DNA of 64,000 bases from NCBI RefSeq assembly GCF_006539525.1, contig NZ_BJNE01000008.1, positions 62,001 through 126,000 of the forward strand. The letters run 5' to 3'. Within the stretch, counting starts at the first letter, position 1. Each line of letters opens with the position of its first letter. Below, one piece after another: positions 1-64,000 of this stretch. Below the pieces are notes generated by a model, which ran no database searches, was not told the origin of the DNA, and saw nothing but the letters and a program-made list of their open reading frames with translations. The DNA comes from Glutamicibacter nicotianae. Lineage in GTDB: Bacteria; Actinomycetota; Actinomycetes; Actinomycetales; Micrococcaceae. A program made the position numbers and the translations under genes.

Positions 1-456
1 GAGCGGCGCATCGATGCCGCCCGCATGGAAAGGGTGCGCAAGCGCAAGGCCGCCCGCCGCGGATTCGCCGAGGAAAGGCCGGAATCTGCCGAGGGAGCGG
101 TTCGCGACCCGCGCGCCATTGGCGAAGTGGTCTCCCGGCTGTCCAAGTCGCGCGGCTGGAACACCCAGGTCGCTGTGGGCTCGGTGCTCGGACGCTGGGA
201 GGACATCATCGGCGTGGAGAACGCGAAGCACTGCAAACCTGAATCCTTCGAGGACACCGTGGTGGTGATGCGCTGCGATACGACAGCGCGAGCAGCACAG
301 ATGCGCCTGCTCACCCACGACATCTTGAAGAAATTCGATGCCGAGCTGGGGCCCGGGATCGTCACCGTGCTCAAGGTGCTGGGTCCCAACGCTCCCTCCT
401 GGCGCCACGGCATGCGTTCGGTGGCCGGCCGGGGGCCGCGCGACACCTACGGATAG
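1..456 (+). CDS. dciA: DciA-like DUF721 protein, 5' truncated by window edge
   Basis: DUF721/DciA proteins are small actinobacterial factors tied to loading of the replicative helicase. The frame is open to the first base of the window, so the true start is probably upstream; an internal ATG at 25 gives 143 residues. The N-terminal part is basic (RKRKAARR near residues 5-12). The core has the family pattern VxxVLGRWEDIIGxxNAxHCKPESF, then a hydrophobic strand, and it ends with a basic, glycine-rich tail. Its position just before gyrB matches the actinobacterial order dnaA-dnaN-recF-DUF721-gyrB. The assignment rests on pattern and synteny; the exact start cannot be seen. Confidence 0.85.
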   Translation, partial: ERRIDAARMERVRKRKAARRGFAEERPESAEGAVRDPRAIGEVVSRLSKSRGWNTQVAVGSVLGRWEDIIGVENAKHCKPESFEDTVVVMRCDTTARAAQMRLLTHDILKKFDAELGPGIVTVLKVLGPNAPSWRHGMRSVAGRGPRDTYG

Positions 457-739
457 AAATTGCTGGCATGGCATATGGCGCACTCACGGACCCGGAGGCT
501 GGATCCCCCCTCACTTGATCGCCGCAACTGCCTCAGAACGTCAATTACCAGCTTTTGGTGGGCGATTTAGGCCTCAAAGTCACCGTTTATTTTGGTCTAC
601 GCGGTAGAATTAGAGGTAGTGAATTGACTCCGTTGCGGGCAAGGCCCGCGCCGGAGTCCCTCCAGACCATGATTGCCCGACGCGCAGAATCCGTCGCAGA
701 GGGCCATCGCGCGCTAAATTCGAGGAGTTCGTAGCACCC
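457..739 (+). promoter_or_regulatory. dciA-gyrB intergenic leader with imperfect hairpin
   Basis: There is no gene in these 283 nt. A TAGAAT hexamer at 605-610 could be the gyrB -10 element, but I see no convincing -35. A stem-loop lies at 626-658: GACTCCG and GCGGGC pair with GCCCGC and CGGAGTC, separated by a symmetric TT/GC mismatch, with loop AAG. No T-run follows, so it looks more like a gyrB leader structure than a terminator. A GAGGAG at 722-727 is the only ribosome-binding candidate before the GTG at 740. Confidence 0.4.
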
Positions 740-2803
<2,064 letters not shown>

Positions 2804-2860
2804 TCGGCCGCAGCCACCACAGATATCCACCGAAGACTTTTTGACTTGTAAGGGAAGAAA

Positions 2861-5484
<2,624 letters not shown>

Positions 5485-5488
<4 letters not shown>

Positions 5489-6108
5489 GCACGCCCTCGA
5501 CGCCACGCCCCAGCGGCGGTGCCCCGAAGAGCGCAGCGCCGCGACCTACCCAGGTAAAGCGTCCGGCTCCGACCGGTACAGGCTCCCGCCCGGCTAGCGC
5601 CGGTGCACGACCAGCGGCAGGACAGTCGCGTCCAGCAGGCCAGCGCCCGGCGGGATCGCCGCAGCGCCCTGCAGGCCAGCGCCCAACCGGCCAGCAGCGT
5701 CCAGCCAATGGCCAGGAACGCCTGGTTCGCCCAGCCCCCAAGGCCAAGGTCCGCAAGGCCCGCCTGCTGGTATCCAAGGTGGAACCCTTCTCGGTACTTA
5801 AGCTGGCCTTCCTGCTCTCGGTCGCCTTTGGCGTGATCACCGTGGTTGCAGCCGTAGGCATCTGGGCCGTACTGGACTTGACCGGAACCTTTGATTCGTT
5901 CAACCAGCTGATGCGCGACGCCATCGGCGCCGACGGAAACTTCGACCTGCGCGACACCATGTCGCTGGGCCAGGTGGCTTCCTACGCGACAATCATCGCC
6001 GTGGTGAACGTTGTGGTGATTTCCGTGGTCTCCATGCTTGGCGCGGTGCTGTACAACATTGCAGCTTCGCTGGTCGGCGGCGCCGGGGTTACCCTCACCG
6101 ACGACTAG
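5485..6108 (+). CDS. DUF3566 membrane protein
   Basis: Actinobacterial membrane protein of unknown biochemical role, always found next to gyrA. The first ~90 residues of 207 are low-complexity Pro/Ala/Gln/Arg-rich and probably disordered (repeats like QRPAG). A basic hinge follows, then two membrane segments around residues 108-135 and 168-195, matching the DUF3566 domain. The start ATG overlaps the gyrA stop (ATGA) and has GGAGG seven nt upstream, which suggests translational coupling to gyrA. A hairpin terminator follows directly, so this is the last gene of the gyr operon. Confidence 0.9.
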
Positions 6109-6120
6109 GAACACCCCTTG

Positions 6121-6174
6121 TCGAGCCCGGGATTCGTGCTGTGATGCATGACACCCGGGCTCGATTTGTATCTT
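6121..6174 (+). terminator. Intrinsic terminator of the gyrB-gyrA-DUF3566 operon
   Basis: The 11-bp perfect inverted repeat TCGAGCCCGGG (6121-6131) / CCCGGGCTCGA (6154-6164) begins 12 nt after the stop codon. It is followed by TTTGTATCTTT, as expected for a Rho-independent terminator. Confidence 0.85.
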
Positions 6175-6229
6175 TCGGGGAACACTGGTAAAGTTTTATT
6201 TCGTTCCGAAGGGAACAAAACAAAAGCAA

Positions 6230-6303
6230 GGGCGTATAGCTCAGGCGGTTAGAGCGCTTCGCTGATAACGAAGAGGTCCCAAGTTCAAGTCTTGGTACGC
6301 CCA
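6230..6303 (+). tRNA. tRNA-Ile (GAT)
   Basis: A 74-nt cloverleaf. The acceptor arm GGGCGTA pairs with TACGCCC and the discriminator is A. The anticodon stem encloses CTGATAA with anticodon GAT. The T-arm reads GTTCAAGTC. CCA is not fully encoded (only CCA formed with the acceptor end, then CGG). It follows the gyr operon, the usual actinobacterial place. Confidence 0.97.
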
Positions 6304-6334
6304 CGGAAACCTTGCTGGAGAGAAAGAGGAAGCA

Positions 6335-6454
6335 ATGAAAAAGTTCCTGGTTCTCGCATCGATCGCGACTGCTGCAGTAGTCTTGGTCAAGAAGGCGAAG
6401 GCTTCGTCGGAAACAAAGGAAACCTGGCATCAGGTAGCCGATAAAGTTTCCTAA
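6335..6454 (+). CDS. DLW-39 family small protein
   Basis: A 39-residue protein: two lysines, a hydrophobic segment (residues 4-18), KKAKASSETKE, and a conserved-looking tail with Trp31 (ETWHQVADKVS). It sits between tRNA-Ile and tRNA-Ala, where actinobacteria carry the DLW-39 family of ~39-aa proteins. AGAGGA lies just upstream of the ATG. Function is unknown; it is probably a single-pass membrane or membrane-anchored peptide. In place of the family-typical DLW it has ETW, so the name rests on length, layout and location. Confidence 0.8.
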   Translation: MKKFLVLASIATAAVVLVKKAKASSETKETWHQVADKVS

Positions 6455-6461
6455 AGCTTTT

Positions 6462-6534
<73 letters not shown>

Positions 6535-6546
6535 CAAAAGAAAGTG

Positions 6547-6579
6547 GCGGAAAGTGAAAACTTTCCGCTAATTCTTTTT
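6547..6579 (+). terminator. Terminator after tRNA-Ala copy 1
   Basis: GCGGAAAG (6547-6554) pairs with CTTTCCGC (6561-6568) and is followed by TAATTCTTTTT. It resembles the hairpin after the second tRNA-Ala copy in sequence. Confidence 0.7.
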
Positions 6580-6629
6580 GATTGGTTCAGCTGAATTGAT
6601 CACGGGGCGGAAGCTTCAAAATTGAATAC

Positions 6630-6702
<73 letters not shown>

Positions 6703-6710
6703 CATTTGCC

Positions 6711-6742
6711 AAAAGGCGGAAAGCGACAGCTTTCCGCCTTTT
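6711..6742. terminator. Bidirectional terminator between tRNA-Ala and glycosyltransferase
   Basis: A 14-bp stem, AAAAGGCGGAAAGC (6711-6724) with its complement at 6729-6742, loop GACA. The A-run on one side and T-run on the other make it usable from both strands: for the tRNA on + and for the glycosyltransferase ending at 6770 on -. Confidence 0.85.
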
Positions 6743-6769
6743 GCGCATCTGAAAGACTTTTCTGTCCAG

Positions 6770-7912
6770 CTAGTGCCGGATCCTGGCCATCCGGACCTGC
6801 TCATAGTGCCCAAGCAGCTGCTGGCCAATGCCGTGCCAAGAACGATCCTGGACACTGCTCAGCGCGGCGCTGGCAAAAGCCAGGCGTTTTGCATCGTCGT
6901 ACGCCAAGTCGCTGACGCGGCTGCGCAGTTCATCAAGATTCCCCGGCTGGTAGAGCCAACCGGTGCGCGAGGAATCCACCAGATCCAGCGGTCCCCCACG
7001 TCCTACGGCTACCACAGGCACGCCGCAGGCCATCGCTTCCTGAATGGTCTGGCAGAAGGTCTCCGAGGCTCCGGGATGGACGAAAATGTCCATCGAGGCC
7101 ATGACCTCGCCCAAGCGCTCCCCTGAAAGGAAACCGGTGAAGTGGGCATTGGGGAGCAGGCTGCGCAGTTCGTCCTCGAGCGGGCCGGAACCGACAATCA
7201 CCAGGCGGGTATTCTCAAGGTCAGCCAAGGCCTGCAGGTCGGCAACCTGCTTCTCTGCCGCCAGCCGGCCGACATAGCCAATGACCACCTCCTCATTCGG
7301 GGCGACCGCCTGTCTGAAGTGCTCGCTGCGCCGTCGTGGCGTGAACTGGGCTGTATCGACTCCCCTGCCTGAAATGGCCAGGCGCTGGACGCCCAGGGAT
7401 TCGAGCTGCTGGTAGGAAAACGTACTTGGCACCAGCGTCAGGTCCGCACCGGTGTGGATCGCTCTGACGTGCTCCCAGAGCCTTTGGGTAAGCCATGGCA
7501 TCTTATAGCGTGCCGCGTAGCTTGGAACCTCGGTCTGATACAGCGCCACCGTGGGCAAGTCCAGCTGTTGTGCGGCGCGAAGCGCCTGCCAGCCCAGGAT
7601 GAACGGGCTAGCCAGATGAACGACATCTACTCTCTCTCGAGCCAGCAATTTGCGCAGCCGGCTAACGCTGGTAGTAGCGACCCGCACCTCCGGATAACTG
7701 GCCAACGGCATGGAAGGAACCGTGAGGATCTTGAAGCCCTGGTAGAGCTTTGGCACGCCGTGGCCCGACAACTCCCCTGCCAGCGAGCCTGCGGGGGTGA
7801 TGACGACGGCTTCACGGCCCGTCTGCCTCAGGTGGTCCAAGGTCTTGAGGATTGAGTTGGTCACCCCATTGAAATGGGGAAGGAACGATTCAGCGACAAT
7901 TGCTACCTTCAC
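6770..7912 (-). CDS. GT4-family glycosyltransferase, mannosyltransferase-like
   Basis: GT-B fold transferase of ~380 residues. The N-terminus VKVAIVAESFLPHFNGVTN is characteristic of the MgtA/PimB-type GDP-mannose-dependent alpha-mannosyltransferases of actinobacteria that build mannosylated glycolipids. The C-terminal half has the nucleotide-sugar motif HPGASETFCQTIQEAMACG with the GT4 Glu residues. The open frame extends to a TTG at 7945, but homology begins at the GTG at 7912 (GGAG nearby), so I use 7912. Sugar donor and acceptor are inferred from the family. It is monocistronic, with its terminator shared with the tRNAs. Confidence 0.85.
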   Translation of the reverse strand: MKVAIVAESFLPHFNGVTNSILKTLDHLRQTGREAVVITPAGSLAGELSGHGVPKLYQGFKILTVPSMPLASYPEVRVATTSVSRLRKLLARERVDVVHLASPFILGWQALRAAQQLDLPTVALYQTEVPSYAARYKMPWLTQRLWEHVRAIHTGADLTLVPSTFSYQQLESLGVQRLAISGRGVDTAQFTPRRRSEHFRQAVAPNEEVVIGYVGRLAAEKQVADLQALADLENTRLVIVGSGPLEDELRSLLPNAHFTGFLSGERLGEVMASMDIFVHPGASETFCQTIQEAMACGVPVVAVGRGGPLDLVDSSRTGWLYQPGNLDELRSRVSDLAYDDAKRLAFASAALSSVQDRSWHGIGQQLLGHYEQVRMARIRH

Positions 7913-8021
7913 GTCTCCAGCATGAGGATTGCCAGTGACACCCAAGTTAATATGGCTAGGGCAAAGGATTAACTTCAGTTGTCTCGTTGTGGCGGCACCT
8001 CATTAGTGGCAGACTACCTAG

Positions 8022-8993
8022 GTGCCAAATGAACAGCCCAGCCCTTTCACCGTCGAGGCGAACGCCAAAGAAACCGAAAGAAACTCCCGCATTGCGGTAC
8101 TGCTCTTCCCTGTGCTGATATTGCTCGGCGGATTATGCGGAATGCTCATGCCCCAAGCGTTCTTGGGACTTTCCAGTTGGATCAATCCGCTGCTGATGGT
8201 GATCATGTTCTGCATGGGGCTGACCTTGACCATGCCGGATTTCGCGTTGGTGTTCAAGAATCCCTTGCCGGTACTGGGCGGTGTCGCAGCGCAGTTCATC
8301 ATCATGCCTTCGATGGGCTGGCTGGTAGCCACGATGCTGCAACTTGAACCGGCATTGGCAGCCGGCCTGATTCTGGTTGGCTGCGCTCCCGGAGGCACGG
8401 CTTCCAACGTGGTTTCGTACTTGGCTCGCGGCAATGTTGCTCTGTCCGTCGCCATGACTTCGGTGTCGACCCTGCTCGCACCTTTGCTGACTCCAGCGCT
8501 GGCCTTGTGGCTCGCTGGCCAGTACATGCCGGTCGATGCGGGATCCATGGCAATCAGTGTTGTCCAGATCGTCTTGATCCCGGTGGTGCTGGGCATCTTC
8601 CTGCGCATGCTGTTCAATCGGTTCGTGGACAAGGTCAGCGGTGCGCTGCCATGGCTGTCGGTGCTGGCCATTACATTCGTGGTGACGGTCATCGTCGCGG
8701 GCAGCGCGCAGACAATCGTGACGGCCGGGCTGCTGGTCTTGGTGGCGGTAGTCTTGCATAACGCACTGGGCCTGGCATTGGGATATGCCATCGGCATCCT
8801 CCTGCGGGTTCCCGAGGATTCCCGGCGCACGATTGCCATCGAAGTCGGCATGCAGAACTCGGGTCTTGCCGGAGGGCTGGCGAAGCAATACTTCTCGCCG
8901 GAGGCGGCGCTGCCGGGTGCCGTATTCTCTGTTTGGCATAACTTGTCCGGCGCATTGATCGCTGCATACTGGCGGAGAAAACTGGTAAAATAG
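8022..8993 (+). CDS. Bile acid:sodium symporter (BASS) family transporter
   Basis: Integral membrane protein of 323 residues with about nine to ten hydrophobic segments. It has the two BASS signatures: GCAPGGTASNVV in the first crossover region and EVGMQNSGLA in the second. BASS members import organic anions (bile acids, pantothenate, pyruvate) with sodium; the substrate here cannot be read. The start is GTG at 8022. There is no clear partner gene; the EamA transporter follows after 127 nt on the same strand. Confidence 0.88.
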   Translation: MPNEQPSPFTVEANAKETERNSRIAVLLFPVLILLGGLCGMLMPQAFLGLSSWINPLLMVIMFCMGLTLTMPDFALVFKNPLPVLGGVAAQFIIMPSMGWLVATMLQLEPALAAGLILVGCAPGGTASNVVSYLARGNVALSVAMTSVSTLLAPLLTPALALWLAGQYMPVDAGSMAISVVQIVLIPVVLGIFLRMLFNRFVDKVSGALPWLSVLAITFVVTVIVAGSAQTIVTAGLLVLVAVVLHNALGLALGYAIGILLRVPEDSRRTIAIEVGMQNSGLAGGLAKQYFSPEAALPGAVFSVWHNLSGALIAAYWRRKLVK

Positions 8994-9120
8994 ACAGAAA
9001 ATATGGCGTTTTGCAGTTCATATGCCAAATTGTGCATATTTTGACTCTTCCACGGAATCGCCGGTTTCGCCGGCTTCGGCATATGAATGAAGCCCCTGCG
9101 TTCGGAAACTGTAATCTGGG

Positions 9121-9993
9121 TTGGTGACCATCTTGCTTGCCCTGGTCGGAATCCTCGGTATTTCGGCATCCGGCCCCATAATCGCTGCCTTCCCGGGTGT
9201 CCCGGTTCTCTCCATGGCCTTCTGGCGCAATGGTGCTGCCGCGGCTGTGCTCAGCGCACCGGCGCTGCGCAAAAATTCAAAAGCCTATCTGCAGATGACC
9301 GGGCGGGAATGGTTCTTCACCGGGATTGCCGGCGTGGCTCTTGCATTGCATTTCGTATGCTTCATGTATTCGATGCGGCTGACCAGTGTGGCTGCCGGTA
9401 CGGCGCTGGTGTGCATCCAAGGTGTCTGGATCGCGATTTACCAGGTTCTGCGCGGCACCAAATACCGGACCCAGGTTTTCCTTGGCATGGGCGTTGCGCT
9501 GCTTGGTGCCATCATCATCACGGGTTTCGATATGGGACTGGGGTGGGACGCCATCATTGGCGATCTGCTGGCCTTGGCCGGCGGAATCCTGGCCGCGGTA
9601 TACACGCTGGCCGGATCCGTGGCACGAAGGACCTTGGGAACTGCAACATATGCCTCGAGCTGCTATGCGTTTACCGCCGTCGTGCTATTGATCCTGTGCC
9701 TCGTGACTGGGACCCCTATCTGGGGTTTTGACGCTCGAGGATGGATAGGGATCATTCTGCTGACGCTTTGCGCCCAGATCTTCGGCCATACCGCCATGAA
9801 TCACTTGCTGAGCGTGCTCGGTCCGCTGACCGTTTCGACGCTGATTCTGCTTGAGATCCCTGGAGCAGCAATCCTGGCGGCATTGTTCTTAGGCCAGGTA
9901 GTTTCTATCGCTACCTATGCCGGGTTGGCGGTGATACTCGTAGGGCTTGCCCTCGTGATCCGAGGGCAAGCCCAACCAAAAATTAAAGCCTAG
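9121..9993 (+). CDS. DMT/EamA family transporter
   Basis: Protein of 290 residues with ten predicted transmembrane segments in two EamA repeats. The second begins near the aspartate-containing stretch at residues 139-150 and ends in EIPGAAILAALFLGQ, the typical EamA helix pattern. It is probably a metabolite or amino acid exporter; the substrate is unknown. Translation starts at TTG 9121 or the adjacent GTG 9124; neither has a clear Shine-Dalgarno sequence. The last 15 codons encode a 13-bp hairpin that may terminate transcription. Confidence 0.85.
   Translation: MVTILLALVGILGISASGPIIAAFPGVPVLSMAFWRNGAAAAVLSAPALRKNSKAYLQMTGREWFFTGIAGVALALHFVCFMYSMRLTSVAAGTALVCIQGVWIAIYQVLRGTKYRTQVFLGMGVALLGAIIITGFDMGLGWDAIIGDLLALAGGILAAVYTLAGSVARRTLGTATYASSCYAFTAVVLLILCLVTGTPIWGFDARGWIGIILLTLCAQIFGHTAMNHLLSVLGPLTVSTLILLEIPGAAILAALFLGQVVSIATYAGLAVILVGLALVIRGQAQPKIKA
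9943..9973. terminator. Hairpin inside the end of the EamA gene
   Basis: The 13-bp perfect inverted repeat GGGCTTGCCCTCG (9943-9955) / CGAGGGCAAGCCC (9961-9973), loop TGATC, lies in the last codons of the + gene, just before a convergent - gene ending at 10000. There is no T-run of more than a few bases, so termination is inferred from position and stem strength. Confidence 0.45.
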
Positions 9994-9999
9994 CCAGGA

Positions 10000-10206
10000 T
10001 TACTTGTCATCTTCGAGGATTTCGCGGATTTCTTCCACGCTTGCTTCCCTTGATTCAGCAGGCTGGTGCGGCTGTGCAGGAAGCGGCTCGTTCTCCCATG
10101 GATCCTCAATAGGCTTCGAGGCTTTCCACACGGCAACCAGCACCGCGACAAGTCCCGCAATCAAGCCAACGGCTAGTACTTTTCCTGCTTTGCTCTTCTT
10201 GCTCAT
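10000..10206 (-). CDS. Small single-pass membrane protein, unknown function
   Basis: A 68-residue protein with a basic start (MSKKSKAGK), one membrane helix (residues ~10-28), then a Pro/Glu-rich cytoplasmic or external tail ending EEIREILEDDK. I do not recognise a named family. It starts with ATG and lies alone, convergent with the EamA gene and divergent from ppiA. Coding is supported by the composition and clean boundaries. Confidence 0.65.
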   Translation of the reverse strand: MSKKSKAGKVLAVGLIAGLVAVLVAVWKASKPIEDPWENEPLPAQPHQPAESREASVEEIREILEDDK

Positions 10207-10377
10207 GCATTGCTCCCGATCCGAAGAAATTCACACTAACCGACAGTTCAAGAGTAGGCAGTTCCATGCCAAGTAGCCAGCATAAGCGGAATAGCAGCCT
10301 GAAAGTCATCCAAATTTTCACTCAACGCGTACGTCAGTATTTAGCGGGTCGAGCATAGATCATGGAAGAATGAGGGC

Positions 10378-10923
10378 ATGACCGCAAACGCAACTCATAA
10401 AGCCACGATTCACACTACTTTGGGCGATATCGTTGTCGAGCTCTTCGGCAACCACGCACCGAAGACCGTAAAGAACTTCGTTGGCCTGTCGACCGGTGAG
10501 CAGGAGTGGGTACACCCAGAATCCGGTGACAAGAAGTCCAACACCCCGCTGTACAGCGGAACCATCTTCCACCGCATCATTTCCGATTTCATGATTCAGG
10601 GTGGCGACCCACTGGGCCAGGGCTTCGGCGGCCCAGGCTACCAGTTCGATGATGAGATCCACCCAGAACTGAACTTCAACGAGCCTTACAAGCTGGCTAT
10701 GGCCAATGCGGGTATCCGCATGGGTCGTGGAACCAACGGTTCGCAGTTCTTCATCACCACCGTTCCTACCACCTGGCTGCAGGGCAAGCACACCATCTTC
10801 GGTGAAGTTGTCGATGCAGATTCCCGCAAGGTCGTTGACGCATTGAACGCCGTTGCTACCGATGGCCGTGACAAGCCACTGGAAGACGTCGTCATCAACT
10901 CGGTCGACATCGAGACCCTGTAA
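10378..10923 (+). CDS. ppiA: Peptidyl-prolyl cis-trans isomerase, cyclophilin type
   Basis: Cytoplasmic cyclophilin that accelerates prolyl isomerisation during folding. The 181 residues contain the family signature FHRIISDFMIQGGDP with the catalytic Arg, then the Gln, MANAG and GSQFFIT motifs and the active-site Trp/His region (TWLQGKHTIFGEV). No signal peptide is seen. The ATG follows GAGGGC. This is a common actinobacterial gene near the rhomboid/crgA block. Confidence 0.97.
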   Translation: MTANATHKATIHTTLGDIVVELFGNHAPKTVKNFVGLSTGEQEWVHPESGDKKSNTPLYSGTIFHRIISDFMIQGGDPLGQGFGGPGYQFDDEIHPELNFNEPYKLAMANAGIRMGRGTNGSQFFITTVPTTWLQGKHTIFGEVVDADSRKVVDALNAVATDGRDKPLEDVVINSVDIETL

Positions 10924-11023
10924 CAGCACAGGCGCACCACCACGAGGCTCCGGCGATTCCTAGCAGGCATTGCCGGGGCCTCGGGCATTTAATCCTTACT
11001 CCCCCAACGCAAGGCAGGTACCG

Positions 11024-11881
11024 ATGTCCTTCGGACAGGTTTCCCCAGAGGGCCAAGCTGCTCCTACGTGCTTTCGGCATCCGCAGACGGTGTCTTATGT
11101 TTCGTGCAACCGCTGTGGGCGCCCGATCTGCCCGCAGTGCCAGGTCTCTGCACCCGTGGGTGTGCACTGTGTGGACTGCGTAGCGCAAGCCAATAAGAAC
11201 CTGCCACAGCAGAAAACCCAGTTCGGTGGCCGGGCCCGCTCCGGCGCCCCTGTTGTCACGTACACGTTCATCGGCCTGAACGTGCTGGTGTATCTGCTGC
11301 AGTGGATCATCCCCGGATTCACTAATCAGCTTGTACTCGCCCCCGCTCTGGCTGCCTATGAGCCATGGCGCCTGATAACCAGCGCCTTTGCCCACTCCAC
11401 GAGTTCCTTCCTGCACCTGGCCATGAACATGTACGGTGTCTACATCTTCGGGACCATGCTAGAGCCGCGAATGGGGCGGCTGCGCTTCACCTGGCTATAC
11501 CTGCTCAGTGCCTTTGGCGGCTCACTGGGAGTTCTCCTGCTGAGCGATCCGCTCAGCGCCACGCTCGGAGCTTCAGGCGCATTGGCGGGACTATTCCTCG
11601 CGACTTTCGTCGTGTTCCGATCCAATAAGCAAGCACTTCGCTCCATGGGAATCATCCTTGCCTTGAATGTGGCTCTGGGCTTCGTGATTTCCGGTATCTC
11701 GTGGCAGGGACACCTGGGCGGCGCGATTTTGGGTATTCTCGGAGCCTGCTGCATCGTGCTTATCCCGAGAAGTAATCCACAACGTGCGCGAACGCAGATA
11801 CTTTTGCTCACTGCCCTATCGATTGCGTTGCTAGCCGCGGTCTACATTTCCACCGAAGCTGTGAAGTGGCCCTTGGGGTAA
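11024..11881 (+). CDS. Rhomboid family intramembrane serine protease with N-terminal zinc-binding segment
   Basis: Predicted membrane protease of 285 residues. Residues 16-52 form a Cys/His-rich B-box-like zinc module (CFRH, CNRCGRPICPQC, VHCVDC). The rhomboid domain follows with HLAMNMYG, the nucleophile in LGASGALAG (Ser174) and the catalytic His in WQGHLGG (His220). There are about six membrane helices. The frame is open up to a TTG at 10970, but the ATG at 11024 has AAGGCAGG five nt before it and starts the conserved protein. The substrate is unknown. Confidence 0.9.
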   Translation: MSFGQVSPEGQAAPTCFRHPQTVSYVSCNRCGRPICPQCQVSAPVGVHCVDCVAQANKNLPQQKTQFGGRARSGAPVVTYTFIGLNVLVYLLQWIIPGFTNQLVLAPALAAYEPWRLITSAFAHSTSSFLHLAMNMYGVYIFGTMLEPRMGRLRFTWLYLLSAFGGSLGVLLLSDPLSATLGASGALAGLFLATFVVFRSNKQALRSMGIILALNVALGFVISGISWQGHLGGAILGILGACCIVLIPRSNPQRARTQILLLTALSIALLAAVYISTEAVKWPLG

Positions 11882-11924
11882 TTCGAAAAACGACGAACCG
11901 TTTATCCACACTGCTTATCCACAC

Positions 11925-11946
11925 TGTTAATAACTTACAAGCATGT
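11925..11946 (+). repeat. 22-bp direct repeat, copy 1
   Basis: It begins TGTTAATAACTTACAAGC and ends ATGT, and is identical to 12191-12212. Both copies are preceded by a CCACA element. It lies within the DnaA-box cluster. Confidence 0.9.
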
Positions 11947-12190
11947 AACTCTCTGCGCATAAAGGTTATTAACACCTCTGCTCCCCCTTGATATCAAGGG
12001 TATTCGCCTTCAAGCACGCAATACTCACAGCTTTGTCCCCAACTGTGGATAACTTTTAAACAACCCCTGTAGATAGTGCATATACGAACCCCAAGTCTGT
12101 TAATAACTTTGGGTTCGAAAGTTTAAACGAATCTGGCAAATCGCGGCGCAAATGGCGAACCCAAGCCTTATCCACAATGGAAATCCACAG

Positions 12191-12212
12191 TGTTAATAAC
12201 TTACAAGCATGT
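12191..12212 (+). repeat. 22-bp direct repeat, copy 2
   Basis: Exact second copy of 11925-11946, 266 nt further on. A shorter relative (TGTTAATAACTT) lies at 12098-12109. Confidence 0.9.
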
Positions 12213-12362
12213 GATTTCACGCCCTGGAAGCGCACTTGACTTGGTAGCCTTGAAGAAATCCACTCAGTATCCCCCATTTTTCCCCAGCTGTGGATAACTT
12301 TGTGAACAACTGTTCATTAAAGTTGTGCACAAAGACTGTGGATAAAAGTTCTAGCCTGTGGA

Positions 12363-12980
12363 TTACTTGGTGAAGACTGGAAGGATCAGCATGCTCGCGA
12401 AGATGAGCATGACGAAACCGATGGCTATATCCAGTACTTGCCACGCTTTCGGCTTTGCGAAGAGCGGGGCCAGGAACCGCGCGCCATAGGCGAGTGCGAA
12501 GAACCAGGTAAAGCTGGCAAGGATGGCACCAATGGCGAAGTGAGGTGCGCCCGCGGCTTGGGAAGTGGCCATTGACCCCAGAAGCAGAACCGTATCGATA
12601 TACACATGCGGGTTCAGCCAGGTGAGGGCCAAAGTCGTCCCGACGATTGAAGCGACCGATGTTGCGCCAGGCAGTGCAGAGACCTTCAGCGCTTCGGGCT
12701 TCAACGCCCGGCGGAAAGCGAAAATCGCGTAGCTTGCCAAGAAGATGAAACCGCCAATTCGCGCAATCATCAATAGCCAAGGCGCTCGCTCGACCAGTGC
12801 TCCCATGCCACTGGCGCCGGCGGCAATCAATACTGCGTCTGACAACGAACACACCAGCGCAGTGATGAAAACATGTTCTTTCCGTATTCCTTGGCGCAAG
12901 ACGAAAGCGTTTTGCGCACCAATGGCGATGATGAGGGACAAGCCCGTGGTGAAGCCGAAGAACAAGGGTCCAGAGAACAT
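12363..12980 (-). CDS. lysE: LysE/ArgO family basic amino acid exporter
   Basis: Inner membrane exporter of 205 residues with six hydrophobic segments and the LysE signature GLSLIIAIGAQNAFVLRQG at residues 12-30, followed by CSLSDAVLIAAG and TWLNPHVYIDT. Family members export lysine and/or arginine. It is divergent from a LysG/ArgP-type regulator 70 nt away, the classic lysE-lysG arrangement in which the regulator activates export when basic amino acids are high. The stop codon abuts the DnaA-box cluster. Confidence 0.93.
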   Translation of the reverse strand: MFSGPLFFGFTTGLSLIIAIGAQNAFVLRQGIRKEHVFITALVCSLSDAVLIAAGASGMGALVERAPWLLMIARIGGFIFLASYAIFAFRRALKPEALKVSALPGATSVASIVGTTLALTWLNPHVYIDTVLLLGSMATSQAAGAPHFAIGAILASFTWFFALAYGARFLAPLFAKPKAWQVLDIAIGFVMLIFASMLILPVFTK

Positions 12981-13050
12981 GTAAAAACTGTAAGAAAATC
13001 CTTAAACTGCGTCGAACTTAAGTTCCTGAATCTACATTAGAGTTCCTTAT
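12981..13050. promoter_or_regulatory. lysE-lysG divergent promoter with palindrome
   Basis: This 70-nt, A/T-rich spacer holds both promoters. The 12-bp palindrome GAACTTAAGTTC at 13014-13025 is a plausible part of the LysR-type operator. Promoter hexamers cannot be assigned with confidence. Confidence 0.5.
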
Positions 13051-13935
13051 GTGAATATGGATGTGGAACAACTTGAAACCCTGCTGGCAGTTGTGGATGC
13101 GGGAAGTTTCGATGATGCCTCAATTGATCTGGGGATTACCGCCTCGGCGGTCAGCCAGCGCATCAAAGCGCTGGAGAATCGTTTGGGGGCAATTCTGCTA
13201 GTTCGCAGTCGACCGGTTGCTGCCACCGAGCAAGGAACCAAAGTACTGCGCTATGCGCGTCAGATGTCCTTGCTCAGTGCAGAGTTCTCAAACGAGATCG
13301 CCTCGGAGAAACCAGTCCAGATCGCGATCGGAGTCAACGCGGATTCGCTTTCCACATGGTTCGGTCCGGTATTCTCCGAGCTCGCCAAATTTGAGGACCT
13401 TTCCTGCGAAATTGTGCGAACGGATGAAAACAGGGGACTGGAGCTGCTTCGGACAGGCCGTGTCAGTGCAGTGGTCACGAATTCTGAAGAGAACATCCAG
13501 GGATGCATCAGCGAGAAGCTGGGGGCAATGCGCTACCGCGCGGCAGCTAAAGCTACGGTGGCCCAACGCCATGTACCCACCGGGAGCGCGGATGAACTGA
13601 TTCGCACCCCTATGGTGGTCTTTGATCGCGAGGATCCTTTGCAGCACCTCATGCTCGAGCGGGCCGCCGGAGCCAAGGCGCGCCCGGCGGGACAGATCCA
13701 CCATGTACCGGACTCCGTGCAATTTGTTGCGGCCATCGAAGCAGGGATGGGATGGGGGATGGTACCGGAGCCGCAGCTGCAGAAAGCCAAGGGGCTGCAG
13801 GTGCTCAACGAGCAATGGTTTATCGATGTGCCACTGTTTTTTCAGCGCTGGGCGGTGGATTCGCCAATCCTCAGGCGGATAGGTGGCATATTGGTCACAG
13901 CCGCAAGACAGCATGACCTGCATTTGCTAGCCTGA
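13051..13935 (+). CDS. lysG: LysR-type regulator, LysG/ArgP family
   Basis: Transcriptional regulator of 294 residues. The N-terminal winged helix-turn-helix (about residues 4-62) contains DDASIDLGITASAVSQRIKAL. The effector-binding domain follows with VNADSLSTWF, typical of ArgP/LysG. It is divergent from lysE, so it most likely senses lysine/arginine and activates the exporter. The start is GTG 13051; ATG 13057 is in frame and possible. A guanidine riboswitch and sugE follow in the same direction but are probably transcribed independently. Confidence 0.93.
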   Translation: MNMDVEQLETLLAVVDAGSFDDASIDLGITASAVSQRIKALENRLGAILLVRSRPVAATEQGTKVLRYARQMSLLSAEFSNEIASEKPVQIAIGVNADSLSTWFGPVFSELAKFEDLSCEIVRTDENRGLELLRTGRVSAVVTNSEENIQGCISEKLGAMRYRAAAKATVAQRHVPTGSADELIRTPMVVFDREDPLQHLMLERAAGAKARPAGQIHHVPDSVQFVAAIEAGMGWGMVPEPQLQKAKGLQVLNEQWFIDVPLFFQRWAVDSPILRRIGGILVTAARQHDLHLLA

Positions 13936-13960
13936 GGTGGTCACCAGCAATAACTGCTTG

Positions 13961-14003
13961 GACCCGGACGAGGGAGCCGTACCCGGAACGCGACAAGACG
14001 GCC
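13961..14003 (+). ncRNA. Guanidine-III riboswitch (ykkC-III) upstream of sugE
   Basis: The RNA matches the guanidine-III consensus: CCGGACGAGG at 13964-13973, GCCGTACCCGG at 13976-13986, and GACAAGACGGC at 13992-14002. CCGG pairs with the second CCGG, and GCCGT (13976-13980) pairs with ACGGC (13998-14002) as the pseudoknot. It is 15 nt before the sugE ATG and excludes any start codon further upstream. A GCCAGA/TCTGGC hairpin (14001-14017) overlaps the 3' strand and may be the expression platform. Confidence 0.9.
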
Positions 14004-14017
14004 AGAAAGTATCTGGC

Positions 14018-14335
14018 ATGCATTGGATAGTTTTGATCGTCTCTGGACTGTTTGAAGCGGTATGGGCCGTCGCTCTTGGCATGAGCGAGGGTTTCTCTAA
14101 ACTCGTTCCGACCATCGTCTTCTTCGTTGGTCTGGTTATCTCCATGGGCGGACTGGCCTACGCAATGAAAGAGATCCCCGTGGGCACCGCGTATGCCGTT
14201 TGGGTGGGCATTGGAGCCTCGCTTGCCGTCATCTACTCGATGGCCACCGGGCAGGAAGCATTCAGCGTGCTGAAGATGGTCTTCATTCTCGGCCTCGTCG
14301 GCTGCATCATCGGATTGAAAGCCGTCAGCCACTAA
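14018..14335 (+). CDS. sugE: SugE/Gdx-type SMR guanidinium exporter
   Basis: Small multidrug resistance protein of 105 residues with four membrane helices. It begins MHWIVLIVSGLFEAVWAVALG, with the essential Glu14 in helix 1 and GTAYAVWVGIGA in helix 3, the SugE/Gdx subtype that exports guanidinium with protons. The guanidine-III riboswitch immediately upstream supports that substrate. The frame is open to 13937, but the riboswitch and standard family length fix the start at the ATG at 14018. The ribosome-binding site is weak (AGAAAG), in keeping with riboswitch control of translation. Confidence 0.93.
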   Translation: MHWIVLIVSGLFEAVWAVALGMSEGFSKLVPTIVFFVGLVISMGGLAYAMKEIPVGTAYAVWVGIGASLAVIYSMATGQEAFSVLKMVFILGLVGCIIGLKAVSH

Positions 14336-14360
14336 TAGCAACGGCCGCCATTAATCAGCT

Positions 14361-14392
14361 TCGCCGGTCCCTTTCATCAAGGGGACCGGCGA
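14361..14392. terminator. Hairpin between sugE and crgA
   Basis: The 11-bp perfect stem TCGCCGGTCCC (14361-14371) / GGGACCGGCGA (14382-14392) lies between convergent genes. There is no long T-run, so it may be a weak or bidirectional terminator. Confidence 0.6.
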
Positions 14393-14397
14393 TAGGC

Positions 14398-14655
14398 CTA
14401 TTTCCAGCCTGTTGTCATGAAGAATCCGACCATGGCGATTCCGAAGCCGACGACGATGTTCCATCCGCCGATATTCGGAATCGGGTACAGGGTCTGCGAA
14501 ACGTAATAAACGATGATCCACAGCAGGCCCAGAAGCATCAGTCCGAACATGACTGGCTTGTACCAGCCCGGCATCGGCTTATCGATGGCATGGGAGTTCT
14601 GGCGCGTCTCCTGCGGCTGTGAATTCTTCTTGCGTCGTGGCTTTGACTCCGGCAC
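14398..14655 (-). CDS. crgA: Cell division protein CrgA
   Basis: Septum-associated membrane protein that interacts with FtsZ/FtsI/PBPs in actinobacteria. The 85 residues consist of a basic, hydrophilic N-terminus (RRKKN), then PMPGWYKPVMFG leading into helix 1 and IPNIGGWNIVVGFG leading into helix 2, ending in GWK, the family hallmarks. It is divergent from the sortase gene and close to the PASTA kinase operon, the conserved location. Confidence 0.95.
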   Translation of the reverse strand: MPESKPRRKKNSQPQETRQNSHAIDKPMPGWYKPVMFGLMLLGLLWIIVYYVSQTLYPIPNIGGWNIVVGFGIAMVGFFMTTGWK

Positions 14656-14876
14656 TCGAATGCTCCCTCGGCTTCATCTGCTTAATGTAGTAAATGTGGG
14701 TGACCTTCAGGTCTTCCCGGTAGGCTTGGGTGCAAGAATGCTGAGAACTGCTTAGTGCATTCCTACGTAGCTTCAATACTAGCCGTTACCCGCTGGAACT
14801 CTGGGTTTTGGCCAGCATCGGCCCACGTTAGTTGACCTGATTCGCGCATTTCTTTTGCCTAAGGAGCCAGACCGCC

Positions 14877-15653
14877 GTGAACCGAACCGCCACAGCGCAG
14901 GGTCGTCGCATGCAGCGTAGACAACCGTCGGCAGGGAACCGTATCGCCGGGTTCTTTGGTGAGCTGCTGATTACCCTTGGCATCCTGCTGATGCTCTACG
15001 TGGTGTGGGAACTGTGGTGGACGAACATCGACTCGGCACAGGCCCAGAAGGAAGTCACCGCAAATCTCGTGCAGGAACTCGGCGACGTGAAGGTGCCGGA
15101 AATCAATGAGGAAGAAGAAGAGGAGAAGGACTACGGTCCGGCTCCGGTCACGGAATTGGTTCCCGGAGAAACCTTCGGCATCATGTACTTCCCGCGCTTC
15201 GGCGCTAACGGTTCGCACCACCCGGTGACCTACGGTGTGGAAGACCACGTGATCGACAACCTCGGCATCGGGCATTATCCGACTACGCAGCAGCCAGGGG
15301 AGCTGGGCAACTTCGCTGTCGCGGCCCACCGCCAGACCCATGGCCAGGTCTTCTGGGACATCGACAAGCTGCAGGATGGCGACAAGATCTATCTGCAGAC
15401 CGCCGAAGGGTATTACACCTATACCTGGTACGCTACCGAGATTGTGGCTCCCTCCAACGGAGATGTCCTGTTGCCCACCCCGCACCAGTGGGGAGTGGAG
15501 CCAACGAAGTCGATCCTGACCATGACCACCTGCCATCCGAAGTACTCGACCCAGCAACGCATGATCGCTTACTCGGAACTCACCGACTGGCGCCCCCTGG
15601 ACGCGGGACCGCCGCAGGAAATCCGCGACATGGTCATTGACGCAACGAGCTAG
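14877..15653 (+). CDS. Class E sortase
   Basis: Membrane-anchored transpeptidase that attaches sorted surface proteins to peptidoglycan. The 258 residues consist of a basic N-terminus, one membrane helix (about 28-48), an acidic linker (run of seven Glu near residue 77-83), and the catalytic beta-barrel. Catalytic residues are His151 in AAHRQTHG, Cys219 in LTMTTCHPKY and Arg228. The start is GTG with AAGGAG at 14861. Class E sortases of high-GC Gram-positives usually recognise LAXTG signals; no substrate gene is seen here. The next small gene follows after 8 nt. Confidence 0.93.
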   Translation: MNRTATAQGRRMQRRQPSAGNRIAGFFGELLITLGILLMLYVVWELWWTNIDSAQAQKEVTANLVQELGDVKVPEINEEEEEEKDYGPAPVTELVPGETFGIMYFPRFGANGSHHPVTYGVEDHVIDNLGIGHYPTTQQPGELGNFAVAAHRQTHGQVFWDIDKLQDGDKIYLQTAEGYYTYTWYATEIVAPSNGDVLLPTPHQWGVEPTKSILTMTTCHPKYSTQQRMIAYSELTDWRPLDAGPPQEIRDMVIDATS

Positions 15654-15661
15654 GAGAAGAA

Positions 15662-15832
15662 ATGTACGCCTGGATATTCAGAAACCTGCCCGGCCCTTTG
15701 TGGCTTCGTATTCTTGAAGCATTGATTCTCATTGCCGCGATCGTGCTATTACTGATGATGTACGTTTTCCCATGGCTGAACCAGTACATCAGCCCATTTA
15801 CCGATTCAACGATTGGCCAGAGCACACCGTGA
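15662..15832 (+). CDS. Small membrane protein between sortase and trpG
   Basis: A 56-residue protein: MYAWIFRNLPGPLWLR, one membrane helix (residues ~17-38), then a short polar tail. It starts 8 nt after the sortase stop with GGAGAAG as ribosome-binding site. Its TGA overlaps the GTG of trpG (GTGA), a strong sign that it is translated. I do not know a function; its conserved place suggests a membrane role linked to the sortase or division block. Confidence 0.75.
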   Translation: MYAWIFRNLPGPLWLRILEALILIAAIVLLLMMYVFPWLNQYISPFTDSTIGQSTP

Positions 15833-16473
15833 GCAGCACCAAGATCCTTGTGATCGACAATTACGACAGCTTTGTGTACACCCTCGTAGGCTACTTGCAG
15901 GAGCTGGGCGCGGAAACCGCCGTTTACCGCAACGACGATCTGAGCGTTGAGGAAGCGACCAAGCTGGCCGCAGACTACGACGGCGTGCTGATTTCCCCAG
16001 GGCCCGGAGAGCCTGCAGGAGCTGGCGTCAGCATCGATCTGATCAAGTGGTGCGGAGCGCAGCGCAAGCCGATGCTCGGCGTCTGCCTCGGGCACCAGGC
16101 GCTCGCCGAGGCCTATGGCGGAACGGTCACGCACGCGGAAGAGCTGATGCACGGGAAGACCTCGCTGGTCAACCACGAGAACCACCCGGTCTTCAACCAG
16201 GTAGCCAACCCGTTCACCGCGACGCGCTACCATTCCCTGGCAGCGGTACGCGAGAGCATCCCGGCTGAGCTGGAGATCATTGCGGCGACCGCCGGTGGAG
16301 TCATCATGGGCTTGGCGCACCGCGAAGCGCCGCTGTGGGGCCTGCAGTACCATCCGGAGTCGGTGCTGACCGAACAGGGTTACCAGATGCTGGGCAACTG
16401 GCTGGAGTTCGTAGGACTGCAGGGCGCGGCCAAGAAGGCCGCTGCCCTGAGCCCGCTATTCAGCGGAGAATAA
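15829..16473 (+). CDS. Anthranilate/aminodeoxychorismate synthase glutaminase subunit
   Basis: Class I glutamine amidotransferase of 214 residues that supplies ammonia to a TrpE or PabB partner (not in this window). It has the N-terminus ILVIDNYDSFVYTL, the oxyanion motif SPGPGEP, the nucleophile Cys86 in GVCLGHQALAEAYGG and the His-Glu pair in YHPESVLTEQG. An in-frame ATG at 15772 would overlap the upstream small gene by 61 nt; the GTG at 15829, coupled as GTGA, is the better start. TrpG versus PabA cannot be decided from sequence. It is convergent with pknB. Confidence 0.93.
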   Translation: MSSTKILVIDNYDSFVYTLVGYLQELGAETAVYRNDDLSVEEATKLAADYDGVLISPGPGEPAGAGVSIDLIKWCGAQRKPMLGVCLGHQALAEAYGGTVTHAEELMHGKTSLVNHENHPVFNQVANPFTATRYHSLAAVRESIPAELEIIAATAGGVIMGLAHREAPLWGLQYHPESVLTEQGYQMLGNWLEFVGLQGAAKKAAALSPLFSGE

Positions 16474-16490
16474 CTGGCTGACGGCTAGTC

Positions 16491-18401
16491 TCAGTCATTT
16501 TCCCGTGGTGGTCCGGTCCGGTCTGGCCGGCCATTCCCGTTGGGAGGAGCCGGGGAATCGCTGGTTGGCGAAGCATCCTCGGTTGGATCATCGGATTCGG
16601 ATGGATCCGATGATTCGGACTCGCTAGACGATGGTTCTTCGGAAGGCTCGGGCGCTGGCGGTGCCTTGGCCACGGAAATCTTCACCAGGCTTCCCTGGGG
16701 CACGTCCTCGGAGGCTTCGGGGGACTGCTTGAACAGTGTTCCCTCGGCGTAGTCATCGGTTTCCACCTCAATGAACTGGACTTCCAGCCCGACATCATCT
16801 GCCGAGAGCTTTTCTTCAGCTTCCTCGCGGCTCATCTCGGTCACCACCGGAACGGTCACCATGCCGGTAGACAGGATCAAATCGACTTCGCTGCCGGCCT
16901 TCACCTTGGACCCCAGCTCAGGGCTGGTGCCGATGACCCAGTCGGTGGGAACCGTTGCAGAGTTCTCCCGGCTGACTTCGCCAACTTCCAGGCCTGCTTC
17001 GCGCAGGGCATCGCGGGCAGCTGTCTCGGACTGGTTCGCCAGATCCTCGGGAATCGTGCGCTGCTCTGAGCCGTCGGAGATGTACAGGGCGACCGTGGAC
17101 TCCTTGGCGACCATGGATCCTGCTTCCGGATCGGTACGGGTCGCCTTGCCCTGTTCTACGTCATCGCTGAATTCGCGCTCTACACGCACCTGGAAGGTGT
17201 TATCGCGCAGCAATTCCCTTGCGTCGTCCTCGGACATTTCAAGGACCTCGGGTACTGCGATCGGGGCACGCTTTTCAGCTTCCGCCTGGATCGAGCGGAT
17301 CACCAGGAAGCTGGCGATGCCCACGGCAATCAGGGCGATGACGGTCAGCAAGATGATCAGGCCGCGGTTGGACTTGTGCCGAGCAGGCGGCTCAGGTGCC
17401 TCGTCTTCCACGAAGACCGGGTGCTGGCTCGTTCGTGGCGCAGACTGCGCGATGAAGCCGGTTTCAGCCTCATGGTGGGTGCCGTAAATCGGCAAGGTGT
17501 AGGTGGATGGCTCCGGCTCGTCATCATGGAATTCGATGCCGTTCAGCGCATCCTCCAACGCCGAGGCGAAAGCTCCGGCGCTCTGGAACCGGTCGTCGCG
17601 TTCCTTGGAGAGGACCTTGGCGACGATTGGGTCGAAGATCGGGTCGACGCCGTGCTTGACCTCGCTTGGCGCCGAGGGAATCTCGCCAACGTGCTGGTAG
17701 GCGACCGAGACCGGCGAATCGCCGGTAAATGGAGGCTGGTGGGTCACCAGCTCGTAGAACAGGCAGCCAACCGAGTAGATGTCCGAACGGAAATCGACCT
17801 GTTCACCGCGGGCCTGCTCGGGCGAGAAATACTGGGCTGTCCCCACTACGGCAGCGGTCTGCGTCATGGTTGCCGACGTATCCAAGGCACGGGCAATGCC
17901 GAAATCCATCAGCTTCACGTGGCCGGAATCGGTCACCATCACATTGGCCGGCTTGATATCGCGGTGGACGACGTTGTTGTTGTGCGAATGATCCAGGGCA
18001 TCGCAAACGCCGCGGGTGATGTGCACTGCCACGGAGCCATCGACATCGCCCGCAGCGATCACCTGCTTCAGGGTACGTCCGGTCACGTATTCCATCACCA
18101 TGAATGGCAGGCGTTCACGGTTGTACTCGGTGGCCGGCAGCTCGCCAGTGTCGTACACGGCAACGATATTCGGGTGGCTCAGGCCAGCGACGGCCTTGGC
18201 CTCACGGCGGAATCTATTGACCACCATGGGGTTGCCGGCGGTATCCGGGCGCAGCACCTTGACCGCCACCTTGCGCGACAGCACGTGGTCGGTGGCGAGA
18301 TACACATCCGCCATGCCGCCACGGCCAATCAGCGATTCGATCTCATAGCGGTCGTTGATCATTCGCGGCAAGCCAGGAGGCAAAGCTTCGACTTCACTCA
18401 T
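16491..18401 (-). CDS. pknB: Serine/threonine protein kinase with PASTA repeats
   Basis: Membrane Ser/Thr kinase (636 residues) that senses muropeptides and controls growth and cell-wall synthesis. The kinase domain is at about residues 19-285, with Lys48, the catalytic loop HRDIKPAN (Asp148) and DFG at 166-168. A membrane helix lies at about 345-370. Three extracellular PASTA repeats follow, then a Ser/Glu/Pro-rich tail. It is the last gene of a seven-gene operon; its ATG overlaps the stop of the upstream kinase by 4 nt. Confidence 0.96.
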
Positions 18402-20206
18402 GGCGCTTCGCTTTGCTCCGGCTCTGCGGCTTCTGGAGATTCAGATGCCGACTCGGTGGCGGACCCGGTTGGCTCGGTTTCTTCTGGACCGGTGGAAATA
18501 TCCAGGGTGATCGTGGTGCCCGGCTCGACTTCGCTGCCGGCGGGAACGTCCTGCGCAAGCACGGTGCCGGCGACGGATGGGTCGGGGCGTTCCTCGCCCT
18601 TGGCCACGGCCAGTCCAGCGTCTTGGATGCGCTTCTGCGCGGCTTCGAAGCTCATGCCGGTCACCGATGGCACGCCAACGGTTTCAGGGGCCATTGCATA
18701 GGTCACCGAAACGGTTTCGCCTTGTGCAACACTGCCGGTAGGGTTCAGGGAAATCACTTCGCGCGGCTCGTACTCGCTGGTTTCCTGCGGGGTCGCGTCA
18801 ACGACCAGGCCCTTGCCCTCGAGTTCCGCGGTCACAGTGTCGATATCCTGGCCGATCAGCGACGCCGGAACATCTACATAGGTGACGGTTTCACTCGGGG
18901 TCGGCGATGGGGAGTCGGAGGTCTCCGAGGCTTCGGTGGTTTCCTCGGTCGGCTCGGTCGATTCCTCGGATGGAGACGAGGAATCGGACAGCTCGGTGCT
19001 CTGCGTCGGCGACGACGTCGGCGGATTGTCATTGTCGCTGCTCATGGCAGGGATCAGCCATGCCAGCAAGGCGATCACCGCAGCCAGCGCGATGATCACG
19101 ATCAGCGGGACCAGCCACGGGCTGCGCTTGGCGCCAGCCTCGCGAGCAGGATCCTGGGTATCCACGTCCTCGTCGTCGAATCCGCCGGCAGCGGCGCTGG
19201 AAGCGGAGAAGCCGCTGGCATTGCGGGCAGGTTCCACCACGGTGGGCATGGCATTGGTCATGGTCGGGGCGGAATCGGCCTGCGGCACCGCCTGGGTGGC
19301 ATCGTCATCCATGTTGACCACTTGGGTCGCGTCGGTGGCGATACCGGTGGCCAGCATGCCGGGAACCGCCAAGGTAGCGGTATTGGTGTCGCCGGCGCGC
19401 AGCGCATCTGCGGCCTTCGCCAGTGCGGTTGCATCCTTCGGGCGTTCCGACGGGTTCTTGGCCAGCATCGACATGATCAGCTGGCGAACCGGGGCAGGGA
19501 TGGTGTCGGGCAGGGCAGGGGGAGCGTCGTTGACCTGTGCCAGGGCAATGGCGATCTGCGATTCGCCGGTGAACGGACGCCGTCCTGCCAGGCACTCGTA
19601 GCCGATGACGCCCAAGGCGTAGATGTCGGAGCTGCCGGTGGCAATCTGGCCGGTGGCCTGTTCCGGAGCCAAGTACTGGGCGGTGCCCATGACCTGTCCG
19701 GTGGCGGTCAGCGGAACCTGGTCGGCAAGGCGGGCAATGCCGAAGTCGGTGATCTTGACGACGCCCGAAGGCATCACCAGGATGTTGCCCGGCTTCACAT
19801 CGCGGTGCACCAGGCCGTGCTCGTGGGCTGCTGCTAGCGCGCGGGCGGTCTGCGCGATCAGCGAGAGCGTGCGGTCCACCTCGAGCTTGCGCTCGCGTTC
19901 GATGATGGTGGACAGCGGCGGGCCGGGAACGAGCTCCATCACCAGATAGGCGGAGCCCTGTTCCTCGCCGTAGTCGAAGACACCAGCGATGCCGGGGTGG
20001 TTCAGCAGCGCGGTGTGGCGTGCTTCCACGCGGAAACGCGTCAGGAAGCTCTCGTTGTCGGTGTATTCCTCTTTGAGGATCTTGATCGCGACCAGACGTC
20101 CAAGGACCTGGTCTCGCGCCTTCCAAACTTCGCCCATGCCGCCGATCGCAATGCGATCGGTCAGCTTGTAACGACCGCCCAAGGTGGTGCCGGTTACTGG
20201 CCTCAC
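18398..20206 (-). CDS. pknA: PknA-type serine/threonine kinase carrying PASTA repeats
   Basis: Second membrane kinase, 602 residues. The kinase domain spans about residues 12-275, with GxGGMGEV, Lys42, HRDVKPGN (Asp136) and DFG at 154-156. A variable linker precedes a membrane helix near residues 368-388. An S/T/E/P-rich linker and two PASTA-like repeats follow (one opening [10 protein letters not shown], one opening [10 protein letters not shown]). Mycobacterial PknA lacks PASTA repeats, so this is a PASTA-bearing version. It overlaps pbpA and pknB by 4 nt each. Confidence 0.93.
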
Positions 20207-21663
20207 TTGTTGAACACCGCCTCTAACATCGTCTTCATCAGTGCACCAACCGTGTTGTGGCCGGTGTCGTAATCTACGTCTTGGATATTGACCGTGATGG
20301 CCACCTGCGGGTCATCGGCCGGCGCGAAACCGGTCATCCAGGAATTCACCATGCGGACTCCGTCCACTGAGGGTCGCTGCGAGGTGCCGGTCTTGGCACG
20401 GAAATCCACGCCGGGAACCCGGGCGTTCATCGCTGTACCGCGCAGCACCGGGCCTTCCATCAGCTCGGTGAGCTGTTCGGCAACTTCCGGGGTGGTGGCC
20501 GTGGAGAACTTCTCCGGCTTCGGATCCTCAATCACCCGCAGATCCGGCGCAATGACCTTGTCGATCAGGTTCGGCTTCATGATCACGCCATCGTTGGCGA
20601 TGGCCATGGCAACCATGTTCATCTGCAGCGGGGTAGCCTTGTTTTCCCATTCACCGATGGCCATCTGCGCCATCTGTGCTTCAGATGCCTCGGCCGACGG
20701 GAACTCGCTCGGCACGACATTCTGCGGGATGTTCAGCTGCTGGCCGTAGCCGAAGCGCTCGGCCACCTCGGTGAAGGCATCCTTGCCGACTGTCTGGCTG
20801 ATCTCGATGAACGGGGTGTTGCAGCTCTGCGCGAAGATGAACTCGAGCTTGGCGCGGGTGTCACGCGCGCAGATGCCCTCGCTGAAGTTGTTCAATGGCT
20901 TGTTCGTATGCGGATAATTCTTCGATACCGGGTTGTCGATGGGGGTGTCCATGTCGAACTTGCCGGATTCCAGCGCCGCGACGGTGCTGATGATCTTGAA
21001 CGATGATCCGGGAGTGATCAAGCTGCTGATGGCCGGATTCCGGTAGGGGCTCAGGCCATCGATGTCGCTGATTTCCTTCAGGTTCTCGGCCGCCTTGGCG
21101 GTCGAGTGCACCGCCAGCCGGTTCGTGTTATAGCTAGGCTTGGAAGCCATCGCCAGGATGTCGCCGGTCTTCGGATTGGTCACGATGATCGTGGCCTTCA
21201 GGCCCTCAGGGATCGCTTCGAAGGCAGTCTTCTGCAGCTGGCCGTCAATGGTCAGCTCGACCGAGGCGCCCTCGGAACGGGTGCCGGTGAACATGGCAGA
21301 GAGCCGGTCGAAGAGCAGATCCGAGCTCGTGCCGGTCAACCAGTCATTCAACTGCGATTCGAGCTGAGTGGTGCCGTTGGCCAGCGAATAGTAGCCAGTC
21401 AGGTGGGCGTAGGTTTCCGCGTCGTTGTACACGCGCTGGAATTCGAATTGGCCGTCATCGGTCGGTACCGATTCGGCAATCGGCTTGCCGTCAACCAGGA
21501 TCGCCCCGCGGGGCAGGTCGAACTCGCGGTAGAGCTCACGCTTGTTCAGCGCATTCTCCGAGAGCGACTCGGCGTCGAAGAACTGGATATAGCTCAAACC
21601 GCCCAGGCAGATGACGAACAGGACGGTTAGCGCAACCCAAACGCGCTTGATTGCATGATTCAC
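20203..21663 (-). CDS. pbpA: Penicillin-binding protein 2 family transpeptidase PbpA
   Basis: Class B PBP that cross-links peptidoglycan, working with the RodA-type polymerase encoded just upstream. The 486 residues consist of an N-terminal anchor (about 8-25), a dimerisation-like domain, then the transpeptidase domain with the active-site SSFK (Ser220, Lys223), SCN (280-282) and KTGTSQ (424-429). The length matches actinobacterial PbpA. It overlaps both neighbours by 4 nt, in the order rodA-pbpA-pknA-pknB. Confidence 0.95.
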
Positions 21664-23057
21664 TTCTTCGTCACCGCCTTGGTGCTTGAGGTAAGGGTCG
21701 TGCTCGCAGATGCGAATTCATCGGTTGGTCCTACGCCGCCGGTCTTCGGGCGGCGCGAGTTGTGGGAGATCAATAGCAGCAGCGAGATGATGATCCAGTT
21801 CGCCAGCAGTGAGGAGCCGCCAGCTGCCATGAATGGCGTGGCCAGGCCGGTCAGCGGGATCAGCCGGGTAACGCCGCCGATGATCACGATGCACTGCAGG
21901 CCCAGGGTGAAGGACAACCCGGCAGCCAGCAGCTTGCCGAAGGTATCGGCAGACCCCAGGGCGGCACGCAGGCCGCGGGAGATCAGCAGCATGTAGAGCA
22001 GGATGATCGCTGACACGCCGATCAGGCCGATTTCCTCCCCGAAGGAGGCAATGATCATGTCCGAGTTGGCCAGCGGCACCCGGTATGGCGAACCAGCGCC
22101 CAGGCCGGTGCCGAACAGGCCGCCGTCGGCCATGCCGAACAGGCCCTCGACGATCTGCATGCTGCCACCTGTGGCCTGGTAGATCTCAGGGTCGAAGGCA
22201 TTTAGCCACACGTCCAGGCGGCGGGTCACGTGGCCCATGGTCAGGCCCGCGACCACGCCGCCGGCGACAACCATCAAGGCGCCAATGAGCACCCAGGAGA
22301 TCCGGGCAGTGGCCACATAGATCATCACGATGAACAGGCCGAAGAAGAGGATCGCGGAGCCGAGGTCGCGCTGCACCACGAGCACGCCGATGGACAGCAG
22401 CCAGGCAATCACCATCGGAGCCATGTCGCGCAGGCGAGGCAGCTGCAGCGGCCCTAATTTGCGTCCGGCCATCAGGATCAAGTCGCGGTTCGACGAGAGA
22501 TACCCGGCGAAGAAGATCGACAGGGTGATCTTCGCGAGTTCGCCTGGCTGCAAGGAGAACATTCCCATGCGGATCCAGATTCGGGCGCCGTTAATGGTTA
22601 CGCCGAGCCCTGGAATCAGCGGAAGCAAGAGCAGGACAATGGATGCCAGCAGGGCGATATAGGTGAAGCGCCGCAGTATCCGGTGATCCTTGATGGCCCA
22701 GAGGACTACCGATGCAATGACGATTGCAATGGCTGTCCACAGCAGCTGGCGAGCCGACTGTGAAGTTCCTTTTGCCAAGTCAATGCGGTGAATCATGGCT
22801 AGGCCAAGGGAGTTCAACGCAATCGTGATCGGAAGTATTACCGGGTCAGCATATTTTGCGAAGATGCGCAGCAGCACGTGGACCGTGAGGGACAGCCCCG
22901 CCAGGATGCTCATCTGCACGTAGAAATCGGTATTGTCGACGTCCTCGGTGGAGCTGCCGACAAGATAGAACGCGGCACCTCCGACGCACAGGGCAAGAAG
23001 TACCAGCAGCAGCTCGAGATTGCGCCGAGGCACCGGTGCGGTTTGCACTTCGGTCAT
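21660..23057 (-). CDS. rodA: FtsW/RodA/SpoVE family peptidoglycan glycosyltransferase
   Basis: SEDS-family polymerase that extends glycan strands from lipid II. The 465 residues hold about twelve membrane helices and the conserved stretch from VQRDLGSAILFFGLFIVM through GLFGMADGGLFGTGLGAGSP to the C-terminal IPLTGLATPFMAAGGSSLLAN. Its pairing with PbpA through a 4-nt overlap supports the RodA role rather than FtsW. Confidence 0.95.
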   Translation of the reverse strand: MTEVQTAPVPRRNLELLLVLLALCVGGAAFYLVGSSTEDVDNTDFYVQMSILAGLSLTVHVLLRIFAKYADPVILPITIALNSLGLAMIHRIDLAKGTSQSARQLLWTAIAIVIASVVLWAIKDHRILRRFTYIALLASIVLLLLPLIPGLGVTINGARIWIRMGMFSLQPGELAKITLSIFFAGYLSSNRDLILMAGRKLGPLQLPRLRDMAPMVIAWLLSIGVLVVQRDLGSAILFFGLFIVMIYVATARISWVLIGALMVVAGGVVAGLTMGHVTRRLDVWLNAFDPEIYQATGGSMQIVEGLFGMADGGLFGTGLGAGSPYRVPLANSDMIIASFGEEIGLIGVSAIILLYMLLISRGLRAALGSADTFGKLLAAGLSFTLGLQCIVIIGGVTRLIPLTGLATPFMAAGGSSLLANWIIISLLLLISHNSRRPKTGGVGPTDEFASASTTLTSSTKAVTKK

Positions 23058-24448
23058 TGCATTATCTCCTGGCAGTAGGCGGGCAGTTCGAGCTGGCTGG
23101 CGGAATCCGAGGATCCAGGAACGGTGACCGGGCAGTTCTGCTTCGCGGTGACCAGAAGTTCCTGGATGATCATCTGGGCATGCTGCTGGTTCTCGGCCGA
23201 GATGGTCGACTCAACGCGCTGGCGCGAATACTCCGGCAGGGCTTCCAGCGGCACCTTGCTGACGGTGTCGACTTCGGAGAGCGAGATCGGCCCAAGTTCT
23301 TGCGGGACGCCCTTGTAGATGGCGACCTTGCCATCGACGGCGCCCACGAAGTACTGGGTTTGGGTCCACATGTAGCCCCAGACGGCCAGGGCTACGACGA
23401 GGAAGGCCGTGAGGGTCAGCAGGATCGGCATCAGCCAGCGTCGATGCTGCACCGGAGCTTCCAGCGGATCGAGCACCTCGCCGGCAGCCGGGGAACGGTG
23501 GGTCAGCAAGGCTGCAGCGCGTCGTTCGCCGGTGTGCTGGGTAACCACCGGGATTTGCCCGGTCTGCGTTGCCAGCTGGGCAGCGCCCACCAGCAGGTGG
23601 GGGCGCTGGGAAATCTCATGGCGAAGCAGCGATGCGCTGGCTTCGACATCTCCTTCGGCGGCGATGGTGAGCTGGCCGGTATCCGGCGCGGGCTCCGGCT
23701 CGGCCGGCGCCTCGCCGTCAAGGGCGGAGTTCTCGATGACCTCGAACATCACCACGGTGACATTATCCGGCGCGCCATTCTTCAGCGTGATGGCAACCAG
23801 GTCGTTGACCGCTTCATCCATGTCGGCGGTGGTGCGGATGATCTGCTCGATCACCGGAACCGGCACCGCGTCGGTGAGTCCGTCGGAGCACAGCATCCAG
23901 CGTTCGCCCGGTTCTGCCGTGAATTTCTCGACATCCAGCTCGGGGGACGCGTCCGAGTCGCCGAGCACGCGCAAAAGCACATTCTTATGCGGGTGGACCT
24001 CGGCTTCGGCCGGCTTGATTCGGCCTTCGTCGACGAGCCGCTGGACAAAGGTGTGGTCCTTGCTGATCTGCTCGAACTCACCGTGCTTCAAGCGGTAGGC
24101 GCGGGAGTCGCCGATGTGCGCCATGTGCAGGGTGTCGCCCGAGAGCAGCAGGGAAGTGACGGTCGTGCCCATGCCCGACAGCTTCGGATTGGCGCCGACG
24201 AGTTCATTGAGCACCAGATTGGCGGCCTGGATTTCGTCCGGCAACGCATTCTGCGGATCCGCGGTGGCTTCGTGGTCCAGATGCACCAGATCGAGCACGG
24301 TAGAGGCCGAAGCGACGTCGCCGCCGACGTGTCCGCCCATGCCGTCGGCAAGGACCGCCAGGTACTCGCCGGCATAGGCCGAGTCGTCATTCTTCTTGCG
24401 CACCCGGCCAACATCGGATTTCGCCGCAAATTTGAGTTTGAGGGCCAT
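23054..24448 (-). CDS. pstP: PP2C-family Ser/Thr phosphatase PstP
   Basis: Membrane phosphatase that reverses PknA/PknB phosphorylation. The 464 residues include the metal-dependent PP2C domain (about 8-240) with ADGMGGHVGG (Asp35), HIGDSRAY, LCSDGLTD and DNVTVV. A linker, a membrane helix at about 338-360 and an extracellular C-terminal domain follow. It lies 3 nt after fhaB and overlaps rodA by 4 nt. Confidence 0.95.
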   Translation of the reverse strand: MALKLKFAAKSDVGRVRKKNDDSAYAGEYLAVLADGMGGHVGGDVASASTVLDLVHLDHEATADPQNALPDEIQAANLVLNELVGANPKLSGMGTTVTSLLLSGDTLHMAHIGDSRAYRLKHGEFEQISKDHTFVQRLVDEGRIKPAEAEVHPHKNVLLRVLGDSDASPELDVEKFTAEPGERWMLCSDGLTDAVPVPVIEQIIRTTADMDEAVNDLVAITLKNGAPDNVTVVMFEVIENSALDGEAPAEPEPAPDTGQLTIAAEGDVEASASLLRHEISQRPHLLVGAAQLATQTGQIPVVTQHTGERRAAALLTHRSPAAGEVLDPLEAPVQHRRWLMPILLTLTAFLVVALAVWGYMWTQTQYFVGAVDGKVAIYKGVPQELGPISLSEVDTVSKVPLEALPEYSRQRVESTISAENQQHAQMIIQELLVTAKQNCPVTVPGSSDSASQLELPAYCQEIMQ

Positions 24449-24451
24449 AGG

Positions 24452-24931
24452 CTAGGCCTTCAATTCCAGGACAGTCTTCCCGATGCGGATTCGCTGGCCG
24501 GGCTCTACTGCCTGGGCGCGTGAGAGCTGGTTGTCACCCACGAAGGTGCCGTTGGTTGAACCGAGATCCTCGATGAACCAGCGTGATCCCTGGGGGAACA
24601 GGCGGGCATGGCGTCCCGAAGCGTAGTCGTCATCGAGAACTACGGTGGCATCCTGGGCGCGGCCGAACATGATCGGCTGGCCGCGTAGCGGAATGCTGCT
24701 GCCAGCCAGCGGGCCCTCGACGACTTCCAATGAGGTGGCCGCCTTGCGCGCGGGGACTTCTGGTTCCGCCAGTTCCGGGTTCTTCTTCAGTTCACGAGCG
24801 CTGGGCTTGCCGGTGCGGGCCCGTGAACCGATAGCCAAGTCGCGGCGCATCGATCCGACAACGCTTAAAACGAGCAGCCAGATGAGGACCAAAAAGCCCA
24901 ATCGGAACAGGCTTAGAACCAGATCGTTCAC
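24452..24931 (-). CDS. fhaB: FHA-domain protein FhaB (FipA-like)
   Basis: Protein of 159 residues. An N-terminal membrane helix (about 5-25) is followed by a basic linker and one FHA domain (about 75-155) with GRAQDATVVLDDDYASGRHA and DLGSTNGTFV, the phosphothreonine-binding signature. In mycobacteria the orthologue is a PknA/PknB substrate acting in division. It overlaps fhaA by 4 nt. Confidence 0.94.
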   Translation of the reverse strand: MNDLVLSLFRLGFLVLIWLLVLSVVGSMRRDLAIGSRARTGKPSARELKKNPELAEPEVPARKAATSLEVVEGPLAGSSIPLRGQPIMFGRAQDATVVLDDDYASGRHARLFPQGSRWFIEDLGSTNGTFVGDNQLSRAQAVEPGQRIRIGKTVLELKA

Positions 24932-25752
24932 GCGCGGCCTCCGTTGTTCGAGGTAATCAGCCGGAAGACGATTTTCGTCTGTCCGATAGTAATGACCGAA
25001 CCGTCAAATATACGGGTTTCTTCCGAAATCTTCTTGCCGTCCACGTAGGTTCCGTTGGTTGAACCCAGATCGGTGACGACGAAACTGGTCTTGCCACGGG
25101 TTTCGACACGAGCGTGCTGCCGGGAAACGCCGGAGTCGTCCACCGGAATATCGGTGCTGGCCGAACGGCCCAGCACGATCGAGTGGTGATGCAGGGCGTA
25201 CCTCTGACCGGCAACCTCAAGGATGGCCTGCTTCTGCACGGGCCTCTTGGGGATCTCTGCAATCGGACGCACCGTTGGGCGTGGCTGCGCGGTGGTTGGA
25301 GGGGTTGCTGATGGAGCTGCCGGTGCCGCTGGCGCGGATGCCCGCTCCTTGACCGGTGCCGAAGCCGCTGGGCGTGAGCTGGATTCCTTGACCGAGCTGG
25401 AGATTTCCATCTCACCGGGCTTGAAATCATCATTGGAGACGAAATGGATCATGATGTCGCCATGAACTGAATAGTCCTGGGTGGCGGCATGCTCGGCGGT
25501 AACCTTTGCCATTTCATTGACGACGCCCTGGCCCCAGCCCTTGGCGGTGTTGTAGTCCTTGGTGCTCAGCGAGACTACGAAGTCATTGGCCGCAAGGCTG
25601 CGGCCTTCGCTAATCGGCATGATTCCGCGGTCCATGTCATTGCGTAGCGCGGTAGTCAGTTCGACTGGCTTTAGATCTGCGGTGCTGGTGCCACGAAAGA
25701 AGCTAGTGACGACCTTCTCTAAGCCGCGTTCGACATTGTCGAGAAAGCCCAT
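24928..25752 (-). CDS. fhaA: FHA-domain protein FhaA (DUF3662 + FHA)
   Basis: Protein of 274 residues with an N-terminal DUF3662 domain (about 1-120, beginning MGFLDNVERGLEKVV), a Pro/Ala-rich linker, and a C-terminal FHA domain with GRSASTDIPVDDSGVSRQHA and DLGSTNGTYVDG. FhaA binds phosphorylated partners of the PASTA kinases and links them to cell-wall precursor export. The frame is open to 25779, but the ATG at 25752 has a strong GGAAGGAG at the proper distance. It is the first gene of the operon reading down to pknB. Confidence 0.94.
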   Translation of the reverse strand: MGFLDNVERGLEKVVTSFFRGTSTADLKPVELTTALRNDMDRGIMPISEGRSLAANDFVVSLSTKDYNTAKGWGQGVVNEMAKVTAEHAATQDYSVHGDIMIHFVSNDDFKPGEMEISSSVKESSSRPAASAPVKERASAPAAPAAPSATPPTTAQPRPTVRPIAEIPKRPVQKQAILEVAGQRYALHHHSIVLGRSASTDIPVDDSGVSRQHARVETRGKTSFVVTDLGSTNGTYVDGKKISEETRIFDGSVITIGQTKIVFRLITSNNGGRA

Positions 25753-26035
25753 TATTCGTGCTCCTTCCTTAGGGTCCATGGCTGGTTATTACGAGCCTGC
25801 GGTCATCCTTTCCGAGCTATGAACGCAGAACTTCATATTCGATCTTACTGTTTTCAGCTGTGCAAATGCCGAAAAATCCTTGAACGGCTCAAGTGCGTCA
25901 GTATCAACGATAAAGGCACTAAAAAGGTTTCCCATGTGTCGCTAGCCACAAATGGGGGTTTCGATTAGGTGAACGGAAAATGTGTGTGTAAGCTATTTCT
26001 TGTTGCAAAGAACGAAGGCAACGAAAACAGAATAA
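25753..26035. promoter_or_regulatory. fhaA / tRNA-Leu intergenic region
   Basis: These 283 nt lie between the divergent fhaA operon and tRNA-Leu and must contain both promoters. I see no further gene and no strong repeat; exact promoter hexamers are not clear. Confidence 0.4.
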
Positions 26036-26119
<84 letters not shown>

Positions 26120-26128
26120 CAAATGGAA

Positions 26129-26164
26129 AATAACCCTCGATCTTCGGATCGAGGGTTATTTTCT
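26129..26164 (+). terminator. Terminator of tRNA-Leu
   Basis: A 14-bp perfect stem, AATAACCCTCGATC (26129-26142) with its complement at 26147-26160, closed by a TTCG tetraloop and followed by TTTC. It may also serve the convergent DUF523 gene ending at 26205. Confidence 0.88.
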
Positions 26165-26204
26165 TGATTAAAAGCGCAACTGAATCGTTATCTTCCAAGG
26201 TGTG

Positions 26205-26660
26205 TCAGGTTGCTGGAGATCCACTGACCTTGATGCCCCGGCGCTTCAGCAACGCAGCCAGCACCCCATCGCCTGCAACAAGTTTTCCGGAATGCGAGCC
26301 ATCGTAGATGCTCCCGCAGCCGCAGGAAGGGCTGCGATCCTGCAAAATCGCTTCGGTGATGCCCTCGCGCTGGACCAAATCTGCGACCTTCTGGGCTCCA
26401 GCCACGAACTGCCGGCTGACATCCTCGCCGTTGACATCGAGAACGGCGGCCCGCCCTTCGAGCACGTCGTTGCCATCGCCGCCGGAAATCTCTGCTGGCG
26501 GGCGCGGGGTGCTCAGTTCGCCTAATTCCTCGGCGCAGGCAGCAACAGCATCTCCTCGTGCCACAGCTTCGACGATCGCCGGGTTGGCCTTGGCCTTGCC
26601 GTTATAGCGGCAAGGGATGCCAGCAAGGCAGGAACTGACGAGCACCGGGCGTTGGATCAT
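26205..26660 (-). CDS. DUF523 domain protein
   Basis: Protein of 151 residues with the DUF523 pattern: LVSSCLAGIPCRYNGKAK at the start, CAEELGELSTPRPPAEI in the middle and LQDRSPSCGCGSIYDG near residue 110, ending in a VLAALLKRRGI helix. The conserved cysteines suggest metal or cluster binding, but no function is established for the family. It is divergent from the YdeI-like gene. Confidence 0.88.
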   Translation of the reverse strand: MIQRPVLVSSCLAGIPCRYNGKAKANPAIVEAVARGDAVAACAEELGELSTPRPPAEISGGDGNDVLEGRAAVLDVNGEDVSRQFVAGAQKVADLVQREGITEAILQDRSPSCGCGSIYDGSHSGKLVAGDGVLAALLKRRGIKVSGSPAT

Positions 26661-26738
26661 GACAGCAGTCTAGCCGCGTGGAAGTTGGATGCGGCTGTGC
26701 CATAGACTGCCCTTGAGCAACTGAAAGGGCTGATTCTG

Positions 26739-27275
26739 GTGCCAGCATCCAATGAAATCCTCGAACTGCAGGGAACTGTAGATCTGGTCAATGACCGGAA
26801 AATTCTCCGATTCGACCAGGAATCAAGCGACAAGTTGCCAAGCCGAGGACAGGTCGCGGTAGAACTTCTCCAGGCGCATGAGGGGCATACGGTCGTGATT
26901 GATCCCGACGGGCGCCGTGGCCACTGGCTGGCTCTCGATAGCCAGGGGATGCCGCAGCTATCGGCCGACGCAGGGGAGCAAGTGCAATTGGCGGCTCGCG
27001 TTGCCGGAACCTGGCCGGAAGCAAGGATCCCGCAGGACTTGGCCGGCGCCCTGGATGACGCCGATGATCTGGAAGAGGTATGGGCGGGGCTCACCCCGAT
27101 GGCCCGCTGGGAATGGGTCCGCTGGGTCGAAGCGACCAAGAACCCTTCCACGCGTGAACGCCGAGTGGATGTCAGCATTTCCAAGCTGCGCGATGGCAAG
27201 CGCCGCCCGTGCTGCTTCGACTTGTCCTCGTGCACCGATCCCGGGGTGTCAAAGAGCGGAAAGCTCATCCAGTAG
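26739..27275 (+). CDS. YdeI/OmpD-associated family protein
   Basis: Protein of 178 residues. The N-terminal half is a small beta-rich domain of DUF1905 type. The C-terminal part has PQDLAGALDDADDLEEVWAG, then LTPMARWEWVRWVEATKNP and TRERRVDVSISKLRDGKRRPCCFD, the YdeI/OmpD-associated helical domain. The family is loosely linked to envelope stress and bacteriocin protection. The start is GTG 26739 with GAAAGGG upstream. The last 27 nt overlap a small gene on the other strand. Confidence 0.82.
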   Translation: MPASNEILELQGTVDLVNDRKILRFDQESSDKLPSRGQVAVELLQAHEGHTVVIDPDGRRGHWLALDSQGMPQLSADAGEQVQLAARVAGTWPEARIPQDLAGALDDADDLEEVWAGLTPMARWEWVRWVEATKNPSTRERRVDVSISKLRDGKRRPCCFDLSSCTDPGVSKSGKLIQ

Positions 27276-27431
27276 CGGAAGGCTTCGTGCGGCAGATTCG
27301 ATGCCGGACCCCGGAGGGGGTGGCGGGCCGGTAAAGAGGCTGAGCACTCCGCTGGACATGACGATCAGGCCCAGGGCAACGAGCAGGGCGATGATTGCCG
27401 TGACCTTGGCGGGCCATTTGCGCATGTTCAT
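27249..27431 (-). CDS. Small proline-rich membrane protein
   Basis: A 60-residue open frame with MNMRKWPAKV, one hydrophobic helix (about 10-33), a GPPPPPGSG proline run and an amphipathic end. It begins 3 nt after the LacI-family gene on the same strand, as if cotranscribed, and overlaps the end of the YdeI-like gene by 27 nt. No family is recognised. Operon spacing and the plausible membrane architecture favour a real gene; a chance frame is still possible. Confidence 0.5.
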   Translation of the reverse strand: MNMRKWPAKVTAIIALLVALGLIVMSSGVLSLFTGPPPPPGSGIESAARSLPLLDELSAL

Positions 27432-27434
27432 CGG

Positions 27435-28484
27435 TTAGCCTCCTGCGTTTTCCAGTGTCGATCCGCGGACAACCAGTGAACTTGGCAGCGTGGTCTGCAG
27501 TGGATCAGGGGATTTCCCATCGAGCAGCGCACGCAGTTTCAGTGCGGCTTGGCGCCCGACTTCCTGGGCATTGAGTTCCACGGTGGTGATGGATGGGTTG
27601 GAAGTCGCCGAGTAGGGCAGATCGTCGAATCCGGCCACCGCAAGCTGCTGCGGGATGCTGAGGCCAAGCTGGCGGGAGGCATGCAGCACGCCGAACGCGT
27701 GGTTGTCGGTTGCGCATCCCAGCGCGGTTACGCCGGCTTCCCGCCACGTGGGCCAGTGCTGGCTGAAAGCCGCCGAAGCCGCGGCGACGTCGATCATCGA
27801 GCTGGCGACAGAAGCAGGCAGGACCTCGATGCCGTATTCCTTGGCCGCTGCCAAGAACGCTTCGCGGCGCACGGCCAAGGTCTCGGTGCCGGTGCTCGCA
27901 TCCAGGTAGGCGGCCCTGGTGTGTCCCTGTGCGGCGAAATGGGCTGCGACATCCCGCGCGCCCTGGGCGACATCCATATTCACTGCGGGAATCGCCGGAT
28001 CGATGCCCGGGGCATCCAGGGCCACCAGGGGAAGGGTGCTGGAGATTTCTTCGAGGAAGTCCTGGCTCGGGGCATGGACCAGCAGCCCGGCCGGGCGAAG
28101 ACCCATGATCTTCCTGGTCTCGCTGGCACTGGGGGAGACTCCGGCATCGGTGACCGAGAGCAGTAGCTGGTAGTCGCTGGCCAGGACCGAGCGCACGCCG
28201 GCGATGACCTTGGCGAAGAACGGGTTGGAGATGTCCGGGGCCACCAGGACGACCAGCGAGCTGACGCCCTTGGCCAGCGAGCTGCCGATGCTGTCGACGA
28301 AGTAGCCCAGCTCGCGAATTGACTCGCGCACGCGCTGTTCATTCGCGGCCGATACCCGGCCCGCTGATTTTCCGTTGGCAACAAGTGAGACCGTTGCGGT
28401 GGAAACGCCGGCGTGTTCGGCGACCATTGCTGCGGTGACGCGGCGCGGAGCGCGCGAGTTGCCGGACTTTTCACCATTCTTCAT
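27435..28484 (-). CDS. LacI family transcriptional regulator
   Basis: Protein of about 349 residues. The N-terminal HTH reads VTAAMVAEHAGVSTATVSLVANGK, followed by the hinge and a periplasmic-binding-protein-like effector domain (LVVLVAPDISNPFFAKVIAGV onward). The frame is open to a GTG at 28517, but the ATG at 28484 with a close GGAG gives normal family length. It is divergent from a nucleoside hydrolase gene, with a LacI-type operator between them, so it probably represses that gene and itself in response to a nucleoside or ribose-like ligand. Confidence 0.9.
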   Translation of the reverse strand: MKNGEKSGNSRAPRRVTAAMVAEHAGVSTATVSLVANGKSAGRVSAANEQRVRESIRELGYFVDSIGSSLAKGVSSLVVLVAPDISNPFFAKVIAGVRSVLASDYQLLLSVTDAGVSPSASETRKIMGLRPAGLLVHAPSQDFLEEISSTLPLVALDAPGIDPAIPAVNMDVAQGARDVAAHFAAQGHTRAAYLDASTGTETLAVRREAFLAAAKEYGIEVLPASVASSMIDVAAASAAFSQHWPTWREAGVTALGCATDNHAFGVLHASRQLGLSIPQQLAVAGFDDLPYSATSNPSITTVELNAQEVGRQAALKLRALLDGKSPDPLQTTLPSSLVVRGSTLENAGG

Positions 28485-28525
28485 GGCTCCATCGTAGTCG
28501 GAATCGCGGTGCGCCACCGCTTTTA

Positions 28526-28539
28526 GTTAAGCGCTTGAC
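28526..28539. promoter_or_regulatory. LacI-type operator between lacI gene and nucleoside hydrolase
   Basis: GTTAAGCGCTTGAC is a near-perfect palindrome around the central AAGCGCTT, with the CG centre typical of LacI/GalR family operators. It is placed between divergent genes, about 100 nt from the nucleoside hydrolase start. Confidence 0.7.
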
Positions 28540-28635
28540 GAAAGTGCGCGGGCGCGAAAGAATTATCAATGGATGACTATCCGCCCTCCACGACTTAGCT
28601 GCCGGCCGTCAGCCGGCAGAGCGAAAGAAGAATCC

Positions 28636-29607
28636 ATGACCCAGGACAGCAATGCCCCGCGCAAGATCATTTTGGACTGCGACCCGGGCCATGACGACGC
28701 CGTGGCAATGATTCTTGCCCATGGCAATCCAAAAATCGAGCTGCTGGCGGTGACCACCGTGGCCGGCAACCAGACCCTGGACAAGGTCACTGCCAACGCG
28801 CTGGCCGTCGGCACCATCGCCGGGATCACCGGCATTCCCTTCGCGGCAGGCTGCGCCCGCCCGCTGGTGCGCGAGGTGGAAACCGCCGGAGAGGTCCACG
28901 GGGATTCCGGGATGGACGGACCAGCGCAGCCGGAATCGAGCATCGAGCTTGATGAACGCCACGCAGTGGACGTCATCATCGATCTGGTGATGAGCCATGA
29001 ACCCGGTGAAATCACCCTGGTGCCCACCGGCGCCTTGACCAATATCGCCTTGGCCGCCCGGAAGGAACCGCGCATCGTCGAACGCGTGCGCGAAGTGGTG
29101 CTGATGGGCGGCGGCTACCACACCGGCAACTGGTCGGCGGTGGCTGAATTCAATATCAAGATCGACCCCGAGGCAGCGCACATCGTCTTCAACGAGGCCT
29201 GGCCGGTAGTCATGGTCGGCTTGGACCTGACCCACCAGGCGCTGGCCACCACCGAGGTGGTCGAGCGCATCGAGAAGATCGGCACCGGGCCATCGACCTT
29301 CGTGAGCGAGCTGATGGACTTCTTCGCCCAGGCCTACCGCGACCACCAGGGCTTCGACGCGCCGCCGGTGCATGACCCGTGCGCCGTGGCCTACGTGATC
29401 GACCCGGATGTGGTGCGTACCGTCAAGGCGCCGGTGAGCGTCGAGCTGCGTGGCGAGCTGACCTTGGGAATGACCGTCACGGACTTCCGTGCGCCGGCTT
29501 CCGCCGACTGCAATACCTCGGTGGCAGTGGACCTGGACCACGAAGGCTTCTGGAATCTGGTGGTAGACGCGCTGGAACGTATCGGCGAGGTCACGCTCGG
29601 AAAATAG
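28636..29607 (+). CDS. Ribonucleoside hydrolase (IunH/Rih family)
   Basis: Cytoplasmic enzyme of 323 residues that cleaves the N-glycosidic bond of nucleosides to base and ribose. It has the calcium-binding start DCDPGHDDAVAM (residues 14-25), ALTNIALA, VLMGGGYH, the AEFNIKIDPEAA segment and PPVHDPCAV with the second metal Asp. The frame extends upstream to 28573, but the ATG at 28636 follows GAAAGAAG and starts the conserved protein. It is likely controlled by the divergent LacI-type regulator. Purine/pyrimidine preference cannot be read. Confidence 0.92.
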   Translation: MTQDSNAPRKIILDCDPGHDDAVAMILAHGNPKIELLAVTTVAGNQTLDKVTANALAVGTIAGITGIPFAAGCARPLVREVETAGEVHGDSGMDGPAQPESSIELDERHAVDVIIDLVMSHEPGEITLVPTGALTNIALAARKEPRIVERVREVVLMGGGYHTGNWSAVAEFNIKIDPEAAHIVFNEAWPVVMVGLDLTHQALATTEVVERIEKIGTGPSTFVSELMDFFAQAYRDHQGFDAPPVHDPCAVAYVIDPDVVRTVKAPVSVELRGELTLGMTVTDFRAPASADCNTSVAVDLDHEGFWNLVVDALERIGEVTLGK

Positions 29608-29693
29608 AACAACTTTGCGCAATGTGGGGCAGGTCAATGCCAATCGCGCCTAGACCTGCATAAACTGGAGGAAATCGCAGAGCAGGAGGCACC

Positions 29694-30392
29694 ATGGCGG
29701 AAAAAACCCCGCACCAGAACGTGACTTTCCCTTCTTCAGGTACGCAAGCGCACGGCTATCTCGCATTGCCCGAGTCCGGCAAGGGGCCCGGAGTGATCGT
29801 GATCCAGGAATGGTGGGGGCTGACCGACCATATCCGCGACGTGGCAGACCGGCTGGCTGCGCAGGGTTTCGTAGCGCTGGCCCCTGACCTCTATGGCGGC
29901 TGGATCACCCATGATGGCGAGGAAGCCGGGCAGATGATGTCGCAGCTCCCGGAAGCAGTCGGTGCCCAGCTGCTGGGCGGCGCGGTGGACTACCTGCTGG
30001 CCAATGAGCATGTCACCAGCCAGAAGCTCGGCGTCATCGGCTTCTGCATGGGCGGCGGATTCGTGCTGCAGATGGCAGCCCAGCAAGGCGAGAAAATTGC
30101 CGCGGCCGTTCCTTTCTACGGTGTCGGCCAGGGCGTTCCCAACGATTTTTCCGGTGTCCGCGCCGCCATCCAGGGCCACTACGCGAACCTGGACCAGATG
30201 TATCCACCAGAGCAGGCAAGGGCCCAGGAAGAGCAGATCCGCCGGGAATCAGGCGCGGAAGTCCAGTACTTCTACTACGACGCCAATCATGCCTTCCACA
30301 ACGACGAGAACCCTGCCGGCAACTACGATCCGCAGCAGGCAGCCGTCGCATGGCAGCGCGCCGTGGACTTTTTGCAGGCTAAAGTGGCCTGA
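29694..30392 (+). CDS. Dienelactone hydrolase family protein
   Basis: Alpha/beta hydrolase of 232 residues. It has VIVIQEWWGLTDHIRD at the N-terminus, the nucleophile Cys118 in GVIGFCMGGGF and His in NHAFHND near the C-terminus, the Cys-Asp-His triad of dienelactone hydrolases. No aromatic-degradation genes are adjacent, so the natural ester or lactone is unknown. Confidence 0.92.
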   Translation: MAEKTPHQNVTFPSSGTQAHGYLALPESGKGPGVIVIQEWWGLTDHIRDVADRLAAQGFVALAPDLYGGWITHDGEEAGQMMSQLPEAVGAQLLGGAVDYLLANEHVTSQKLGVIGFCMGGGFVLQMAAQQGEKIAAAVPFYGVGQGVPNDFSGVRAAIQGHYANLDQMYPPEQARAQEEQIRRESGAEVQYFYYDANHAFHNDENPAGNYDPQQAAVAWQRAVDFLQAKVA

Positions 30393-30447
30393 AGGCCATA
30401 AAGTGTCTTACATCACTTAAAACATCACTCATGTGAAGGAGAACAAT

Positions 30448-30879
30448 ATGTCTGAAACCATCATCGTAGGCGTCGACGGTTCCGAAACCGCACAGCGCGC
30501 AGCCCGCCGCGCCGCAGAACTCGCCGTCAAGCTGGACGCTGACCTGGTGGTCATCACCGCTCACGCATCGGATAACACCGAGGTCGTTTCCATCGGTTCC
30601 GATACCTGGATCCTGGACGACGCCGAGCAGGCCCGCAAGCTCGCCCAGCGCGTGGCCAACGACGTGAAGAACGCCGTACCAGGCGTGAAGATCAGCGCTG
30701 CTGCCGGACACGGCAAGCCAGGCGACGTGCTGATCTCCGACGCCGAGGACCGCAAGGCTTCGATGATCGTCGTCGGCAACGTCGGCATGAAGGGCCTGGG
30801 CCGCGTGCTCGGTTCCGTTGCTTCCTCGGTCGCCCACTCGGCACCATGCGACGTGCTGGTCGTGAAGACCGACAAGTAG
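30448..30879 (+). CDS. Universal stress protein UspA family
   Basis: Single Usp domain of 143 residues: IIVGVDGSETAQRAARRAAELA at the start and the ATP-binding pattern G-2x-G-9x-G-S near the end (VVGNVGMKGLGRVLGSVASS). The ATG at 30448 has AAGGAG seven nt upstream; the GTG 15 nt earlier is part of the leader. It is probably monocistronic, with a palindromic hairpin following. Confidence 0.93.
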   Translation: MSETIIVGVDGSETAQRAARRAAELAVKLDADLVVITAHASDNTEVVSIGSDTWILDDAEQARKLAQRVANDVKNAVPGVKISAAAGHGKPGDVLISDAEDRKASMIVVGNVGMKGLGRVLGSVASSVAHSAPCDVLVVKTDK

Positions 30880-30899
30880 GCCTCCAAGCTTGCGCAAGC

Positions 30900-30933
30900 G
30901 CAGGCGGGCACCGGTGCACCGGTGCCCGCCTGC
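30900..30933. terminator. 34-bp perfect palindrome after uspA
   Basis: The arm GCAGGCGGGCACCGGTG is followed directly by its exact complement, giving a 34-bp palindrome of 17-bp arms centred at 30916/30917. There is no T-run. A shorter palindrome CTTGCGCAAG sits just before it (30889-30898). A terminator role is likely from position, but the exact self-complementarity without loop is unusual. Confidence 0.6.
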
Positions 30934-30966
30934 ACCATTTAACCCGGCAGCGCGTAGGCTTAACCC

Positions 30967-31683
30967 GTGCAGAAACTTCGAATCGCCTACGTCACCGGCG
31001 TCACCCCCGGCAAATGGATGGACCGCTTCCAGGAGCGCTATCCGGCCATCGAGCTGAAAGCCTGGCGCCTTGATGAGGGGGAAATCCTGGACCTGCTGGC
31101 CACCGGCGAGGCCGACGCGGTGTTCGTGCGCTACCGCGGGGATTCGCCCAAGGACGCGACGCGCCACGTCATCCCGCTCTATGAGGAGCTCGAAGTGGTC
31201 TGCGCGGGCAAGGACCACGATGTGGAGTACTACGAGGAATCAGTGCCGCTGGACATCGTCGAGTCGTTTCCGCAACTGGACCTGGCCGATTACCCTCAAT
31301 CCGTGGGCGGCATTCCGGTAGCGATGGAGGTCGTGGCCTCTGGAGCCCAGGTGCTGCGCACCACGCAGTCAATCGCCCGGCTCTTCGCCCGCAAGGACGT
31401 GGTGGTGCGCCTCATCGAAGACGGCTCGCCAACCCAGGTCGGCATCGCCTGGCCGACCGCCACTGAGGACACTGCAGTGCTCGAGGAATTCATCGGCATC
31501 GTGCGCGGACGCACCGCCAGCTCCTCGCGGCAGAATTCGGTGCGCAACCAGGAGCAGAAGGCCAAGCGCATCAACGAGCAGAAGAAAGCCAAGGAAAGGG
31601 CCAAAGCCAAGGCAAAACAGCAGGCCAAGAGCCCATCCAAGAAGCCGCAAGGGGCCAAGGCCAAGCCACGCAAGCGCCACTGA
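30967..31683 (+). CDS. LysR substrate-binding-domain-like protein lacking HTH, lysine-rich tail
   Basis: Protein of 238 residues. Residues 1-185 resemble the effector-binding domain of LysR regulators (LRIAYVTGVTPGKWMDRFQERYP onward, with two Rossmann-like lobes), but the DNA-binding N-terminus is absent. The last ~50 residues are almost entirely Lys/Ala/Gln/Arg with KKAKERAKAKAKQQAK and an RKRH end. It may bind a small molecule and nucleic acid or acidic partners through the tail; no function is known. The start is GTG 30967. Confidence 0.8.
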   Translation: MQKLRIAYVTGVTPGKWMDRFQERYPAIELKAWRLDEGEILDLLATGEADAVFVRYRGDSPKDATRHVIPLYEELEVVCAGKDHDVEYYEESVPLDIVESFPQLDLADYPQSVGGIPVAMEVVASGAQVLRTTQSIARLFARKDVVVRLIEDGSPTQVGIAWPTATEDTAVLEEFIGIVRGRTASSSRQNSVRNQEQKAKRINEQKKAKERAKAKAKQQAKSPSKKPQGAKAKPRKRH

Positions 31684-31725
31684 CAATCCATCACGTGACG
31701 CAGGTTACGTGAGAGAGTTAGGGGT

Positions 31726-32514
<789 letters not shown>

Positions 32515-32528
32515 CCGGGCGGCCAGCC

Positions 32529-33194
32529 ATGCACTACGGGGCGCACCGGGACCAGTACGTCCAGTTCTACGAGCCCGAACGCATCACCGCCCGCGGAGCG
32601 GTGATGATCATCCACGGCGGATACTGGCGTGAGAAGTACACGGCCAGCCTCGGCGTGCCCTTGGCGCAGGATCTCGCTGCCCGCGGGATTCCCGCCTACA
32701 ACCTCGAATACCGGCGCGGGCCGGGCAGTGCGGCGAAAATGCTGGCCGATGCCCGGCTCGCCCTGGGCCTGGTCAAGGAAGAAGGGCCGATCACGCTCAT
32801 CGGCCATTCGGCCGGGGCCCAGCTGGCCTGCGTGCTGGCAGCCCATGACCAGCGGGTCTCCCAGGTGATCAGCCAGGCCGGGGTGCTGGACCTGGAAACC
32901 GCCCAGCGGCTGAAGCTCAGCGACAGCGCGGTGGAGGAGATGCTCGGCGGTGCGCCACTGGGCGCCTGCAATCCGGTGGAATTATGGCCAATGCCTGCCC
33001 GTGTCGTAATCTTTCATGGACGGGACGATGGCGATGTTCCGCCAAGAATTGCCCGCATCGCGGCCCAGAAAGCGGCTGCGCTCGGACAGGAGCACAGCTT
33101 CTCGCTGTTCGACGGCGACCACTACACCTGGATCGATCCGCACAGCAGCCAATGGGCTGCCTGCGTGCGGGCCCTGTCCCCACTGCACTACTGA
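32529..33194 (+). CDS. Alpha/beta hydrolase, kynurenine-formamidase-like
   Basis: Esterase-type protein of 221 residues with the oxyanion motif IIHGGYWREKY, the nucleophile in LIGHSAGAQLA, an acidic residue in HGRDDGDVP and the His in FDGDHYTWID. The HGGYW motif is typical of kynurenine formamidases and related esterases, but no other tryptophan-catabolic gene is near. It sits in a same-strand run from enoyl-CoA hydratase to GDPD. Confidence 0.85.
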   Translation: MHYGAHRDQYVQFYEPERITARGAVMIIHGGYWREKYTASLGVPLAQDLAARGIPAYNLEYRRGPGSAAKMLADARLALGLVKEEGPITLIGHSAGAQLACVLAAHDQRVSQVISQAGVLDLETAQRLKLSDSAVEEMLGGAPLGACNPVELWPMPARVVIFHGRDDGDVPPRIARIAAQKAAALGQEHSFSLFDGDHYTWIDPHSSQWAACVRALSPLHY

Positions 33195-33203
33195 AGGAGC
33201 AGC

Positions 33204-34103
33204 ATGAACCCGACGGTGATCGGCGAGGCCCTCGTTGACGTCCTGGCCTCCGGCATTGCCCCAGCCCAGGAGTTCGTCGGGGGCAGCCCGCTGAACGTCG
33301 CGGTGGCGCTCTCCCGGCTGGGCTACCCGGGGACCCTGATCTCCCGCTGGGGCGCCGATGACAAGGGCCGGAAGATCGAGCAGTACCTGCAGGAGAACAA
33401 CGTGGCCTACCTGGGCGGGGCCGACGACCAGGCCACCGTCATCGCCCACGGCATCCTCGACCCGGCCGGCGGCGCGGCCTTCGCGTTCAATGCCTACTGG
33501 CAGATGCCGACCATCGGTCCGGAGCTGGCCCAGGACGCCGAGCTGGTGCACACCGGCTCCATCGCCACCCTGTTCAGCCCCGAAGAGCTGCTCCCGCTGC
33601 TCTCGGCGGCGCGCACCCACGCCACCATCAGCTACGACCCGAACCTGCGCCCGTCGCTGGTGACCAACCATGCGCAGACCGTCGCCGAGGTCGAGCGCTT
33701 CGTCGGCCAGGCCGACGTGGTGCGGGTTTCCGGCATCGATTTGAAGTGGCTGTACCCGATGCGCTCGGTCCAGGACTCGGCTCGGGCCTGGCTGGACATG
33801 GGTCCGGCGATCGTGGTTTCCACCGCAGGCTCGCGCGGCTCCTGGGGAGTGGTCCGCGCCGGCGACGCCGAATTCACTGCTCCCTCGGTCGAGGTGACCG
33901 ATACTGTGGGGGCCGGCGACACGTTCACCGCGGCGCTGCTGTGCTGGCTGGCCGAGCACGGACTGATTGGCGCGGCCAACCGGGAGAAGCTGAACCAGCT
34001 GCAGATTGGCGAGTTGTCCCAGGCCCTGGAATTCGCGGCCATGGCCGCCGCGGTGACCGTGCAGCGTGCCGGAGCGAATCCGCCGCGCCGCCAGGAGCTG
34101 TAG
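33204..34103 (+). CDS. PfkB family carbohydrate kinase
   Basis: Sugar kinase of 299 residues (ribokinase fold). It has GGSPLNVAVALSRLG near residue 29 and the catalytic signature DTVGAGDTFTAALL with the base Asp near residue 238. The sequence is closest to fructokinase-type members, but the substrate is not certain. The ATG follows GGAGCAGC. The next gene starts directly after the stop codon. Confidence 0.92.
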   Translation: MNPTVIGEALVDVLASGIAPAQEFVGGSPLNVAVALSRLGYPGTLISRWGADDKGRKIEQYLQENNVAYLGGADDQATVIAHGILDPAGGAAFAFNAYWQMPTIGPELAQDAELVHTGSIATLFSPEELLPLLSAARTHATISYDPNLRPSLVTNHAQTVAEVERFVGQADVVRVSGIDLKWLYPMRSVQDSARAWLDMGPAIVVSTAGSRGSWGVVRAGDAEFTAPSVEVTDTVGAGDTFTAALLCWLAEHGLIGAANREKLNQLQIGELSQALEFAAMAAAVTVQRAGANPPRRQEL

Positions 34104-34898
34104 ATGATCAAGCTGATCGCGTCGGACCTCGACGGCACCATCGTCGCCAAGGACGGCACCATTTCCGAGCGGACCAAGCGCGCTTTCATCGAGGCCCGCG
34201 AGTCCGGCATCCAGATTGTCTTCGTCACCGGACGCCCCTTCCGCTATCTCACCCCGATCATCGATGCCTTCGGCGGGATGGGCAAGGTCATCTGCTCCAA
34301 TGGCGCGGTGCTCTACGACCTGGAGCAGGATGAGGTGATCTGGTCGCGCACGCTCAGCGCGGCCACCGCGCGCAAGGCGAGCGAAATCATCCTGGAGCTG
34401 GAACCGAAGGCGGCCTTCGCCGCGGAGACCACCAAGGGGCTGCACCTGGGCGAAGGATTCGCCGACCGCCACCACAACTTCGGCGTGCAGGCGGTGCTGG
34501 ATCTGACCAGCGACTCCATTGATTCCGAGGGCATCGTGAAGTTCCTTGCCCGCTCCCCGCACCTGCCGATCGACAAGTTCTATGCCTCGGCCGGGCCGCA
34601 GCTGGCCCAACTGGTTTCGGTGACCCATTCGGCCTTCGACGTGTCCCTGCTGGAAATGGCGCATGTGGATATCCACAAGGCCACCACGCTGCATGAGTAC
34701 TGCCAGCGCCTGGGCATTGCCGCCGACGAGGTGATGGCCTTCGGCGACATGCCCAATGACATCGAAATGCTCGAATACGCGGGCCACGGCTACGCGATGT
34801 CCTCCGGGCACCCCACCACGCTGGCCTCCGCCCGATTCCGCGCGCCCTCGCTGGCCGAGGACGGGGTAGCCCAAGTCATCGAGGACCTGCTGAAATGA
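34104..34898 (+). CDS. Cof-type HAD-IIB phosphatase
   Basis: HAD hydrolase of 264 residues. It has motif I ASDLDGTI, motif II FVTGRPFRY, a C2B cap in the middle, and motif III/IV with Lys and GDMPNDIEML. These enzymes dephosphorylate sugar phosphates and related metabolites. The ATG immediately follows the stop of the PfkB gene and its stop overlaps the GDPD gene by 4 nt, so the three are translationally linked. Confidence 0.93.
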   Translation: MIKLIASDLDGTIVAKDGTISERTKRAFIEARESGIQIVFVTGRPFRYLTPIIDAFGGMGKVICSNGAVLYDLEQDEVIWSRTLSAATARKASEIILELEPKAAFAAETTKGLHLGEGFADRHHNFGVQAVLDLTSDSIDSEGIVKFLARSPHLPIDKFYASAGPQLAQLVSVTHSAFDVSLLEMAHVDIHKATTLHEYCQRLGIAADEVMAFGDMPNDIEMLEYAGHGYAMSSGHPTTLASARFRAPSLAEDGVAQVIEDLLK

Positions 34899-35614
34899 CC
34901 TACGCCTTTTCGCACCGAGGGGTGCGCACAGGGAACGAGGAGAATACGCTGCTCGCCTTCCAGCGCGCCGCGGAACTGGGCATCACCCACTTCGAATCGG
35001 ACGTGCACGCCTCGGCGGATGGCACCGTCTACCTCTTCCACGACCACACCCTGGATCGGGTCACCGACGCCAGCGGGAATTTCAACGGCTTCACCGACGC
35101 ACAGCTGGCAGAGGTCCGCGCCGGCGGGCAGCCGCTGTGCACGCTTGACGAGCTGCTTGATGCCTTTGGGCACGCCACGCTGAACCTGGACGTCAAGGAC
35201 GAGCACGTGATCGGGCCGCTGGCCGAGCTCATCGAGCGACGGAAAGCCCACGGGCAGATTGCCCTGGCATCCTTCTCCACGGCACGCAGCGCCGCGGTGG
35301 GCCACCTGCTCTCCGCGCCGATCCGGCGCTCGCCGGGGCAACGCGAAATGGTTGCCATCTGGCTGTGCGCCCACCTGCTGGGCTGGGTTCCGAAGCGCCT
35401 GCTGGCGGGCTACTGGGCAGTCCAGGTGCCGCTGAAGCAGGGCATCTTGCCGGTGGCGACGCGCCGCTTCATCAAGGCGGTCCACCGCGCCGGCGCGCAG
35501 GTGCATGTCTGGGTCATCGATGACGAGCCGACAATGCGGCTGCTGATGGACCGCAAGGCCGACGCCATCATGAGCGATGACGCGGCCTTGCTGGTACGGG
35601 TTCTCGGCTCCTGA
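34895..35614 (+). CDS. Glycerophosphodiester phosphodiesterase
   Basis: Cytoplasmic GDPD of 239 residues with SHRGVRTGNEENTLLAF (catalytic His7, Glu17), HFESDVHASADGTVYLFHDHTLDR (metal and second His) and the VHVWVIDDEPTMRLLMD C-terminal strand. It hydrolyses glycerophosphodiesters to glycerol-3-phosphate and an alcohol. There is no signal peptide. It starts in overlap (ATGA) with the Cof gene. Confidence 0.93.
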   Translation: MTYAFSHRGVRTGNEENTLLAFQRAAELGITHFESDVHASADGTVYLFHDHTLDRVTDASGNFNGFTDAQLAEVRAGGQPLCTLDELLDAFGHATLNLDVKDEHVIGPLAELIERRKAHGQIALASFSTARSAAVGHLLSAPIRRSPGQREMVAIWLCAHLLGWVPKRLLAGYWAVQVPLKQGILPVATRRFIKAVHRAGAQVHVWVIDDEPTMRLLMDRKADAIMSDDAALLVRVLGS

Positions 35615-35635
35615 ACCGAGCCTGCGAAATATGCC

Positions 35636-36613
35636 CTAGGAGATATCCAGGGTACCCAGCACGGCCGGGGCATGCTCCTGCAGGTGATCGTCGCTGGCAT
35701 CCAAGAGCAGGCGCAGCCAGGTCTCGTGCTGCGAGAGCGGCGCAACCAGGCAGGCCGGATTGATCAGGTCGTAGAGCTCATCGGGCGAGCCGTAGTCGGA
35801 GAACTGGTCCAGGTACGCGAAGAGCACCTTCATCACGCGCTCGTCGCCGGTTTCGCAATCCCACGCTTCGCACATGGCGGCCAGCGGAGTGTTCAGCGAG
35901 GAGAAGGGGTGCGCCCAATGCGCGGAGCCCAGATTCAGGATGCGGCCGTGCTCTCCGGTTTCGCTTGGCACCACGACCTGCGACAAGTCGAAGTTGCCGT
36001 GCTCGATGCTCAGCGGCACCGCACCGGCATGCAGGGCGTCGGTGGCCTTCTTCAGCGCACCCAGATGCGAGACCAGGTTATCCGCGCTGGAACCATCCAG
36101 ATACAGCGGGTGGGAGGGGTCCAATGACACGTGCATCATCAGCGCCTGCTCGTACTGCTCGGGCAGGAACTGCGGGTCAACCACGGTGACCCCGGAATCG
36201 AAGAATTCGTCCTCGTGGCCCATCAGCGCGACCTGGAAGGAGCCGAGCGAGGCCATGGCCAGCTCCCAGTTCTCCACCGAATCGCCCAGGTCCGCCAGGG
36301 TGTGCCCGTAGTCCGGGCTGAGCATGTACCCGGCGATCCGGTCGATGGCCAACGGCATCACCACGCGGTCGGGCAGCAGCTGGCCGGCAACGACCGTGGT
36401 GGCCGGCTCGGAGGCCAGCCCCGGAGCGTTGGCGCTGAAGATCAGGTCGGCGGCATCGGTCTGCACCGTTGCCTGGATCTGGTGCAGATCGGCAGGCCAG
36501 AAGTCAGGTCCTGCGGTGCGCGCGATGCCGTAGGCCTCGCACGCAGCGTCGATCCATTCGGCGGTAGCCTCACGCCAGTCATCGCTATTCCATGCATCTA
36601 TCCACTGAGCCAC
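35636..36613 (-). CDS. APH-like protein with degenerate catalytic motifs
   Basis: Protein of 325 residues with the overall plan of aminoglycoside-phosphotransferase-like kinases (MLSPDYGHTLADL hinge, then the catalytic loop and HPFSSLNTPL). The canonical HGDxxxxN reads HGNFDLSQ (Asn207, Gln212) and the Mg-binding Asp motif reads NLG (227-229). All three catalytic positions are changed, so phosphotransfer is doubtful; it is a pseudo-enzyme candidate. The start is GTG 36613. It is convergent with the GDPD gene and divergent from the GH65 fusion. Confidence 0.75.
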   Translation of the reverse strand: MAQWIDAWNSDDWREATAEWIDAACEAYGIARTAGPDFWPADLHQIQATVQTDAADLIFSANAPGLASEPATTVVAGQLLPDRVVMPLAIDRIAGYMLSPDYGHTLADLGDSVENWELAMASLGSFQVALMGHEDEFFDSGVTVVDPQFLPEQYEQALMMHVSLDPSHPLYLDGSSADNLVSHLGALKKATDALHAGAVPLSIEHGNFDLSQVVVPSETGEHGRILNLGSAHWAHPFSSLNTPLAAMCEAWDCETGDERVMKVLFAYLDQFSDYGSPDELYDLINPACLVAPLSQHETWLRLLLDASDDHLQEHAPAVLGTLDIS

Positions 36614-36705
36614 ATTCTTATCGTAGTATGTCGAAGCAAGCGCGTTGAGTTGCTACGGTAAGGACTACGGCCAGTAATACGCTCCTCTTTCGAAGGATTT
36701 CGATT

Positions 36706-39700
36706 GTGAACGCTTTTCGTCCTCAGTACCGACATCGTGATTACAAGGCCGTCCTCTTCGATCTGGATGGCGTGATCACCCCGACCGCGCTGCTGCATCG
36801 CAAGGCGTGGGAAGAACTTTTCACCGGCTTTTTCGACAAGCACCCGGGCGTGGCACCGTACACGACCGCGGACTACTTCAACCTGCTTGACGGCCGTCCG
36901 CGCTATGACGCGGTGGCCGCCATCCTCGAATCCCGCGGCATCCAGTTGCCGCGCGGCGAGGAAAGCGATCAGCCCGGCGAGGACAGCATCTGCGCCCTGG
37001 GGAACATGAAGAATGAGAAGTTCACGCAGGTGCTGCAACGCGACGGGATCGACCCCTACGCCGGTTCCGTGGCCTTCCTGCAGCAGGTGCTGGAGGCCGG
37101 GCTGGACGTCGCGGTGGTGTCTTCCTCGCGCAATGCGCGGATGGTTCTGGCTGCCGCCGGATTGGCTGGCCATTTCCCCCTGGTGATGGGCGGGCAGGAA
37201 GCCGCTGCACGCCAGCTTGCAGGCAAGCCGGCCCCGGACACGTTCCTGGCCGCCGCCGCGGATCTGGGCTGGCGTCCGGAGGAATGCGCAGTCATCGAGG
37301 ACGCCACCAGCGGGGTGAGCGCGGCGCGTGCCGGAGGCTTCGGCGTCATCGGCGTGGCCCGTGAAGACAACGAGGCGGCCCTGATGGACGCCGGCGCCCA
37401 TTTCGTGGTCCATGACCTGTCCGAGCTGGTCTCCGAGCATGACGCCAAGGCCTGGGAAGAAGACTCCTGGTCGCTGTGGCGCGGGAACCAGCGCGAAAGC
37501 GGCGGCGCCGAGGACACGGTGTTCTCCCTGGGCAACGGCTTCCTTGGCGCGCGGGCGGCGCAACTGGGCTTGGGGGACCAGGCCGGCGGCACCTTCATCA
37601 ACGGGCTGCATGAGACCTGGGAAATACGCCATGCCGAGAGCGCCTTCGGGCTGGCCGAAACCGGCCAGACCATGATCAGCGCCCCAGATTTCCGCACCAT
37701 GCGCGTCTTCATCAATAACGAGGCCCTGGAAGTCGGCCGCACCGAGATGGTCCGTGACGAACTGCGCCTGGATTTCCTTGACGGGACGCTGACCGCGCAC
37801 ACCCTGTGGCGAACCGCAGAAGGCCACCGCGTGGCCGTCACCGCGCGCTCGATGATCTCCTTCACCGATCGCCATCTGGCGCTGCAGGACGTGCATGTGC
37901 GCCTGCTTGATGCCCCGGCCCAGGTGCTGATCCAGTCCTCGGTGATCGGGTATCCTTCCAGCCGGCAGGTGGCTTCCCCGCAGGAAGCCGATGCCTTGGG
38001 CCCCGTTGACCCGCGCAAGAGCGAGGCGGTGAGTGCCAATCCGCTGCACCCTGCCGGCATCCACAGCGATGGGCCGCGGCTGGGCATCTCCTACGAGGTC
38101 CTCGGATCGGGGATGTCGGTAGCGGCAATGGTCCAGCACGAGGTGTCAGCCACCGGCGGGACGCAGGCAGAACTGTCCGTGGACCGCAAGGTACGCGATG
38201 ACCGCGCGGATGAAGTGATCAGCGCCAGGCTGGACGCCGGGCAAGGCGTGCGCGTTTCCAAGTTCGCGGTCTACCACTCCTCGCGGCGCCATCCGGCCCA
38301 GGAGATGCTCTTGCGTTCGGAGCGGGCCTTGGAGCATCTGGTGCCGTTGGGGATCGATGAGCACTTCCGCGCCCAGCGCCGCTTCATGGCTGATTACTGG
38401 GAACGCAGCGATGTGCAGGTGGATACCGATGAGCCCGAGCTGCAGCGCAAGATCCGCTGGAACCTGTTCCAGCTCGCCCAGGCCGCCGGCCGGGCCGACG
38501 GACTGGGCATCAGCGCCAAGGGCGTGAGCGGCAACGGCTATTCCGGGCATTACTTCTGGGATACCGAGATCTATGTGATGCCGTTCTTGACCTACACGAA
38601 CCAGCAATGGGCGCGCAATACGCTGCGCGCCAGGGTCTCGATGATTCCGGCAGCGACCCGGCGGGCGCGGACCATGAACGAGGAAGGCCTGCTCTTCCCC
38701 TGGCGCACGATCAACGGCGAGGAAGCCAGCGCCTATTATCCGGCGGGTACGGCGCAGTACCATATCAACGCCGACGTGGTGTATTCGCTCAACCGGTACC
38801 TCGGGGTCATGGAGGACGACGAATTCCTGCTGGCCGGCGGGGCCGAGATCCTCGTGGGCACCGCGCGCATGTGGGCTTCGCTGGGGTTCTGGCGCGGCGA
38901 GCCGGGCAACGAGCGCTTCCACATCCATGGGGTCACCGGGCCCGATGAGTACACGGCGGTGGTCAACGACAACCTCTACACCAATGTCATGGCGCGCTTC
39001 AATCTGCGCCGCAGCGCCCAGCTGCTCTCCGAAATGGCCCAGGAGCATCCGCGCGAGTACGCGGAACTGGCCAGCCGGCACGCGCTGGAAGACGAGGAGC
39101 TCGCGCTGTGGCTCAAGGCTGCTGACTGCATGCACATCCCGTATTCGGAAGCTGTCGGAATCCACCCGCAGGACGAGCACTTCCTGAACCGCGAGGTCTG
39201 GGACCTGGCTAATACCGGTGCGGATAAGCGGCCGTTGCTGCTGCACTACCACCCGTTGGTGATCTACCGCTTCCAGGTGATCAAGCAGGCCGACGCGGTG
39301 CTGGCGCTCTGGCTGCGGTCCAGCGATTTCACTGACGAGCAGAAGCTCGCCGACTTCAACTACTACGATCCGCTGACCACGGGAGACTCGACGCTCTCTG
39401 CCACGGTGCAGTCGATCCTCGCCGCGGAGGTGGGGTACCGGGATCTCGCCTGGGAGTACTTCGAGCATGCGCTGAACGTGGATCTCCAGAACCTGCACGG
39501 CAACACCGCTGACGGCGTGCACGTGGCGTCGACCGGCGGGGTCTGGTCGGCGCTGGTCTACGGCTTTGCCGGGCTGCGCGACGATGACGACCGGCTGTGC
39601 TTCGATCCGCGGCTCCCGGAGAGATTCCGGGCCCTGCGTTTCAACCTGGGGTGGCGGGGCATGCGGATTTCCGTGTGCTTGCGCCCCGAAGCCATCGAGT

Positions 39701-39888
39701 TCACCCTGCATGGGGAATTCTCGCGTCCGATCTGGGTGCGCGGCCAGCAGGTCGACCTGCAGCCGGGGCAAGCTATCAGCGTTGCGCTCGCCGGACAGGG
39801 CCCGCTGCTGGAAGGCAGGCCAAGCCTGGAGCATGTGCTCTCGCTGCAACGGGAGGCCGGCGCGGAGGTGCCCGACAAGGCCTGGTAG
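36706..39888 (+). CDS. Beta-phosphoglucomutase-like HAD fused to GH65 disaccharide phosphorylase
   Basis: Two-domain protein of 1060 residues. Residues ~12-245 are a HAD/beta-PGM-like domain (VLFDLDGVITP with Asp19 and Asp21; VVSSSRNA; EDATSGVSAARAGGF). Residues ~260-1040 are a GH65 phosphorylase with the catalytic acid Glu748 in VTGPDEYT and the phosphate-site region. Together they could phosphorolyse an alpha-glucodisaccharide (maltose, trehalose or kojibiose class) to beta-glucose 1-phosphate and convert it to glucose 6-phosphate. The start is GTG with GAAGGA. The related mycobacterial fusion is annotated OtsB1, so a trehalose-phosphate role is an alternative. Confidence 0.9.
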   Translation: MNAFRPQYRHRDYKAVLFDLDGVITPTALLHRKAWEELFTGFFDKHPGVAPYTTADYFNLLDGRPRYDAVAAILESRGIQLPRGEESDQPGEDSICALGNMKNEKFTQVLQRDGIDPYAGSVAFLQQVLEAGLDVAVVSSSRNARMVLAAAGLAGHFPLVMGGQEAAARQLAGKPAPDTFLAAAADLGWRPEECAVIEDATSGVSAARAGGFGVIGVAREDNEAALMDAGAHFVVHDLSELVSEHDAKAWEEDSWSLWRGNQRESGGAEDTVFSLGNGFLGARAAQLGLGDQAGGTFINGLHETWEIRHAESAFGLAETGQTMISAPDFRTMRVFINNEALEVGRTEMVRDELRLDFLDGTLTAHTLWRTAEGHRVAVTARSMISFTDRHLALQDVHVRLLDAPAQVLIQSSVIGYPSSRQVASPQEADALGPVDPRKSEAVSANPLHPAGIHSDGPRLGISYEVLGSGMSVAAMVQHEVSATGGTQAELSVDRKVRDDRADEVISARLDAGQGVRVSKFAVYHSSRRHPAQEMLLRSERALEHLVPLGIDEHFRAQRRFMADYWERSDVQVDTDEPELQRKIRWNLFQLAQAAGRADGLGISAKGVSGNGYSGHYFWDTEIYVMPFLTYTNQQWARNTLRARVSMIPAATRRARTMNEEGLLFPWRTINGEEASAYYPAGTAQYHINADVVYSLNRYLGVMEDDEFLLAGGAEILVGTARMWASLGFWRGEPGNERFHIHGVTGPDEYTAVVNDNLYTNVMARFNLRRSAQLLSEMAQEHPREYAELASRHALEDEELALWLKAADCMHIPYSEAVGIHPQDEHFLNREVWDLANTGADKRPLLLHYHPLVIYRFQVIKQADAVLALWLRSSDFTDEQKLADFNYYDPLTTGDSTLSATVQSILAAEVGYRDLAWEYFEHALNVDLQNLHGNTADGVHVASTGGVWSALVYGFAGLRDDDDRLCFDPRLPERFRALRFNLGWRGMRISVCLRPEAIEFTLHGEFSRPIWVRGQQVDLQPGQAISVALAGQGPLLEGRPSLEHVLSLQREAGAEVPDKAW

Positions 39889-39895
39889 GCGGAGT

Positions 39896-40672
39896 CTAGG
39901 AATCCTGGCGCAGGTTGTTGCCCGCGGTCTCACCGCCGTCGATGGCGATCGACGAGCCGGAGACGAATCGCGATTCGTCGCTGGCCAGATAGAGAACCAG
40001 GGAGCTGATCTCCTCGACCTGCGCGGCGCGTCCTGCAGGCACCTGGCCGAAGCCGCGCTGGAGACCGGAGGTCAGCGGTGTCTGCACGCTGCCGGGGTGG
40101 ATCGAGTTCACCCGGATGCCGTCCGGGCCAAAGTCCAGCGCCGAGGTCTTGGTCAGTCCCTGAATTGCCCACTTTGCGGCGGAATATGCGGCCCGGTTCT
40201 TGAATCCGGTCAGCCCCGCTATGGAGGAGATGTTGATAATGGATGAGGTGTCCTGCTTGCGCAATTCGGGCACCGCCGCGCGCATGCCGTAGAAGGTGCC
40301 GTTCAGATCGATGTCAAGGGTGCGGTGCCAGTCATCGAGGGTGGCGCTTTCAACCGATCCGGGAGTGTAGATACCGGCGTTATTCACGAGTACGTCGAGG
40401 CGGCCGAAGGCTTCCACCGCGGTGCGCACCGCCTCTTCCCAGTCCTCGAGCTTGGTGACATTCAGTGGCGCGAAGACCGCGGCCTGGCGCCCGGTCTCCT
40501 CGTTGATCGAGACAGCGAGCTCGCGCCCGACCTGTTCCTGCAAGTCGCCGATGACGACGCTCGCCCCGTGGCTTGCCAACACCCGGGCGTGGGACGCACC
40601 CATGCCCTGAGCGGCTCCCGAAATAAGTACTACTTTGCCGGCGGCACGGCCGGAAGAAATCTGTGCGTTCAT
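39896..40672 (-). CDS. SDR family oxidoreductase, hydroxysteroid-dehydrogenase-like
   Basis: Classical SDR of 258 residues with the NAD site SGAAQGMGASHA, NNAGIYTPG, the catalytic Ser in INISSIAGLTG and YSAAKWAIQG (Tyr-x-x-x-Lys), and HPGSVQTPLT. Its closest resemblance is to 3-alpha/20-beta-hydroxysteroid dehydrogenases. It is divergent from the IclR gene with a 94-nt spacer, so it is probably part of the same catabolic regulon. Confidence 0.9.
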   Translation of the reverse strand: MNAQISSGRAAGKVVLISGAAQGMGASHARVLASHGASVVIGDLQEQVGRELAVSINEETGRQAAVFAPLNVTKLEDWEEAVRTAVEAFGRLDVLVNNAGIYTPGSVESATLDDWHRTLDIDLNGTFYGMRAAVPELRKQDTSSIINISSIAGLTGFKNRAAYSAAKWAIQGLTKTSALDFGPDGIRVNSIHPGSVQTPLTSGLQRGFGQVPAGRAAQVEEISSLVLYLASDESRFVSGSSIAIDGGETAGNNLRQDS

Positions 40673-40712
40673 GCGACTCAGGCTACGAGCCGGTGCGGCC
40701 CACGGGACACGA

Positions 40713-40727
40713 TGTTCCGTTCAACGG
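40713..40727. promoter_or_regulatory. Putative IclR half-site in the SDR/iclR promoter region
   Basis: TGTTCCGTTCAACGG matches the first 15 bases of the arm of the palindrome at 41566-41606 at 12 positions (TGTTyCrTTCAACrG). It lies between the divergent SDR and iclR genes, suited to autoregulation. Confidence 0.55.
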
Positions 40728-40766
40728 TATATTTTGGTTCGTTGCAGGCAGAGAGGCAGGTGCGTC

Positions 40767-41564
40767 ATGGCGAACTCGCCATCCGGAGAATCGGTAATCC
40801 ACCGCGTAGTGCGGATCTTGTCCGCCTTCGGAGAGCAATCCCCAGCCTTGGGGCTGCGCGAGCTTTCCCGCTTGATCGACCTGCCGGTATCCACGGTCTA
40901 TCGGCTGGTCAGCGAGCTGGAGATAGAAGGGCTGCTGGTGCGTGACGCTAGCGGCCAATTGCGCCACGGGCACCGGCTGTGGGAGCTGGCCTCCCGCGGA
41001 TCCCGTGCATCCTCGTTGCGCGAAGCTGCGTTGCCGTCCATGGAGGACTTGATCAACCATGGGCTCAACCACGTCTCCCTGGGTGTCCTGGAGGGCAACG
41101 ATGTGCTGTACATCGAGCGCTTGGCAGCGGATGACGCTACCGTGAACATCACCAAGATCGCTGGGCGACTACCAGTGCACGGGTGCTCGGCCGGTCTGGT
41201 TTTCATGGCCTACGCGCAGGATGCAGTGCAGGAGATGTTCCTGTCGCGCCGGCTGGAAAAGCTGACGGAGGATACCGTCACCGAACCTGAGAGGCTGCGC
41301 GCCATTCTGGCCGAGATCCGCGGCCGCGGGTACGTGAGCATGCAAGGCATCATCGTCCCGGAGTCCAGCGGCATATCGGTGCCGATCTTCACTGAAAAGA
41401 ACCATGCGGTGGCCACCCTGTCGGCCATCGTGCCGCGCGGAGCGGAGTCCCTGAACCTGATTGTTCCGCACCTGAAAATCGCTTCCAGTGCCATAACGCG
41501 CCGACTGGGCTACGAACCCTCTGGGCGCGAGATCCAGCGCCGTAGCACGCCTGCAACCTTCTAA
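40767..41564 (+). CDS. IclR family transcriptional regulator
   Basis: Regulator of 265 residues. The N-terminal winged HTH contains LRELSRLIDLPVSTVYRLVSELE. The C-terminal IclR effector domain reads from LREAALPSMEDLINHGLNHVSL through GCSAGLVFMAYA to VPIFTEKNHAVATLSAIVP. The ATG at 40767 has AGAGGCAGG upstream; the longer open frame to 40635 overlaps the divergent SDR. It likely controls the flanking catabolic genes in response to a pathway substrate. Confidence 0.93.
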   Translation: MANSPSGESVIHRVVRILSAFGEQSPALGLRELSRLIDLPVSTVYRLVSELEIEGLLVRDASGQLRHGHRLWELASRGSRASSLREAALPSMEDLINHGLNHVSLGVLEGNDVLYIERLAADDATVNITKIAGRLPVHGCSAGLVFMAYAQDAVQEMFLSRRLEKLTEDTVTEPERLRAILAEIRGRGYVSMQGIIVPESSGISVPIFTEKNHAVATLSAIVPRGAESLNLIVPHLKIASSAITRRLGYEPSGREIQRRSTPATF

Positions 41565-41565
41565 G

Positions 41566-41606
41566 TGTTTCATTCAACAGAGCATGGTGCTCTGTTGAAT
41601 GAAACA
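41566..41606. promoter_or_regulatory. 19-bp perfect inverted repeat, likely operator of the catabolic operon
   Basis: The arms TGTTTCATTCAACAGAGCA (41566-41584) and TGCTCTGTTGAATGAAACA (41588-41606) are separated by TGG. It begins 1 nt after the iclR stop codon and lies 79 nt before the flavoprotein ATG. No T-run follows, so an operator is more likely than a terminator. A related half-site lies in the iclR promoter. Confidence 0.75.
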
Positions 41607-41684
41607 TGCCGCACAACACCTGGTGTGACCCATGTCATGATCGTCTGCATTCCAGCAATGCATTCGATCGAAGGGGATCACTCC

Positions 41685-43355
41685 ATGCGTATTCTTAACC
41701 CGGAAATCCGGCAACCACTCCCCGGCTACGATGTGGTCGTCGTCGGCTCCGGTGCCGGCGCGCTGACCACCGCAGCCACCGCCGCGAAGGCCGGCCGTTC
41801 GGTCATCGTCCTGGAAAAGAGCGATCTGCTTGGCGGCACCTCGGCAGTTTCCGGTGGCATGCTCTGGGTAGTCGACAACCATCATGCGCGCGAAGCGGGG
41901 ATCGAGGATTCCAAGCAGGCGGGACGCGAGTACGTGCAGGCAGTAGCCCGCGGACGCGGACGCCCCGAACTGCTGGATGCCGCGCTGGACTACGGTGATG
42001 CGATGCTGCAGTTCGCCGAAACCGAGCTCGGCGTGAAGTTCATTTTCCTTGACAACTTTCCTGACTATCGCCAAGACCTGCCCGGCGCGGTATCCGGCGG
42101 ACGCACCGTCGAACCGGAACTTTTCAATTTCCGCGAAGCGCTCGGCACGCTGGCCTCGCACGTGCGCACCGACGGGCGCCACCCCTACACCATGCAGGAA
42201 TACGAGGACTGGGGAGCTTTCACCAAATTCCCTTGGGACGAACTGTCTGCGCGGCAGGATGCCGGCATTGCCGCCAAAGGCCACGCACTGGTCTCCATGT
42301 TGCTCAAGGCTTGCCTGGACAATGGTGTGACCTTGGCCGTGGAGGCCGCCGTGGCCGGGCTGGAAACCAATGAAGGCCGCGTATCCGGGGTGCGCCTGCA
42401 GGATGGCACCAGCATCGACGCCGCGCATGGCGTGATGCTGGGAACTGGAGGTTTCGAATGGGACAAGCCGCTGGCCGATTCGCTGCTGGCGTCCCGCCTG
42501 TACACCATGTGCTCGCCGCCCACGAACACCGGTGACGGGATGAAAATGGCCCAGCGCATCGGTGCGATGACCCGCGGTACCCGCGAAGCATGGTGGGCTC
42601 CGATGTCGGTCACCGGAACTTTGCGCGACGGCGAGCCGGTGGGTTCCCTGCTGCGTTTCGAGCGCCAGGGCCCGGGATCCATCATGGTCAACCGCCACGG
42701 ACAGCGCTTCGCCAACGAGGCGCAGAACTACAACGACCTGGCTCGCGTGTTGCAGTCTTGGGATTCGCCGAACAACCAGACGCTGAATACCCCGGCTCAC
42801 GTCGTCTTCGACCAGTCCTACCTTCAGCGGTATGGAATTCTGGACCACCGTGCCGGCAAACCGACCCCGGATTACCTGATCCAGGCAGACACCCTGGAGG
42901 AACTTGCTGCGAAGATCGGCGTCCCCGCCGCAAATCTGGCGGCCACCGTCGAGCGTTTCAACCAGCATGCGGTGCTTGGCGAGGACCCGGACTTCGGCCG
43001 CGGCTCCTCGGCCTACGACCGCTACTGGGGAGATTCCGACAACCGGTGGCCCAATCCTTCCCTCGGCCCGCTGCAATACGGACCGTACTACGCGATGGAA
43101 GTTGTCAACGGCGCCTTCGGCACCTGCGGCGGAATCGGCACCGGCGGCAACGGCCAGGTGCTGGATGTCGACGGGTTCCCGATCGAAGGCCTGTATGCCG
43201 CGGGCAACACCACCGAGAGCGCCTACGCCGCCGGTTACCCTGGCGCAGGAGCGACCCTCGGGCCGCTGATGACCCTGGCCTACCTGGCCGGACGGGCCCT
43301 CGCCGGGCAACCGGCCGAGTACTCCGCGCGGGATCTGAGCGCGGTGGCCCGATGA
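41685..43355 (+). CDS. FAD-dependent oxidoreductase, 3-ketosteroid-delta1-dehydrogenase-like (first)
   Basis: Flavoprotein of 556 residues. It has the dinucleotide-binding motif VVVVGSGAGALTTA (residues 17-30), LEKSDLLGGTSAVSGGMLWV, and the C-terminal FAD segment ending in GLYAAGNTTESAYAAGYPGAGATLG in separate motifs. The YPGAG element matches the catalytic Tyr/Gly pair of KstD-type dehydrogenases. It probably introduces a C=C next to a ring ketone. The frame extends to 41565 through the palindrome, but the ATG at 41685 with AAGGGG is the sound start. It overlaps the Dabb gene by 4 nt. Confidence 0.9.
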   Translation: MRILNPEIRQPLPGYDVVVVGSGAGALTTAATAAKAGRSVIVLEKSDLLGGTSAVSGGMLWVVDNHHAREAGIEDSKQAGREYVQAVARGRGRPELLDAALDYGDAMLQFAETELGVKFIFLDNFPDYRQDLPGAVSGGRTVEPELFNFREALGTLASHVRTDGRHPYTMQEYEDWGAFTKFPWDELSARQDAGIAAKGHALVSMLLKACLDNGVTLAVEAAVAGLETNEGRVSGVRLQDGTSIDAAHGVMLGTGGFEWDKPLADSLLASRLYTMCSPPTNTGDGMKMAQRIGAMTRGTREAWWAPMSVTGTLRDGEPVGSLLRFERQGPGSIMVNRHGQRFANEAQNYNDLARVLQSWDSPNNQTLNTPAHVVFDQSYLQRYGILDHRAGKPTPDYLIQADTLEELAAKIGVPAANLAATVERFNQHAVLGEDPDFGRGSSAYDRYWGDSDNRWPNPSLGPLQYGPYYAMEVVNGAFGTCGGIGTGGNGQVLDVDGFPIEGLYAAGNTTESAYAAGYPGAGATLGPLMTLAYLAGRALAGQPAEYSARDLSAVAR

Positions 43356-43669
43356 TCCGCCATATTGTGATGTTCCGTTTCGCCGAGGGATTCACCCCGC
43401 AGATCCGCGAACGCTGGATTTCGGGCCTGGACGCCATGAAGGGAAACATCCCCGGCATGCTGAACCTGGTTCACGGACCCGATGTCATGAAAACCGACCG
43501 TTCCTGGGACCACGTGATCGTCGCGGACTTCCACAGTGCCAGCGACATCGCCGTCTACAACACCCACCCGCTGCACGAAGCGATCAAGCCGCTGTCCTTG
43601 CCGAATGTACTGGATCTGGCCTACGTCGATTTCGAGCTGGATTCCTCGATTCTCCCATCGCACAGCTAA
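43352..43669 (+). CDS. Dabb (stress-responsive alpha/beta barrel) domain protein
   Basis: Protein of 105 residues, MIRHIVMFRFAEGFTPQIRE to the DLAYVDFEL strand, matching the dimeric Dabb fold with NTHPLHEAI near residue 70. The start overlaps the flavoprotein stop (ATGA). A longer open frame running in from 42590 is a shadow of the flavoprotein. Dabb proteins include cyclases and small-molecule binding proteins; within this operon it might act on or hold a pathway intermediate, but that is inference. Confidence 0.88.
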   Translation: MIRHIVMFRFAEGFTPQIRERWISGLDAMKGNIPGMLNLVHGPDVMKTDRSWDHVIVADFHSASDIAVYNTHPLHEAIKPLSLPNVLDLAYVDFELDSSILPSHS

Positions 43670-43678
43670 GGACACATC

Positions 43679-45043
43679 ATGAGTACCTCACCCGACGTGG
43701 CGCAACATCCACACACCGAGCCCGGCCGGTCCGTGCCGCGGCGCACCCCGGTCAAGGCCGCGCTGGCCTCCTTCCTGGGCTCGACTCTGGAGTACTACGA
43801 CTTCTTCATCTACGGCACCGCCGCCGCCCTGGTTTTCCCGCAGCTGTTCTTCCCAGCGGGCAACCCGGCCATCTCCACCATCGCGGCCTTCGCGACCTTC
43901 GGCGTCGCCTATGTCGCCCGTCCGCTGGGCGGACTGGTCATGGGGCACTTCGGCGACAAGCTGGGGCGCAAGAATGTCCTGCTCTTCACGCTGATGCTGA
44001 TGGGCATGGCTTCGCTAGGTATCGGGCTGTTGCCGACCTACGAGCAGATCGGGGTATGGGCCACGGTCCTTCTCGTGATTGCCCGCCTGGCTCAGGGCTT
44101 CTCTGCCGGCGCAGAGTCGGCCGGTGCCTCCTCGTTGACCCTGGAGCACTCCCCGGAAGACCGCCGCGGCTTCTTCACCTCGTTCGTGATGACAGGCTAC
44201 GCCTCCGGAATGGTGCTCTCCACGCTAGTGTTCATCCCGGTCACCGCCCTGCCCCAGGAACAGCTGATGAGCTGGGGCTGGCGCATCCCGTTCCTGCTCT
44301 CGGTGTTCGTGCTGGCACTGGCCTTCTGGGTGCGGACCAGGCTGGAGGAAACCCCGGCCTTCGAAGAGCAGGTCGTTGAGGACGAGCCGCGCAAGCTGCC
44401 CTCGCGCGAGGTGCTGCGCTATCAGCGTTCAGATGTGCTGCGCGTGTTCCTGATGTCGATTTTCTCGGTCATGCAGACCATCTTCACGGTCTTCGGCCTG
44501 TCGTATGCGGTGCAGCATGGCGGAATCGAGCGCACCTCGATCCTGACGGTCAATGCGGTGGCCATCGGCCTGTCAATGGTGGCGATGCCGCTGTGCGGCC
44601 GGCTATCGGACAAGATCGGGCGCCGCCCGCTGATGCTGGCCGCAATGATCGGCAGCACGGTGAGCCTTTACCTGTACTTCCTGGCACTGGGCACCGGAAA
44701 CCTCTGGCTGGTCTTCGGGGCGAGCTTCCTGTTCATGACGGTGTTCTACTCCGGATTCAACGGGATCTGGCCGTCATTCTTCGCCGAGCTGTTCGCCACC
44801 CCGGTGCGCTATAGCGGCATGGCCATGGGAAACCAGCTCGGACTGCTCGTGGCCGGATTCGGCCCGATGATCGGCGGCCTGCTGTTGACCGAAGGGGCGT
44901 TCGGCTGGGTTCCGGTCGCCGTCTTCGGAACGGTTTGCGCCCTGCTGGCCGCCATAGCAGCCTTGTCCGCCCGCGAAACCGCCCACACGAATATTGCCGA
45001 GCTCGGCGAGCCCTACCTGCGGGCCGTCGGTTCCGAACGATAG
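43679..45043 (+). CDS. MFS transporter, metabolite:H+ symporter (MHS) family
   Basis: Transporter of 454 residues with twelve membrane segments. The MHS signature FLGSTLEYYDFFIYGTAAAL is at helix 1, followed by GHFGDKLGRKNVLL, RLAQGFSAGAESAGA and RLSDKIGRRPLM. MHS members import organic acids such as shikimate, proline or ketoglutarate with protons. The position between the two flavoproteins suggests that it imports the pathway substrate, which would favour a carboxylate over a neutral steroid. Confidence 0.92.
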   Translation: MSTSPDVAQHPHTEPGRSVPRRTPVKAALASFLGSTLEYYDFFIYGTAAALVFPQLFFPAGNPAISTIAAFATFGVAYVARPLGGLVMGHFGDKLGRKNVLLFTLMLMGMASLGIGLLPTYEQIGVWATVLLVIARLAQGFSAGAESAGASSLTLEHSPEDRRGFFTSFVMTGYASGMVLSTLVFIPVTALPQEQLMSWGWRIPFLLSVFVLALAFWVRTRLEETPAFEEQVVEDEPRKLPSREVLRYQRSDVLRVFLMSIFSVMQTIFTVFGLSYAVQHGGIERTSILTVNAVAIGLSMVAMPLCGRLSDKIGRRPLMLAAMIGSTVSLYLYFLALGTGNLWLVFGASFLFMTVFYSGFNGIWPSFFAELFATPVRYSGMAMGNQLGLLVAGFGPMIGGLLLTEGAFGWVPVAVFGTVCALLAAIAALSARETAHTNIAELGEPYLRAVGSER

Positions 45044-45052
45044 GAGCAACAT

Positions 45053-46771
45053 ATGCCTACCACCTACAACTGCGACCTGCTGATCGTCGGATCCGGTGTG
45101 GCCGGCATGGCCACCGCCATCCGTGCCGCCCACGACGGGTTGAACGTCATCGTTGCGGAGAAATCTCCTCACTTCGGCGGCACCACCGCCTTATCCGCAG
45201 GCTGGTCCTGGGTACCCGGTAATCGGAAAGGCGCTGCCGCTACCGGCGATACCCGTGCCGAGGCGGAAGAATACCTCAAGGCCCTGGCCCCGGACAGCTA
45301 CAACGCCAAGGGCGTTGAAGGCTTCTTGGACACCGTGCCCGAGGCCATCGACTTCTTCGAAAACGACACCGACGTGGTCTTCTCCTACCCGGAAAAGGCG
45401 CCGGACTACCAAATGGACCTGCCCGGGGCGAAGTTGGGCGGCCGGGCGATCCTGCCCTCCGACGCCGACGTGCGCATGCTGGGCGAGCGGCGCAAGGAAA
45501 TCCAGCCCTACCTCAGCTCCTACACCGTTTTCGGCTACATGCCGCAGGTGGGTCCGGACCTGAACCAGTTCTTGCACGCCAACCAGTCCCCGAAGTCCTT
45601 CACCTATGTTGCCGCCAAGCTGCTGAAAACCTGGGCGGACATCGCGCTGCACGGCCAACCGATCAAGCGCACCAACGGTTCGGCGCTGATGGTCCGCATG
45701 GTCCGCTCTGCGCTGGACGCCGGGGTGCGCGTCTGGACTGGCACCCCGGTGCAGGAGCTGTGCACTGCTGCGGACGGCTCGGTCACCGGTGCGGTGCTCG
45801 GTGGCAAGCATGCGGGAATCGTCAACGCCAAACTGGGTGTGGTGTTGGCCGGCGGCGGATTCTCAGCCGATGACGAGCTGCGCCAGAAGTACTTTGCGCA
45901 TGACACCCTCGGCGGGCAGCACTTCACCCCCACCCAGGGACACGACGGTTCCTCGGCCCGCATGGCCATGGACGTTGGCGGCAGGATTAACAACAGCGTT
46001 TCCTCGGTAGCATCCTGGGCCCCGGTCACGGTCTTCAAGTATCTGCGTGGCGGCGGGCAGCGGCTCTTCCCCCATCTGCGGCAGATTGGCCTGCCGGGCA
46101 TGATCACCGTGGACCGCGACGGCAAGCGCTTTGGCAACGAGGCGTTGAGCTACCACGACTTCGGCCGGCAGATGCTGGACCACCACTCCAACGAGCAAGA
46201 CGTCTACGCCTGGATCATCGGCGATAAGAGGCTCATGGACAAGTACGGCATCGGTTACGCCAAGCCGTGGCCGGTTCCGCGCGGCTTCTTCCGCCGGATC
46301 GGATACTTGAACAAGGGCCGCACTGTCGCGGACCTCGCGCAGCAGATCGGCGTGGACCCCAAGGGGTTGGAACAGACCATTGAGCGCTTCAACCGCGACG
46401 CACTCGCCGGCAATGACACCGAATTCGGACGTGGCTCCACAGCCTACAACCACTTCCGCGGCGACATGGAGCACAAGCCCAACCCGAACCTCGCCCCGCT
46501 GGCCAAGGGCCCTTTCTACGCCGCAAAGGTGCAGATGGGGGACATCGGAACGTTCGCGGGCATCGATGTGGACGAGAGCTCCCGGGTAGTCCGCGCTGAC
46601 GGAAGCCGCATCGAAGGCCTGTACTCCGTAGGCGCCACCGCGGTATCAGTCTTCGGCGGAGGGTACCCGGGGTATGGTTCGCACATCGGCCCTGCGCTGG
46701 TATTCGGCTATCGGCTGGGTCGCGACATCCTCCAGCTGGCCGATGAAACCCGCAAGGTGCGCCAGCCGTGA
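45053..46771 (+). CDS. FAD-dependent oxidoreductase, 3-ketosteroid-delta1-dehydrogenase-like (second)
   Basis: Flavoprotein of 572 residues, paralogous to the one at 41685. It has LLIVGSGVAGMATAIRAA, AEKSPHFGGTTALSAGWSWVP and a C-terminal GLYSVGATAVSVFGGGYPG followed by YGSHIGP; YPGYG is the KstD-like catalytic Tyr/Gly element. The GGTTALSAGWSWVPGN motif is closer to true KstD than the first paralogue. It overlaps the downstream SDR by 4 nt (GTGA). It probably performs a second ring desaturation of the pathway. Confidence 0.9.
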   Translation: MPTTYNCDLLIVGSGVAGMATAIRAAHDGLNVIVAEKSPHFGGTTALSAGWSWVPGNRKGAAATGDTRAEAEEYLKALAPDSYNAKGVEGFLDTVPEAIDFFENDTDVVFSYPEKAPDYQMDLPGAKLGGRAILPSDADVRMLGERRKEIQPYLSSYTVFGYMPQVGPDLNQFLHANQSPKSFTYVAAKLLKTWADIALHGQPIKRTNGSALMVRMVRSALDAGVRVWTGTPVQELCTAADGSVTGAVLGGKHAGIVNAKLGVVLAGGGFSADDELRQKYFAHDTLGGQHFTPTQGHDGSSARMAMDVGGRINNSVSSVASWAPVTVFKYLRGGGQRLFPHLRQIGLPGMITVDRDGKRFGNEALSYHDFGRQMLDHHSNEQDVYAWIIGDKRLMDKYGIGYAKPWPVPRGFFRRIGYLNKGRTVADLAQQIGVDPKGLEQTIERFNRDALAGNDTEFGRGSTAYNHFRGDMEHKPNPNLAPLAKGPFYAAKVQMGDIGTFAGIDVDESSRVVRADGSRIEGLYSVGATAVSVFGGGYPGYGSHIGPALVFGYRLGRDILQLADETRKVRQP

Positions 46772-47502
46772 GTGCCGGGATCGCAGTAATTACCGGGGCG
46801 GCAACCGGCATCGGGGCCGCCACCGCGAGGCTGCTTGCCTCGCGCGGGCATCGCGTGGTCATAGGGGACATCGACGGCAGGGCCGAGGGTGTCGCCGATG
46901 AAATCAGGTCTGAAGGGCATCAAGCGCTGGCGGTCCGCTGCGACGTCTCCGATGAAGATTCAGTGGCTGGGCTTTTCGTATCAGCGCGGGATCTCGGGTC
47001 GGTGCAGGTAGTGGTCGCCAACGCCGGCATCGCCGAAACTAAGGGGCCGCTGCATGAGCTGGACGGTTCCGCCTGGAACCGGGTGCTGGACATCAACCTT
47101 GGAGGTACGGCGCTGAGCATGAAGTATGCGCTGCGCCATATGGTTCCGCAGGGCGCCGGTTCCATCGTGGCAATCTCATCGATCCTCGGATTGGTCGGCC
47201 AGGCGAATTCAGCGGCCTATTCGGCAGCGAAGGCAGGGGTGGCGAACCTGGTACGCTCCACGGCGCTGACTTACGCCGCCCAGGGGATCCGGGTCAATGC
47301 CGTGGCACCAGGATACGTGGATACCGAACTTATCCGGCGGCTGCCGCCGGAAGTAAGTTCCCAAATGATCAGCCGCCAGCCGTTGGGGAGGGTCGGTACC
47401 CCGCAGGAAGTCGCGAACGTCATCGGGTTTCTGGCTTCGCCTGAGTCCAGTCTGGTCACCGGTGCAGTCTGGGCCGTTGACGGTGGCTACACGGCGCAAT
47501 AG
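46768..47502 (+). CDS. SDR family oxidoreductase
   Basis: Classical SDR of 244 residues: TGAATGIGAATARLLA, the aspartate of an NAD-binding fold (IGDIDGRAEG), NAGIAETKG, catalytic Ser in ISSILGLVGQ and YSAAKAGVANL, ending GAVWAVDGGYTAQ. It starts with GTG in overlap with the flavoprotein stop, so it is the last gene of the operon 41685-47502. Oxidation of a ring alcohol is the most likely step. Confidence 0.92.
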   Translation: MSAGIAVITGAATGIGAATARLLASRGHRVVIGDIDGRAEGVADEIRSEGHQALAVRCDVSDEDSVAGLFVSARDLGSVQVVVANAGIAETKGPLHELDGSAWNRVLDINLGGTALSMKYALRHMVPQGAGSIVAISSILGLVGQANSAAYSAAKAGVANLVRSTALTYAAQGIRVNAVAPGYVDTELIRRLPPEVSSQMISRQPLGRVGTPQEVANVIGFLASPESSLVTGAVWAVDGGYTAQ

Positions 47503-47515
47503 GCGCTAAAACGCC

Positions 47516-47555
47516 AAGGAGGCGTCGAACCGTTGCCGGTTCGGCGCCTCCTTTT
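47516..47555. terminator. Bidirectional terminator after the catabolic operon
   Basis: AAGGAGGCG and CGAACC pair with GGTTCG and CGCCTCCTT around the loop GTTGCC, with one T/G mismatch inside. TTTT follows on + and an A-run precedes. It lies between the convergent SDR and sugar porter genes. Confidence 0.75.
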
Positions 47556-47575
47556 CGGTGAAGTGCTGCCAGCCG

Positions 47576-48982
47576 CTAGAGGGTCATCTCCTCCAGCTGG
47601 CGCCCCTTGGTTTCCTTGACCAGGAAGATCACGAAGATCAGCGACAGCAGCGCGAATCCTGCGTAGATTCCGTAGGCCAGTGCCAGGCCAGCCTCGGCCA
47701 GCGCGGGAAAGGTGGTTGAGACCGCGAAGTTGGCGATCCACTGCGCCGCGGCTGCCACGCCCAGGGCCATGGCGCGGATCGAGTTAGGGAAGATCTCGCC
47801 GAGCAAGACCCATACGGCCGGACCCCAGGTGGCGCCGAAGCCGACGACGAACAGGTTCGCCGAGACCAGGGCGATAATGCCCCAGCTGCCCGGCAGCGAC
47901 ACGGCGCCGTCGATGGTGACCGACTGGGCGAAGGCCACCGCCATCATGCCCAGCGACAAGGTCATGATGGCCGAGCCGATGGCGAGCAGCAGCTTGCGTC
48001 CCAGCACGTCGATCAGCAGCACCGCCACGATTGTTGCCACCACGTTGGTCACCGAGGTGATCAGCGAAATCGTGAAGGAGTCCGATTCGGCAAAGCCGAC
48101 GGACTTCCACAGCGTGGTGGAGTAGTAGAAGATCACGTTGATGCCGACGAACTGCTGGAAGACCGAGAGCAGGATGCCGACCCACACCAGCGGGTGGAAG
48201 CCGAAGCGTCCCAGCAGGTCCTTGAAAGCCTGGCGCCGCTCGATGTGCACGGTGGCGCGGATCTCCTCGATCTTCTTCTCGGTATCGGCTCCGGCCTTCA
48301 TGCCCATATCGCGGGTCAGCACGGCAGCGGCCTCGACATAGCGGCCGCGCTCGACCAGATAGCGCGGGGATTCCGGAAGCCGCAGCGAGAGCAGGCCGTA
48401 GAGCGCCGCAGGAACCAGCAGCGACAGGTACATCCAGCGCCAGGCGGCCAAGCCGAATAGGCCGACGGCATCTGCCGAGCCCATCACGAAGACCAGCAGC
48501 GCGCTGACCAGGAAGGCCACGAAGATGCCCAGCACGATGGCCATCTGCTGCATGGTGCCAAGGCGTCCGCGGTGCGCGGCGGGGGAGACCTCGGCGATGT
48601 AGGCAGGGGCGATCACCGAGGCGAAGCCCACGCCGATGCCGCCGACGATGCGCCAGATGATCAGGTCGGCCACGCCGAAGCACAGGCCGCAGCCGAGGGC
48701 CGATGCTGCCAGCAGGATGGAGGCGATGAGCATGGTGCGCACGCGTCCCACGCGTTCGGAGACCAGGCCGGCCACCCATGCTCCCAGTGCCGCGCCGAGC
48801 AGGGCGCAGGAAACGGTGAAGCCGATGGTTACCGCGTTGAGCCCGAATTCGTGCTCGACGGCGTCCACGGTGCCGTTGACGATTGATGAGTCATATCCGA
48901 AAACGAACCCGCCCAAGGCCGCCCCGAGGGCGATGAAGATGAGTCGCGCGGAGAGTTTTCCGTCTGGTGTTGTCGCAGTCAC
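47576..48982 (-). CDS. MFS sugar porter family transporter
   Basis: Transporter of 468 residues with twelve helices and the sugar-porter motifs GFVFGYDSSIVNGT, RIVGGIGVGFASVIAPAYIAEVSPA-type segment, PESPRYLVERGR and GRKLLLAIGSA, ending in a PETKG-like VKETKGRQLEEM. It probably imports a hexose, pentose or polyol by proton symport. The start is GTG 48982 without a clear Shine-Dalgarno sequence. It is convergent with the catabolic operon, with no adjacent sugar-metabolic gene. Confidence 0.92.
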   Translation of the reverse strand: MTATTPDGKLSARLIFIALGAALGGFVFGYDSSIVNGTVDAVEHEFGLNAVTIGFTVSCALLGAALGAWVAGLVSERVGRVRTMLIASILLAASALGCGLCFGVADLIIWRIVGGIGVGFASVIAPAYIAEVSPAAHRGRLGTMQQMAIVLGIFVAFLVSALLVFVMGSADAVGLFGLAAWRWMYLSLLVPAALYGLLSLRLPESPRYLVERGRYVEAAAVLTRDMGMKAGADTEKKIEEIRATVHIERRQAFKDLLGRFGFHPLVWVGILLSVFQQFVGINVIFYYSTTLWKSVGFAESDSFTISLITSVTNVVATIVAVLLIDVLGRKLLLAIGSAIMTLSLGMMAVAFAQSVTIDGAVSLPGSWGIIALVSANLFVVGFGATWGPAVWVLLGEIFPNSIRAMALGVAAAAQWIANFAVSTTFPALAEAGLALAYGIYAGFALLSLIFVIFLVKETKGRQLEEMTL

Positions 48983-49140
48983 AATGTGCCATGCTATCGG
49001 ATTCGAGCGCCGCAGAATCCAGATTTTCCGAATTTTCTTGGGAGATCAATCACAATTTGGAAGGATTCCTTACTTTAACGATTTGCGTGGCCTGAACAAC
49101 CGTTTTGCTTCACGCCTGACCAGCCCGGAAATTCCCGTAC
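48983..49140. promoter_or_regulatory. Upstream region of the sugar porter gene
   Basis: A non-coding, A/T-richer stretch between the sugar porter start and the terminator of the NCS2 permease operon. It presumably contains the sugar porter promoter; no clear hexamers or repeats are seen. Confidence 0.35.
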
Positions 49141-49184
49141 AAAAAAGCAGGCCGGCAGTGCGCTAACGCGCACTGCCGGCCTGC
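49141..49184 (-). terminator. Terminator of the thi/NCS2 permease operon
   Basis: A 17-bp perfect stem (49147-49163 with 49168-49184, loop TAAC). On the minus strand the hairpin is followed by TTTTTT (bases 49141-49146). It lies 15 nt after the permease stop. Confidence 0.92.
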
Positions 49185-49198
49185 CGAAATATTTCTTG

Positions 49199-50482
49199 CT
49201 AGATTTCCGCGCTCTTCTGCGCGTCGGCCAAGTCGTTGCCGCGCAGCTTGGCCACGGCACTCATCAGGTGGAAGACCACCAGCGTGGCGATCGAGCCCAG
49301 GGCGATGCCGCCGAGCTGGAACTGGCCGAAAGCGATTTCGCTGGTCACCGCGATCGCGATGATCAGGCCGGTGCCGGCGGTCATCAGGTTGATCGGATTG
49401 CCGAAGTCCACCTTGGCCTCGATCCACAGGCGCGCGCCGACGATGCCGATCATGCCGTAGAGCACGATGCCCAGGCCGCCGATCACGCCCACCGGAATGG
49501 TGCCGATCAAGGCGCCGAACTTCGGCAGGAAGGCCAGGGACATGGCCACGATCGCGGCGATCCAGTAGGCGGCGGTGGAGTACACGCGCGAGGCGGCCAT
49601 GACGCCGATGTTCTCGGCGTAGGTGGTGGTCGCCGAGCCGCCGCCGAAGCCGGCGAGCACGCTGGCGGCACCATCAGCCATCAGCGCCCGTCCGTTGAAC
49701 GCCGACAGGTCGCGGCCGGTCATCACGCCCACGGTGCGCACATGGCCGATATTCTCGGCGATCAGCACGAAGACCGCAGGCAGGAACATCAGCGCGGTAT
49801 CGAAATGGAAGGTCGGGGTGTGGAACTCGGGCAGGCCGAACCATGCGGCGTCGCCCACCTTGGAGAAGTCCACCTGGCCCTGGGCCAGCGCCACCAGGTA
49901 GCCGCAGACCAAGCCGACAAGGATCGAGAGCCGGCCCAGCAGGCCCTTGAAGGCCACCGTGGCCACCACGGTGAAGAGCACCGTGAGGAAGGTGGTCAGC
50001 GGGAAGTCCTTCATCGGGGCCAGGGTGGCGCTGGCCAGGTTCAGGCCGATCAGCGCAACAATGGTGCCCATGACCACCGGCGGCATCAGCGCGTGGATCC
50101 AGCCGGTGCCGGTCTTCTGCACGATCAGCCCGACGATGAACAGCAGCACGCCGGTCATCACGATGCCGCCCAGGGCGCCGGACATGCTGTGCGACCCGGT
50201 GGTCGCGACCACCGGGGCGATCAGGGCAAAGGAGGAACCCAGGTAGCTGGGCACCTTGTTCCTGGTCATCAGCAGGAAGATGATGGTGGCCAAGCCGGTG
50301 AACAGCAAGGTGGTGGTGACCGGGAATCCGGTCAGCGTCGGAACCAGGATGGTGGCGCCGAACATCGCCAGGATGTGCTGGGCGCCGATGGAAACGGTCT
50401 GCGGCCAATGCAGCCGCTCATCCGGGGCAACTACCTCGCCTTCGGTGATGGTCTTGCCGTTGCCGTGGATGCTCCAACTCAT
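49199..50482 (-). CDS. NCS2 family nucleobase/uracil-type permease, candidate thiamine-precursor transporter
   Basis: Permease of 427 residues with about fourteen helices and the NCS2 signatures: QHILAMFGATILVP near the start, the VLIAENIGHVRTVG segment and GFGGGSATTTYAENIGVM in helices 8-10. The ATG at 50482 has GAGGAATC upstream; the longer open frame (to 51127) is a shadow of thiD-tenA. It is 26 nt after thiD-tenA and shares its terminator, so it belongs to the TPP-riboswitch operon. The likely cargo is a pyrimidine such as HMP, or uracil; inferred from context. Confidence 0.9.
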   Translation of the reverse strand: MSWSIHGNGKTITEGEVVAPDERLHWPQTVSIGAQHILAMFGATILVPTLTGFPVTTTLLFTGLATIIFLLMTRNKVPSYLGSSFALIAPVVATTGSHSMSGALGGIVMTGVLLFIVGLIVQKTGTGWIHALMPPVVMGTIVALIGLNLASATLAPMKDFPLTTFLTVLFTVVATVAFKGLLGRLSILVGLVCGYLVALAQGQVDFSKVGDAAWFGLPEFHTPTFHFDTALMFLPAVFVLIAENIGHVRTVGVMTGRDLSAFNGRALMADGAASVLAGFGGGSATTTYAENIGVMAASRVYSTAAYWIAAIVAMSLAFLPKFGALIGTIPVGVIGGLGIVLYGMIGIVGARLWIEAKVDFGNPINLMTAGTGLIIAIAVTSEIAFGQFQLGGIALGSIATLVVFHLMSAVAKLRGNDLADAQKSAEI

Positions 50483-50508
50483 GATTCCTCTTCCCGGCCC
50501 TGCGGGTT

Positions 50509-51933
50509 TCAGGCCGTAGAGAATTCTACTCGGTTCTCGTGGGCCTGCGCGAAGAACGCCAGCTCGTGCTCGCTGGAACGCAGGAACGCCTGGCGCATTT
50601 TCTCGCGCAGCGCCGGGTCGGCCAGCGTCCACGCGGTGCGCACCATCTCGATCGCCTGGGCGGTGGCCTCGTCGAATTCCGGGGAGGAATAGGTCTCCAG
50701 CCAGTCGCCGTAGGGGTGCCCGGCATGGTTGGCCGCCGCCAGCCGCTTGCCGATGTCCTGGTAGAGCCAGTAGCACGGCAGGATTGCGGCGATCAGCTCC
50801 GCATAGCTCCCGGTGCAGGAGGACAGGTGGTTCACGTAGTTCAGCGTGGTCGCCGAAGGGTTCGCCAGCCCTTCCACCAGGTGGCTGCGGTGCAGCTGCA
50901 GCTCGCCCTCGAGGATCTGGCCGGCGCCCTTGGCCCAGAAGCGCTGCGCATCCAGGTCCGGGGCCAGCGCGCTGGCCTGCGCCAGCACCTGGGCGTAGCG
51001 CTGCAGGTACAGGGCGTCCTGGGCAAGGTAGTACTCGAACTTCTCGCGTTCCAGGCTGCCGTCGGCCAGCTGCATGATGAACGCCAGCTCGTCGATGCCC
51101 GCACGCAGGCCCGCGATGTCCTCCCACCAGCCGGCCATCGGATCAGCGCCGGCGAAGAACCCGGCGAAGTGGTTGACCGGGCCGTGCCCGCTGCCCACCT
51201 GCAGCTGGTCGGCCGCCGCAATTGCCGCCGACAGATACGCCTTGGACTGCTCCAACGCGGCGGTCCAGTCTCCGGTGGCCGCGAAGCGGGTGGCCAGGGC
51301 GCTGGAGAGGGTGCAGCCGGTGCCGTGGGTGTTCTTGGTGGCATGGCGCGCACCGTGCAGCTCGCAGAGCACCCCGTCCGCTGCTACCAGCGCGTCGGGG
51401 CAGTCCGCCCCGGCCAGATGCCCGCCCTTGGCCAGCACCAGGGCCTCGTGCTTGGCCGCCAGGCGCTGGGCCTGGCGCAGCACCTCGTCCCATGATGCGG
51501 CTACCGGCTCGCGCAGCAGGCTGGCCAGTTCCAGCAGGTTCGGGGTGATCACCGTGGCCCGGTCCAGCAGCGAATCGAGCGCCGCTTCGCCATCCAGCAG
51601 GCGGTCCCCGCTGGTGGCCACCATGACCGGGTCCAGGACTACCGGAGCATCCACGGTGTCCAGCCAGCCGGTGACTGCGCGGATCACCTCGGCGTTGGCG
51701 AGCATCCCGATCTTGATTGCATCGATGCGGATATCCGCGCTGATGGCTTCAAGCTGGGCGAGGACGAAATCGCCGCTGATCGCCTGCACCCCGGACACCC
51801 CATGGGTGTTCTGCGCGGTCAAGGCGGTGATCACGCACATTCCGTAGCCGCCGTTGGCGGCAATGGCCTTCAGATCCGCCTGGATTCCGGCGCCACCGGA
51901 AGGATCGGATCCTGCAATGGACAAGATGTTCAT
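50509..51933 (-). CDS. thiD: ThiD-TenA fusion: HMP(-P) kinase and TenA thiaminase-like domain
   Basis: Bifunctional protein of 474 residues. Residues 1-265 are ThiD, which phosphorylates hydroxymethylpyrimidine and its phosphate (AGSDPSGGAGIQADLK, LDPVMVATSGDRLL, NTHGTGCTLSSALATR). Residues ~275-474 are TenA, which hydrolyses aminopyrimidine breakdown products to HMP (FEYYLAQDALYL, a Cys in LSSCTGSYAEL, and Glu in EMVRTAW). The ATG at 51933 overlaps the thiE stop (ATGA) and follows GGGAGG. The fusion supports a thiamine-salvage operon. Confidence 0.94.
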   Translation of the reverse strand: MNILSIAGSDPSGGAGIQADLKAIAANGGYGMCVITALTAQNTHGVSGVQAISGDFVLAQLEAISADIRIDAIKIGMLANAEVIRAVTGWLDTVDAPVVLDPVMVATSGDRLLDGEAALDSLLDRATVITPNLLELASLLREPVAASWDEVLRQAQRLAAKHEALVLAKGGHLAGADCPDALVAADGVLCELHGARHATKNTHGTGCTLSSALATRFAATGDWTAALEQSKAYLSAAIAAADQLQVGSGHGPVNHFAGFFAGADPMAGWWEDIAGLRAGIDELAFIMQLADGSLEREKFEYYLAQDALYLQRYAQVLAQASALAPDLDAQRFWAKGAGQILEGELQLHRSHLVEGLANPSATTLNYVNHLSSCTGSYAELIAAILPCYWLYQDIGKRLAAANHAGHPYGDWLETYSSPEFDEATAQAIEMVRTAWTLADPALREKMRQAFLRSSEHELAFFAQAHENRVEFSTA

Positions 51934-52571
51934 TTGGCGGCCTCCCATGCCGAAACGAGCTGCGCGCTGGCCTGCTGCGGATCCTCTGCATTGCAGATGG
52001 CGCGGACCACTGCCATGCCCGCTCCGCCGCCGGCACGGATGGCTGCCGCGTCCTCGTGGGTAATGGCGCCGATTGCCACGCAGGGCAGCGAGGCCAACGT
52101 CGTGGCACGCGCAAAGCCGTCGAGGCCCAGGGGAGTGGGATGGTCCTTCTTCGTCGGGGTGGCGCGGACGGCCCCCACACCGAGATAGTCGATGACCGCG
52201 GCGTCCTTGTTCGCCTGGGACAGTTGCTCATCGCTGGAAGCGCTCAGTCCGATGACGCCTTCGCCGATGATCTGCCGGGCCAACTGCACCGGCACATCCT
52301 TCTGCCCGATATGGATGCCGTTCACGGCTGCACCGGCAGCCCGCGCCGCGAGGTAGACGTCGATGCGGTCATTGATCAGCAACTGGGCCTTGCCCTCGGT
52401 GAGCTTGGCGGCCGCGCAGGCCAGCTCGAAGAATTCCCGGGCGGTTTCATCCTTGGCGCGCAGCTGGATCCACTGGATTCCTCCGGCGACGGCGCCTTCG
52501 ATCACTTCCAGGGTGCTGCGCGGGGTGCAACTGGCAGTATTGGCTACCAGGTAGGCTCCGTAATCATGCAT
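51930..52571 (-). CDS. thiE: Thiamine-phosphate synthase
   Basis: TIM-barrel enzyme of 213 residues that joins HMP-diphosphate and thiazole phosphate to thiamine monophosphate. It has WIQLRAKDETAREF, LLINDRIDVYLAARAAGAA, GIHIGQKDVP, GLSASSDEQ and DYLGVGAVRATPTK. It overlaps thiM by 8 nt upstream and thiD by 4 nt downstream. Confidence 0.94.
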   Translation of the reverse strand: MHDYGAYLVANTASCTPRSTLEVIEGAVAGGIQWIQLRAKDETAREFFELACAAAKLTEGKAQLLINDRIDVYLAARAAGAAVNGIHIGQKDVPVQLARQIIGEGVIGLSASSDEQLSQANKDAAVIDYLGVGAVRATPTKKDHPTPLGLDGFARATTLASLPCVAIGAITHEDAAAIRAGGGAGMAVVRAICNAEDPQQASAQLVSAWEAAK

Positions 52572-53358
52572 GGTTCAGTTCCTCGTGCTTCAAAGTCTTA
52601 AGTTCTTCTGGATCGGTTGCGGACAGCGCATCAATGAATGCGACGGCGAAGCTGCCCGGACCTGTGCTGTTCTCCAGGGCCTTTTCAGCGGCCAGCCCGT
52701 AGAAGCCGTGGGCCGCGATGGCGGCCTCGAACGGGTCATCGTGGACCGCAATCATGCCGGCGCAGAACGCGCCCAACGCGCAGCCGCCGCCGGTGATCCG
52801 CGTCAAGCCGATGCCGTTGGTGTGCACCAGGACTGTCCGCGTGGCATCGATGATGGCATCGGACTGGCCGGAAATGGCCACCACGCAGTCATGCTGCTGG
52901 GCCAGATCGCGTCCAGCCGCCAAGGCGGCAGAGACGTCATCCAAGGCATCGACACCGCGTGAAGCCGATTGCCGTCCGGCCAGTGCCAGGATTTCCGAGG
53001 CGTTGCCGCGAATCAGGGCCGGGCGTTGGGTGGCAATGCGCCGCGCAAAATCCGTGCGCACCGGCAGGGCGCCGACCGCTACCGGATCAAGGATCCACGG
53101 GGTGCCTGCTGCGCTCGCCGATTGCACGGCTTCTTCCATGGCGGCCAGCTGCTCGGTGCTTGGAGTTCCCAGATTCACCAAGACGGCGGAAGCCGCCTTT
53201 GCGAAGGGGCCGGCCTCTCCGGGCAGATCCGTCATGGCCGGGGACGCGCCGGATGCCAGCAGGACATTGGCGGTGAAATTTGCTACGACGGTGTTGGTCA
53301 GGCAGAAAACCAAAGGTGATTGTTGCCGGTATTCTTGGGCAACTGCATGCAAAGCCAT
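52564..53358 (-). CDS. thiM: Hydroxyethylthiazole kinase
   Basis: Kinase of 264 residues that salvages the thiazole moiety of thiamine. It has PLVFCLTNTVVANFTANVLLA near the start, GASPAMTD, and the anion-hole/catalytic Cys in TGGGCALGAFCAG. It is the first gene after the TPP riboswitch; its ATG lies directly behind the aptamer's GGAGGG, so ligand binding probably hides the ribosome-binding site. Confidence 0.95.
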   Translation of the reverse strand: MALHAVAQEYRQQSPLVFCLTNTVVANFTANVLLASGASPAMTDLPGEAGPFAKAASAVLVNLGTPSTEQLAAMEEAVQSASAAGTPWILDPVAVGALPVRTDFARRIATQRPALIRGNASEILALAGRQSASRGVDALDDVSAALAAGRDLAQQHDCVVAISGQSDAIIDATRTVLVHTNGIGLTRITGGGCALGAFCAGMIAVHDDPFEAAIAAHGFYGLAAEKALENSTGPGSFAVAFIDALSATDPEELKTLKHEELNHA

Positions 53359-53361
53359 GCG

Positions 53362-53440
53362 ACATCCCTCCGCTAGCGTGAACTAGATCAGGTTCAACGG
53401 GTCTCATCTCAGTCGGTTGTTCCGACACCCCGTGTCACTG
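53362..53440 (-). ncRNA. TPP riboswitch (THI element)
   Basis: Read on the minus strand: ACACGGGGTGTCGG, CTGAGATGAGACCC, TTGAACCTGATC, GTTCACGCTAGCGGAGGGA. These are the conserved P2/J, CUGAGA and P4/P5 elements of the thiamine pyrophosphate aptamer. GGAGGG at the 3' end is also the Shine-Dalgarno of thiM, so translational control is likely. Confidence 0.95.
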
Positions 53441-53476
53441 CCATAGAGCGTACGCACAAGCGGTTCCAAGGACAAG

Positions 53477-53845
53477 TTACTTACGCTCGCGCCGCGCCAC
53501 CAAGGCCTTGAGCGTGGCCGCATCGACCTGCTGGGCGGCTGCCAGCGCCCAGAGGTGATCCACCGCGGCCAGCAAGTCTTCGCTGGCATCTACCGGCCGA
53601 AGCCGTTCGTTGACCACTGTGCCGGCTCGTCGCCGGGAGGTGATCAGACCTTCGGCTTCCAGTTCCTTGTAGGCGCGGGCTACCGTTCCGGCAGCAACGC
53701 CGAGGTCGGTGGCCAGTGCGCGCACGGTGGGCAGCTTGCTGCCTGCGGGCAATTCTCCCAGGGTGATCAGCGAGGCGATCTGCAAGCGGATCTGCTCGTA
53801 GGGTGCAGTGGCCGCCGCGAGGTCGACACTGATTTGCGTGCTCAT
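53477..53845 (-). CDS. GntR family regulator, YtrA subfamily
   Basis: Short GntR protein of 122 residues. Its winged HTH is at about residues 15-80: YEQIRLQIASLITLGELPAGSKLPTVRALA and VAAGTVARAYKELEAEGL. The C-terminal part is only ~40 residues, as in the YtrA class, which controls adjacent membrane-protein or ABC genes. It follows the large membrane protein with a 4-nt overlap, so the pair is cotranscribed. A TGTATCAA/TTGATACA inverted repeat at the head of that gene is the likely operator. Confidence 0.9.
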   Translation of the reverse strand: MSTQISVDLAAATAPYEQIRLQIASLITLGELPAGSKLPTVRALATDLGVAAGTVARAYKELEAEGLITSRRRAGTVVNERLRPVDASEDLLAAVDHLWALAAAQQVDAATLKALVARRERK

Positions 53846-55401
53846 GATGCTGCTGTCGGCTGCTGTGCACGCACCATCGCGGTACCAGGACGCTCCAGGA
53901 AAATCACCGCTGGGACAACGAAGACCAGAAGTGCAAACAGCCCCAGGCCTGCAGGGAAGCCGTAGCCGATCAGCAGCATGGCAAGCACAGCGCTGGTGGC
54001 AACGCGCATCGACCGCAGCTCCAGAACCCGCCGATACCAGATTTCTTCAGCTGGCGAGACGGCCCAGGGAATAGTCGCCCGGCGGCAGGACCAGATGAAG
54101 CCCATATGCGCCGCCGCAAGCAGCAGCAACAGCCCGATGACTAGTCCCCGGTTCGGAGGAGCGAACTCCCAAAGCGTCTCCAGCGGTGGATCCAATAGCA
54201 GGTAAGCGCAGATGGCAACCAGCAAGCCAGCGGCGATGTAGGACCACAAGGGCAGGGGTGCATGATGCTTTGGTGCTGCACTCGCCTGCCGAGCCACCTT
54301 GCTGGCGTAGCCCAGATACAGCGTATTGAGCACGATGTAGAGCAATGCCGCACCGGCAAAGAGCACCAGGATCCACGTAGTTCGTTCATTGGTCGGCATC
54401 CGGAATTCCTCATCCACGGGCAGGAATGACCAGCCGATGGCAACGGCGAGCAATGCAAGGGTAGCCGTGGTGTATTGCAATGCGAAGAGCTGATCTCGCA
54501 AGCGCGAGAAGGCGGTCCGTTCCCTGGTGGTGGAGTGAGCCGAGAATGTGGTGCGCGGACCCCAGAAGAACAGCGTAAGAGCCACCGCAAGGGCGCCATA
54601 GTTCAATAACTCGTACGGTCCACCGGTTGAATAGCCTTGCGAGTAATTGGCCACCGATACGCAAAATGCCAGCAGCACGATACCGGTATTGCGCAGCAAC
54701 CGGTTGAGCCATACCGTGCGCAAGGCCTGGTTGTCTTCGGCGGTGATGCCGGCCAAGGGGCGCCGGTTCAGGATCACTGCTGCAATCACCCCGGCGGCCA
54801 CGACGGTACCTGCCAGAGCCACGATGAAGACCGGGAGCATTTGGTTTCCGGGCAGCAGGCCATCGGTTGGGCCCGCAGAGGTGTAGGAGTAGCTGCCATC
54901 AGAATCGAACATAGTGGTTTCCGACTCCGGGATGCCAACGCTCCCTTCGACGCGGGAAGCAGGCCACAGCAATCCCACCCCGGCCAGCAGCAACAGCGCG
55001 ACGAAAATCCCCAGGGACTTCGGGAACGGCGTCGCCAGGGTGCGCGCCTCCAGTGAGGCGGTGCGCACCGGCTGGAGTTCCTTGGGCCAGGTGAACAAGC
55101 CAATGAGGTAAACGAGAAGAATCCAGATTCCCGGCGAGAGAGCTGCAGCGAAAACCGAACTCGAATCGGTCCCGTTCATGGGAATGCGCCACGTCTCAGG
55201 CAGATCCCACGAAGTCGAAGCGAAGAATGCGATCAATGCGCACCAGAATGAGTGCGACTGGGCGCGGACGATAGCCGGTGCCTCACGCCGATGCGCCACG
55301 GAGCGCAACCACAGGTATATGACTGCGCCAACGAAAGCGATGGATATGGCGCTCGCCGGGATCTGGCTCATGGCCATTAATGTATCAACTATTTGATACA
55401 T
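53842..55401 (-). CDS. Polytopic membrane protein paired with GntR regulator
   Basis: Protein of 519 residues with about twelve to thirteen hydrophobic segments and no catalytic motif that I recognise; it may be an uncharacterised DUF1648-like partner of YtrA-type regulators. It starts at ATG 55401 with GAAGGG seven nt upstream; in-frame ATGs at 55377 and 55371 are alternatives. The operator-like repeat overlaps the 55401 start. Function is unknown; the regulator partner suggests response to a membrane stress or antibiotic. Confidence 0.78.
   Translation of the reverse strand: MYQIVDTLMAMSQIPASAISIAFVGAVIYLWLRSVAHRREAPAIVRAQSHSFWCALIAFFASTSWDLPETWRIPMNGTDSSSVFAAALSPGIWILLVYLIGLFTWPKELQPVRTASLEARTLATPFPKSLGIFVALLLLAGVGLLWPASRVEGSVGIPESETTMFDSDGSYSYTSAGPTDGLLPGNQMLPVFIVALAGTVVAAGVIAAVILNRRPLAGITAEDNQALRTVWLNRLLRNTGIVLLAFCVSVANYSQGYSTGGPYELLNYGALAVALTLFFWGPRTTFSAHSTTRERTAFSRLRDQLFALQYTTATLALLAVAIGWSFLPVDEEFRMPTNERTTWILVLFAGAALLYIVLNTLYLGYASKVARQASAAPKHHAPLPLWSYIAAGLLVAICAYLLLDPPLETLWEFAPPNRGLVIGLLLLLAAAHMGFIWSCRRATIPWAVSPAEEIWYRRVLELRSMRVATSAVLAMLLIGYGFPAGLGLFALLVFVVPAVIFLERPGTAMVRAQQPTAAS
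55381..55400. promoter_or_regulatory. Putative GntR operator over the start codon
   Basis: TGTATCAA (55381-55388) and TTGATACA (55393-55400) form a perfect 8-bp inverted repeat with spacer CTAT. It covers the first codons of the membrane protein if ATG 55401 is used. It lies about 60 nt from the divergent aldehyde dehydrogenase start. Confidence 0.65.
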
Positions 55402-55460
55402 ATTGAATCCCTTCGCGAATTAATCAGTGAATATCCACTTCGTTGCCGTACGCTCAAAAC

Positions 55461-56894
55461 ATGGGTCTGTTTACTTCCACGCCGTTGCCCGAACCGGTCG
55501 GCGATTCCGCGCCTCCGGTGGACGAGCATCCATCGCGCATTGCAACAGTTCTGAGCCATTTGCGGCGTTCTGCTGACACCCGGATCACGCATCCGCGACG
55601 CTTCCGCCTGCAACAGCTCAAGGCCCTGGAAAAGATGCTCGACGAGCATCTGGAAGACTTCGTCCAGGCCCTGGCCGAGGACTTGGGCAAGAGTGCCACC
55701 GAGGCCAAGTTCTCCGAGATCGACGTGGTGCGCGCAGAAATAGATTTCGCCCAACGCCACCTCGCTGAATGGATGGATTCCACCAGCGTCAAAGTTCCGC
55801 TGGCCCTGCAGCCGGCCATGGCCAAGGTTGAGCCGCGTCCGCTGGGTGTCGTGCTGATTATCGGCGCCTGGAACTACCCGGTCCAGCTGGTACTCGCACC
55901 GCTGGTCGCGGCCATTGCCGCCGGCAACGCCGCGGTGATCAAGCCATCCGAGCTGGCTCCGGCCACCTCGGGCGTCTTGGCCAAGTTCCTCCCGGTCTAC
56001 CTGGATGAACGTGTTTATGCGGTCGTTGAGGGAGGAGTGGACACCTCCACCGAGCTGCTTGCCGCCCGCTGGGATCACATCTTCTACACCGGCGGTGAAC
56101 GCGTGGCCAAGATCGTGGCTGCCGCGGCGGCAAAGCACCTGACGCCAACCACTTTGGAATTGGGCGGAAAATCGCCGGCCGTGGTGGAAAACGATTCGCT
56201 GGCTTCGGCAAAGCGCCTCGCCTATGCCAAATTCATGAATTCCGGTCAGACCTGCGTGGCCCCGGATTATGTCTTGAGCATTGGGGACTCCACTGAGCTC
56301 ATCCAGCGCCTGGGCCAGGCCATCACCAGCTTCTACGGCAAGGAGCCGTTGACCCACCCGGACTACGGCCGCATCGTCAGCCGCAAGCACTTCGACCGGC
56401 TGTTGTCGATGTTCGAGCAGGGCGAGGTGGTTTTCGGGGGCGAATATGACGAGGAAACACTGCGCATCGCACCGAGCATCATGCGCAATCCAGATCTTGA
56501 AGGAAGCTTGATGACCGAGGAGATATTCGGTCCAATTCTTCCAGTGATCGAGGTGGAAAGCTTCGAGGAGGCCCTCGAATTCATCGCCCGGAGGCCGTCT
56601 CCGCTGGCTGCCTACCTGATGAGCGAAAGCCCGCGGCTGCAGTCGATCTTCTCCGACCGGGTGCGCGCCGGCTCAATCGTGCATAATGCCCCGCTGGTCC
56701 AGATGGTCGTTCCAACCCTGCCTTTTGGCGGCATCGGACCGAGCGGGATGGGGGCCTACCATGGCAGGCACGGATTCGAGCGGCTTTCGCAGATGCGCTC
56801 TGAACTCAACAAAACGACGGTAGTTGACACCCTGAGCGCAATATATCCTCCGTATTCATGGGCTAAGCGAAAGATTATTGATCGCTTACTGTAG
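55461..56894 (+). CDS. Aldehyde dehydrogenase, class 3-like
   Basis: NAD(P)-dependent aldehyde dehydrogenase of 477 residues. It has IIGAWNYPVQLVLAPLV (cofactor/substrate site), catalytic Glu233 in LELGGKSPAV, the nucleophile Cys265 in NSGQTCVAPDY and EEIFGPILPVIEV. A short C-terminal hydrophobic/basic end (WAKRKIIDRLL) resembles class 3 enzymes acting on fatty or aromatic aldehydes. ATG 55461 is chosen over TTG 55443. It is divergent from the membrane-protein/GntR pair. Confidence 0.94.
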   Translation: MGLFTSTPLPEPVGDSAPPVDEHPSRIATVLSHLRRSADTRITHPRRFRLQQLKALEKMLDEHLEDFVQALAEDLGKSATEAKFSEIDVVRAEIDFAQRHLAEWMDSTSVKVPLALQPAMAKVEPRPLGVVLIIGAWNYPVQLVLAPLVAAIAAGNAAVIKPSELAPATSGVLAKFLPVYLDERVYAVVEGGVDTSTELLAARWDHIFYTGGERVAKIVAAAAAKHLTPTTLELGGKSPAVVENDSLASAKRLAYAKFMNSGQTCVAPDYVLSIGDSTELIQRLGQAITSFYGKEPLTHPDYGRIVSRKHFDRLLSMFEQGEVVFGGEYDEETLRIAPSIMRNPDLEGSLMTEEIFGPILPVIEVESFEEALEFIARRPSPLAAYLMSESPRLQSIFSDRVRAGSIVHNAPLVQMVVPTLPFGGIGPSGMGAYHGRHGFERLSQMRSELNKTTVVDTLSAIYPPYSWAKRKIIDRLL

Positions 56895-56973
56895 CGCGGT
56901 TCATAGCGTTGTGGCTTGTCAGGGTGCTTGGATTGATAGGTTGGAAATTTTCAAGCATCAGGAGATGTAACGC

Positions 56974-58422
56974 ATGACTGAGCCCGCACCGTCCCAAGAC
57001 GGTCTGAAGCGTGGCCTCAAAGCTCGCCATATGCAGATGATTGCCATTGGCGGCTCGATTGGTACCGGACTTTTCGTCGCGTCCGGCGGCACCATTGCGC
57101 AAGCAGGACCCGGTGGTTCGCTGGTGGCCTATGCGCTGATTGGCCTGATGGTGCTGCTCCTGATGCAGTCACTGGGGGAAATGAGCGCCCGCCTTCCGGT
57201 CGCCGGGTCCTTCCAGACCTACGCGACGGTCTTCGTTAACCGCCACTTCGGCTTCGCGATCGGCTGGAACTACTGGTTCAACTGGGCAATCACCGTGGCT
57301 GCCGAACTGGTAGCCGCCGGGATCATCATGTCCTATTGGTTCCCGGATACTCCGGGATGGATCTGGGCTGCCGTCTTCCTGGCGCTGCTCACCGGTCTGA
57401 ACGCGTTGTCCGCCAAGGCCTTTGGCGAGGGCGAGTACTGGCTGGCCGCGATCAAGGTCATCACCGTAGTGGTCTTCTTGATCTGCGGTGTCGCAATGAT
57501 CTTCGGCATCCTGGGCGACTCCACGCCAGGTTTCAGCAACTGGACCGAGGGCGAGGCGCCATTCGTTGGCGGCTGGCTGTCGATCGTCTCGGTGTTCATG
57601 ATTGCCGGCTTCTCCTTCCAGGGAACGGAGCTGATCGGCGTGGCCGCCGGAGAGGCAGAGAACCCCAAGCGCGACATCCCTCGGGCCATCAAGGCGATCT
57701 TCTGGCGGATCATGCTGTTCTACATCGGCGCGATCTTCGTGATTGGCATGCTGATCCCGTACCTGGATCCTTCGCTGCTCTCCTCCGAGGCATCGGATAT
57801 CACCACCTCGCCCTTCACCCTCGTCTTCGAGCGGGCAGGCGTGGCCTTCGCCGCGGCCTTGATGAATGCGGTGATCCTCTCGGCCATCCTCTCGGCGGGC
57901 AACTCCGGCCTATATGCCTCTGCGCGCATGCTTTATTCGATGGCGCTGGACGGCAAGGCGCCAAAGATCTTCGCCCGCTTGAACAAGCGCGGCGTGCCCA
58001 TGCCGGCCATGCTGATGACCGCATCGGTGGGCCTCTTCGGCTTCCTGACCGCGATCATCGGGCAGGGTTCGGCCTATACCTGGCTGCTGAACGTCTCGGG
58101 CCTGTCCGGGTTCATCGCGTGGGTGGGCATCGCGGTGTGCCACTACAAGTTCCGCAAGGCATATATTGCCAGCGGACAGGATCTGGCGAAGCTCCCGTAC
58201 AAGGCGCCGCTGTTCCCGCTGGGCCCGATCCTTGCCTTCGTGATCCTGATCGTGGTGATCGCCGGCCAGAACTACCAGGCCATCCTGGATGGAAACCTGC
58301 TGCAGATGGCTTCCAGCTACATCGGCCTGCCGATCTTCCTGCTGCTGTGGCTGGGCCACTGGCTGGCTACCCGCAAGCAGCCAGCCGTGGAAATCGACCC
58401 ATGGACCGCGAAGCTGAATTAG
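56974..58422 (+). CDS. lysP: Lysine-specific permease-like APC transporter
   Basis: Amino acid permease of 482 residues with twelve helices, very similar in sequence to enterobacterial Lys[56 protein letters not shown] and [16 protein letters not shown]. It imports lysine with protons. CAGGAG precedes the ATG. Together with the lysE/lysG pair at 12.4 kb, the window encodes both uptake and export of basic amino acids. It is convergent with pgm, overlapping by 4 nt. Confidence 0.9.
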
Positions 58423-60017
58423 CCAGCTAGGGCGGCATCGACAATCACCCGGGCCTCTGCCAGCACCTGCTGCAGATGTTCGGGTGATTTTGTCGATTCT
58501 GCATAGATCTTGTAGATGTCTTCGGTGCCTGACGGGCGCGCGGCAAACCATGCGTGCTCGCTGGAAACCTTCAGACCGCCAATTGGGAAGCCGGCCGCTT
58601 GCGTGGCCTTGGCGGTAATCGGATCCGAAGCCAGCTCGGTGGCGGTGACCATCGAGGGATCCAGCTTGCCCAGGATGGCCTTCTGCTCGCGGTTTGCCGG
58701 CGCATCGAAGCGGTCGTAGAAGCTGGGACCATGGCGCTCGACCAGCTCGGCATGCAGCTGGCTGGGGCTCTTGCCAGTTACCGCGCGGATCTCGCTGGCC
58801 AGCAGGGCCAGCATCAGGCCGTCCTTGTCGGTGCTGAACGCCTTGCCGGAGAAGTCCAGGAAGCTTGCCCCAGCCGATTCCTCGCCGCAGAAGGCGACCC
58901 TGCCCGAAGCCAGCGGCTCAACGAAGTACTTGAAGCCCACCGGAACCTCGCGCAGCACCCGGCCGTGGGAGGCCACCACCTTGTCGATAAGCACCGAGGA
59001 GACCAGCGTCTTGCCGATCTGGGCATCGGCGGGCCACTGCGGGCGGTGGGTGAGCAGGTAGTCGATGGCCACGGCCAGGAAGTGGTTCGGGTTCATCAGG
59101 CCGGCATCCGGGGTGACAATGCCGTGGCGGTCGGCGTCGGCATCGTTGCCGGTCGCGATGTCGTACTTCTCGCGGTTGGCCACCAGCGAGGCCATGGCAT
59201 GGGCGGAAGAGCAATCCATGCGGATCTTCCCGTCCTTGTCCAGGGTCATGAAGCCGAAGCGCGGATCCACGGACTCGTTGACCACTTCGAGGTTCAGGTT
59301 ATAGCGCCGGGCGATTTCGCCCCAGTAGTGCACCGAAGCGCCACCCAGCGGATCTGCGCCAATGGAAATTCCGGAATCCGCGATGGCCTTGAAATCGATC
59401 ACTTCCGCCAAATCGGCGATGTACAGTTCGCGGAAGTCGAATGGCTGGGCATTGGGCTCGCCGCGCTTGATCTGCCCGCTGGCCAGCAGCTCGTTGGCCC
59501 GTGCGGCGATGGGCCCGGTGATTTCGGATTCGGCCGGTCCGCCATGCGGCGGGTTGTACTTGATGCCGCCGTCGGTCGGCGGGTTATGCGAGGGCGTGAT
59601 GATCAGGCCATCGGCCTGCTCGCCGCCGCTGGCGTTATGCACCAGGATTGCGTGGCTGACCGCTGGAGTGGGAGTCAGCCCGTCATCGGCCAGCACTCTG
59701 ACGCCGTTGCCTGCCAGCACTTCCAGTGCGGTGCCGTATGCCGGCTCGGAGAGCGCATGGCTGTCCTTGCCCACGTACATTGGCCCAGTGATGCCCGCGC
59801 TGTTGCGGTAATCGACCACGGCCTGGGTGATCGCGGCGATATGCGCTTCGTTGAAGGTGGTGTTCAGCGAGCTTCCGCGGTGTCCCGAGGTGCCGAAGAT
59901 GACTGCCTGGTCGGGGTTGGTGCTGGATGGAACCAGGGTGCTGTAGGCATCGAGCACCTCCTGCAGATTGATCAGGTCCGATTCTTGGGCTGGCTGGCCA
60001 GCTCGGAGGTGTGCCAC
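58419..60017 (-). CDS. pgm: Phosphoglucomutase (alpha-D-glucose-phosphate specific)
   Basis: Enzyme of 532 residues that interconverts glucose 1- and 6-phosphate. It has [10 protein letters not shown], the catalytic serine in [13 protein letters not shown], the metal motif [10 protein letters not shown]-like ([10 protein letters not shown]), GEESAGASF and the phosphate-binding [15 protein letters not shown]. The last four bases overlap the end of lysP. It could use glucose 1-phosphate from glycogen or, after mutase action, feed into trehalose metabolism. Confidence 0.96.
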
Positions 60018-60073
60018 AGATTGCCTTTCAGATTGATGCGCTTATCGCGGTTTCGTAGAAGAATGGTAGTCAA

Positions 60074-60412
60074 ATGAGCTACTACCAGTATCCGCAGAAC
60101 CCCTACCAACGACCGCCAGAATCCGCCGGCCTCTCGACGGCTTCCTTGGTGCTCGGCATCTTGTCGTTGCTGGGCTTCTCTGTCATTATCCTTGTTCCGC
60201 TGGCCGGAGTCATTACCGGACACCTGGCCTACCGGCGCGAACCTGCTTCCCGGGGCTTGTGCCTGGCCGGGCTGATCACCTCATGGATCGGATTAGCCCT
60301 AGCCATACTCGGATATGCGCTGGCCATCTGGTTCTTCTGGGCGATGTCCACCGGATTCGGCTACGGCTCGTATTACGACGACGTGATCTTCTCCCTCGGG
60401 TTCCTCCACTAG
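60074..60412 (+). CDS. DUF4190 membrane protein
   Basis: Protein of 112 residues with a Tyr/Pro/Gln-rich start (YYQYPQNPYQRPP) and two membrane helices typical of DUF4190 (LVLGILSLLGFSVIILVPLAGVI and LAGLITSWIGLALAILGY), ending in a Gly/Tyr-rich tail. Function is unknown. It is divergent from pgm. Confidence 0.85.
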   Translation: MSYYQYPQNPYQRPPESAGLSTASLVLGILSLLGFSVIILVPLAGVITGHLAYRREPASRGLCLAGLITSWIGLALAILGYALAIWFFWAMSTGFGYGSYYDDVIFSLGFLH

Positions 60413-60417
60413 TTCCA

Positions 60418-60470
60418 GGGCATGAAAAAGCGGTTGGCTCATATCTGAACCAACCGCTTTCTCCATGCCC
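60418..60470. terminator. Bidirectional terminator between DUF4190 gene and POT transporter
   Basis: The outer GGGCATG/CATGCCC and inner AAAGCGGTTGG (60427-60437) / CCAACCGCTTT (60450-60460) form a long hairpin between convergent genes. Confidence 0.8.
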
Positions 60471-60476
60471 GAATGC

Positions 60477-61943
60477 CTAGTGGATCGAGCCCATCAGCTT
60501 CTTCAAGGCCGGGGTAGCTGCCATCATGGCGATACCCAGGACGACGGCGGTGCCGCCCATGCCGATGAAGTACGGGATCTCATTGCCTTCGGTGTAGTAG
60601 CCGGCCAGCACACCCGACAGGGTGGTGCCCAGCGAAACCGAGAGGAAGAACAAGGCGATCATCTGGGTGCCGAAGGCGGCCGGCGCCAGCTTGGTGGCAA
60701 TTGCCTGGCCCACCGGCGAGAGCAGCAGCTCGGCAAAGGTGCACAGCAGCAGGATGCCGACCAGCGCCAGCAGCGGAGTCTTCACGAAGGATTCCAGCGG
60801 GATGAACAGCAGGAAGGCCGCGCCCACAACCACCAGCGACAGTCCGAACTTCATCGAGGTGCGTGGCTGGCGCTTGCCCAGCTTGGTCCACAGGGCGGCG
60901 AAGATGCCGGCGAAGATGATGATGAAGACCGGGTTGATCGAGGTGACCCAGCTCGGCGGCATTTCCCAGCTGCCCAGGTGGCGGTCCAGCCGCTGGTCCG
61001 AGTAGGCGGCGATGAAGGTGAACTGCTGCTGGAACAGGGCCCAGAAGGCAGCCGAACCGATGTAGAACGGAATGAAGGCCCAGACCTGCTTGCGTTCGGT
61101 GGCGTTGACCTTCTTGCTGCGCAGGATCAATGCGAAGTACACGATCGACGCGGCGATCACCACGTAGGCGATGGTGCTTGCCAGATTCTGCGGGGTCACG
61201 ATCTTGGACGCGAATGCGGCAATGATCAGGACGATCACGGCGACGAAGATGACCACGTAGCGGTTGCGCTCGGCGGCCGGCAAAGGGTTGCTCGGGATGC
61301 GGCCGGATTCCGGCAGCTTCTTGCGGCCCATGGCGTAGATCGCCAGGCCGATGGCCATGCCGACAGCTGCGGCCGCGAAGCCGATGTGGAAACCGTACTT
61401 GACCTGCAGCCAGCCGGTGAGCAGCGGGCCGAGCAGGCCGCCGATGTTCACGCCCATGTAGAACAGGGAGAAGCCTGCATCGATGCGCGGATCATCCTTG
61501 GAGTACAGGGAGCCGACCAGGGCTACGGCGTTGGCCTTCAGGCCGCCGGAGCCGATGGCAACGAGGACCAGTCCGACGACTAGGCCCACATAGCCGGGCA
61601 ACAGGGCCAGGCCGATGTGGCCGAGCATGATCGCGATGGCCGAGAAGAACAGGACGCGTTCCGAGCCGAACAGGCGGTCGGAGAGCCAGGCGCCCAGGAT
61701 GGTGGACAGGTATACGGCGCCGCCGTAGGCGCCGACCAGCGACAGGGCCAGGCCCTGGTCCATGCCCAAGCCGCCGTCGGTGACCGAGTAGTACATGTAG
61801 TAGGCCAGCAAGCCCTGCATGCCGTAGAAGGAGAATCGCTCCCACATTTCGACGCTGAACAGGCTTGCGAGCGCACCGGGATGACCGAAGAAGGTCTTCC
61901 CGGAAGATTTGGTGCTCGTTGTTGCAGTAGACATACGTAACAT
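60477..61943 (-). CDS. POT/PTR2 family peptide:proton symporter
   Basis: Transporter of 488 residues with fourteen helices. It has the PTR2 ExxERFSFYG motif (EMWERFSFYGMQGLLAYYM), GAWLSDRLFG, the FSLFYMGVNIGGLLGPL signature and AFFALFQQQ-like segment near residue 300. It imports di- and tripeptides. ATG 61943 or 61934 may be used. It lies 43 nt after the amidase gene on the same strand, so both may be cotranscribed for use of amides or peptides. Confidence 0.93.
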   Translation of the reverse strand: MLRMSTATTSTKSSGKTFFGHPGALASLFSVEMWERFSFYGMQGLLAYYMYYSVTDGGLGMDQGLALSLVGAYGGAVYLSTILGAWLSDRLFGSERVLFFSAIAIMLGHIGLALLPGYVGLVVGLVLVAIGSGGLKANAVALVGSLYSKDDPRIDAGFSLFYMGVNIGGLLGPLLTGWLQVKYGFHIGFAAAAVGMAIGLAIYAMGRKKLPESGRIPSNPLPAAERNRYVVIFVAVIVLIIAAFASKIVTPQNLASTIAYVVIAASIVYFALILRSKKVNATERKQVWAFIPFYIGSAAFWALFQQQFTFIAAYSDQRLDRHLGSWEMPPSWVTSINPVFIIIFAGIFAALWTKLGKRQPRTSMKFGLSLVVVGAAFLLFIPLESFVKTPLLALVGILLLCTFAELLLSPVGQAIATKLAPAAFGTQMIALFFLSVSLGTTLSGVLAGYYTEGNEIPYFIGMGGTAVVLGIAMMAATPALKKLMGSIH

Positions 61944-61986
61944 TTTTCGCTTTTGCCTACGCGAGTACCTACTTATATGGGAAAGC

Positions 61987-63333
61987 TCACAACTGCATCT
62001 GAGCGGCCAGCGCGAGCAGCAGGCCTTCGTCGGAACGCGGGGAAATCAGCTGAATACTCATGGGTAACCCCTCATTGGAGCGGCCCACCGGAACGGTGAT
62101 GGCAGCTACCGAGGCGACGTTCACCATGGACGTGTAGGGGGTGTACTGGCACTGCAACATATAATCCACATCTGCCGTGGATTGTGTATAGTACCCGATC
62201 TTCGGCGGGATTGACGCCATGGCAGGGGTAGCCACCACATCGAAGGCGGACCATTGGCGCACGAAGTCAGCCGCTATCTGCTTCAACCGCGACCCGGCCT
62301 GCAGGCTCTGCTCCAGGGAGCGCTCGGCGGCGCGCCGGCGGAAGTCCCTTGCCAGTTCTCCCAGCAGCGAATCATCCGAGACCTGAACGGATTTCAGCCC
62401 GTTGGTCCACACTGCCGCGAAGGTTTCCGGATAGTCGGTGGCATAGTGCAGGTTCGCCGGCTGGACGCGATGGCGTTCGCCCAGGCGTTCAAGCCCCTGG
62501 GCGAAGGCCGCCCGGGCTTCCTGCGACAGCTCAATCTCATAGACGGGTTCAAAAGGCGAGTGGGTGCTGTACCCGATTTTCAGGCCATCCAGGCGCTGGG
62601 GGTAGCTGCCCTGCAGCAACGGCAGGTAGTGGTCCTTCCCGCGCATGGCGTCCAGCAGCAAAGCCGCATCCAGGGCATCATGGGCCAGCGGTCCGCTGAC
62701 GGCTAATTTCGGCGCACCCATGGGGTCGGTGTAGCCATCGAGGATGTCGCTGGGGATGCGCCCCAAGGAAGGCTTCAGCCCCACCAGTCCGCAGGCCGCC
62801 GCCGGGATGCGGACCGAGCCGCCGCCATCGGAGCCCGGGCCCAGCGGAATCATGCCGGCGGCAATCGCCGCGGCCTGCCCGCCGGAGGAACCGCCCGAAG
62901 TGCGCGTTGGATCGAAGGGATTGCGCGAAGGGGGAGCGATGAGGTTCTCGGAATAGCTGCTCAGCCCGAACTCCGGGACCTGGGTCTTGCCCAGGATCAC
63001 CACGCCCTCGGCGCGAAGCCTGGCCACCAAGGAGTGGTCGCGTCCGGCCACCGCCGCTGGCATGGCCGCGGTGCCGTAGGTGGTAGGCATCCCCGCCACA
63101 TCGTTCAGGTCCTTGAACGCGGTGGGAAGACCATGCAACCGGCCAATCTCCCCGCGGGCATGCGCCTCGTCGGCCGCTGCCGCGGCCTCCATCGCATTCT
63201 CCGCCACGTGGACGAAAGCACCGAGGTCCGCCTGCTCTTCGATGCGCTTGAGGTAGTGCTCGGTCACCTCGCGGCTTGAACGCTCGCCGCGGGCCAGCTC
63301 GTCTCGCAATTTCAGGGCGCTTGAGGGAAACAT
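61987..63333 (-). CDS. Amidase signature family enzyme
   Basis: Amidase of 448 residues with the Ser-cisSer-Lys triad: Lys74 in PTAFKDLND, the cis-Ser in TSGGSSGGQAAA (149/150), and the nucleophile Ser173 in GSDGGGSVRIPAAACG. No gatB/gatC neighbours are present, so it is not likely to be GatA. The substrate is unknown. The coupled peptide transporter downstream points to nitrogen scavenging. It is divergent from the rhodanese gene. Confidence 0.92.
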   Translation of the reverse strand: MFPSSALKLRDELARGERSSREVTEHYLKRIEEQADLGAFVHVAENAMEAAAAADEAHARGEIGRLHGLPTAFKDLNDVAGMPTTYGTAAMPAAVAGRDHSLVARLRAEGVVILGKTQVPEFGLSSYSENLIAPPSRNPFDPTRTSGGSSGGQAAAIAAGMIPLGPGSDGGGSVRIPAAACGLVGLKPSLGRIPSDILDGYTDPMGAPKLAVSGPLAHDALDAALLLDAMRGKDHYLPLLQGSYPQRLDGLKIGYSTHSPFEPVYEIELSQEARAAFAQGLERLGERHRVQPANLHYATDYPETFAAVWTNGLKSVQVSDDSLLGELARDFRRRAAERSLEQSLQAGSRLKQIAADFVRQWSAFDVVATPAMASIPPKIGYYTQSTADVDYMLQCQYTPYTSMVNVASVAAITVPVGRSNEGLPMSIQLISPRSDEGLLLALAAQMQL

Positions 63334-63400
63334 GTCGGCTTTCGACGCAGGAAATGACTAGTCTTATAAGCAAACACCCTATGTGAGAGGAATGCTAGCC

Positions 63401-63727
63401 GTGAGCGATTTTGAGACTGTCCAGGTCAATGATGTCCCGAAGGACGCCTTCATCCTCGATGTGCGCGAAGACTTCGAATGGGAAGCCGGCCGTGCCGCCG
63501 GAGCCACCCATATTCCCCTGGGCACCCTGCCGGAGAAGGTATCGGAGCTTGACCCGGATGTAGACACCTACGTCATCTGCCGTACTGGCGGCCGTTCGGC
63601 CCAGGCCGCCTCGTGGCTCACCGCCATGGGCTACACCGCCTTCAATGTTGCCGGCGGCTCGGATGCGTGGATCGAAGCGGGCCTGCCAATGGAAGCGGAC
63701 AACGGCCAGGAGCCAACCGTACGATGA
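63401..63727 (+). CDS. Single-domain rhodanese
   Basis: Sulfurtransferase-like protein of 108 residues with FILDVREDFEWEAGRAAGATHIPLG split motif and the active-site Cys60 in VICRTGGRSAQAA. The open frame runs to 63383, but GTG 63401 has GAGAGG at a normal distance and begins the domain. Its stop overlaps the pheA start by 4 nt (ATGA), an odd but clear coupling. Confidence 0.9.
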   Translation: MSDFETVQVNDVPKDAFILDVREDFEWEAGRAAGATHIPLGTLPEKVSELDPDVDTYVICRTGGRSAQAASWLTAMGYTAFNVAGGSDAWIEAGLPMEADNGQEPTVR

Positions 63728-64000
63728 ACTATGCCTATCTGGGACCTGCGGGCACCTTCACCGAGTCGGCCCTCCTGCAGGTTCCCGGGGCTGCCGATGC
63801 GCAGCGGATTCCCGCCTCCAACGTCAACGTGGCGCTGTCCATGGTGCGCGAAGGTGCCGCAGATGCGGCGATGGTGCCGATCGAGAACTCGGTAGAAGGC
63901 GGCGTTTCGGCCACCCTGGACGCGATTGCCCAGGGCGAATCGCTGCAGATTGTCTCCGAGATCCTGGTTCCGATCACCTTCGTGCTGGCGGTGCGCCCCG
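63724..64000 (+). CDS. pheA: Prephenate dehydratase, 3' truncated by window edge
   Basis: The N-terminal 92 residues of the phenylalanine-biosynthetic enzyme converting prephenate to phenylpyruvate. MNYAYLGPAGTFTESAL is the diagnostic start and MVPIENSVEGGVSATLD is the first catalytic-domain motif. The C-terminal catalytic and ACT domains lie beyond the window. It is translationally coupled to the rhodanese gene. Confidence 0.93.
   Translation, partial: MNYAYLGPAGTFTESALLQVPGAADAQRIPASNVNVALSMVREGAADAAMVPIENSVEGGVSATLDAIAQGESLQIVSEILVPITFVLAVRP

Follow-up and report, generated by a model that had tools for sequence, protein, structure and literature searches.

Introduction

To our knowledge, loci that control DnaA (datA, DARS, and DnaA-box clusters [DBCs]) are known mainly from Escherichia coli and Bacillus subtilis. 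In the actinobacteria, Streptomyces coelicolor possesses a DnaA-box cluster outside oriC, which is thought to tune initiation. The B. subtilis clusters are reportedly called "oriC-proximal" in the title of a 2012 paper by Okumura. Removal of all six DBCs from B. subtilis is described to cause early initiation (PMC5295017). In E. coli, datA is reported as a non-coding site with five DnaA boxes and an IHF site that lowers DnaA activity (PMC4585315, PMC5295017), and DARS2 also carries sites for partner proteins (PMC4585315). The boxes of datA surround its IHF site at a critical spacing, and a DARS has a three-box core from which DnaA is released from ADP. As for origins themselves, a published unwinding rule consists of a box, a short spacer, and at least three DnaA-trios (PMC8287927), and bipartite origins are described as two box regions with a spacer gene that extend up to ~2 kb in all (PMC4285127).

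An initial annotation of a 64-kb stretch of Glutamicibacter nicotianae DNA (contig C8:62001-126000, hereafter the window) pointed to an origin-like cluster of DnaA boxes away from dnaA-dnaN and offered three readings: a second or relocated origin, a site of DnaA titration or reactivation, and part of a bipartite origin. Here, we describe the sites of this cluster, which stand in a rigid order and spacing at a conserved position beside a rhomboid gene, and weigh these readings.

DnaA boxes in the rhomboid-lysE spacer

The cluster lies in a 481-nt spacer (11882..12362; 57% A+T) that extends from the stop of a rhomboid protease gene (PF01694; 10970..11881, + strand) to that of a convergent LysE-type exporter gene (PF01810; 12363..12980, - strand), in a window whose G+C content is 54-69% in 2-kb steps. 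Because the spacer is bounded by the two stops (11881 and 12363), neither flanking gene starts from it. The spacer contains six perfect TTATCCACA DnaA boxes, three on the + strand (11902, 11915, and 12168) and three on the - strand (12044, 12289, and 12337), and all perfect boxes of the window are confined to this cluster (11902-12345). When the window was shuffled 100 times with dinucleotides preserved, the mean number of perfect boxes was 0.21 and the maximum was 3, and 20,000 letter shuffles of the spacer yielded at most one. A DnaA-box cluster in a non-coding region, a feature by which oriC is recognized, is thus present in the spacer. In addition, four TTATTAACA relatives were found at 11925, 11966, 12098, and 12191, where the spacer also has its four GTTAWTAAC sites. 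Recounting therefore reproduced the six boxes, three per strand, and the four relatives of the initial annotation, and its non-coding, A/T-rich region of about 470 nt also stood. The single near-box that it listed did not, since several are present: TTGTTCACA at 12301, TTGTGCACA at 12323/12324, and TAATCCACA at 12357.

The whole genome contains 24 perfect boxes versus 6 matches to a reversed control pattern; six of the 24 are in the rhomboid-lysE spacer, two in the dnaA-dnaN gap, and three upstream of dnaB (dnaB and dnaN were named by reading of ORFs). GTTAWTAAC occurs at eight places. Four of them are in the spacer, the dnaA-dnaN gap and the region upstream of dnaB have one each, and two are elsewhere. 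Since the reversed motif occurs 10 times per strand, the total number of GTTAWTAAC is not raised and only its placement is striking. The ORF read as dnaB is preceded by a second box cluster outside oriC (C8:2183-2625) with three perfect boxes, six one-mismatch boxes, and one GTTATTAAC, and in five other Glutamicibacter genomes, two perfect boxes per genome are found 48-63 kb left of dnaA.

Several other elements were noted in the window. A guanidine-III riboswitch (13939-14006) overlaps the start of an ORF ending in a SugE-like small multidrug-resistance protein, a TPP riboswitch is located on the minus strand (53348-53442), and tandem tRNA-Ala(TGC) genes (6462-6535 and 6630-6703) follow tRNA-Ile.

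Layout of boxes and palindromes

The spacer includes two composite elements whose starts are 266 nt apart. Each consists of two boxes with a start-to-start distance of 13 nt, then GTTAATAAC, and then the palindrome TTACA-N4-TGTAA or a near copy of it. Element 1 (11902..11948, + strand) comprises a perfect box (11902..11910, +; identical in 14 of the 18 aligned genus sequences), 4 nt, another perfect box (11915..11923, +; 17/18), GTTAATAAC (11926..11934; 18/18), and the palindrome TTACAAGCATGTAA (11935..11948), one of the two perfect copies in the genome. Element 2 (12168..12214, + strand), a 45-nt repeat 89% identical to element 1, comprises a box that is perfect in the source genome (12168..12176, +; 9/18), a degenerate second box, GTTAATAAC (12192..12200; again identical in all 18), and the palindrome TTACAAGCATGTGA (12201..12214), which is one base off perfect symmetry. 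At 84 or 63 nt beyond a composite element stands a convergent pair such as TTGTCCCCA-nn-TGTGGATAA. The left halves of the two pairs, TTGTCCCCA (12033..12041, +) and TTTTCCCCA (12278..12286, +), are variable in the genus, and the right halves are perfect boxes on the - strand, identical in 18/18 (12044..12052) and 17/18 (12289..12297) sequences. The remaining sites are a variable GTTATTAAC (11965..11973; 6/18), a conserved non-box motif CTGTAGATA (12067..12075, +; 14/18), a further GTTAATAAC (12099..12107; 13/18), the TTGTTCACA near-box (12301..12309, -; 17/18, the row of genome G007 ending before it), a perfect box (12337..12345, -; 13/18), and the TAATCCACA near-box, which overlaps the lysE stop (12357..12365, -; 10/18).

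The same spacing recurs in related loci. In 105 clusters, 237 ACA-N4-TGT sites were counted, of which 115 are preceded by a box-like match that begins 22 nt ahead of the site and 78 by one that begins 35 nt ahead. TACA-N4-TGT-like sites were present in 102 of the 105 clusters and numbered 285 in 84.0 kb of clusters versus 106 in 2,852 kb of surrounding sequence, an enrichment that describes the clusters but does not test them because the motif was picked after inspection and the loci are related. By count, the perfect palindrome is modestly enriched in the 18 genus genomes (40 sites versus 11 for the reversed pattern). We could place 39 of the 40. Eighteen, one in every genus genome, are located 52-102 nt upstream of a whiB-family gene (PF02467; C9:16820-16833, or L302:1621-1634, in the source genome), and 17 are in the rhomboid-side cluster, one per genome except G007, whose cluster is without a perfect palindrome. 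A further palindrome of G009, also within its cluster, is the 36th at either site. Outside the genus, at least 11 of 25 compared genomes (38 had a whiB match) show the whiB-upstream palindrome. Because of this second position, the same factor may tie the box locus to the targets of the whiB-family gene. BldD, WhiA, and MtrA were weighed by their motifs as candidate binders of the palindrome, and none of the three could be assigned.

Conservation of the cluster beside rhomboid

Absence of the boxes between rhomboid and lysE in close relatives would have spoken against a DnaA locus. Instead, the spacer matched all 18 genus genomes (source included) and 27 of 58 relatives, the matches outside the genus being short pieces. 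The rhomboid gene was found in 76 of 80 Micrococcaceae loci (L217, L241, L244, and L250 did not show it), and a dense cluster, defined here as a weighted box score of at least 8, follows it in all 76, at 23 to 1148 nt after the rhomboid match. Among 36 further loci from 31 other genera of the family, 26 had sequence past rhomboid, and 23 of these 26 scored at least 7; the other three (L155, L177, and L182) have weak cluster versions or almost none. Locus L164 (genus g13) has an inversion of the rhomboid-ppiA-trpG-srt-crgA block with respect to dnaN-gyrA, yet the boxes still follow the 3' end of rhomboid. An apparent reciprocal loss of boxes between the dnaA-dnaN gap and the cluster was dropped after a recount as an artefact of fixed windows: the gap is long in Paeniglutamicibacter, and some Arthrobacter loci carry an additional 1 kb after rhomboid.

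In several other families, a small version of the element is located just past the 3' end of crgA (14401..14655, - strand, in the window). The rhomboid-crgA spacers of five outgroup loci contain box-like sites, most of them next to ACACCGGTGT-like palindromes. A pattern of palindrome half plus box with one mismatch allowed, drawn from outgroup and some family loci (G043 and G100 helped to suggest it), matched 114 sites in 119 genomes versus 17 for the reversed control. Although crgA was found in 118 of the 119 genomes, the comparison covered 116 and omitted the weak crgA fragments of G090 and G103. There were 34 pattern sites within 1.2 kb of crgA in 27 of these 116 genomes against a rough expectation of ~0.07 sites, and 26 of the 27 genomes belong to seven other families. 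The remaining 80 sites are elsewhere, some seemingly just upstream of dnaA as judged by contig position (e.g., G117 and G146). In the few outgroup loci that were read, the rhomboid-side site is small and boxes remain at dnaA-dnaN where measured.

Comparison with the dnaA-dnaN gap

From gene order, dnaA-dnaN had been expected several kb left of the window, and we located dnaA (C8:57691-59067) and dnaN (C8:59558-60682) there, ending 2.9 and 1.3 kb from its left edge. The cluster starts 14.6 kb right of the centre of the dnaA-dnaN gap. A box count at this gap had also been proposed, and it gave the two perfect boxes mentioned above versus six in the spacer. Across the measured loci, the gap keeps boxes with a weighted score of 2 to 13, and 77 of 83 gaps match a loose pattern of box, G-rich spacer, and TTA triplet. 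Among the 45 gap matches listed, box-box-TTATTAACAC is the prevailing order, in many cases with TACTAATCC or TACGAATCC after it, a module that fits the box plus DnaA-trio type of unwinding element. Because dnaA-dnaN keeps an origin-like layout, we regard the rhomboid-side cluster as a second DnaA-box locus.

The weighted box score of the cluster exceeded that of the gap in 96 of 102 Micrococcaceae loci and was equal in 2. By our own scoring of the published box plus trio rule in 79 loci, the cluster scored 5.59 and the gap 5.67 (reversed control, ~2.1), the gap being higher in 40 loci, equal in 9, and lower in 30. The least stable 60 bp was in the gap rather than in the cluster in 66 of these 79 loci. 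Seven parS-like sites, five of them perfect, are located at C8:48145-53895, 4-10 kb left of dnaA, and none were found within the 64-kb window.

Skew around the cluster

A skew minimum at the cluster had been suggested as a further check. Cumulative GC skew was computed over 120-200 kb of sequence surrounding the cluster. Of six Glutamicibacter genomes, five had the minimum 0.3-1.5 kb to the right of the cluster start, and the sixth (G016) had it 6 kb to the left. The keto-skew minimum was 3.7-6.2 kb left of the cluster in all six. The fourfold-site skew of gyrB/gyrA was below zero in 51 of the 54 loci, and the 18 loci from other families were all among these. In the window, pknB and the genes after it run the opposite way. 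With C-rich fourfold sites in gyrB/gyrA and the opposite orientation on the pknB side, gene orientation alone would give a minimum at the cluster. Thus, the minimum was found where the check looked for it in most of these genomes, but it is confounded by gene orientation and codon bias, and we no longer took raw GC skew to prove that the origin has moved. Two loci of genus g12, L163 and L192, have strongly positive gyrB/gyrA fourfold skew (0.35 and 0.39), unlike nearly all other loci.

We also fitted strand-corrected skew, with ORFs called by a simple method, few middle genes available in each genome, and genomes that are related to one another. In all six Glutamicibacter genomes, the fit placed the cluster ahead of the gap, by margins of 0.5 to 4.4 log units, and the best switch was 2.5 to 7.6 kb off the cluster. 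Two g12 genomes gave the reverse preference, with margins of 2.5 and 3.6 log units for the gap, and the fit was near flat in G117 (g10; -0.35) and in G127, the only outgroup (0.02). The corrected differences pointed both ways and were mostly small.

Interpretation of the locus

Judging from sequence comparisons, we consider that the cluster is a non-coding DnaA-binding regulatory locus of the titration or regulation type, separate from oriC and ~15 kb away from it, with a rough probability of 0.55. The best reading appears to be an old, oriC-proximal locus that would work with a partner protein. If dnaA-dnaN is taken as oriC, dense DnaA boxes are indeed present outside but near oriC, as in a DBC. 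The distance of ~15 kb from the usual start site and the recurrence in relatives suggest that the locus probably helps to control replication timing. In the proposed mechanism, DnaA would bind with high affinity to both the tandem and the convergent box pairs, and a partner factor would bind the TTACA-N4-TGTAA palindrome fused to the boxes. Because the locus would be copied soon after oriC fires, its extra sites could soak up, or help to inactivate, DnaA just after initiation and thereby discourage a second start. Several observations count against this account. In 96 of 102 loci, the cluster outscores the presumed oriC in weighted boxes, which is odd for an accessory site, and its box plus trio score is like that of oriC. 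Further points against it are the raw and strand-corrected skew of the six Glutamicibacter genomes, the three loci with weak cluster versions or almost none, and the modest enrichment of the palindrome by count.

Among the three readings of the initial annotation, DnaA titration or reactivation thus fits best. A bipartite origin is unlikely, because 14.6 kb separates the cluster from the dnaA-dnaN gap, far beyond the ~2 kb described for such origins (PMC4285127). A relocated origin is unsupported, because the gap keeps boxes and an unwinding-type module and the skew minimum is confounded. We nevertheless keep a second or relocated origin. In this reading, DnaA would open the tandem-box/GTTAATAAC modules and start forks, and dnaA-dnaN would be a cooperating or an older site. 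The reason is that the cluster, too, scores as box plus DnaA-trio in our version of the published rule; a box followed by CTG TTA ATA would supply the box, short spacer, and three trios that this rule asks for. The higher box score of the cluster, its position within ~1.5 kb of the raw GC-skew minimum in all but one of the six Glutamicibacter genomes, and the preference of the strand-corrected fits in all six point in the same direction. However, the skew signal is mixed with codon bias, the best-fitting switch is off the cluster even in Glutamicibacter, the keto-skew minimum is consistently to its left, and the corrected fit favors the gap in the two g12 genomes and is near flat in G117. The gap has the weaker 60-bp duplex in most loci along with its own box-box-trio module, dnaA-dnaN boxes persist in the few outgroup loci where the rhomboid-side site is small, and a Kocuria rhizophila paper predicts oriC at dnaA-dnaN (PMC12500396). 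On balance, such an origin is rather unlikely, and less likely than a titration or regulatory site. Equally doubtful is a bolder form, in which the rhomboid-side locus would be a working initiation site of Micrococcaceae, alone or alternating with dnaA-dnaN, gated by the whiB-linked palindrome factor. If this were true, either two DnaA origins would lie 15 kb from each other on one bacterial chromosome, or the origin would have departed from dnaA-dnaN.

The locus might instead recharge DnaA with ATP and so promote rather than restrain initiation, as DARS does. Box groups at fixed spacing beside a non-DnaA site are consistent with this idea, given that DARS2 is reported to need Fis and IHF sites (PMC4585315), but a position adjacent to oriC would better suit restraint after initiation, and we consider a DARS-like role improbable. 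The palindrome factor could also be the main player, acting in nucleoid layout, segregation, or division control near the origin, with the DnaA boxes secondary. The near confinement of the palindrome in the genus to the cluster and the whiB site (35 of the 39 placed, plus the additional one in G009) favors this idea, whereas the boxes and GTTAATAAC are the most conserved parts, the G007 cluster does without a perfect palindrome, and the seven parS-like sites are elsewhere; we give it a similarly small chance. Least probable is a transcription-related element of the flanking genes, such as a promoter, terminator, or RNA. Its intergenic position would suit such an element, but the locus lies between two 3' ends, and it gave no match in a sigma-70-type promoter scan, a simple terminator scan, or Rfam at gathering thresholds. 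A locus between two 3' ends that matches no sigma-70-type promoter is hardly a promoter.

Comparison with known DnaA loci

An accessory DnaA locus of this kind would give these actinobacteria an initiation-control site of their own. It would also offer a handle on a partner that may link replication to WhiB-type regulation. In practical terms, origin finders that use box counts and raw GC skew may pick the wrong site in these genomes. A description of the locus was absent among the literature matches listed, in a search whose scope left most subscription papers outside.

The oriC-proximal DBCs of B. subtilis are probably the nearest known counterpart of the rhomboid-side locus, both being DnaA-box groups outside oriC. 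Unlike the DBCs, the Glutamicibacter site, as known from its sequence, packs a rigid module, a palindrome, and GTTAWTAAC sites into one dense locus, and it is found family-wide beside one gene. The E. coli loci may be regarded as cousins in design. DARS1 and DARS2 are likewise non-coding box groups away from oriC, and datA is also non-coding and rich in DnaA boxes; datA needs IHF, whereas the rhomboid-side locus has a different palindrome, rigidly spaced, as its putative partner site. Actinobacterial oriC at dnaA-dnaN resembles the cluster in having boxes on both strands, a relatively A+T-rich sequence, and tandem box pairs with trio-like triplets, but the cluster is 14.6 kb away and the canonical site is present as well. 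The S. coelicolor cluster is similarly an actinobacterial box cluster beyond oriC. The rigid composite of boxes and palindrome, together with conservation anchored to one gene, sets the rhomboid-side locus apart from DBCs, datA, and DARS.
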